This document shows, piece by piece, positions 1 to 34,897 of a stretch of DNA of 34,897 nucleotides. The notes beneath the pieces are model-generated. The model was not told the origin of the DNA. It worked only from the letters and a program-made list of their open reading frames with translations, and made no database searches. The DNA is taken from positions 1 through 34,897 of the forward strand of contig BQJQ01000007.1 of assembly GCA_021604785.1 (NCBI GenBank), in the 5' to 3' direction. The first letter of the stretch is position 1, and each line of letters starts with the position of its first letter. Made by a program: the position numbers and the translations under genes. Source of the DNA: Phycisphaeraceae bacterium (GTDB taxonomy: Bacteria > Planctomycetota > Phycisphaerae > Phycisphaerales > UBA1924).

Positions 1-2324
1 CGCGCCTCCAGCAGCGCCGCCTCGGCCTCGTCGGCCCGGTCCATCGCCCGCAGCAACCCGGCCCGACCGCCGAGCATCCGCGCAAAGATCGGGTGCCCCG
101 CCGGCAGCATCGCGTCCGCCCGCGCGCGCAGGTCGTCCCGCGTCGCCAGCGCCTCGTCGAGCTGCCCCAGCCGCTCCTGTGCCGCGGCGATGTTGTTCAA
201 CGCGACCAGCACGTTCGGGCTCGCGGGCCCGAAGCGAGCTTCGAGCACGCCCAGCACCGTCTCGAACTTCGCGAGCCCCTCGGCAACCTCGCCCCGGCGC
301 ATGTGGACCCCGGCGAGGTTGTTCAACGCCGCCATCCGATGCCCGGCCCACATGCCCGCCCCGTCCGCGCTTGCCAGCTCGAGCACGCGCTCGAACATCG
401 CCCTCGCGTCCTCGTCCCGCCCGACCCGCGTGAGCGCCGAGCCCAGGTTGTTCGTGGCCGTCAGGGTGTTGTCGGTCGGGAGGGTCACGCCCGAGCCCAG
501 CACACGCTCGAGAGTCTCGATCGCCTCTTCGTGGCGCCCCTCGCGGACCCAGACCATCCCCGCGATATTCGCCTCGACGAGCAACCGCTCGGGGTCGTGC
601 TCGGGCAGCGCTCGGCGGGCGCGCGCGAGCGCTTCCTGCATCAGCTCTTTGAACCGCTCAAAGTCGCCCGCGTCGTCCACGTACAGGGCGTAGTCGTTGA
701 GCACCGCGACCCCCGCCGCGGACTCGCCCTCGCCCGCCTCGTCGATCAGCTCGACCGCGCGCGCCAGGTGCCCGCCCGCCTCCTCGTTCCGTCCCAGCAC
801 CCGGAACAGGTTCCCCGTCGCGTCGTGGATCCGGGCGCCCAGCGCCGGCCGCCCGGTGAACCGCTCGTCGATCCGCCCAGCCGAGGTGCTCACCGCGTCG
901 AGCACCGTCACCTCGTGCCCGAGTTGTTCGCCGCTCGCGGACCCGAACACCTCGAGGAAGTACGCGAGCGTCGCGTCCGAGTTTTCGCGCGCCAGCTCCG
1001 CGTCGAGTTGGGCCTGGACCGCGAGGTTGCGCTCGTGCCGCACCTTCGCGAACCCCACGCCCAGCAGCGCGACGAACGCGACCACCGCCGCGAGCCCGGC
1101 CCCCGCGATCGCCACACCCACCCGGTGTCGGCGCGCAAACCGGCGCGCCAAGTACACCCGGCTCGGCGGGCGAGCCTCCACCGGCTGACGCGCCAGCGAC
1201 CGCTCAATATCCCGCGCCAGCGCCCACGCGCTGGGGTACCGCCGCCCGGGCTCGATCTCGATCGCCCGCATCACGATCCAGTCCAGGTCCCCGCCCAGTT
1301 CCCGCTGCAGCTTGGCCGCATCGGTGCCGCGCCGTTCGCCGATCGTGCCCGCCTTCGGATCGCGCGCCAGCCGCGCCGAGGGGCGGTCAAACGCCCGCGA
1401 CTCGAACACCTCGCCCATCCGCCCGATGCCCGACGACCCGACCATCTCCGCCGTCACCGGCGTCGACCCGCACACCAGCTCGTACAGCACCGCCCCGAGG
1501 CTGAACACGTCCGAGCGCGTGTCCACCGCACCCGCGTCCAGCGACGCCTGCTCGGGCGACATGTACCGCGGCGTCCCGATCACCTGGCTCGCCAGCGTCA
1601 GCACCGACACGTCCGTCAGCGGGTCGTCCATCGCCTTGGCGATGCCGAAGTCGATCACGTGCGGCGTCGCCTCCGCCCCCTCGCCCGTCACCAGCACGTT
1701 CGACGGCTTGAGGTCCCGATGGATGATCCCCTTCTGGTGCGCGTGGTGCACCGCGTCGCACACCCGCACGAACAGGCGCAGCCGCGCCTCGATCGCCATC
1801 GCCCGCGCGTCGCAGTGCCCCGTGATCGGCTCGCCCTCGACGAGTTCCATCGCGAAGAACGGGCGCCCGCGTGGTGTCGTCCCGGCGTCGTAGATCCGCG
1901 CGATCGACGGGTGCGTCAGCCGCGCCAACGCCTGACGCTCGGCGTCGAACCGAGCCAGCACCGCGACCGAGTCCATCCCGGGCTTGAGCAGCTTGATCGC
2001 CAGCTCGCGCCGGATCGGCTCGTCCTGCACCGCCCGATAGACCACGCCGAACCCGCCCTCGCCGAGGCGCTCGGTCAGGGTGTACGCACCGACCTTGTCG
2101 CCGATCTTCTCGAACGTCTCCTCGTGCCCCGTGTGCAGCGCCTCCTCCGGCGCGCGCACCACGGTCGTCGCCCGACCCCACGCCTCGGCCAGCGCCCGCA
2201 CGCGCACCTGCAAGTCATCGTCGCCGGCGCATGCATCGCGCAGATAGTCGTCCCACTCTGTCTCCGGGCGCGCGACGACCTCGACCAGCAGATCCTTCAC
2301 GCGCTCAGCGTCGGGGGGGGTCAA
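1..2324 (-). CDS. Ser/Thr protein kinase with TPR-type C-terminal region (3' end off the window)
   Basis: A Hanks-type kinase of the planctomycete PknB-plus-TPR kind. Seen: an N-terminal cap (about 1-75), glycine loop LGEGGFGVVY (88-97), catalytic Lys111 in AIKLLKPG, HRDLKPSN with Asp204, DFG at 225-227 and GTPRYMSPEQA (250-260). After the kinase domain come a basic stretch, one membrane segment (around 1080-1130 in the window) and helical, Ala/Leu-rich TPR-like repeats that run off the left edge. At least 774 residues are visible. I chose the TTG at 2324-2322 because GGAGG sits 7 bases upstream and the TTG overlaps the TGA of the sigma-factor gene. A GTG at 2300 is the alternative but has no ribosome binding site. 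The coupling suggests that kinase and sigma factor act in one signalling unit (inference). Substrates are unknown. Confidence 0.93.
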   Translation of the reverse strand, partial: MTPPDAERVKDLLVEVVARPETEWDDYLRDACAGDDDLQVRVRALAEAWGRATTVVRAPEEALHTGHEETFEKIGDKVGAYTLTERLGEGGFGVVYRAVQDEPIRRELAIKLLKPGMDSVAVLARFDAERQALARLTHPSIARIYDAGTTPRGRPFFAMELVEGEPITGHCDARAMAIEARLRLFVRVCDAVHHAHQKGIIHRDLKPSNVLVTGEGAEATPHVIDFGIAKAMDDPLTDVSVLTLASQVIGTPRYMSPEQASLDAGAVDTRSDVFSLGAVLYELVCGSTPVTAEMVGSSGIGRMGEVFESRAFDRPSARLARDPKAGTIGERRGTDAAKLQRELGGDLDWIVMRAIEIEPGRRYPSAWALARDIERSLARQPVEARPPSRVYLARRFARRHRVGVAIAGAGLAAVVAFVALLGVGFAKVRHERNLAVQAQLDAELARENSDATLAYFLEVFGSASGEQLGHEVTVLDAVSTSAGRIDERFTGRPALGARIHDATGNLFRVLGRNEEAGGHLARAVELIDEAGEGESAAGVAVLNDYALYVDDAGDFERFKELMQEALARARRALPEHDPERLLVEANIAGMVWVREGRHEEAIETLERVLGSGVTLPTDNTLTATNNLGSALTRVGRDEDARAMFERVLELASADGAGMWAGHRMAALNNLAGVHMRRGEVAEGLAKFETVLGVLEARFGPASPNVLVALNNIAAAQERLGQLDEALATRDDLRARADAMLPAGHPIFARMLGGRAGLLRAMDRADEAEAALLEA

Positions 2325-2887
2325 CCGTCGTCCTCCAGCAGCTCCGTCAGGCGGGCGCGGGCAAAGTTCCAGTCCCGCATCGCCGTCCGACGCGACAGCC
2401 CGAGCAGCTCGCCCGCCTGCTCGATGGTCATGCCGGCGTAGAAGCGGTAGCGCACCAGCGCCGCCGCCCGCTCGTCTTCAGTTTCAAGCGTGGAAAGGGC
2501 CTCGTCGAGTGCCAGCAGTTTTTCGGGATCAAGCGCGATGGCCCCGTCGGCGTCGAGCAACGCCCGCCCCCGGTCGCCCCCGCCGCGCTTGTCGGCCTTG
2601 TGCGCGCGGGCGTGGTCGATGAGCACCCGGCGCATCGCCTCGGTCGCGACGCGGAAGAAGTGTTGCCGATCCTCAAAGGTGACCTCGGCCCCGCCGACAA
2701 GCCGGATGAAGGCTTCGGAGACCAGCGCCGTCGCCTGGAGGGTGTGGTCGTCCCGCTCGTGGCGCATCTGGGCGCCCGCGATGGCGCGCAAATCCCGGTA
2801 GACCAGCTCGAACAGGCGTGCGGACGCGCCGGCGTCCGCGTCCGCCTCGCGGAGGAGCAGGGTCACGTCCTCGGGGGGCACCGTCAT
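2321..2887 (-). CDS. ECF-type RNA polymerase sigma factor (TIGR02999-like)
   Basis: A 188-residue sigma factor starting MTVPPEDVTLLLREADA. Region 2 is seen as LFELVYRDLRAIAG, then a DDHTLQATALVSEAFIRLV stretch typical of the planctomycete/acidobacterial ECF group (TIGR02999, Pfam ECF sigma factor). Region 4 holds a helix-turn-helix in GMTIEQAGELLGLSRRTAMR. The open frame continues upstream as Arg/Pro-rich nonsense, so I start at the ATG at 2887, although no clear Shine-Dalgarno precedes it. The stop TGA overlaps the TTG start of the kinase gene. In this family the sigma gene commonly sits beside a kinase with TPR repeats, so phosphorylation control of the sigma factor is plausible but inferred. 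No separate anti-sigma gene is seen. Confidence 0.92.
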   Translation of the reverse strand: MTVPPEDVTLLLREADADAGASARLFELVYRDLRAIAGAQMRHERDDHTLQATALVSEAFIRLVGGAEVTFEDRQHFFRVATEAMRRVLIDHARAHKADKRGGGDRGRALLDADGAIALDPEKLLALDEALSTLETEDERAAALVRYRFYAGMTIEQAGELLGLSRRTAMRDWNFARARLTELLEDDG

Positions 2888-3009
2888 GGGCACATCGTGA
2901 CCGGGCTTGGGCTCCGAGGCAAGGCGCCGTGGCTGCCTCGCGAGTTTGGCACCCGCCGGGCCCGGAGTGCGCCCCTCGGGGTGAGGCTCTGCGGGGCCGC
3001 GGAGGACCG

Positions 3010-3417
3010 ATGCGAGATCTGCCGCTGCCAGACGAGGAAGACGCCCGCCTGATGCGCCGGGTGCGCCGGCGGGCGGAGCGGGGGGAGGCGGTCTCGCCCG
3101 ACGCCGCGGTACGGATCGCGTGGGTGTGTGCGCGCCGCTGGGGGGATCCTGACGCTGCGGACCGGCTGGCTGCGTGCCTGGGCGATGCCCTCGATGTGGA
3201 CGGTGCCCGGGCGTTGGTCCGGACGGTCCGCGCGGCGGACCTGGCGAGCTCGACCCCCGCCGGGACGAGCGCGGAGTTTGTGTGGCGGCACCCCGAGCTG
3301 ATGGACGGGGGCAACGACGATGATGAACTGAGTGCGGACCCGGCGCCGGTGGCGGAGACCGCCGGGCTGGGGTCGCGGCTTGTGCGCGCGTTGCGGATGG
3401 GTCGGCGGTCAGGGTGA
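3010..3417 (+). CDS. Small hypothetical protein
   Basis: A 135-residue protein starting MRDLPLPDEEDARLM, not recognised. It is rich in Arg, Ala and Asp, with a mostly helical first 100 residues and an acidic patch (DGGNDDDE) before a basic tail. There is no signal peptide and no membrane segment. GGAGG lies 4 bases before the ATG, the same close spacing seen at 10890 and 28225. The gene diverges from the sigma factor, leaving 122 bases for promoters, and its last nine bases overlap the convergent phosphoesterase gene. Amino-acid composition is believable, unlike the shadow frames here, but without a known relative the call is moderate. Confidence 0.55.
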   Translation: MRDLPLPDEEDARLMRRVRRRAERGEAVSPDAAVRIAWVCARRWGDPDAADRLAACLGDALDVDGARALVRTVRAADLASSTPAGTSAEFVWRHPELMDGGNDDDELSADPAPVAETAGLGSRLVRALRMGRRSG

Positions 3418-5424
3418 GACGAGGTGCGCGTCGCCGCGGAGGCGTGCGGGGATGCCCGCGCCCGAGCCGTCGATGAGCGTGCGCCCGAGCCTGCCGTCCA
3501 TGTTGTAGAGGGCGGCGGTGTCGGGGTCCGGGGCGAGGCGCCGGGCGGGGGTGAAGCGGTCGCCGGCATAGAGCGCGCTGCGCGAGATGCGGACCGCGTC
3601 GATCATTCCGTTGAAGTGGCTCATGCCGTCGCCCGCGTTGGAGACGTCGGCCCCGATCAGCATGGGCAGCGTGTTGGTGCGGCGCTGGCCCGTGGCGGGG
3701 GTGGTGGCGAGGCGCTCGCCGTCGAGGTAGAGGCGAAGCTCGGCGCCGTCGTACACGCCGGCGATGTGGTGCCACGCGTCGGTGTCCAAGGCGAAGCCGC
3801 TCTCTGCCGAGGCGGTGGCGTATCGGTCCCCGAGGAAGACGGAGAATTGGGGGCGGCCGTTCGAGAGGAAGATGCCGTAGTCGGAGTTCTCGGTTTTGGT
3901 GAGCAGCCCGACGCGGCGGGCGTAGGCGTCCGCCTTGAACCAGCACTCGACGGTGAGGGGGCCGTCGGGGACGTTGAGCACGGCGCTCGCGACTTCGAGG
4001 TAGCCGGTGCGGCCGTCGAGGTGGAGCACCCGCTCGCCGAGGGGGACGGGCGGCGCGTGCAAGCGCAGGTCCGCGGCGATGGGCGTCGAGGTGGGCGGGA
4101 TCGGGTAGCGGAAGGCATCGGTGAGCAGCTCGGCGTGGGCCGCGATCGTCAGCTCGTCGTAGGTGCCTGGCAACGGGCCGGCTTCGCGGCCGACGGTGAA
4201 GTCGAACGTGCGCGATTCGCCCGGGGCGAGCGTGGCGTGCGCGTGGTCGGGCAGCGCGTACCACCGCTGATCAGCACTCTCGGGCACCAAAGAGAACTCA
4301 ACACGGAAGTTGGACGGGTTCGAGACGGTTGCCTGGACGTGCGCCAGGGTTGAGCCGTCGTGGGCGACGCGGGCCTCGCCGGCGACGGTGGGTGGGGTGC
4401 GCGCGAGGGCGGCGGCGCCGGCGGTCAGCTCCTCGGTCATCTCCCGCGGGTCCATCGCGGCGCCGACGGGATAGGCCGCCGTCGCGATCTGGTTCTTGCG
4501 GACCGTGACGATGTTGTACTGGTGCAGCCACCCGGCGCTGGGGACCTTGCCGGGCTGGTGCCCGCCGACGGTGGCGAGGGCGAAGTACTCGATGCCGTCG
4601 TCTTGCTGGTACTTCATCTCGTGGATGTGCCCGGCGAAGACGGCCGAGACGTTGCCCGCCTCGACGAGGGCGTCGTGCACGCGGTCCCAGTCGTCGCCGT
4701 AATTGCGTTTGCGCCAGCGGGGGTGGTGGATGAAGACGAAGACGTGGTCCGCGTCCGACGCGCGCGCCAGCACGGACTCGAGCCACCCGAGCTGCTCGTC
4801 GCTCATCTTCTGCGCGACGGGCAGGTTGAAGTTTTTCACGCCCGTCTCGGGGTCGCCCTCGTCGGAGTAGAGCGAGATGAACCAGCAGTTCTTGTGCTCG
4901 AAGGCGTACCAGAGCGGGCCGAAGTGGAGCTCGTAGCTCTTCTCGTGCTCGCCGGCGGGCTTGTCGGGGTCGTTCGACGGGCGCCAGTAGACGTCGTGGT
5001 TGCCCGCGACGGGGAACCACGGGCAGAGCAGCCCGTCCATGATGCCCTTGAACTCGCGCATCTCGTCCATCCACTCGGGCGTCTTGTTGTACCCCTGGAT
5101 CATGTCGCCGACGGTCATGACCAGGTCGGGCTCGAGGAGGTTGGTGTCGCGGACGGCGTCCTTGAGCACCGCGATGCCCTCGTCGGGCCCGCCGGTACGG
5201 TCGCCGAAGACGACGAAGAAGAACGCGTCCTCCTCGCCGGGCAGCGGGAGGACGACGGGGCTCTGCCGGTTGGTGGTGAACCGGTCGGCGTCGGGAGCCG
5301 CGGGGTGGGGCGGGTTGTGCGGGTGCTCGTGGCGGGTGTGCGCGTGGTCCTCCCAGTGGGGGGGCTCGGCGGGCGCGGGCGCCGCGAGGGCGAAGAGGAT
5401 CAACGCGAGGGCGGTGGGTCGCAT
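3409..5424 (-). CDS. Secreted calcineurin-like metallophosphoesterase with LamG-type domain
   Basis: A 671-residue exported protein. Seen: signal peptide (1 to about 19, MRPTALALILFALAAPAPA), a histidine-rich stretch at 23-40, then a calcineurin-fold domain with the metal motifs GDRTGG (74-79), GDM (107), GNHD (141-144), HH (233-234) and GHIH (265-268). A beta-rich middle leads to a LamG/concanavalin-like domain (about 490-635: LTVECWFKAD, WHHIAGVYDG, LYLDGE, IDAVRISR). The family hydrolyses phosphomono- or diesters with two metal ions; the substrate here is unknown, and the LamG domain suggests carbohydrate or surface binding. The frame is open from 5487, but the ATG at 5424 follows GGAGGAG by 8 bases and begins the signal peptide. 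The 3' end overlaps the convergent small gene. Confidence 0.93.
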   Translation of the reverse strand: MRPTALALILFALAAPAPAEPPHWEDHAHTRHEHPHNPPHPAAPDADRFTTNRQSPVVLPLPGEEDAFFFVVFGDRTGGPDEGIAVLKDAVRDTNLLEPDLVMTVGDMIQGYNKTPEWMDEMREFKGIMDGLLCPWFPVAGNHDVYWRPSNDPDKPAGEHEKSYELHFGPLWYAFEHKNCWFISLYSDEGDPETGVKNFNLPVAQKMSDEQLGWLESVLARASDADHVFVFIHHPRWRKRNYGDDWDRVHDALVEAGNVSAVFAGHIHEMKYQQDDGIEYFALATVGGHQPGKVPSAGWLHQYNIVTVRKNQIATAAYPVGAAMDPREMTEELTAGAAALARTPPTVAGEARVAHDGSTLAHVQATVSNPSNFRVEFSLVPESADQRWYALPDHAHATLAPGESRTFDFTVGREAGPLPGTYDELTIAAHAELLTDAFRYPIPPTSTPIAADLRLHAPPVPLGERVLHLDGRTGYLEVASAVLNVPDGPLTVECWFKADAYARRVGLLTKTENSDYGIFLSNGRPQFSVFLGDRYATASAESGFALDTDAWHHIAGVYDGAELRLYLDGERLATTPATGQRRTNTLPMLIGADVSNAGDGMSHFNGMIDAVRISRSALYAGDRFTPARRLAPDPDTAALYNMDGRLGRTLIDGSGAGIPARLRGDAHLVSP

Positions 5425-5458
5425 GGGGCGGCTCTCCTCCGGATCTCGGACCGGGGCG

Positions 5459-5487
5459 ACCTTCGCACGCCCGGGCTCGTGTGTCAA
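5459..5487 (-). promoter_or_regulatory. Possible promoter of the metallophosphoesterase gene
   Basis: On the minus strand a perfect TTGACA lies at 5487-5482, 58 bases before the ATG at 5424. The hexamer 17 bases further on is GAAGGT, a poor -10. The -35 match is exact, but the pair is weak as a whole. Confidence 0.3.
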
Positions 5488-5526
5488 TGGGTGAGGGGCC
5501 GGGCGAGGGCATTCTGAACACGGCGC

Positions 5527-5556
5527 AAAAAAACAGCGGGGCGAAACGCCCCGCTG
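5527..5556 (-). terminator. Intrinsic terminator of the astacin gene pair
   Basis: Read on the minus strand, a perfect 10-bp stem (5556-5547 with 5543-5534) has a 3-base loop and is followed by seven T (5533-5527). It lies 28 bases after the stop of the pseudo-astacin gene, so it should end that transcript before the next minus-strand gene at 5424. Confidence 0.9.
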
Positions 5557-5583
5557 CGGTGAGGTCAGGATGACGCCGAGCGA

Positions 5584-6978
5584 TCAGCCCGGTCCGGTGC
5601 CAACGACCGGGCGGTCGGCGGGCGGCTTGGGCTTGCCGGGCACGGCGCAGAAGCCCGGGCTCCACGCGGCGTAGAAGATCTGGAAGTCGTTGTTGGTCCA
5701 CAGGCCGTCGCGGTTGAGGTCGGCGAAGATCGACTGCGAGTTGAGCATGCCCAAGAACTGCGTGAGGTCGGCGACGGTCATTTTGCCGTCCCCGTTCACG
5801 TCGGCGGGGCACCCGGAGGTGGGGTCGAAGATCCACGGCACCGGGTCGCCCGGGTAGCCGTAGAGCTCGAAGAGGGTGTTGATGTCGCCGCGGCTGTACC
5901 CGGCGCCCTTGCCGATCGAGAACTCGAGTTCATCGATCAGGTCGTCGTTGAAGTCGGGGTCGAGCGGATCGAGGGCCGGGTTGAGTGTCACGAGGTTATC
6001 GACGACGTCCGGGTTGTCGAAGAGCCACTCGAGGGCCGGGCCCCGCTTGAGCCGGATGGTGTTGAGCCCGTTGAAGGAGGACTGGAGCTCCTGGAAGTGC
6101 ATGATGGAGCCGTAGTCGTAGGTCCCGACGAGCGAGCCGCCGGTGAACTGCTTCTCGAACTCGAAGAGCCCGATCCCGCCGTTGATCTCGGGCGGGCCGA
6201 CGTTCTGCTCGAACACGGTGATGTACGAGTCGCGGTCCGGGCGCTGGTGCTCGCGGAGCAGGCCCATGACGCCGCCGAGCTGGCCGACGATCGATGCGAA
6301 ATCGGACCACGTGCAGTGGTTGAACAGCTGGCCGTCAGGGTTGGCCTGGTACCCGAAGGTGCTGACATTGAAGCACGTGTTCAGCGGGCCGTTGACCTCG
6401 ATCAGCACGTTCCCCTGCCCGGCGTGGAGGGCCTCGTCGTACGCGAGGTACGTCACGCGACCCTGGGTGACCGCGTTCACGTACAGGAACACGAAGGCCG
6501 AGTTCGGGATGACCGAGAGTGCGTTGAGGTCGTCCGCGTCGGGGTCGTCCGGCGGGTTCAGGAAGATGCCGATGATGTCGTCGGAGTAGTTGTACAGCAC
6601 CTCGCCGCGCGGCCACAGGGCGAGCGTCGCGAAGCCCTTGAGCATCGAGGGCTCGGGGTAGATGATGCTGCCGGCGGCGTGCGCGGGGCGCACCCCAACC
6701 CCCGGCCAGTTGCTCATCGGCTGAACCGTGGGGTTGAGCACGGGGTCAAACCCGCGGGTGTCGATATCCGAGAACGTCGCGAGGCGGGCGAGTGACTCGA
6801 GCGTCCACCCCGCGTCGAGCAGCTCGGGCGGGAGGATCGAGTCGTCCAGCCCGGGGCGGACTTCTTCCACAGCTGTGACCCCGACGCCCTGCCATTGCCG
6901 CGCGGGCGCCGCCCACGCGGATGTTCCAAGGACAGTGAGGGCCCCCACGGCCAGTACTCGGTGCGTCATGCGATCCAT
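5584..6978 (-). CDS. Astacin-like (M12A) protein with destroyed zinc site, dockerin-like C-terminus
   Basis: A 464-residue secreted protein: signal peptide (about 1-24), a linker to about 120, an astacin-like domain (about 120-375), then a dockerin-like double calcium repeat (CPADVNGDG, DLNRDG; about 388-442) and a Pro-rich tail. Where astacins have HExxHxxGxxHExxRxDRD this protein reads GQLGGVMGLLREHQRPDRD (232-250): the three zinc His are Gly232, Gly236 and Arg242 and the catalytic Glu is Gln233. The Met-turn SIMH is kept (291-294), but the Tyr ligand is Phe295. The fold markers survive without a frameshift or stop, which points to a maintained pseudoenzyme rather than a decaying gene. AGGAG lies 9 bases before the ATG at 6978. 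It lies 69 bases downstream of the intact astacin gene, probably co-transcribed. Role unknown; a binding or inhibitory partner is an inference. Confidence 0.9.
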   Translation of the reverse strand: MDRMTHRVLAVGALTVLGTSAWAAPARQWQGVGVTAVEEVRPGLDDSILPPELLDAGWTLESLARLATFSDIDTRGFDPVLNPTVQPMSNWPGVGVRPAHAAGSIIYPEPSMLKGFATLALWPRGEVLYNYSDDIIGIFLNPPDDPDADDLNALSVIPNSAFVFLYVNAVTQGRVTYLAYDEALHAGQGNVLIEVNGPLNTCFNVSTFGYQANPDGQLFNHCTWSDFASIVGQLGGVMGLLREHQRPDRDSYITVFEQNVGPPEINGGIGLFEFEKQFTGGSLVGTYDYGSIMHFQELQSSFNGLNTIRLKRGPALEWLFDNPDVVDNLVTLNPALDPLDPDFNDDLIDELEFSIGKGAGYSRGDINTLFELYGYPGDPVPWIFDPTSGCPADVNGDGKMTVADLTQFLGMLNSQSIFADLNRDGLWTNNDFQIFYAAWSPGFCAVPGKPKPPADRPVVGTGPG

Positions 6979-7047
6979 GTCAGTGCGCTCCTGTGAACTC
7001 TGCGTGCAGATCCCGAATGCGGGCTCGGCGTGTGTGGGCGTGTGGAA

Positions 7048-8922
7048 TCAGAACGGGTCGGTGACGGGCCCGAACGCCGGCTTCACGGGAAGCTGCGGCG
7101 GGGGGGCGTAGCAGTCGCGACCGGCGAAGGCGTCGAGGAAGTCAATGAAGTCGCCGATGTCCACCACACCGTCGGTGTTGATGTCGGCGCGGAAGTTGTT
7201 GGCGATGAAGAGGGTGATGAAGAGCTGCCAGTCGTCGAGGTCGACGTCGAAATCGCCGTCGAGGTCTTCGGGGCACTCGGGCTCGCCGTAGAGCTGGCGG
7301 AGCCCGGCGGCGTCGCCCTTGCTGATGCCCTGGGCCGCACCGATGACGTCGCCGAAGCGGGCCTCGAACTGGTCCACGACGCGGATGGTGACACCGCCGT
7401 TGCCCGAGAACGCGAACGGCCCGTAATGCATGATTGACTCGAAGTCAAAATCGCCGAACTCGTTGCCTGGGGCCGATTTCGCAAACTGGCCCAGCTGGCC
7501 CGGGGCGACGTTCTGCTCGAGGATCTCGATGAAGTCATCCCGGTCGTTGCGCTGGTGCTCGTGGTAGAACCCGATCGCGTGCATGATCTCGTGGATGATC
7601 ACGCCCTGCGATGCGGCGGGGTTATCCGCCACGTTCGGGTGCAGGATGATCAGGTTGGTGAACGGCGAGATCTCGATGCCCTCGAGCTCGTCGCCGTTGG
7701 GGTTGCCGTCGTCGTCGGTGAACCCTTCGACCGGGGTCGGGAAGGCGCCGGGGTCGTCGTCGCCGTTGAGGTCGTCGATGCCGGCGGTATCAAGCACGGG
7801 GTTGCTGCCCGCGAACCGACGATCGATGAACGGACGCGGCTCCCAGTCGACCCACATCACGCCGGGGGTCATGTCGTCGCCGAGCTCGGCGGCGACGCCG
7901 TCGTTGTCGATGTCATCGACATCGAGAATCGGCAATCGCCCTTCCGGGATGCTCGGGTGTGCCGCGGGATCCCACCCGGGGAGCACGACAAACCCCCCCA
8001 TGCCGTCGTCGGGGATCTCTTCCTCGTCAAGCAGCTGGTAGAAGTAGGGGACGAACGAGATCGGGTCGGTCAGCACGGACGCCGTGATCAGGCCCTCGGA
8101 CCCATCGGTCGGCCCGATCATGCACAGCGGCGCGACGGTCATGCCGACCGAGGTCGAGAAACTCGCCCCGTCGCCGTCGAGGAAATCGTCGGACGAGAAC
8201 GGGAGCTCGGCCTCGGCGCCCGTCGCGTACAGGAGCAGCGGCGTGCCGCGCGGGAACGCGTCGGTCTGCTCGGCCGGGTCGGCCTCGACGAAGTCGATGT
8301 TGGTCACCACGGAGATGATGTTCATCGCCTCGATGATGATCGCTTCGGCCTCATCCGAGACTTCCATGCCATCGAACGGGAACCCGGGGAAGGGCGGGTC
8401 CGAGTTGTCGATGGGCGGGATCACGTCCGGGTCCATCGGATCCTCGAACCAGATTTCCTTGGTGACCCGGTAGGGGATCACGATGTTCGTGCCCGGGTAG
8501 ATGTTGGGCGTGACATCGGTGCCCGGCACGAGGACGGTCGCGTCATCCACCCAGAGGCTGAAGGGCTCGTACGTCCGGTTGCCGGCCGCGAGCACCTCGC
8601 CGTTGAGCTGCACGTCCCACGGCACCGCGAAGTTCAGGCCCCCGAGGCCCTCGTTGATGTTCGATTTCAGGGCCGAGTCCTGCCCAAACGCCCGGCTGCG
8701 GAGGCGCTCGATGCGGGGCATCGTGCCGCAGTTGATCGCGCCGGCGGTGTACCCGCCCTTGCCCTCTTTGGTGGTGTCACCCTCGGTCACGGGGAACGCC
8801 TTCATGGGCACGCCGATCGCGATGCGGCTGCCGGCTTGCCCCGCGTTGGGAGCACCCAACGCGACCGAAGCCCCAGCAGCAACCAAAAGACCGGCGGCAG
8901 TGATGTGCGTTGTGTTCAGCAT
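7048..8922 (-). CDS. Secreted astacin-like (M12A) zinc metallopeptidase with dockerin-like C-terminus
   Basis: A 624-residue exported protease. Seen: signal peptide (about 1-23), a beta-rich N-terminal part with astacin-like features (WVDDATVLVPG, IPYRV at about 125-153), a long acidic segment (about 240-415) with several Asp/Asn-rich calcium-type loops such as DIDNDG and DLNGDDD, then HEIMHAIGFYHEHQRNDRD (444-462) with zinc ligands His444, His448 and His454 and catalytic Glu445. SIMHY follows with Tyr500. The C-terminal part carries dockerin-like calcium repeats (CPEDLDGDFD, DINTDG). The acidic insert before the active site is unusual for astacins. AAGGAAG precedes the ATG at 8922. It is followed by the degenerate paralog and a shared terminator. 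Confidence 0.92.
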   Translation of the reverse strand: MLNTTHITAAGLLVAAGASVALGAPNAGQAGSRIAIGVPMKAFPVTEGDTTKEGKGGYTAGAINCGTMPRIERLRSRAFGQDSALKSNINEGLGGLNFAVPWDVQLNGEVLAAGNRTYEPFSLWVDDATVLVPGTDVTPNIYPGTNIVIPYRVTKEIWFEDPMDPDVIPPIDNSDPPFPGFPFDGMEVSDEAEAIIIEAMNIISVVTNIDFVEADPAEQTDAFPRGTPLLLYATGAEAELPFSSDDFLDGDGASFSTSVGMTVAPLCMIGPTDGSEGLITASVLTDPISFVPYFYQLLDEEEIPDDGMGGFVVLPGWDPAAHPSIPEGRLPILDVDDIDNDGVAAELGDDMTPGVMWVDWEPRPFIDRRFAGSNPVLDTAGIDDLNGDDDPGAFPTPVEGFTDDDGNPNGDELEGIEISPFTNLIILHPNVADNPAASQGVIIHEIMHAIGFYHEHQRNDRDDFIEILEQNVAPGQLGQFAKSAPGNEFGDFDFESIMHYGPFAFSGNGGVTIRVVDQFEARFGDVIGAAQGISKGDAAGLRQLYGEPECPEDLDGDFDVDLDDWQLFITLFIANNFRADINTDGVVDIGDFIDFLDAFAGRDCYAPPPQLPVKPAFGPVTDPF

Positions 8923-9275
8923 CCAGCTACTTCCTTACTTTGACCGTGCACGGGGTACCACTCGTGCGGCTCGGGGCGATCTACAGGGGGTGGGCTCATG
9001 GGCGAACCCGCTCCGTGTCTCCTGGTTCTCACGCGGGCGTCGAGTTCGGGTTCCCGGGCTCCTCAGGAGTATACCGGGTCGCTGCTCGCGGCCGCGTCCG
9101 TATGCGTTTCGCCGGGCGTCCCCAGCGGTGTGCAAGGGTTGTGTTCGGTTGGGGGTCCGACACGCCTCGCGTTCGCTGCTTTCCTATTCCACCCGAACGC
9201 CCGCGCGGTTGCCCCCATCCGGGGACAATCCCTCATTTTGACAACCGATCCAGATCGGAATAATTCCAAGATATG
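8923..9275. other. 353-base intergenic region between fumarase and astacin genes
   Basis: No believable gene: the short open frames here have shadow-like composition. On the minus strand a good -10-like TATACT lies at 9073-9068, which would give a leader of roughly 140 bases for the astacin gene; no -35 is recognisable at 16-18 bases. The right end (9236-9275) is AT-rich and palindromic and is listed separately. Confidence 0.5.
9238..9267. promoter_or_regulatory. AT-rich double palindrome with a perfect TTGACA
   Basis: Plus strand: TTGACA at 9238-9243, then the inverted repeat CCGATC-CA-GATCGG (9245-9258), directly overlapping a second one, GGAAT-A-ATTCC (9257-9267). It begins just after the fumarase stop. 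It could be a weak fumarase terminator (no T-run of length), an operator, or a plus-strand promoter antisense to fumarase (TAATTC stands 17 bases from the TTGACA). Confidence 0.4.
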
Positions 9276-10733
9276 TCACGCCTGTGGGCGGGTCATCCCG
9301 CTCGGGTCGAGCAATCGGGCCAGTTCTGCTTCGGGCACCAGTTTCTGCTCGAGCGCAAGTGCCCGCACCGTCTTGCCTTCGCGGAATGCCTGATACGCCA
9401 GCTTCGCCGACGCGTCGTACCCGATCACGGGCACCAGGCTCGTGCACATCGCCAAAGACCCCTCGATCAGCTCGGCACACCGGTCCCGGTCGGGCTCGAG
9501 CCCGTCGAGCAATTTGTCCTGGAACACGGTGCACGACTCGGCGAGCAGCCCGATCGAGCTGATGAGGTTCGCCCCCATCATGGGCATCGCGACGTTCAGG
9601 TCGAGGAGCGACCCGACGCCGCCCATCCCGCCCGCGGCGATCGCGGCGTCGTTCCCGATCACCTGGCACGCCGCCATCATCACGGCTTCGCACATTACCG
9701 GGTTCACCTTGCCGGGCATGATCGACGACCCGGGCTGCACCGCGGGCAGCTTGAGCTCGCCGATGCCGCACCGGGGCCCGGACCCGAGCCACCGGATGTC
9801 GTTGGCGATCTTCGACAGACTCACCGCGATCGTGCGCAGGTGCCCGGACGCCTCGACGACGGCGTCCTTGGCGTGCTGGGCCTCGAAGTGGTTGACGGCT
9901 TCGCGGAAGTGCACCCCGGTCGCCTCGGTCAGCGACGCCGCGACCTTGGCGCCGAACTCCGGGTGCGTGTTGATCCCGGTGCCGACGGCGGTGCCCCCGA
10001 TCGCCAACTCGCCAAGCGTGTGCAGGGCACGGTGCAGGCGCTCTTTCGCGTGGGTCATCTGGGCCGCGTACCCCGAGAATTCCTGCCCCAAACGGATCGG
10101 CGTTGCGTCCTGCAGGTGCGTGCGCCCGATCTTGACGACCTTGTCCCACGCCTGCGCCTTCGCGTTCAGGCCCTGTTCCAGACGCTCGATCGCCGGGAGT
10201 AGGCGCTCCTTGATCGCGATCGCCGCGGCGACGTGCATCGCGGTGGGGAAGGTGTCGTTGGACGACTGGCCCATGTTGACGTGGTCGTTGGGATGCACGC
10301 CCCCGGCGTCGAGGTAGGCGCTGTCCTTGCTCGACCCGATCGGCGCGCCGCGCTCCAGGCAGACGAGGTTCGCGATGACCTCGTTCGCGTTCATGTTGGT
10401 CGAGGTGCCGCTGCCGGTCTGGAAGATGTCGATGGGGAAATTGCGGGCGATGCCGCCGTGCGCGTCCAGCCCGCGGAGGATGGCCCGGCAGGCGCCGTCG
10501 ATGAGTTCGCACCGGTCGCCGTCGAGCTTGTCCAGCGAGGCGTTCACCTCGGCGCACGCCGCCTTGAGCCGGGCGTACGCGAAGATGATCTCGGCGGGCA
10601 CGGGCGTGCCCGAGATCGGGAAGTTGAGCACCGCCCGCTGCGTAGAGGCGCCGTACAGGACGCCCGCGGGGACCTCCATCTCGCCCATCGAGTCCTTCTC
10701 GGTCCGGGTGTCGGCGTGGTCTGTCGCGGTCAT
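9276..10733 (-). CDS. fumC: Class II fumarate hydratase
   Basis: Fumarase catalyses reversible hydration of fumarate to malate in the TCA cycle, as a cytoplasmic homotetramer. The 485-residue length is slightly above the usual 460-470. Seen: TGSGTSTNMNANEV (107-120), the HPNDHVNMGQSSND region (146-159), GRTHLQDATPIRLGQE and the superfamily signature GSSIMPGKVNP, whose flexible loop carries the catalytic Ser. The pattern fits fumarase rather than aspartase or argininosuccinate lyase. The ATG at 10733 follows GAGGAG by 6 bases. The first 15 residues are an extra charged extension. The gene is alone, divergent from the transglutaminase-like gene, with a TACCAT -10-like hexamer at 10779-10774 on its strand. 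Confidence 0.97.
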   Translation of the reverse strand: MTATDHADTRTEKDSMGEMEVPAGVLYGASTQRAVLNFPISGTPVPAEIIFAYARLKAACAEVNASLDKLDGDRCELIDGACRAILRGLDAHGGIARNFPIDIFQTGSGTSTNMNANEVIANLVCLERGAPIGSSKDSAYLDAGGVHPNDHVNMGQSSNDTFPTAMHVAAAIAIKERLLPAIERLEQGLNAKAQAWDKVVKIGRTHLQDATPIRLGQEFSGYAAQMTHAKERLHRALHTLGELAIGGTAVGTGINTHPEFGAKVAASLTEATGVHFREAVNHFEAQHAKDAVVEASGHLRTIAVSLSKIANDIRWLGSGPRCGIGELKLPAVQPGSSIMPGKVNPVMCEAVMMAACQVIGNDAAIAAGGMGGVGSLLDLNVAMPMMGANLISSIGLLAESCTVFQDKLLDGLEPDRDRCAELIEGSLAMCTSLVPVIGYDASAKLAYQAFREGKTVRALALEQKLVPEAELARLLDPSGMTRPQA

Positions 10734-10827
10734 CGGGCGCTCCTCGGGGCGCCGGTGCGCGCCCGCTTGGTCATGGTATGAGCCCCGCGCACGCGGGATC
10801 GGGGGATCTCCTCAGCAGGTCGGCCCG

Positions 10828-10833
10828 TACACT
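10828..10833 (+). promoter_or_regulatory. Possible -10 element of the transglutaminase-like gene
   Basis: TACACT stands 56 bases before the ATG at 10890, in the 156-base gap shared with the divergent fumarase gene. No convincing -35 accompanies it. Confidence 0.3.
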
Positions 10834-10889
10834 CCAACCCCGGGCGCCCACACGCCCGCACGGCAGGCCACGCCGCCACCGGAGGAACC

Positions 10890-12263
10890 ATGCGCACGCA
10901 CACCGATCGTGTCCCTGTCGCCCTGCTCGCTGGGGGGTTCGCTCTCGCGGGCGCCGTCGCCCCGGCGTTGTCCGACCTGCCCAAGCCGCCGGACCACCCG
11001 GTCCTTCGCCTGAGCAAGCCCGAGCAGAACACGCTGGAGATCCAGATCCAGCTCACAGCACATCTGGCCAACGTGCAGACCAGCGACGGGCGATACCCCA
11101 CCGCGTACGAGGTCCACGAGTGGAACATCTCGACGATGGTCGTCGTGCTGCCCACGATCACCACAACGGCCAGCGCGATCGCGGTCGAGGATTCGGTCAG
11201 CGGCGAGCTGTTCGTGGACGGTCGCTCGCTCGACAACACGCCCACGATCATCGGCCCGTACCAGAGCCAGGCGATGTACGCCCGGTATGAGGCGGGCCCG
11301 GTCCAGGCCACTGGCTTCCGGCTCGTGCAAAAGCAGCAGCTCGTCTGCTACGAGACGACGTACGACGAGACGCTCGCCAACACGCTGCCCTGGCCCGATG
11401 TATGGCCGGCCGAAGCCGACTCCACGTTCCAGCCCCAGCAGCTCGTCTCCGAGGTCCGCTCGGACCTCGCGAACGAGGGCCCGGTCAACGATCTCGTCCG
11501 CAAGTGGACCAACGACGAGGACCCCAGGAAGATCCCGCCGGCCTACCTCGCCAAGTTCCTCACCAAGCAGGTGTGGGACCACGTCCGCATCGTCCGCCCG
11601 ACGATCACCAACCAGCCCAGCGACGACGGCATGGTGCTGGTGAACAGCGGCAACCAGATCGGGCGCACTGATATGGCTCAGGGACGCGGTGCTGTCCGCT
11701 CGCCCGACGTCGGGTATTACGTTCAGCACGCCGACGAGACCGCCCGCGCGGGCACCGGCTCGGAGAACGACCTGCCGATCCTGCTGACCGCCGCCATGCG
11801 GGCGGCGGGCTTGCCCGCCCGGTTGGTCATCGGGTACCGCGAGGAGAGCGAAGACTCACAGGACCTGTCCACGTCCAACCGCCACCGGACGTGGGTGGAG
11901 TTCGCGTTGTTCGATCCCGCCGCCAACGAGGGGGAAGGCCAGCTGATCTGGGTCCCGGTGGACATCACCGAGCTGAAAGAGTCCAGCTCCCGCTCGCGCC
12001 CGCTCGAACGCCCGTGGAAATACTTCGGGACCAACGACGAGCTGGACACACTCGTGCCTGTGTCGCACCACTTTCACCCGCCGACGACGGTGCGGTCGTA
12101 CTCGGTGCCCGCGCTGTATGGGTGGACGACCGACCCGGCCCCGCCGGACGTCGCGTCGCAGGGGTTCACACTGAACATCTCGGGCACCGCCATCCGCGGC
12201 GACGCCGGCCAGCAAGAACAACAAACCCGGCCCCGCTCAAGGTCGCGCCGTCGGCGGCCGTGA
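10890..12263 (+). CDS. Secreted transglutaminase-like domain protein lacking the catalytic Cys
   Basis: A 457-residue exported protein: signal peptide (about 1-28), a beta-rich N-terminal domain, then a transglutaminase-core-like region at about 283-360 (helix ENDLPILLTAAMRAAGLPAR, strand LVIGYREES, WVEFALFD, and WVPVDIT with Asp358). In active members a Cys begins the helix before the GIPAR motif; here those positions are Ser291-Glu292 and the only Cys of the mature protein is Cys153, far away. The usual HAWVE His is displaced too (H332-R-T-W). This suggests a non-catalytic relative or a diverged active site. The C-terminus is a basic, Arg/Ser-rich tail. GGAGG lies 4 bases before the ATG. 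The gene converges on adk with 27 bases between. Confidence 0.8.
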   Translation: MRTHTDRVPVALLAGGFALAGAVAPALSDLPKPPDHPVLRLSKPEQNTLEIQIQLTAHLANVQTSDGRYPTAYEVHEWNISTMVVVLPTITTTASAIAVEDSVSGELFVDGRSLDNTPTIIGPYQSQAMYARYEAGPVQATGFRLVQKQQLVCYETTYDETLANTLPWPDVWPAEADSTFQPQQLVSEVRSDLANEGPVNDLVRKWTNDEDPRKIPPAYLAKFLTKQVWDHVRIVRPTITNQPSDDGMVLVNSGNQIGRTDMAQGRGAVRSPDVGYYVQHADETARAGTGSENDLPILLTAAMRAAGLPARLVIGYREESEDSQDLSTSNRHRTWVEFALFDPAANEGEGQLIWVPVDITELKESSSRSRPLERPWKYFGTNDELDTLVPVSHHFHPPTTVRSYSVPALYGWTTDPAPPDVASQGFTLNISGTAIRGDAGQQEQQTRPRSRSRRRRP

Positions 12264-12290
12264 CCCGGGCCCCTCGCGCCACTTGCGGGC

Positions 12291-12914
12291 TCAGTCGTCG
12301 AGCTGGTTCTTGAAGTGCGCTTCCTGCACCGGCACCACGACCTCAAGGATGTGCTGCAGGACCGCCCCGGGCGAGCCGACGGCATCCACTTCCCGCACGA
12401 TGTCCGCCGGGTAGTACTCAAGCACGGGCCGCGTCTCTTCCAGATACACCTGGAACCGGTTGCGGATGACGTCCTCGCGGGCGTCGTCGGCGCGGTTCTG
12501 GCGCAGGGCCCGGCGCCGCAGCCGCTTGATCATCGCGTCCATGTCGTGGCAGACCAGGTGCACGACCTCGAGCACGTCCACGTACTCCTCCATCAGCTCG
12601 GCCTGCTTGGTCGTGCGGGGCACGCCGTCGAGCACGAGCAGGTCCTCGTAGGGCTTGAACACGCCCAGGATCGACTGCGCCTTGGCGTACTGCTTCCAGA
12701 GCTCGATGGTCACCTCGTCGGGCACCAGGTCGCCCTTGGACGAGTGCTCGTAGAAGACCTTGCCCAGGTCCGAGTGCAGGTCGAGCGTGCGGAACATGTC
12801 GCCCGTCGAGATGTGGTGGAACCCGGGCACCGTCGCGAGGATGGACCCCTGGGTGCCCTTGCCCGCGCCGGGGGCGCCGAAGAGGAGGATGGTCTGGTAC
12901 TTCTTGTCGGGCAT
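12291..12914 (-). CDS. adk: Adenylate kinase
   Basis: Adenylate kinase interconverts ATP + AMP and 2 ADP in the cytoplasm. The protein has 207 residues. Seen: P-loop GAPGAGKGTQ (13-22), AMP-binding ISTGDMFR (35-42), LDGVPRTTKQAE (95-106; Val replaces the common Phe of LDGFPRT), a short LID without zinc Cys, and the RADD...VIRNR segment (141-153) with the Arg residues that contact phosphate. The start MPDKKYQTILLFG at 12914 is the only sensible one, though no strong Shine-Dalgarno is seen. It stands alone rather than in a ribosomal-protein operon. Assignment to adk rather than another nucleoside monophosphate kinase is by motif. Confidence 0.9.
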   Translation of the reverse strand: MPDKKYQTILLFGAPGAGKGTQGSILATVPGFHHISTGDMFRTLDLHSDLGKVFYEHSSKGDLVPDEVTIELWKQYAKAQSILGVFKPYEDLLVLDGVPRTTKQAELMEEYVDVLEVVHLVCHDMDAMIKRLRRRALRQNRADDAREDVIRNRFQVYLEETRPVLEYYPADIVREVDAVGSPGAVLQHILEVVVPVQEAHFKNQLDD

Positions 12915-13065
12915 GTGGCGCTCGCGGGCCCACCGATCGGGGAGCCGAGTCTCGAAGCGGGCGGCACACGCCGTCCCCGGTCAAACTACCCCGCGGACGG
13001 CCAAAGACCCACCGACCCGCGGGGCGCGGGTGGCAGGATAGGCCGGGGGGTAGGGTTGCTCACGT

Positions 13066-13527
13066 ATGAGGTTGCTGCGAAAGCACATGCTCGATGACGC
13101 GGGGAAGCGGGTCCCGGTGTATCGGACCGGGATCGGCCCGTGGGCGCTGCCGTACGAGTGCCCGCTGACGCCCGAGTCGCGCGATCAGATCCTCGCTCGC
13201 TCCGGGTCCGGGTGGTCGCGGACGGTGGCCTGGACAGTCCTGTTGCTGTCGCTGCTCATCACCGCCGTGGCGGCGGGGGTTCTCGTGCGATTCCCCGGGT
13301 CCGGCGGCATCGCCATCCAGATCTGGTTCACCGCGGTCGCAGTCTTCCTCTGGTGGCGGTATCTGCTGCCGTGGGTCGTGGGCAACTGGACCGGCTTCGG
13401 CAGCGTCGGTGTGGACAAGCTCCGCGCCGTCATGCTCGACGCCGGCCGTTGCCCGAGCTGCGGGTACGAGCTCGCCGGGCAGACGACGTGCCCCGAGTGC
13501 GCGGCGGTGTGGAAGGCGGGGGCGTAG
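13066..13527 (+). CDS. Small membrane protein with C-terminal zinc ribbon (copy 1)
   Basis: A 153-residue protein: a conserved cytoplasmic head (HMLDDAGKRVPVYRTGIGPW), two membrane segments (about 54-74 and 83-110), and a C-terminal ribbon with CPSCGYEL and CPEC (four Cys, 129-145) suited to zinc. Zinc ribbons of the CPxCGYxL...CPEC type are frequent in planctomycete membrane proteins; the function of this one is unknown. A TAGGGT hexamer lies nine bases before the ATG, so the leader may be very short. The stop overlaps the GTG start of the second copy by one base (TAGTG). The ribbon is followed by only nine residues. Confidence 0.8.
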   Translation: MRLLRKHMLDDAGKRVPVYRTGIGPWALPYECPLTPESRDQILARSGSGWSRTVAWTVLLLSLLITAVAAGVLVRFPGSGGIAIQIWFTAVAVFLWWRYLLPWVVGNWTGFGSVGVDKLRAVMLDAGRCPSCGYELAGQTTCPECAAVWKAGA

Positions 13528-14018
13528 TGGGGCTGCTCCGCGAGCACGTGCTCGATGATGCGGGTAAGCGCGTGCCGGTGTACCGGACTGGCATCTGGCC
13601 GTGGAGGCTTGCGCATGAGAGCCGGTTGCCCTGCGCAGTCGAACAATCCGTGCTCGCCGAAGGAAGGCGTGGGAGCTATCGCCTTCCGCGGGCCGGTATG
13701 AGTGTCTTCTTCGGAGCGGCGGTGGTCGTAATGGTGGCGGTTGTAGGTGGCTTCGGGAAAATCACAGCGACAGTCGGGTGTGGGGGTGTACTGGGCCTGT
13801 TGATAGGGGCGATCTTGTTCATTGACGCGCTTTGGCGTTTGAATCCCACTGGAAAGGTCGAGGGCGAGTTGGTGTCCGTGTTCTTGAGTAATCAACTGTG
13901 CCCAAGTTGTGGATACGAGTTGATAAGTCCCGGACGGTGCTCCGAGTGCGGCGCCACTTGGCACACGAAAAAGCGGCTGCCCGCAGAGGACAGCCGCTCG
14001 GATGAGCACTCGGATTGA
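13527..14018 (+). CDS. Small membrane protein with C-terminal zinc ribbon (copy 2)
   Basis: A 163-residue paralog of the preceding gene, starting with GTG at 13527 inside the upstream TAG. It shares the head HVLDDAGKRVPVYRTGI, two membrane segments (about 53-75 and 80-96) and the ribbon CPSCGYEL...CSEC. The membrane part has diverged strongly and is less GC-rich than the surrounding genes (about 13730-13970), suggesting faster or relaxed evolution. Beyond the ribbon it carries about 14 extra residues (RLPAEDSRSDEHSD) that copy 1 lacks; these are encoded by the hairpin that terminates fusA from the other strand. A longer frame opens upstream at 13140 but overlaps copy 1 and is not meaningful. 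Confidence 0.78.
   Translation: MGLLREHVLDDAGKRVPVYRTGIWPWRLAHESRLPCAVEQSVLAEGRRGSYRLPRAGMSVFFGAAVVVMVAVVGGFGKITATVGCGGVLGLLIGAILFIDALWRLNPTGKVEGELVSVFLSNQLCPSCGYELISPGRCSECGATWHTKKRLPAEDSRSDEHSD
13967..13998 (-). terminator. Intrinsic terminator of fusA inside the convergent gene
   Basis: Read on the minus strand: AGCGGCTG (13998-13991), an 11-base loop, CAGCCGCT (13979-13972), then a T-run complementary to the A stretch at 13968-13972. It begins 30 bases after the EF-G stop and lies wholly inside the last codons of the plus-strand zinc-ribbon gene. Confidence 0.82.
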
Positions 14019-14027
14019 ACCGTCGGC

Positions 14028-16145
14028 TTACGCCCCGGCCTCGATGACTTCCTTCTGCAGGTTCGCCGGCATCGGGGCGTACTTCTCGAACTCCATCGCG
14101 CTCGCCGCACGGCCCTGCGACATGCCGCGCAGCGAGGTCGTGTACCCGAACATCTCAGACAACGGGACCTCGGCGTGGATCTCCTTGATCATGCCCTTGT
14201 CCTCGGTATCCATGATCATGCCGCGCCGCGACGACAGGTCGCCCGTCACGTTGCCCAGGTAGTCCTCGGGCGTCGTGATCACGACCTTCATGATCGGCTC
14301 GAGCAGCAGGGATTTTGCCTTGGAGACCGCTTCACGCAGCGCCAGACGCCCGGCCTGCTCGAACGCGACCTGCGATGAGTCCACGTCGTGGTACGAGCCG
14401 TCGGTCAGCTCGACCTTGATATTGATGAGCGGGTACGGCGCCGAGACGCCGCCCTTGGCCGTCTGGCGGACGCCCGCCTCGACCGAGGGGACGAACTCCT
14501 TGGGGATCTTGCCGCCGACGATCTTGTTCTCGAACGCGACGTTGTCGGTGAACTTAAGCCCGTCGGCCTCGGCTTCCTCGGCGGTGTACGGGCGGATGCT
14601 GATCGTGCAATCGCCGAACTGCCCGCGACCGCCCGACTGCTTCTTGAACAGCCCGCGGCAGTTCTCGGCGCTGCGGCTGATCGCCTCGCGGTACGACACG
14701 CGGGGCTTGCCGACCTCGACGCCGATCTTCATGTCACGCACGAGCTTGCTCTTGATGATGTCAAGGTGCAGCTCGCCCATGCCCGCGATGATCGTCTGCC
14801 CGGTCTCGTCGTTGTACTCGGACCGGAACGACGGGTCCTCGCGACGGATCTGCACCAACGCCTCGGAGAGTTTCCGCTTGTCGTCGGCCGTCTTGGGCTC
14901 GATCGACATGGAGATCACCGGCTCGGGGAAGGTCATCCGCTCGAGGATGATCGGTTTGTCAGTGTCGCACAGCGTGTCGCCCGTGATCGAGTTCTTGATG
15001 CCAACGACAGCCACGATGTTGCCCGCGCCGACCTCGTCGAGCGCGGTCCGGTCCTTGGCGTGCATCTCGAAGATGCGCGACGCGATCTCACGCTTGCCGT
15101 TGGTCGGGTTGAGCGTGCGGGTGCCCTTGACGAGCTTGCCCGAGTAGATCCGCATGTAGGTGAGGTCGCCGTGGGTATCGCTCACAACCTTGAAGACGAG
15201 GGCGCTGAAGGGCGCGTCGTCGTCGTGGGGGCGGGTGATCGCCTTTTCCTCGTCGTTCGGGTCGGTGCCCTTAACCGGCGGGACCTCCTGCGGGTTGGGC
15301 AGGTAGTCGATGACACCGTCGAGCAGACGCTGCACGCCGATGTTCTTAAGGGCCGAGCCGGTGAAGACCGGGTAGCACTCGCGGAGGATGGTGCCCTTGC
15401 GGATCGCCTTCTTGATCTGCGCGACGGTGATCGAGTCCTCGTCCTCGAGATACTGCTCGGTCAGTTCGTCGTCCAGAGCCGAGGCGTTCTCGATCAGCTC
15501 GTGCCGCCACTTCTTCGCCTCGTCGAGCAGCTCCGCGGGGATTTCGTGTTCGGTCACGATCGCGCCCTGCGAGTCCGGCTCAAACTCGTACGCCTTCATG
15601 CCAAGGAGATCGATGACGCCCTTGAGGTCGTCGCCCGCGCCCCACGGGATCTGCACCGCGATCGCGTTGGCGCCCAGGCGCTTCTTGATCGAGTTGAACG
15701 AGTACTCGAAGTTCGCGCCCATCTTGTCCATCTTGTTGATGAAGCACATCCGGGGGACCAGGTACCGGTCCGCCTGGCGCCACACGGTCTCGGACTGGGC
15801 TTCGACGCCCTCCTTGCCGTCAAAGACAGCCACCGCGCCGTCGAGCACCCGCAGCGAGCGCTCGACCTCGATCGTGAAGTCCACGTGACCGGGCGTATCG
15901 ATCAGGTTGACCTTGTACTCGCGGCCCTGGTGGATCCACGGGCAGGTCGTCGCAGCCGACTGGATCGTGATGCCGCGCTCCTGCTCGTCCTGCAGGAAGT
16001 CCATCGTCGCGGTGCCCTCGTGCACCTCGCCGAGCTTGTAGTTCTTGCCGGTGTACAGCAAGATGCGCTCGGTGACGGTGGTTTTGCCCGCGTCGATGTG
16101 GGCACAGATGCCGATGTTCCGGATGTTGCTCAGGTCGGTCGCCAT
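14028..16145 (-). CDS. fusA: Translation elongation factor G
   Basis: EF-G is the GTPase that drives translocation on the ribosome. The 705-residue length is standard. Seen: G1 AHIDAGKTT (15-23), the switch region with [13 protein letters not shown] (55-67), G3 DTPGH (83-87), G4 NKMD (137-140), and domain IV/V features including [10 protein letters not shown] and [12 protein letters not shown] near the end. The frame is open to 16217, but the ATG at 16145 starts the canonical [13 protein letters not shown] and follows AAGGAA by 7 bases. There is no rpsL/rpsG/tuf next to it, so this may be one of several EF-G copies or simply a scattered str operon. Its terminator lies in the convergent zinc-ribbon gene. 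Confidence 0.95.
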
Positions 16146-16633
16146 TGGGTCGTTCCTTGGTGTCGCTCGCGTCGCGTCTTCGTGCGTTTTGTTCGCTCGT
16201 CTGGATCGGGGGGTCACCGTCCCCGCGCCGGCCCGGTCGGGCCCGCTTCGAGGACGAACGTGTGCTGTGTGTCGTGCGCTCCGCCCGGAGATGGGCGGCT
16301 CGTCTGTGCGTGGTATCGGTCTCGTGCAGCCCGGACTCCCGCGTGGGTGCCCGGGCGGCGTTCACGCCGGGTCTGGGTCCGAATCTTCCATCATGGGTCA
16401 GCCTCCCCGCTCGCCGGCACCACGCCGGCGGCTCGGACTCGGACCTAACTCTGCCACAATCGATGGGCCGGCCACGGACGGGCCGCCCCGCGCCATCGGC
16501 GCCCTCGATTCTTGCCTCTCAGAGCGGGTCAATCAAGCCCGCACCCCGCCCGTTCGCGGGATTCGGCACCTGGTGCATTCCGGCAGATTCGCCTGGTCAG
16601 AGGCCGGATGATGGGCTGGGTCGGGGGCCCGGG
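16146..16633. other. 488-base intergenic region upstream of fusA
   Basis: No gene seen: all short frames here have shadow-like, Arg/Pro/Ser-rich composition, and I find no tRNA. Two small perfect hairpins stand out: CGGCG-TTCA-CGCCG (16356-16369) and CGCCGGC-ACCAC-GCCGGCG (16412-16430). Neither has a T-run. They would lie in a long fusA leader if the promoter is to the right of them. No clear promoter was found. Confidence 0.4.
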
Positions 16634-18970
16634 TCAGGGGGCCTCCGAGAGCAGCCGCCGGGCGAGCACCCGCTCCTGGCCGGTCAGCTGTTTGAGCTCG
16701 TCGAGGCGCATGTTGGCGTCCGCTTCGATCGCCCGAGCTGCCCACAAGCGGGCCGCTTCGAGGTCCCCGAGGCGCTCGCAGACCCGCATGAGCCTCGCCG
16801 GGGCGTCCGGGCCGCCGGGGTCCAGAGCCGCGGCACGCTCCCATGCCGCCCGCGCGCCCTCGAGCAGTTCTCGAGAGCGGGCAGGGTCCATGCCGGGGGT
16901 GTCCGCGAGCCCCGCGCGGACCGCGCCCGCCCACATCCACGCTGAGGGGGAGCCGGGCCGCTCGACCGGGCCGTTCTCCGCGACGTCGATCGCGCGGTCG
17001 ACCAGGGCGTCCGCCGCGCCTTGATCTCCGGCGAACGCCGCCCGCTGCAGCAGCACGTTGGTCAGCGCGGTCCGTGTGCCGTGGTGCCCTGGGCGGGCGG
17101 TGAGCGCCGTGTCGAGCGAGCCGATCGCCCGGTCGTAGCTTGCGACGAGCGACGCGGCGAACAGATCCTGCGGGTTGGAAGGATCGGCGACCGTCACGTT
17201 CAAGTCGGCCGCGAGGCGTGCCGCGATCACGGGCGAATCGACATTCGTCGGCGAGAGCAGGATCTCCTCGCGGGCCTGGGCCACCAGCAGAGCCGGGCGG
17301 GCCGCGTCGCGGAGGGCGGACTCCCACGCCCACACGGGCGGGATGGCGAGCACCGCCACCACAACGCCGGCGATCGCGGGGAGAGCCGCGGCAATCGATG
17401 AAGTGGCGCGCGCGCCCTTCCCTGAACGTGTCGTGCACCCCGCCGGTGCGATGAGCACGCCGAGCCAGAGCATCGCCAGCGCCGCGGACCCCTCGCTGAT
17501 GGCACTCATGTCGAGCTGCGTGTGGGCGAGGATCACCGTCGCCGCGCCCACGCCGGCCGCGCCGAGCGCGGGCCCGGAGGTGTTCACGCGGCCCCAAACC
17601 TTCAGAACGCCCCACCCGATCGCCAGCCACGCGATCAGCCCGATCGCCCGCATCGCGGCGGCGTCCGGCGTCGTCGCCTCACGCTCGACCAGGGCCGAGA
17701 CCGCGACCACGACCAGCGCCGCGACGACCACGCCCGCGCGGGCCTGCGCCGTGTCGTGCGCGTCGGTCGGCGCGTCGGGGATTGGCGTGTTCGGACCCGC
17801 CGCGGGCGCGTGCACACGACCGGCGTGCCACGCCCAGAGCAGGAACAGCACGCCCCACGCGAGCCCGAGCACACCAAGCGTCGCGCCCCAATCCACCAGC
17901 ACCGCGTGCGAACTCGTCACCTCCTCCGGGCTCAGCGGCGGACGGGCGAGGATGTACGCATCCTTGAACCCGCCGGGCCCGACGCCCAGCAGCGGGTGGT
18001 CACCGAAGATGCGCGCCGCCCCGTGGAGGTAAAACGATCGGAAGAGCACGCTCAACTCGCCGGAGCGCTCGCCGATCACTCCGCGAACACCGATCGCGCC
18101 GATCGTCGCGAGCGGGATCGCCGCCATCGCCCACGGGATCGCTCGGCGGAACGCAGCTTTGTTGCGCCCGATCGCGAACGCGACGCCCACGACAATCCCC
18201 AGCCCCGCAGCGGCCCACGCGCCCTTCGAGCCCGTCATCGCAAGCCCCCCGGCGCCCGCGATGGCGCCCGCGAGCAGCACACACCCGGCGTTCCGCGTCG
18301 CCGCGGCGCGCAACGCGCCGAACCCCGCGATCGCCAGCGCGACGAAGCCCGCGCCCACGAACGTTGCATAGACGTTGGAGAGCCCGAACCACCCCGTCGC
18401 CGCGGGCTGGCGGAGGCGACGGAGATAGACCTCCGCGCTGCGCGACCCGGGCGCCCACCCGCGTGCCTCGAAGAAAGTGCTCTGGGTGTCGCGGAAGTGG
18501 TCGAGTGTCTGCTGGTGCTCGACGAAGTACTGGAGGGCGCCCTTGGCGGTCAGCAGCCCGATGAAACCGAGCGCCGCGGCGACCATCGCGCGCCGGATGG
18601 TGTCGAACCGCCCGAGGTGCCACGCGCCGAGCCCCGTCGCCATCGCGCCGACCCACGCCGACCCGGGCCCAGCGTGCTCGGGCGAGCGGGCGATGTGCAC
18701 GATCACCGCGACCGCGCCCAACGCGAACAAGACCGCCGATGTGCGCGCGACGCGCCCGCACGCGAGCAGCGCGAGCCCGCACCCGACGCACGCGGCGAGG
18801 TCGAGCGCGAGGAACGCCGTCGGCCCGAGGGCGACCAGCGGCCCGCCCTGCAGGAATGGGTCGCCGTCCCAATAAGGGAAAGGCGTATAAGCGACACCGG
18901 CGCGCAGCAACGCGGGGATCGCGATCAACGCCGCGGCGGTCCAGGCGAGCCGGTCGGGGGCGCGCGTCAT
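16634..18970 (-). CDS. O-antigen-ligase-like polytopic membrane protein with TPR-like tail
   Basis: A 778-residue inner-membrane protein. About the first 550 residues form a dozen or so hydrophobic segments. Between them is the large periplasmic loop typical of the Wzy_C/WaaL family, with RIFGDHPLLGVGPGGFKDAY and the His of SSHAVLVDWGATLG. The remaining 200 residues are helical TPR-like repeats (AAWERAAALDPGGPDAPARL). Such proteins join or polymerise lipid-carrier-linked glycans, or attach glycans to proteins; which of these applies cannot be told. The ATG at 18970 overlaps the TGA of the upstream transferase gene (ATGA), favoured over the ATG at 19000. It is the last gene of the six-gene run. 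Confidence 0.8.
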   Translation of the reverse strand: MTRAPDRLAWTAAALIAIPALLRAGVAYTPFPYWDGDPFLQGGPLVALGPTAFLALDLAACVGCGLALLACGRVARTSAVLFALGAVAVIVHIARSPEHAGPGSAWVGAMATGLGAWHLGRFDTIRRAMVAAALGFIGLLTAKGALQYFVEHQQTLDHFRDTQSTFFEARGWAPGSRSAEVYLRRLRQPAATGWFGLSNVYATFVGAGFVALAIAGFGALRAAATRNAGCVLLAGAIAGAGGLAMTGSKGAWAAAGLGIVVGVAFAIGRNKAAFRRAIPWAMAAIPLATIGAIGVRGVIGERSGELSVLFRSFYLHGAARIFGDHPLLGVGPGGFKDAYILARPPLSPEEVTSSHAVLVDWGATLGVLGLAWGVLFLLWAWHAGRVHAPAAGPNTPIPDAPTDAHDTAQARAGVVVAALVVVAVSALVEREATTPDAAAMRAIGLIAWLAIGWGVLKVWGRVNTSGPALGAAGVGAATVILAHTQLDMSAISEGSAALAMLWLGVLIAPAGCTTRSGKGARATSSIAAALPAIAGVVVAVLAIPPVWAWESALRDAARPALLVAQAREEILLSPTNVDSPVIAARLAADLNVTVADPSNPQDLFAASLVASYDRAIGSLDTALTARPGHHGTRTALTNVLLQRAAFAGDQGAADALVDRAIDVAENGPVERPGSPSAWMWAGAVRAGLADTPGMDPARSRELLEGARAAWERAAALDPGGPDAPARLMRVCERLGDLEAARLWAARAIEADANMRLDELKQLTGQERVLARRLLSEAP

Positions 18971-20109
18971 GGTGCGCCCGATCCGGGGCTCGATCGCCAC
19001 TCAAACACCGCGACGACGGCGAGCATCACGACGGTCTGCACCACGACGAGGATCGCCTGCCAGGGCTCGAGCGATCCCAGCGAGATCCCGCCGAGCCCGA
19101 TGACCAGCGCAAATCCGGCGATCACCGCGACCGCGGCCCGCTTGGAGAGCCCGCGTTTGACGAGCCGGTGCGAGAGGTGCTGCATGTCGCCGACGAACGG
19201 GCTCTTGCCCTGGCTCAGGCGGACGAGTGTGACGGAGGTGAAGTCATACAGCGGGATCGCGAGGACGAGCACGGGCATGAAGACTCCGTACCACGCGCCA
19301 GAGCCGGCGGTTCCCGCGTCGCCCACGTACGTCGCGCGGACGGTGAGGAACGCGAGCGTGAACCCGAGGACGAGCGAGCCAGAATCGCCCATGAACAGGC
19401 GCGCGGGGGGCATGTTCCAGACGAGGAACCCCGCCGAGGCGCCGACGACCAGCGCCAGCACGGCGGCGACGAACCACTGTTCGTTGATGAGCGCGGCCCC
19501 GAGGAAGCACGCCGCCGCGATCGCCGCGACCGAGGCGCACAGCCCGTCCATGTTGTCGATGAAGTTCATCGCGTTGGTGATCGCGACGATCCATAAGACC
19601 GTGAGCGCGACCGAGGCCCATTGTCCGCCGGCGGGCGCGTCGAGCATGGTCAGCAGGCGCGTGTCGAGGGCGGGCGTGGGCCACGCGACGAGCAATGCCG
19701 GCGCGACCATGATCGCGAGCTTGGCCCACGGGCCCATCGGGCGCCGGTCGTCGATCAACCCCATGACGTGCAGCAGTGTGATGGCGCCGAGGAAGGCGAG
19801 GGCAAGGGGTGCTCGCTCGAGCACCCCGGGGAGGTGGACCGCCGCGGGCTCGAGGAACCCGGGCAACGCGAGCGTGCCCGAATCGAGCGCCCACGCAAGA
19901 GCGAGCCCGGCGAGCAGCGGGACGGCGATGGCGAGGTAGATCCCGACGCCGCCGGTGTTTGGGATGGACCGGGGGGTGTCCTTGACCTGCCCGGGGGCCA
20001 TCGCGTCGCCGTGCGCGCCCATCCGGCGTCCCAGACGCATCGCTCCCCAGCACGCCGGGCAGGCGATCGCGAACCCGACCCCGATCAGCGTCAGACAGAT
20101 CCAGACCAT
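18967..20109 (-). CDS. WecA/MraY-type polyprenyl-phosphate phosphoglycosyl transferase
   Basis: An inner-membrane enzyme that moves a phospho-sugar from a UDP-sugar to undecaprenyl phosphate, the first committed step of a lipid-linked glycan. It has 380 residues and around eleven membrane segments. Seen: DTPRSIPNTGGVG (45-57), catalytic-site Asp pair LIDDRRPMGPW (119-128), NAMNFIDNMDGL (179-190), FMGDSGS (239-245) and the cytoplasmic HLSHR (311-315) that fits the WecA/TagO branch rather than true MraY. The sugar is likely GlcNAc-1-phosphate or similar (inference). It starts 9 bases after the YwaF-like gene and overlaps the O-antigen-ligase-like gene by four bases. Confidence 0.88.
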   Translation of the reverse strand: MVWICLTLIGVGFAIACPACWGAMRLGRRMGAHGDAMAPGQVKDTPRSIPNTGGVGIYLAIAVPLLAGLALAWALDSGTLALPGFLEPAAVHLPGVLERAPLALAFLGAITLLHVMGLIDDRRPMGPWAKLAIMVAPALLVAWPTPALDTRLLTMLDAPAGGQWASVALTVLWIVAITNAMNFIDNMDGLCASVAAIAAACFLGAALINEQWFVAAVLALVVGASAGFLVWNMPPARLFMGDSGSLVLGFTLAFLTVRATYVGDAGTAGSGAWYGVFMPVLVLAIPLYDFTSVTLVRLSQGKSPFVGDMQHLSHRLVKRGLSKRAAVAVIAGFALVIGLGGISLGSLEPWQAILVVVQTVVMLAVVAVFEWRSSPGSGAP

Positions 20110-20118
20110 TGGTCGATG

Positions 20119-20895
20119 CTATCGGCTGGGCGCGCGCCGGCGCTGGATAGCCGCCGCGATGCCCCAGGGGATCCACGCGATGAGCTGGGCGGTCTCGGCG
20201 AGCAGCATCAGCCAGAAGACCCGCCCGGGCCACGGGCCCAGCGCGTTGAGGAGGGTTTTCGACTCGGGCAGCATCCGCCCGACGTACCAGTAGTTGGTGC
20301 CGCCGCAGGCGAAGCAGGCGGGGACGATGATCTCGTTCATCAGCACCATGAGCGCGGCGAACGCGATGTTGAAGATCCCCACCCGCCACCAGTGCGCAAA
20401 AGTGGGGCGGTACCCGAGCACGGCGGCGTCGTAGACAGCGCTACCCACGATCTGCAGATGCCCGATCCAGAACATCCAGAACTCGGCGTGCTCGTATCCC
20501 TGCGTGAGCACGGGCGTGACGAACGCCTGCGTGCTCAGGCCGACGCCCCAGAAGTAGAGCAGCGGGCGGAGCATCCGGTGCTGCGTCCAGAGCGTGATCG
20601 GCGCGAGCCACGCGGCGAGGTCGCACAGGTGGATCGGCAAGCTCGACGTCGGGTCAAAGTTTGCCGGCAGCAGCCACCAGACGACGGCCCCGGTCTGCCA
20701 GAGGATCGTCGTCCAGATCCATATGAACCGGAGGCGTTTCTCCTTGGGCGTGTCTCGCCAGCGGCGGCCCAGAACGACCGAGCCGACGATCAGCGCGACA
20801 CAGACTGCTGCGACGATTGCGTGCGCCCCGGTGAAGGCTTGGAACCCCTCGGGGGAGAAGATCGGGACGAGCGGGGTGTTGGCGGGGTGAGTCAT
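20119..20895 (-). CDS. YwaF/TIGR02206-like membrane protein (copy 2)
   Basis: A 258-residue polytopic membrane protein with six or seven hydrophobic segments. It resembles the YwaF family (TIGR02206, related to TMEM164), whose function in bacteria is not known. Family-type motifs: SLPIHLCDLAAWLAPI, YFWGVGLSTQAFVTP, FWIGHLQIV, VLGYRP and GTNYWYVGR. The repeated conserved His residues inside membrane segments (IHLCD, IGH) could be catalytic or ligand-binding. It overlaps the upstream paralog by four bases (ATGA) and is followed 9 bases later by the WecA-type gene. Context points to the envelope lipid or glycan pathway, an inference only. Confidence 0.8.
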   Translation of the reverse strand: MTHPANTPLVPIFSPEGFQAFTGAHAIVAAVCVALIVGSVVLGRRWRDTPKEKRLRFIWIWTTILWQTGAVVWWLLPANFDPTSSLPIHLCDLAAWLAPITLWTQHRMLRPLLYFWGVGLSTQAFVTPVLTQGYEHAEFWMFWIGHLQIVGSAVYDAAVLGYRPTFAHWWRVGIFNIAFAALMVLMNEIIVPACFACGGTNYWYVGRMLPESKTLLNALGPWPGRVFWLMLLAETAQLIAWIPWGIAAAIQRRRAPSR

Positions 20896-21707
20896 GGGTC
20901 AGGCGTCGCGGCGGGGGGAGCGCCCCGGGCATTGGATCGTGACACGAGGGCCTCGATGGCGCGCGCCACGGCGTACATCACCACGAAGAGGATCTCCGAC
21001 GCGCCGATGATGATCGTGGGGCGTGCGGGCCAGTCGCCCAGGATGTCCACGACGCTGGTGCCCTCGTAATCGCCCTTGCCGAGGTAGCAGTAGTTGGTGT
21101 GGCACGCGACGTTGAACGCCGCGATGCCGATGGTGAGGATCGCGCCCGCGATAGCTGCGAACCCGAGGTGTCGCAGGCGCGGGCGGTAGCCGAGGACGGT
21201 GAGGTCGTAGATGCCCGTGCCGATGATGACGACGTGCCCCACCCAGTAGAGCCAGAACGCGACGGACGCGAGCCCGTCGTGCCACATGGGGGTGAAGAAC
21301 CCCTGCGTGCTCAGCCCGAGCCCCCAGAAGAAGATGACCGCCCGCAGGCGCCAATGCAGCGTCATCAGCGCAAACGGGGCGATCCACCCGACGATGCGGC
21401 ACATGTGCAGCGGCAGCGATTCGTTGAGGTCGAAGTTCTGCGGCAGCACCCGCCAGATGGTCGCGAAGATCTGCCACGCGATGAAGGACCATGCGAGCGC
21501 CGAGCGGAACCGGGGTTCGCGCTGCCCGGCGTCGGTGCGATCGAGCGATCGCAGGCGTCGCCCGATCACGCACCAGATCGCGATGACGCCCACGCAGACC
21601 CCGAGCGTTGTCCAGTGGAACGTTGAAAACGCGTCGAAGTGGTTAAGCCACGTGCGGGCCGGATCGGCGGCGGAGGTTAGTTCGGGCTGGGCTGGCGGGG
21701 CGGGCAT
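20892..21707 (-). CDS. YwaF/TIGR02206-like membrane protein (copy 1)
   Basis: A 271-residue paralog of the next gene with the same succession of motifs: SLPLHMCRIVGWIAPF, FFWGLGLSTQGFFTP, YWVGHVVII, VLGYRPRLRHLG and NYCYLGKGDYEG. It has an extra N-terminal stretch of about 25 polar residues and a charged C-terminal tail. In HMCR an Arg replaces the Asp of HLCD in copy 2. The tandem copies have diverged a lot, so the duplication is old or they were selected as two partners, for example a heterodimer (inference). It begins 25 bases after rlmN ends and overlaps copy 2 by four bases, so co-translation is likely. Function unknown. Confidence 0.8.
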   Translation of the reverse strand: MPAPPAQPELTSAADPARTWLNHFDAFSTFHWTTLGVCVGVIAIWCVIGRRLRSLDRTDAGQREPRFRSALAWSFIAWQIFATIWRVLPQNFDLNESLPLHMCRIVGWIAPFALMTLHWRLRAVIFFWGLGLSTQGFFTPMWHDGLASVAFWLYWVGHVVIIGTGIYDLTVLGYRPRLRHLGFAAIAGAILTIGIAAFNVACHTNYCYLGKGDYEGTSVVDILGDWPARPTIIIGASEILFVVMYAVARAIEALVSRSNARGAPPAATPDP

Positions 21708-21732
21708 CGCGGGGCATCTTACCGTCGTGCGC

Positions 21733-22896
21733 TTAGGCCCCGGCGGCTTCGTGGCGGAGCTGCCCGCATGCCGCGGCGATGTCGCGTCCCCGGCTCGCCC
21801 GGATGTGCGCGTTCACGCCCCGCTCACGGAGCACGTGCTGGAACGCGTGCACGTCGTCGGACGCCGGTCGGTTGAAGGGCAGCCCCTTCACTTCGTTGTA
21901 GCGGATGAGATTCACGTTGGCGCGCAGGGTTTTGCACAGCCCGGCCAGCTCGGCGGCGTGCTCGGGGCGATCGTTCACGCCCGCCAGCAGGATGTACTCG
22001 AGCGTGATCTCGCGCCCGGTCTTCTTGAACCACGTGCCGCACGCGTCGAGCAGCTGCTCGATGGACGTGAACTCGGACCACGGGATGAGCGTGCGGCGCA
22101 GCTCGTCGTTGGGCGCGTGCAGCGAGAGCGCGAGCGTGATCGGCAGGTCCACCTCGTCGGCGAGCTTCTCGATCGCCTTGTGCATGCCGACGGTGGAGAC
22201 CGTGATCTTGCGCGCGCCGATGCCCAGCCCCCACGGGGCCGCGATCGTGCGCACGGCGTGGATGACGGGCTTGAAGTTCGCCAGCGGCTCGCCCATGCCC
22301 ATAAACACGACGTTGGAGATCCGCCCGACGTTCGATAAACGCGACAGACGCCAGACTTGCTCGACGATCCGTCCGGCGCTGAGGTTGCCGTCGAGCCCGC
22401 CGATGCCGGTGGCGCAGAACTTGCACCCGACGGCGCACCCGATCTGCGACGAGATGCACGCGGTCTTGCGCGCCGAGCTGCCGGTTTCCTCGGATGCTTT
22501 GGCCGGGATCATCACGCACTCGGTCTGGCGGGCCGTGTCCGAGTAGGGCATCGCCTGCCCGAGGATGGGCAGGCGGGCGTCGTGCTCAACGCTCGCTTCG
22601 GACGCGGCGACGTGCGCACGTTCGGGGTCATCTGGCCACTCGATGAGGAGCTTCTGGGTGCCGTCAGTCGCGAGTTGGTGGGCGACGGTGGGGCCCGAGA
22701 GGAAGGTCATTTCGCTGGTGAGGGTCTCGCGATCGCGCGTGTTGATGTTGGACATCTCGGCGGGGTCGATCACGCCCTTGAGGTAGACCCACTCGAGGAT
22801 CTGCTTGGCGCGGAACTTGGGCATGGACCGCTCGAGGCACCAGTCGGCGAGGGTCTCGGGGGTGAACTCGAAGATGTGGTGGGGGGGATGGCGCAT
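21733..22896 (-). CDS. rlmN: Dual-specificity 23S rRNA (A2503-C2) / tRNA (A37-C2) methyltransferase
   Basis: A radical-SAM enzyme that methylates C2 of A2503 in 23S rRNA and A37 in some tRNAs. It has 387 residues. Seen: CAVGCKFC with the 4Fe-4S Cys154, Cys158 and Cys161, GMGEPLANF (SAM binding), NDELRRTLIP, and the C-terminal RGRDIAAACGQL with the methyl-carrying Cys. Its relative Cfr is unlikely given the chromosomal context. Unusual is an extra segment of roughly 33 residues (about 88-125) between LLIEW and ECVMIP, where typical RlmN has a short turn; it looks polar and flexible. The ATG at 22896 shares one base with the ispH stop (TGATG). Part of the six-gene run. Confidence 0.93.
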   Translation of the reverse strand: MRHPPHHIFEFTPETLADWCLERSMPKFRAKQILEWVYLKGVIDPAEMSNINTRDRETLTSEMTFLSGPTVAHQLATDGTQKLLIEWPDDPERAHVAASEASVEHDARLPILGQAMPYSDTARQTECVMIPAKASEETGSSARKTACISSQIGCAVGCKFCATGIGGLDGNLSAGRIVEQVWRLSRLSNVGRISNVVFMGMGEPLANFKPVIHAVRTIAAPWGLGIGARKITVSTVGMHKAIEKLADEVDLPITLALSLHAPNDELRRTLIPWSEFTSIEQLLDACGTWFKKTGREITLEYILLAGVNDRPEHAAELAGLCKTLRANVNLIRYNEVKGLPFNRPASDDVHAFQHVLRERGVNAHIRASRGRDIAAACGQLRHEAAGA

Positions 22897-23957
22897 CAGG
22901 CGGCGTCGCCGTCGGCATCGCCCGCGGAAATCGTCAGCGCCACCGCCGCCGCGCCGTATTCGCCGGCGGTGATGGTCGGCGCCTCCACACGCACGCGCCG
23001 GTCGCGGTGGTCCACGTCGTGCGCCTCCATGAGGCGTTTGAGCGTTACGGGCAGCCCGAACTCGACCGACTCCTCGAACACATCGGCCACGTGCAGCGTC
23101 GCGCCGAACCGATCGACGAACCACCGGCAGATCTCGGCGACCAGGTCCTCGGGGGCGCTGGCTCCCGCGGTGAGCATGAGCGTTTCCACGCCCTTGAACC
23201 ACGCCGGGTCGAGCTCGCCCGCGTCGTCGATCAGCCGACCCGGTGTGCCGACGTTCTGGGCAATCTCGGTCAACCGCACCGAGTTCGAGCTGTTGCGGCT
23301 CCCCACGACCAGCACGAGGTCGCACAAGGGCGCGATCTGGCGCACGGCGTGCTGGCGGTTGGTCGTCGCGTAGCAGATGTCCTCGGTCGGCGGGGCCTTG
23401 AGGTTGGGGAACGTCGCCTTGAGCGCGTCGATGATCACGCCCGCGTCGTCGGTCGAGAGCGTCGTCTGCGTGAGGTAGACGAGCTTGTCCGGGTCGTCGA
23501 TACGGAGGCGGGGGATGTCTTCGGGTGACTCGACGACCTGGGTCGCGTCGGGGGCCTCGCCGAGCGTGCCGGCGATCTCTTGGTGGTCGCGGTGCCCGAC
23601 GAGCAGGATCTGGTACCCCTGCCGCGCGTACCGGATCGCCTCGGCGTGGACTTTGGTGACCAGCGGGCACGTCGCGTCGATCGCCGTCAGCTTGCGCGCC
23701 GCGGCGGCGGCCCGGACGGCGGGTGACACCCCGTGGGCGCTGAAGACGACGATCTCGCCCTCGGGGACGTCGTTGACATCCTCGACGAAGACGACGCCGC
23801 GGCCCTTGAACCGGTCCACCACGTGGCGGTTGTGCACGATCTCATGGAAGACATGGATGGTCTGGCCCGGCAGGAGGTCGAGGACCTGGTCCACGACATC
23901 GATCGCCATGCGGACGCCGGCGCAGAAGCCCCTCGGGTTGGCCAGGATGACCCGCAC
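22896..23957 (-). CDS. ispH: 4-hydroxy-3-methylbut-2-enyl diphosphate reductase
   Basis: IspH makes IPP and DMAPP from HMBPP in the last step of the MEP pathway, using a 4Fe-4S cluster. Seen: the cluster Cys12 (RGFCAGV), Cys97 (DATCPLV) and Cys195 (DICYATTNRQ), plus HEIVHN (38-43), HRDHQEIAGTLGE (122-134) with the catalytic Glu127, and GSRNSSNSVRL. The 353 residues exceed the usual 310-320 through a C-terminal extension of about 40. The frame runs open to 24665 but that part is an antisense shadow. I start at the GTG at 23957 (MRVILANPRGFC), which has no Shine-Dalgarno; a TACGAT just 5 bases before it suggests a leaderless transcript. First gene of the run ending at 16634. Confidence 0.93.
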   Translation of the reverse strand: MRVILANPRGFCAGVRMAIDVVDQVLDLLPGQTIHVFHEIVHNRHVVDRFKGRGVVFVEDVNDVPEGEIVVFSAHGVSPAVRAAAAARKLTAIDATCPLVTKVHAEAIRYARQGYQILLVGHRDHQEIAGTLGEAPDATQVVESPEDIPRLRIDDPDKLVYLTQTTLSTDDAGVIIDALKATFPNLKAPPTEDICYATTNRQHAVRQIAPLCDLVLVVGSRNSSNSVRLTEIAQNVGTPGRLIDDAGELDPAWFKGVETLMLTAGASAPEDLVAEICRWFVDRFGATLHVADVFEESVEFGLPVTLKRLMEAHDVDHRDRRVRVEAPTITAGEYGAAAVALTISAGDADGDAA

Positions 23958-23962
23958 GGGGC

Positions 23963-23972
23963 ATCGTAGAAT
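23963..23972. promoter_or_regulatory. Overlapping divergent -10 elements (ispH and EEP genes)
   Basis: The ten bases ATCGTAGAAT hold TAGAAT on the plus strand (23967-23972, 46 bases before the GTG at 24019) and TACGAT on the minus strand (23968-23963, 5 bases before the ispH GTG). The two hexamers share two base pairs. No good -35 is seen on either side. The divergent gap is only 61 bases, so both promoters must lie here or within the genes. Confidence 0.45.
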
Positions 23973-24018
23973 CGTCGACCCCGCGGGGAGCCGCGGACTC
24001 ACCCCGAGGAGATCGCCC

Positions 24019-25149
24019 GTGAGAACCCGAATCAGCCTGATCATCGCCCTCGCGTGCGGCTCCGCCGTCGGCATGTCCGCGTTTGCGGGCCATCCCGAGC
24101 ATCCCGAGGCCGTCGCGGAAGCCCAGCCCGCCGCGCCGGAGGTCGATGAGCTGGCAAAGTTCGACTCGATGCGTCGGTTCGGCATCGCCGAGGCGCCCGC
24201 GAAGACGCCCGGGGCGATCCGCGTCGCGACGTACAACGTCGAGAACCTCTTCGACGACGTGGACGACCCGGCGCTCTCGGGCGACAACGAGGACATCGAC
24301 GACGAGAAGCCCGAGCACGAGCTGCGGGCGGTCGCCCGGGCGATCCAGAAGCTGGACGCGGACGTGCTGTGCGTCCAGGAGATCGAGTCGTACGACGCGC
24401 TGGTCGCGTTCCGCGACGCGTACCTGTCGGGCATGGGGTACGAGCACGTGGTCTCGATCGACGCGGGCACGGACCGGGGGATCGAGCAGGGGGTGCTCTC
24501 GCGGTTTCCGCTGGGCGAGGGGCGGAACTGGCCGCGGGAGAAGCTCGGGGGCGTGCACCCGGACAAGTACGGCAACAACGAGAACTGGAACGCCGGGCAG
24601 CCCTTGGCGTTCCGCCGGTCGCCGATGCTGGTGGACGTCACGGTGCCGGCGGGCTCAGCCGGCAACGACGAGGACTACGCCTTCACGGTCGCGGTGGTGC
24701 ACCACAAATCGGGACGGCACGCCGGGTACTGGCGCGAAGCCGAGGCGAAGAAGCTCGCGTCGATCCTGACGGAGTTGTCGGCGCAAAGCCCCAGCGCGAA
24801 CGTGCTCGTGCTGGGTGATTTCAACGCCGAGGTGCGTGACGAGAGTGTGAAGACGTACTTTCGCGCAGGCTTCACAGACGTGTTCGAGTCCGAGTCCAAG
24901 GCGGGCGACGCCGTCACGACCCACGAGAGCGGGCGCCGGATCGACCTGATCCTGGCGAACCGGGCGATCGGGGCGGAACTCGTTGCGGGTTCGGGGTTTG
25001 TGCTCGGCACGCCGGCCCGCCCGAAGCAGGTGGATTGGCGAACACTCCCCACGTTTGAGGGGTATGCGGCGGACCATTACCCGGTCGCTGTGGACCTGAG
25101 GCCCGTCGAGGCGGTCGGGACCAGCGACGCGGGCGGGCAAACTCCTTAA
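24019..25149 (+). CDS. Secreted endonuclease/exonuclease/phosphatase (EEP) family protein
   Basis: A 376-residue exported hydrolase of the DNase I/sphingomyelinase-like fold. Seen: signal peptide (1-23), a linker with GHPEHPE, then ATYNVENLFDD (70-80, Asn73), VQEIES (119-124, metal Glu121), VVHHKSG (226-232), VLGDFNAE (264-271, Asp267 and Asn269), RIDLIL (307-312) and the terminal ADHYPV (351-356, Asp352-His353). All the catalytic EEP positions are present, so it should be an active phosphodiesterase or nuclease outside the cytoplasm; the substrate is unknown. The GTG at 24019 follows GAGGAG by 7 bases; the frame is open further upstream but that is an ispH shadow. Monocistronic as far as I can see. 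Confidence 0.9.
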   Translation: MRTRISLIIALACGSAVGMSAFAGHPEHPEAVAEAQPAAPEVDELAKFDSMRRFGIAEAPAKTPGAIRVATYNVENLFDDVDDPALSGDNEDIDDEKPEHELRAVARAIQKLDADVLCVQEIESYDALVAFRDAYLSGMGYEHVVSIDAGTDRGIEQGVLSRFPLGEGRNWPREKLGGVHPDKYGNNENWNAGQPLAFRRSPMLVDVTVPAGSAGNDEDYAFTVAVVHHKSGRHAGYWREAEAKKLASILTELSAQSPSANVLVLGDFNAEVRDESVKTYFRAGFTDVFESESKAGDAVTTHESGRRIDLILANRAIGAELVAGSGFVLGTPARPKQVDWRTLPTFEGYAADHYPVAVDLRPVEAVGTSDAGGQTP

Positions 25150-25190
25150 CAATCGGGCCCCAAACAGGGCGCGGCGGGCGCACAAGCGGC

Positions 25191-25308
25191 TAAACTGACC
25201 CGCAGAAGCCCCTCGCGGGGTGCGGTGCAAGGACGAAGCCCGGGCTGAGCCCGGGCGGGGCGATTCAGGGAACGGTGCCGGAGGGCACCTGGGGATCGGA
25301 CTCAATCC
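25191..25308 (+). ncRNA. Candidate structured 5' leader before the small membrane protein/pseudopilin genes
   Basis: After a -10-like TAAACT (25191-25196) come three stem-loops in about 80 bases: CCCC-TCGC-GGGG (25209-25220), a perfect 8-bp GCCCGGGC-TGA-GCCCGGGC (25238-25256) and GGTGCC-GGAG-GGCACC (25274-25289). A possible small stem GGAT/AATCC (25293-25308) would hide the ribosome binding region. GGTGC at 25219-25223 could pair instead with GCACC at 25285-25289, giving an alternative fold. There is no T-run. It does not match a riboswitch class I know; a plain GC-rich spacer is possible. Confidence 0.35.
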
Positions 25309-25701
25309 ATGGGCGAAGTTAAGCCTTGGCAAGCCGTGCTCTTTGTGGTCGCGATCCTCGTGGTTGGCGTGGGCTTGGCTTGGATGATTTTCGGCGGCAA
25401 GAGCGTGAATCTGCCGGATCGCCTCTACTTCATTGATGTGCCTAGCGGCGAGCTCTACGTCGCGGATGTCTCAGGACGCCGGGGCATGGCGATCCCCGCG
25501 ATGCACCCAGAGACGCGTGAACGAACGCTGGTTCCGATCATCCGCGACGACGAGGGCGAGTGGCGGATCGGCGAGCACTACCTCCCCGCGATCGAGGAGA
25601 TGGGCGTCGAACCGGCGTCTTCGATCGATCCCGATACATGGGCCGTGCCATCGGCTCAGGTCAGGTCGGCGAAGAAATATAAGTCCCCGCTACAGGGGTG
25701 A
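25309..25701 (+). CDS. Small single-pass membrane protein, pseudopilin-associated, unknown function
   Basis: A 130-residue protein: short head MGEVKPWQ, one membrane segment (about 9-29), then a soluble part beginning KSVNLPDRLYFIDVPSGELYVADVSGRRG. I recognise the VNLPD...VD...GE...GRRG layout as recurring beside pseudopilin genes in Phycisphaerae, but I know no function. The topology suggests an inner-membrane anchor with a periplasmic domain of about 100 residues. It lies 45 bases before the pseudopilin gene on the same strand and behind a stem-loop-rich leader, so the two are probably one transcript that ends at 26858. A role in pseudopilus assembly is an inference. Confidence 0.75.
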   Translation: MGEVKPWQAVLFVVAILVVGVGLAWMIFGGKSVNLPDRLYFIDVPSGELYVADVSGRRGMAIPAMHPETRERTLVPIIRDDEGEWRIGEHYLPAIEEMGVEPASSIDPDTWAVPSAQVRSAKKYKSPLQG

Positions 25702-25746
25702 TATTCGCGGCAACATTGCCGTGGAGTGACGAAGAGGAGGCGCAGG

Positions 25747-26799
25747 GTGTCGAAGCGGAACAACAGACGTGGATTCACGCTCATCGAGCTGCTGGTGGTG
25801 ATCGCGATTATCGCGTTGCTCATCGGCATTCTGCTGCCGGCACTCGGGCAGGCGCGGGGGACGGCCCGCTCTATCGTGTGCCGTTCGAACACCCGCAGCA
25901 TCGGGCAGTTCCAGACGGTCTACGCGATCGACAACAGCGAGTACCTCTCGGCTGCGACAACCAACCTCGCGCCGTACAAATGGCAGAACATCACCGGCGC
26001 CCTCGACCCCGAGGAGTTGATATTCAACACCACTTCGACATCGCCAACGACTTCTCTCGACTGGCTGAGCCCGATCATGGGCGACGCTGTGAACCTGTCT
26101 CCGAACCGTGCCGAACGCACCGCGCAGCTCTTCAACGACTGGGGATGCGCCGGCGCGACATCGTACAACGACACCGTGTACCCGGTGGGCAAGCCGGACG
26201 ACTTCGACGAGTTTGACCTGATCGCCCAGACCGTGGGGATCAAGCAGGTCAGCTACTTGGCGCCCACCAGCATGTACTTCCTGCACCCGAGCAAAGGGTT
26301 TCAGCACGACGGCAACGGCGGATTCAGGTTCGGCTGGACAGACGGAACAAACCCCGCCGAGAAGCCAACCGAGTACCTCGCCCGCCTGGACCGGGTCGGC
26401 GTGCAGCCCTCCGGGAAGGTCATGTTTGCCGACGGAACGCGGTTCATGTCCACGAATGTCGGACTGGATTTCGACCCGGACCCGAATCCCAACTTCTTCA
26501 GTTCGTTCTACGCAAACAATCCGACGATCGAGGGCTCTACGGCGTACGGGCGCAACCCGTTCACCGCGAGCGTGCGGACGCCGGATAACCAAATCCTGTC
26601 GTTCCGCCATCCCAACAGCTCGATCAACATCACGTATATGGATGGGCACGTTGACGGCGTCAACCAGGACGAGGCGTACTCCGACCCGAACCCGTGGTGG
26701 CCCTCTGGCAGCGTCTGGAACGGCACCGACGCGACCGAAGAAGCCAAGGCGTTCATGGAAGAGCAGAAGGGCAACCGGGACGTCGCCAAGATCTACTGA
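25747..26799 (+). CDS. Prepilin-type (type II pseudopilin) protein, planctomycete DUF1559-like kind
   Basis: A 350-residue protein with a class III prepilin leader: basic head, then [17 protein letters not shown] with cleavage expected after Gly10 and Glu at +5, followed by the hydrophobic helix and [10 protein letters not shown]. The large C-terminal domain ends with a [20 protein letters not shown] element, matching the H-x9-DG theme of planctomycete pseudopilins with one extra residue between His and DG. Such genes are present in dozens of copies in planctomycetes; their role (pseudopilus, surface fibre or secretion) is not settled. The GTG at 25747 follows GAGGAGG by 6 bases, preferred over the GTG at 25726, which lies before that site. 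It is followed by a strong terminator. Confidence 0.92.
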
Positions 26800-26829
26800 T
26801 CCGGACCTCCGGACGCACCGACCTGACCC

Positions 26830-26858
26830 AGGCCGCCGATTTCGGCGGCCTGTTTTTT
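26830..26858 (+). terminator. Intrinsic terminator after the pseudopilin gene
   Basis: A perfect stem of nine pairs (26831-26839 with 26842-26850, extended by A26830-T26851; in practice eight pairs with a 4-base loop) is followed by six T at 26853-26858. It lies 30 bases after the pseudopilin stop. Confidence 0.93.
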
Positions 26859-27219
26859 CAGGCAGATATTCGCTCTCCCAGCTAGGATGCCGTCCTGGGC
26901 TTCACCCTACGGATCGCCCGCTTCTGTGAGGATGGGCAAGGTGCAGGAAGCGAGCCGGCCCGATTGCCCGAATCAGGGCCCGGAACGGGGCGGTCTGCAT
27001 CGAATCTTCGCGTTTCCTGAGCCGAACATCCGTGCAGAGAGACCCCAAGATCGGCTATCCTGTGAATGTTCAGTTCCGGAGCGTACTCCCGGGCCTGCTT
27101 CGCGGAGTTCCTGACCCGTACCCGCGCGGCGACCGCCTCGGATGGCGCGATGGCGCCTTGATTGTGGCAGAGACAGAGAGATCTCGATTCCAAGAGCAGA
27201 GAGAAAGAGGAGCGATCAG
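26859..27219 (+). other. 361-base region upstream of the PEP-CTERM-like gene
   Basis: No believable gene. Two -10-like hexamers occur on the plus strand: TAGGAT (26883-26888) and TATCCT (27055-27060), both without a clear -35. Between them a hairpin GGCCCGATT-GCCCG-AATC(A)GGGCC (26957-26980) has nine pairs with one bulged A. Depending on which start is used, the gene at 27220 would have a leader of about 155 or 325 bases. Confidence 0.4.
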
Positions 27220-28062
27220 ATGAAGATTCAGATGGCGGCAGTCGCGCTCGTCGCGGCGACCGGGTTCGCCCACGCCGATGTCCTCGGCTTCGAGGACTTC
27301 GACGGCGGCGCGATTAATCTCTCGGGCACGGCCAACGTGTTCGATTACGGTGCCGGCGGCGGCACGGCGGGCGACGTCTTCGGGCGCGTCGGTGGCGTCA
27401 ACCAAGGCGGCCCCGGCATGCCCTTCGACATGGCCGACGATTCGGTCGCCGGTGTTTCGGGCTCGCCCTTCCCGGGTGACTCGCTCGGCCTGGCCGGGCA
27501 GAACACGTCCAACTTCTTCGGCATGAACGACATGGACGGCAACATCGACGGCGCGGGCGGCAGCCTGAACAACGCCGTGTGGTCGTTCAACATCGGCGGC
27601 GGGACCATCGACGACATCACCATCGACATCGCCGCCCTCGGCGATTTCGAGGCGAGCTCGGGCGACGGCTTCCTCATCGAGGCGCAGGTCGATGGCGGCG
27701 GGTACGCGGCCATCTTCCAGGGCATCTGCGATGAGAACCTGTTCCACGACTACCGCGCCTTCGATGACGGCACGTTCTTCTCCGACGACGACCCGTTGGT
27801 GCTGAGCATCGACGGCGTCGCCACGGGGACGATCCTGGACAAGTCGGACGCCGCTTCCGGCGATTTCGACAGCTTCGTGTCCACGCTCTTCGCCGGCGTC
27901 TCGGGCAACAACGTTGACATCCGCATCAGCTGGGGCGGCACGCCGTCCGGTTCCGAGCCGATGGGCATGGACAACATCACCATCAACGGCGTCATCCCCG
28001 CCCCGGGCGCGTTCGCGCTGCTCGGGCTCGGTGGCTTGGCCGCCGTCCGTCGTCGTCGCTGA
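27220..28062 (+). CDS. Exported protein with PEP-CTERM-like sorting tail
   Basis: A 280-residue protein: signal peptide (1-19, MKIQMAAVALVAATGFAHA), an acidic, Gly/Asp-rich beta domain (FEDFDGGAINLSG..., AVWSFNIGGGTIDDITIDIAAL, MGMDNITINGV) that looks like a jelly-roll or concanavalin-type fold, then the tail PAPGAFALLGLGG plus four terminal Arg. That tail has the PEP-CTERM plan (motif, hydrophobic helix, Arg cluster) with PAP in place of PEP, as often in Phycisphaerae. Such proteins are thought to be processed by an exosortase at the inner membrane and passed to the surface or matrix; no exosortase is in the window. AGAGGAG lies 7 bases before the ATG. Binding partner unknown. Confidence 0.88.
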   Translation: MKIQMAAVALVAATGFAHADVLGFEDFDGGAINLSGTANVFDYGAGGGTAGDVFGRVGGVNQGGPGMPFDMADDSVAGVSGSPFPGDSLGLAGQNTSNFFGMNDMDGNIDGAGGSLNNAVWSFNIGGGTIDDITIDIAALGDFEASSGDGFLIEAQVDGGGYAAIFQGICDENLFHDYRAFDDGTFFSDDDPLVLSIDGVATGTILDKSDAASGDFDSFVSTLFAGVSGNNVDIRISWGGTPSGSEPMGMDNITINGVIPAPGAFALLGLGGLAAVRRRR

Positions 28063-28104
28063 TCGCTCGCGATCTGATGGCTTCGGCTGTATTCTGATTC
28101 CTGA

Positions 28105-28142
28105 CCACGGCCCGGCGCACACGCCGGGCCGTGGCTTGTTTT
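28105..28142 (+). terminator. Intrinsic terminator after the PEP-CTERM-like gene
   Basis: A perfect 13-bp stem (28105-28117 with 28122-28134) with a CACA loop is followed by the T-rich TTGTTTT at 28136-28142. It lies 42 bases after the stop. Confidence 0.9.
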
Positions 28143-28224
28143 GGGCTGGCGATCCGCCCGGGCCCCGCGGAGAAGGCGAACCGCACCCGCCCGAGCCCGG
28201 TACCCTTCCACCACGGAGGTGCTC

Positions 28225-29661
28225 ATGACGGGCGACAAGGCAGCGGCGTGGATCGGGGCGAACGAGGGCGACGCGATCGGGCGGCTTGTGGACTGGCTCC
28301 GCATCCCCAGCGTCAGCACGGACCCGGCGTACAAGGACGACGTCCGGCGCGCCGGACAGTGGGCCGCGGACCACCTCCGCGCGTCCGGCTTTGACGTCGA
28401 GATCCGCGAAACGGGCGACCCGGACGGCTCGGGCCATCCGATCGTGCTGGCGACGAGCGAGGGCTCGCCGGAGTACGAGGGCCCGCACGTCCTGTTCTAC
28501 GGGCATTACGACGTGCAGCCGCCGGACCCCGTGGACCTGTGGCGCTCGCCACCCTTCGAGCCCGTAATCGAGACGGACGAGCACGGGCGCGAGCGGATTG
28601 TCGCCCGCGGCGCCTGCGACGACAAGGGGCAGGTGCACGGCTTCCTCGAGGCGATGCGCGCGTGGAAAGAGACCGGCGGCCCGGTCGCCGGGGGGATGAA
28701 GATCACGGTCCTGCTCGAGGGCGAGGAAGAGTCCGGGTCGGTGAACCTCGAGCGGTTCGTCGCGCAGAACAAGGACACCCTCGGCGCGTGCGACGTCTGC
28801 CTGATCTCGGATACGGGCATGCTGGGCCCGGGCCGCCCGGCGATCACCTACGGCGTGCGCGGGCTGGCGTACACCGAGCTTGTGCTCCACGCGTCCGACC
28901 AGGACCTGCACTCGGGCGCGTGGGGCGGCAAGGTCCCCAACCCGATCACCGAGCTGACCAAGGTCCTCGCCCAGCTGTGGGACGCGGACCGGCGGGTGAC
29001 CATCCCCGGATTCTACGACACGGTGCTGCCCATCGAGCCCGCCGAGCGCGAGGCGTGGGCGAAACTGGGCGTGGATGTCGCGGACTCGCTCAAATCCATC
29101 GGGTTCGGGCCCGAGGCGGACGTCGGTGAGACCGGGTACGCGTTCATCGAGCGCGAGTGGGCGCGCCCGACCGCCGAGATCAACGGCATCGTCGGCGGGT
29201 ACACCGGGCACGGCGCCAAGACCGTCATCCCTGACCACGCGACGGCGAAGGTCAGCTTCCGCCTCGTCGCGGACCAGGACCCCGAGACGATCACCGAGTC
29301 GTTCTTCGCGTGGGTCCGCGAGCGGACGCCCGCGGGGTGCCGGTGGGAGCTGATCGACCACGGCGGCGGGCACCCCGCGACGGTGGGGACGGACTCACCG
29401 CCCTTGCGCGCCGTTCGCGACGCGCTCGCCAAGGCCGCGGGCACCGAGCCGGCGCTGATCAAGACGGGCGGGTCGATCCCGATCGCGGGGCTGCTCAAGC
29501 GCGAGCTGGGGATGGACACGATCTTCGCCGGCTTCGGGCTCGAGAACGACCGGGTGCACTCGCCCAACGAGAAATTCGACCTGGACTGCTGGCGGCTGGG
29601 CGCGCGGACGCACGCGATGATCCCGGAGGCGCTCGCGGCGGTCCGGGTGAGCCGCTCGTGA
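28225..29661 (+). CDS. M20-family metallopeptidase (dipeptidase)
   Basis: A cytoplasmic, probably two-zinc dipeptidase or related amidohydrolase. It has 478 residues. Seen: GHYDVQP (93-99) with ligand His94 and Asp96, GACDDKGQ (129-136) with the bridging Asp132, EGEEESGS (165-172) with the general base Glu167 and ligand Glu168, ISDTG (194-198) with Asp196, and RVHSPNE near the C-terminus with the last His ligand. The layout fits the M20 subgroup of broad-specificity dipeptidases. No signal peptide. The ATG at 28225 follows GGAGGT by 4 bases, with a TACCCT -10-like hexamer at 28201-28206. The gene converges with the small minus-strand gene, 7 bases between. Confidence 0.93.
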   Translation: MTGDKAAAWIGANEGDAIGRLVDWLRIPSVSTDPAYKDDVRRAGQWAADHLRASGFDVEIRETGDPDGSGHPIVLATSEGSPEYEGPHVLFYGHYDVQPPDPVDLWRSPPFEPVIETDEHGRERIVARGACDDKGQVHGFLEAMRAWKETGGPVAGGMKITVLLEGEEESGSVNLERFVAQNKDTLGACDVCLISDTGMLGPGRPAITYGVRGLAYTELVLHASDQDLHSGAWGGKVPNPITELTKVLAQLWDADRRVTIPGFYDTVLPIEPAEREAWAKLGVDVADSLKSIGFGPEADVGETGYAFIEREWARPTAEINGIVGGYTGHGAKTVIPDHATAKVSFRLVADQDPETITESFFAWVRERTPAGCRWELIDHGGGHPATVGTDSPPLRAVRDALAKAAGTEPALIKTGGSIPIAGLLKRELGMDTIFAGFGLENDRVHSPNEKFDLDCWRLGARTHAMIPEALAAVRVSRS

Positions 29662-29668
29662 CGGGCGG

Positions 29669-29920
29669 CTACACCTCGTCGACGGGCGAGACCTCGATGA
29701 TCTCGTCCTCGCCGAGGTCGGGCTCGACGCCGTTCTCGCGGTCGCGGAGGCGTCGCTCATACTCGAGCCGAAGGGCGTGGACTTCGACGCTCAGCTCGTG
29801 CGATTCGACCTGTGCCAGCGCGACCGAGCCCAGCGAGCGGACCATCGCGACACACACCCCCGCCCCGAGCAGGGCGAGCACCAGCCACGCGACCATCGGC
29901 AATTCCGGGAAGAGGCCCAT
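29669..29920 (-). CDS. Small membrane protein with coiled-coil tail
   Basis: An 83-residue protein: MGLFPELP, one membrane segment (about 9-29), then a heptad-like helix (SHELSVEVHALRLEYERRLR) and an acidic C-terminus (GEDEIIEVSPVDEV). Not recognised; size and layout recall small FtsB-like or accessory membrane proteins, without real evidence. The frame stays open upstream to 30178, but composition becomes implausible before the ATG at 29920. It converges with the M20 gene and is divergent from the large membrane-protein gene, with 100 bases between the proposed starts. Confidence 0.6.
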   Translation of the reverse strand: MGLFPELPMVAWLVLALLGAGVCVAMVRSLGSVALAQVESHELSVEVHALRLEYERRLRDRENGVEPDLGEDEIIEVSPVDEV

Positions 29921-30020
29921 GCCCCCGCGATCGGACGGATCGGCTCCCGGCTTGACGCCCGAACCCGGAACCGGACCCCGACGGAACCGCGCCGGGGTTT
30001 TGGCCCAACAATGCCGGGTG

Positions 30021-32528
30021 GTGGCACGTCTTGGGCACCAACTCGGGTTCTCGCGGATTCTGGGCGTGGCGCGTGCCCTCGCGCTGCTCGTCGCGATTGC
30101 CGGGGTGCCCTCGCTCGCCCGGGCCCAGGGCGACGCCCCGGGCCAGCCCGGGCTGGGCGAGATCCAGATCGACGTCATTCAGCTGGGCGTGGGCGGGCAG
30201 TTCCGCCCCGGGTCGTGGGCGGGCGTGCAGGTTCGGGTGAACGACCTCGGGCTCGAGCAGCGAAACGTCGTGCTCCGCGTCCGCGGGACCGACGCGGACG
30301 GCGACCACCCGCTCTACGACCGCGTCATCACGACCAACCCGGGCGTCGCCCAGGCGTTCTGGCTCTACATGCGGGTGCCGTACGCGCTGGGCCCGGGGGA
30401 CGAGATCACGGTCCGCGCGCACGCCGCGGTCGACTCGGGCGGCGAGACCGGGTTCCGGGCCGGGCAGATTCTCGGCTCGGTCACCAAGCAGATGGTCCAG
30501 CGGGTGAACGCGACGGACTCGGTGATCGGCGTGGTCAACGAGCTCCCGCTCGGGCTGACGGCGTATCAAAGCTCCACGGGCACCGTCACGTGGCCCGCGA
30601 CGGCGCACGACATCATGTGGGTCGCGAGCGATCTGCGTGTGTCAGCGCTGCCGGACCGGTGGCAGGGGCTCGCGGTGCTCGACGCGCTGGTCTGGGGGCG
30701 CGGGTCGGGCCCGACCGACCCGGGGCTGATGACGCCCGAGCAGGCGCTCGCGATCGAGCGATGGGTCGAGCGCGGCGGGCACCTGATCGTCATGCTCCCC
30801 TCGAGCGGGCAAGAATGGACGGGGCAGGCGTCCAACCGCTTGCGCCGGTTGCTGCCCGCGATGGAGGTGCCGGTGCGGCACGAGGGCGTGAACCTCGAGC
30901 CTTACCGCCCGCTGTTCACGACGGAGCGCGGGGTGCGGCTGCCCGCAAAGGCGGCGGTGCACGAGCTCGTCCCCCTGCCTGAGGCCGAAGCCGGGCAGGC
31001 GACGCGGGTGCTCACCTCGCCAGAGGGCTGGTGCGTCGTGATGCGCCGGTCGGTCGGGGCGGGCGCGGTGACCGTGATCGGGGTGGACCTTGCGGCGAAC
31101 GAGTTCCGGGCCGGGCAGATGCCCCAGCCCGAGCCGTTCTGGCACCGCGTGCTCGGGCGGCGCGGGCAGATCTACTCGGAGCAGGAGCTGACCGTCACGG
31201 GCAGCCCGCTGCGCTCAGAGATCCAGGGGCGGAACCCGGTCTCGTTCGATGACGACCTGGAGGACGAGATCGCCAAGGCCGGGCGCGCGGTGCAGGGCGT
31301 GCTGTTCGGGCTGGTGCTTTTTGTGCTGTACTGGATCATCGCCGGGCCGGCGGGGTACATCATCCTCGCGAAGCGGAAGATGAAGCACCTCGCGTGGCCC
31401 GCGTTCGTCGCGACGACCGCGGCGTTCACCGCGATCGCGTGGACCGGGGCCGCGGCGATGCGCCCCAAACGCACCACCGGCGCGCACGTGACGTACCTCG
31501 AGCAGGTGCACGGGCAGGAGTTCCAGCGGGCGCGCTCGTGGGTGAGCGTGCTGGTGCCGCGGTACGGGTCGGCCGAGATCCGCGTGGGCGCCGTGGACGC
31601 CGGCGAGGGCGACCTGATCGCGCCGTGGGCCGGCCCGGGGACGGGCCTGGGCACGGTGCAGACGTTCCCGGACAACCGCGATTACACGATCTCGGCGCGC
31701 GACCCGTCGGCGATGACCGCCCCGACGCGCGCGACCGTGAAGCAAGTGCAGGTGGACTGGGCGGGCGAGGACCGGCTTGGCATGATCCAGCCGATGGCGC
31801 GCGTGCTGGGCGATCCGCGGGTGCTCGAACTCCGCGACAACGAGCGGCGCAGCGGGCAATACGTCGAGGGGCTGCTGGTGCACGAGCTGCCCGGCGCGCT
31901 CGAGGATGTCGTCATCGTCGTGATCGAGCGTCAGCGGCCGGTCCGGTCCGCGCCGCTGAACAACCAGACAGTCTCGATTGTCAGCGGGTATAACCTGACC
32001 GGGCGGTGGGAGCCCGGGCTCGCGTTGGACCTCGCGGACATGACGAGCAGAGAGCCGGGGGCGCGTGCGGCGGCGACGGCGATCACGGGCGACGATTTTC
32101 TGAAGAACTATCTCGCACGCGGGCGTTCACGGACGTCCGGGGCGACCGATTCGGGCGGACGCCCGGACCGGCTGACGGCGGTCCGGTTCTTCTCGCAGCT
32201 CGAGCCGGCGAATCTGGCGTACACGCGGGCCAAGAACCATGTCGCCCGGCGGGTCGCGAGCCAGGGGTGGGATCTGGGACGCTGGTTCACCCAGCCGTGC
32301 GTGATCGTGGTTGGGCATCTGGTGACCGAGCCGGGCGACGCGAGCGCCGAGGCGAGCCCGGTGCCACTGACCGTGGACGGGCGGGAGGTCCCGATGTCCG
32401 GGCGGACGGTGATCTCGTGGATCTATCCTCTCCACGACAACCCGCCCGAGTGGGCGGGCCTGCGGGCGGCGCCCGCGGGCGAGGGCGGTGCGGATGATGC
32501 GGCTGAGGGCAACGCTGACGAAGGGTGA
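30021..32528 (+). CDS. Large membrane protein of unknown function, paired with an ABC ATPase
   Basis: About 835 residues. Seen: an N-terminal signal or anchor (LGVARALALLVAIAGVPSLA, then RAQ), a beta-rich domain (about 40-190), an alpha/beta part with TPEQALAIERWVERGGHLIV and later GAVTVIGVDLAANEF that recalls the glutamine-amidotransferase-like fold, two membrane segments (about 425-447 and 458-478), and a large C-terminal soluble domain. Similar proteins accompany MoxR/DUF58/Bat-like or ABC clusters in planctomycetes (recalled, not searched). The start is uncertain: GTG at 30018, 30021 or 30066 fit the signal sequence, none with a clear ribosome site; the ATG at 29919 would give an overlong head. 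It ends 6 bases before the ABC ATPase, so the two are surely co-transcribed. Confidence 0.8.
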   Translation: MARLGHQLGFSRILGVARALALLVAIAGVPSLARAQGDAPGQPGLGEIQIDVIQLGVGGQFRPGSWAGVQVRVNDLGLEQRNVVLRVRGTDADGDHPLYDRVITTNPGVAQAFWLYMRVPYALGPGDEITVRAHAAVDSGGETGFRAGQILGSVTKQMVQRVNATDSVIGVVNELPLGLTAYQSSTGTVTWPATAHDIMWVASDLRVSALPDRWQGLAVLDALVWGRGSGPTDPGLMTPEQALAIERWVERGGHLIVMLPSSGQEWTGQASNRLRRLLPAMEVPVRHEGVNLEPYRPLFTTERGVRLPAKAAVHELVPLPEAEAGQATRVLTSPEGWCVVMRRSVGAGAVTVIGVDLAANEFRAGQMPQPEPFWHRVLGRRGQIYSEQELTVTGSPLRSEIQGRNPVSFDDDLEDEIAKAGRAVQGVLFGLVLFVLYWIIAGPAGYIILAKRKMKHLAWPAFVATTAAFTAIAWTGAAAMRPKRTTGAHVTYLEQVHGQEFQRARSWVSVLVPRYGSAEIRVGAVDAGEGDLIAPWAGPGTGLGTVQTFPDNRDYTISARDPSAMTAPTRATVKQVQVDWAGEDRLGMIQPMARVLGDPRVLELRDNERRSGQYVEGLLVHELPGALEDVVIVVIERQRPVRSAPLNNQTVSIVSGYNLTGRWEPGLALDLADMTSREPGARAAATAITGDDFLKNYLARGRSRTSGATDSGGRPDRLTAVRFFSQLEPANLAYTRAKNHVARRVASQGWDLGRWFTQPCVIVVGHLVTEPGDASAEASPVPLTVDGREVPMSGRTVISWIYPLHDNPPEWAGLRAAPAGEGGADDAAEGNADEG

Positions 32529-32534
32529 CACGCT

Positions 32535-33506
32535 GTGGCGATGATCGAGACGATCAACCTGACCAAGCGCTACGGCGACCTGACGGCGCTGGACGCGTTG
32601 AACCTGACGATCCCCGACGGGGCGTGCTACGGGTTCATCGGGCCCAACGGGGCGGGCAAGACGACGACGATCAAGATCCTCGCGACGCTGCTGAAGCCGA
32701 GTTCGGGTCAGGCGCAGGTCGCGGGGCTGACGGTTGGGTACCAGAACCGGCAGATCCGCCCGCTGATCGGGTACGTGCCCGACTTCATGGGCGCGTACGA
32801 GGACATGGTGGTCCACGAGTATCTGGAGTTCTTCGCGTCGGCGTACAACATCCGCGGGATGGCGCGCAAGAAGGTTGTCAACGATGTGCTCGAGCTGACG
32901 GACCTGACGTACAAGCAGACGGCGGAGGTGAACAGCCTGAGCCGCGGGATGCAGCAGCGCCTCTCGATTGCGCGCGTGCTGCTGCACGATCCGAAGGTGC
33001 TGCTGATGGACGAGCCGGCGAGTGGGCTCGACCCGCGCGCCCGGATCGAGATCCGCGAGCTGCTCAAAGAGCTCAAGCGGATGGGCAAGACCATCCTGAT
33101 CTCCAGCCACATCCTGCACGAGCTGGCGGAGCTGTGCAATTCGGTAGGGATCATCGAGCGCGGGCAGCTGCTGTTCAGCGGATCGGTCGAGGAGATCCTC
33201 AAGAAGGCGCGCGTGGGGCACGTGATCCACCTGGCTGTCGCCGAGCGCACGGACGCGGCGGCCGAGGTGCTCGCCAAGGTGCCCGGCGTGCAGAAGGTCT
33301 CGATCGTCGACGGCGACGGCACCTTTGCCAACGGCTCGGGTACAAACCGCGTGGTGCACGTCGCGTTCGACGAGGCCGGCGGCACGCGGTTCACGGACCT
33401 GCCCAACATCCTGATCAACCAGGGGTTCCGGCTGACGCAGTTTTCCGAGGAAGCCGTGAACCTCGAAACGGCGTTCATGCGTCTGACCAAGGGCTTGGTG
33501 CAGTAG
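32535..33506 (+). CDS. ABC transporter ATP-binding protein
   Basis: A 323-residue cytoplasmic ATPase of the DrrA/CcmA/GldA-type branch. Seen: Walker A GPNGAGKTT (36-44), IGYVPDFMG (78-86, with Asp83 where a Q-loop Gln is usual), signature NSLSRGMQQR (133-142), Walker B VLLMDEPASG (155-164) and switch His192 (SSHILHE). A C-terminal domain of about 100 residues follows (EEILKKARV onward), as in ABC-2 exporters. GTG at 32535 follows AAGGG by about 9 bases; the internal ATG at 32541 is the alternative. No ABC-2 permease gene follows; the only membrane partner visible is the 835-residue protein immediately upstream. A weak terminator follows. Confidence 0.93.
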   Translation: MAMIETINLTKRYGDLTALDALNLTIPDGACYGFIGPNGAGKTTTIKILATLLKPSSGQAQVAGLTVGYQNRQIRPLIGYVPDFMGAYEDMVVHEYLEFFASAYNIRGMARKKVVNDVLELTDLTYKQTAEVNSLSRGMQQRLSIARVLLHDPKVLLMDEPASGLDPRARIEIRELLKELKRMGKTILISSHILHELAELCNSVGIIERGQLLFSGSVEEILKKARVGHVIHLAVAERTDAAAEVLAKVPGVQKVSIVDGDGTFANGSGTNRVVHVAFDEAGGTRFTDLPNILINQGFRLTQFSEEAVNLETAFMRLTKGLVQ

Positions 33507-33515
33507 CCACAGCGG

Positions 33516-33535
33516 GCCCTCAGGCGGGGCTTTTT
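33516..33535 (+). terminator. Weak intrinsic terminator after the ABC ATPase gene
   Basis: A short stem GCCCT (33516-33520) with GGGGC (33526-33530), including one T-G pair and a 5-base loop, is followed by five T (33531-33535). It starts 10 bases after the stop. Short stem but well-placed T-run. Confidence 0.6.
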
Positions 33536-33559
33536 CGCAGCCCGTGGGCCTTCTTCCGG

Positions 33560-33565
33560 TATGAT
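33560..33565 (+). promoter_or_regulatory. Possible -10 element of the prolyl oligopeptidase gene
   Basis: TATGAT, one mismatch from consensus, lies 34 bases before the ATG at 33600 and just after the ABC terminator. The expected -35 position has no TTGACA-like hexamer. Confidence 0.45.
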
Positions 33566-33599
33566 GCGCGTCCGTCAAGCCCTTCAGGAGGTCGGTGTC

Positions 33600-34897
33600 A
33601 TGCGCGCAAGTCCTGTTCTCATCGGTGTTTCTCTCGCTGCGCTCGCGGGGTCTTCGCTGGCGGCACCGCCCGAGACCGAGCAGCGGCCCGTCACGGACAC
33701 CCTCCACGGCGTCCCGCTGACGGACCCGTTCCGGTGGCTCGAGGGCGACAACACGGACCCCGAGAACATGGGCCGGGTGACCGACGAGGTCGCGGCGTGG
33801 ACGGATGATCAGAACGGGTACACGCGTTCCGTGCTCGACAACCTGCCCGGGCGCAAGGCGCTCGAGGAACGGCTGCGCGAGCTGATGGAGGTGCCCGCGG
33901 TGGGTTCGCCGGTCGCGTACGGCGACCGGTACTTCACGCGCAAGCGTGAGGGTGACCAGCCACAGAGCGTGGTGTACGTGCGCGACGGGATCGACGGCGA
34001 GGACCGCGTCCTGCTCGACCCGGAGCAGATCGATCCGTCGGGGCTGACGACGGTGAGCTGGACGGCGCCGAACGATGACGGGTCGCTGATGGCGTTCGGG
34101 ATGTACAGCGCGGGGGACGAGAACTCGACGCTGTACGTGATGGACGTGGAGACGGGCGAATGGTTGGCTGAGGAGATCCCGGGCAAGGTCGGGCTGAGCA
34201 AGTGGCTGCCGGACTCGTCGGGGTTCTTTTATGGCGCGCTCGAGGACCTGGACGACGCGTACTCGGGCATCGAGAAGCTGCACAAGCTCGGCACGCACCA
34301 CAGGCAGGACCGTGTGCTGTTCCGCCAGCACGACATCGAGTTCTTTTACGGCCGCAAGGATCTCTCGGACGAGCGGCTCAAGTACCTCGCCGGCACGTGG
34401 GGGCCCTTCTCCGACATCAGCGAGGACGCGCGCTGGATCACCATCGGGTATTGGACCGGGACCAACGGCGTCGATCTGTGGGCCGCCGATCTGGACGCGT
34501 GGATGCGGACCGGGGAGTTTGAGCTCACGGAGGTCGCTTCGGGCAAGACCGGGCGTCCGGGCTCGTCGCATTACAACGGCGACACGCTGCTGATGGAGAC
34601 GTCGATCGGTGCGTCCAACGGGCGCGTCGTCGCGATCGACATGAACAACCCGGCGTACGAGAACTGGGTCGATGTGGTGCCCGAGAACGAGAACCTTGTC
34701 ATCCGCGGCGTGGGGTTTGCGCGGGGCATGATCTCGGTGAGCTACATGGACGCCGCCAAGAGCCGCATCGCGTTGTACGACTTCGCGGGCAAGCCGCTGG
34801 GCGACCTGCCGCTGCCGGGCATCGGCACCGCGGGGCTGGTGACGCGGGACGACCGGACCGAGGCGTTCCTGAGCTTCTCGAGCTACAACATGCCGCC
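33600..34897 (+). CDS. Secreted prolyl oligopeptidase family (S9A) serine peptidase (3' end off the window)
   Basis: The first 432 residues are visible. Seen: signal peptide (1-22, MRASPVLIGVSLAALAGSSLAA), then the S9A opening VTDTLHGVPLTDPFRWLEGDN, matching the HG...DPYRWLE box of prolyl oligopeptidases, followed by beta-propeller blades (YFTRKREGDQPQSVVYVRDG, WTAPNDDGSLMAFGMYSAG, LWAADLD). The alpha/beta hydrolase domain with the Ser-Asp-His triad lies beyond the edge, so activity cannot be judged. In the family the enzyme cuts short peptides after Pro; a signal peptide implies a periplasmic role in peptide use. AGGAGG lies 8 bases before the ATG. Separated from the ABC gene by a terminator and its own -10, so probably independent. 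Confidence 0.9.
   Translation, partial: MRASPVLIGVSLAALAGSSLAAPPETEQRPVTDTLHGVPLTDPFRWLEGDNTDPENMGRVTDEVAAWTDDQNGYTRSVLDNLPGRKALEERLRELMEVPAVGSPVAYGDRYFTRKREGDQPQSVVYVRDGIDGEDRVLLDPEQIDPSGLTTVSWTAPNDDGSLMAFGMYSAGDENSTLYVMDVETGEWLAEEIPGKVGLSKWLPDSSGFFYGALEDLDDAYSGIEKLHKLGTHHRQDRVLFRQHDIEFFYGRKDLSDERLKYLAGTWGPFSDISEDARWITIGYWTGTNGVDLWAADLDAWMRTGEFELTEVASGKTGRPGSSHYNGDTLLMETSIGASNGRVVAIDMNNPAYENWVDVVPENENLVIRGVGFARGMISVSYMDAAKSRIALYDFAGKPLGDLPLPGIGTAGLVTRDDRTEAFLSFSSYNMP

Follow-up and report, generated by a model that had tools for sequence, protein, structure and literature searches.

An astacin homologue without zinc ligands, encoded beside an intact astacin, is a probable retained pseudoprotease in Phycisphaerales

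Results

The window, meaning the whole stretch of DNA analysed, comprises 34,897 nucleotides from a metagenome-derived Phycisphaeraceae genome of 273 contigs. Three genes follow each other on its minus strand: fumC, encoding a class II fumarase (9276-10733), gene A, encoding an intact, dockerin-tailed astacin of 624 aa (7048-8922), and gene B, encoding an astacin homologue of 464 aa (5584-6978). No terminator was found in the 69-bp spacer between A and B (6979-7047, minus strand), and an intrinsic terminator with an 11-bp stem and a T run was located directly 3' of B (5557-5533, minus strand). Based on this terminator-free gap and the terminator after B, A-B looks like one bicistronic unit, and its two genes are probably co-expressed. 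Terminator-like sequences were also found downstream of B in two related genomes, G001 and G055. Conventional sigma-70 promoters were not detected in positions 5300-9400. The gene directly after A-B (3409-5487, minus strand) encodes a fusion of a calcineurin-like phosphoesterase with a Laminin_G_3 (concanavalin-like) domain.

Gene A has every astacin active-site residue, with the zinc-binding motif HEIMHAIGFYHEHQRNDRD (7537-7593, minus strand) and the Met-turn SIMHY (7423-7437, minus strand), and it is the intact neighbour that the preliminary description had placed 69 bases upstream of B in the same likely transcript. Its product has a signal-like N-terminal segment and a GC-type dockerin over the NF041540 cut-off. 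An open frame of 1616 aa related to A, with an intact astacin motif, was found in another genome (G022, L114); in it, acidic NGNGxLDxGED repeats resembling dockerins follow one another over a long stretch.

In B, the position of HExxHxxGxxH is taken by residues 232-250 (bases 6285-6229, minus strand), which read GQLGGVMGLLREHQRPDRD and follow the residues ASIV. This former active-site helix contains neither a His ligand nor the catalytic Glu: the three zinc-binding histidines are replaced by G232, G236 and R242 and the catalytic glutamate by Q233, while the Met-turn, SIMHF (6094-6108, minus strand), has F295 in place of Tyr. Translation of the open reading frame thus agreed with the preliminary description on the coordinates and on all five replacements. 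Two features remain, namely Met293 of the Met-turn and E243, the Glu that is specific to the family and comes after the third His position.

B matched the Pfam Astacin family (PF01400) with an E-value of 5.7e-11, and its alignment to HExxHxxGxxH is therefore not by chance. AlphaFold2 with an alignment of 66 sequences gave pLDDT values of 87-97 across most of the astacin domain (residues about 116-377; 5848-6633, minus strand), and a helix at the old active site (227-237) was present within this range. With VIA-align the model was superimposed on the BMP1 protease 3edh over 194 residues at 1.9 A (Z 22.4), and on BMP1, TLL1, meprin and crayfish astacin domains generally with Z 21-22; the more divergent B of genus g55, modelled in the same way, gave Z 17.0 with BMP1 protease, all these models being built from alignments rich in true astacins. 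A profile made from six B sequences retrieved astacin-family proteins only from the PDB sequences, with a best E-value of 1.8e-12. B was thus confirmed, at the level of predicted structure, as the astacin-fold (M12A) homologue that the preliminary description had taken it for. Membership in the NCBIfam family LegP was rejected, the score of 45 bits being far below the family cut-off of 300. B also carries a signal-like N-terminal segment, with secretion predicted, and a C-terminal GC-type dockerin (5656-5814, minus strand; NF041540, 34.9 bits with a cut-off of 29 bits).

The preliminary description had proposed to look for the pair in related Phycisphaerae. Among 163 genomes of the family, a full-length B was found in six: the window genome and its congener G001 (genus g1), G039 (genus g39), and G055, G192 and G193 (genus g55). 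A seventh genome, G150, had a truncated B C-terminus at a contig end, 83% identical to that of G039 over 64 aa. The relatives are all metagenome-assembled or draft genomes. In 6/6 genomes B follows A on one strand across a gap of 28-100 bp. The pair occupies two chromosomal sites that are unrelated to each other: the order fumC-A-B is common to the window genome, G001 and G039, and in g55 the pair is flanked by a sigma-factor gene and a gene resembling PutA, not by fumC. Plasmids and viruses were searched for B and nothing was found.

The state of the active site differed among these genomes. B of G001 is 59-64% identical to that of the window and has the motif NGFASTLGMLDEHTRPDRD and the Met-turn SVTHF, with all ligands lost and both Met and Tyr gone. 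Within g1 the ligand and catalytic positions differ, reading G,Q,G,R in the window and N,G,S,D in G001, where G stands for the catalytic glutamate. In G039 both A and B are intact (B: HELGHSIGLFHEHQRPNRD/SVMHY), and since this intact B stands at the fumC locus, the loss of B happened within g1. In g55 the motif of B is lost in 3/3 genomes, where RSxGFVLGLDW brings in the new residues R-S-F-W and the Met-turn reads SIMLL or SMMLI. All five B copies with a lost motif have frames free of stops and frameshifts. A is intact in the window genome, G001, G039 and G193. Its motif is lost in G055 (YQLMRHLGFLNEH, Met-turn SVMHF) and G192 (YTLMGQLSLADEH, Met-turn SATHG), and no further astacin was found in these two genomes, which are 88% and 74% complete. 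In the A proteins of g55 (L071, L072, L073) an extra segment of about 200 aa separates the zinc motif from the Met-turn, and in two of the three it weakly resembles a Reelin subrepeat.

Astacin domains were detected in 37/163 genomes of the family (Phycisphaerales f1) and 52/400 genomes of the order. The other astacins examined in family and order, in a survey covering all but a few copies (e.g. G129:C46), retained HExxH and the third His. According to the astacin review PMC9848320, bacterial astacins are scattered and occur mostly in animal-associated hosts. A conserved astacin subfamily in other planctomycetes (L146, L148, L155, L173; HALMHVLGFWHEHQRPDRD) has HAxxH for HExxH and MHF for MHY, so that the zinc ligands are retained and the catalytic Glu and Met-turn Tyr are gone.

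The B sequences from the six genomes formed one clade against other astacins of the family (support 99/98), and as the tree leaves this clade unrooted it cannot decide whether g1 and g55 share one loss. In a tree of fumC and rpoB, g39 grouped with g1, g18 and g59 (75/90), and the topology uniting g1 and g55 without g39 was rejected (AU p 0.0099). Trees of the active-site core likewise united g39 and g1 for A (95/95) and B (91/89). A single loss common to g1 and g55 was rejected on these grounds. If inheritance was vertical, the motif of B was lost at least twice and that of A once, before G055 and G192 diverged from each other. The other possibility is transfer.

Codon models for the window and G001 gave B an omega of 0.076, with values of 0.060 for A and 0.032 for fumC. 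These figures are rough, because the B pairs have reached saturation in dS and third positions are 90% GC. Omega = 1 was rejected for B (2dlnL 223) and for its astacin domain alone (2dlnL 124), and B evolved somewhat faster than A. The NG86 estimate of dN/dS was about 0.5; we discounted it because the GC-rich third positions are saturated, and because maximum likelihood and an unsaturated pair of subtilases (see below) agree on strong constraint. With its catalytic residues gone and purifying selection acting on it, B fits the definition of a pseudopeptidase at the level of sequence. The proposal in the preliminary description that B is kept for a non-proteolytic role gained support from the ligand-less ortholog in G001, the low omega and the confidently predicted fold, and from the sequences it appears well supported that B is kept without astacin chemistry.

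Conservation along the protein differed between the genera. In g1 the old active-site helix of B was conserved at 48%, below the protein average of 59%, as compared to 87% for the helix of A, where the average was 64%. Based on this, the catalytic positions of B in g1 look released and drifting. In g55 the altered helix was the best conserved stretch of B (87% as compared to 42%), with 3/517 windows along the sequence as high. Here the catalytic positions look reused, which suggests that binding may take place in what was once the substrate cleft. The idea in the preliminary description that the losses themselves had been selected was not supported in that form, given the below-average helix in g1 and new residues that are conserved in g55 only.

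In g18, g59 and G151 fumC is followed instead by a dockerin-tailed subtilase (S8) with a P-domain. Genus g39 shows both arrangements, with the astacin pair after fumC in one species and the subtilase in another. Apart from the A-B pair itself, the nearest relatives of the B C-terminus came almost entirely from this group of subtilases, ahead of many other dockerins. In ten g59 species the slot subtilase lacks the catalytic His, the Ser and also the oxyanion Asn; the residues in their place vary, and the reading frames are long and open (L260, L261, L262, L271, L275, L276, L279, L280, L281 and L283, all beside fumC). These sequences form one clade (100/100). For one close pair of these dead copies, G059-G174, dS was 0.28, which is unsaturated, dN was 0.049 and omega 0.17, and omega = 1 was rejected (2dlnL 177), in line with continued purifying selection. 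Even those subtilases of the group that retain His, Asn and Ser have Glu at the catalytic Asp position, e.g. VGVIEAG (L257-L259, L263-L270, L272-L274, L277, L278, L282, L285, L286).

Discussion

Pseudoproteases are best known from animals, where they include ADAMs and iRhoms. To our knowledge, few bacterial pseudoproteases have a traceable history. No description of a bacterial pseudo-astacin was found in the open-access literature searched, an absence that is weak evidence, and no inactive bacterial astacin was met in a word search of the review PMC9848320. Pseudopeptidases as such are already known, with ADAMs and bacterial M16B pairs as examples in PMC11266112.

B resembles the M12A astacins (BMP1/TLL1, crayfish astacin, bacterial myroilysin and flavastacin) in its predicted fold, the Met-turn Met, the Glu after the third His, the RPDRD segment and the conserved cysteine pair C202 and C222, but it has none of the three His ligands, the catalytic Glu or the Met-turn Tyr. 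A parallel in motif is found in the pseudopeptidase ADAMs (M12B; ADAM2, 11, 22 and 23), which like B have a metzincin scaffold with the ligands and general base replaced and the Met-turn Met kept, as tabulated in PMC11266112. These ADAMs are secreted or surface-bound and have binding roles, properties that in B are predicted. They are, however, animal proteins that bear disintegrin domains and are not paired in an operon, whereas B is bacterial, belongs to the astacin branch and is dockerin-tailed. As for the anchor, both A and B score over the cut-off for GC-type dockerin-anchored proteins (NF041540), a match that names the anchor only, such tails being common here.

We consider it probable that B is a genuine pseudoprotease, dockerin-tailed and predicted to be displayed on the surface, which selection has kept for a non-catalytic binding or structural job. 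What was computed for B comprises the astacin fold, the ligand loss, the orthologs, purifying selection, the tandem with A, the anchor type and the slot. From there we infer that B is secreted, anchored at the surface and co-expressed with A, and that it serves in binding or scaffolding. A and B would be made from one transcript and would sit on the same cell surface, where the astacin scaffold of B, with no catalytic zinc bound, may bind a ligand or a surface protein. Cutting by A would be useful yet dispensable, since in two g55 species both copies have lost their motifs with frames open. Where A is alive, B may also regulate it.

A different role, which we regard as possible but rather unlikely, would make B an obligate subunit of active A without catalysis of its own, or a regulator of A, with B binding A or presenting its substrate in the manner of alpha-MPP and beta-MPP. 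The tight tandem in six genomes at two unrelated sites is consistent with such a role, as are the GC-type dockerins on both proteins, although dockerins are very common in these genomes and a common anchor alone says little about pairing. There is also a two-gene precedent in MPP and the bacterial M16B pairs, in which an active beta and an inactive alpha homologue stand side by side (PMC11266112). The fold in that system differs, however, and a complex of A and B is hypothetical. As A has also lost its motif in G055 and G192, and no further astacin was found in these two incomplete genomes, regulating an active A cannot be the sole role of B in g55, and in G039 both copies are intact. The preliminary description's suggestion that B serves the active enzyme as partner, decoy or regulator is thereby weakened, and may hold where A is alive.

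That B has exchanged its chemistry, so that the old cleft now holds a different metal site or carries out a different reaction, is very unlikely. The new conserved R-S-F-W of g55 would agree with it, but the corresponding positions are not conserved in g1 and the site is left without a His, Asp or Glu cluster. Still less probable is a decaying duplicate, a pseudogene in progress, to which the drift of the ligand positions between the two congeners and the somewhat faster evolution of B than of A might point. Five copies with lost motifs but without a stop or frameshift, the rejection of omega = 1 for the whole protein and for the astacin domain, and the conservation of the altered helix in g55 argue against it, and simple decay was ruled out by the codon models and the persistence of B. 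The preliminary description had linked decay to intact motifs in relatives together with dN/dS near 1; an intact B was indeed found at the locus, in G039, but omega was far below 1. A sequencing or assembly artefact, conceivable in a metagenome-derived genome of many contigs, is hardly credible, as the same loss was found at the same locus in an independent assembly of a second species and three more in another genus, with the motif in frame and its flanks conserved.

The dead subtilases give the strongest independent support for a non-proteolytic function of the slot. Judged by their sequences, two unrelated protease folds in one predicted surface slot are each independently turned into a putative retained pseudoprotease. 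As an unrelated fold behaves likewise beside fumC, the conserved job of this slot is likely binding or display, not proteolysis. More tentatively, and as a proposal whose chances we put at somewhat under even, a Phycisphaerales clade may have a surface-protein slot directly after fumC with a constant kind of dockerin tail, in which the protease module is swapped between subtilase and astacin, repeatedly emptied of catalysis and kept under selection. On this view, protease folds would have been taken up to act as surface receptors or scaffolds, and a changed active-site cleft could turn into a new conserved binding site, as with R-S-F-W in g55.

The small tandem locus offers a graded natural series, with both copies alive in G039, one dead in the window genome, G001 and G193, and both dead in G055 and G192. 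The same fumC slot adds the parallel death of an unrelated protease, the subtilase. Together the series and the slot allow a direct test of when a protease is kept for binding and not for cutting.
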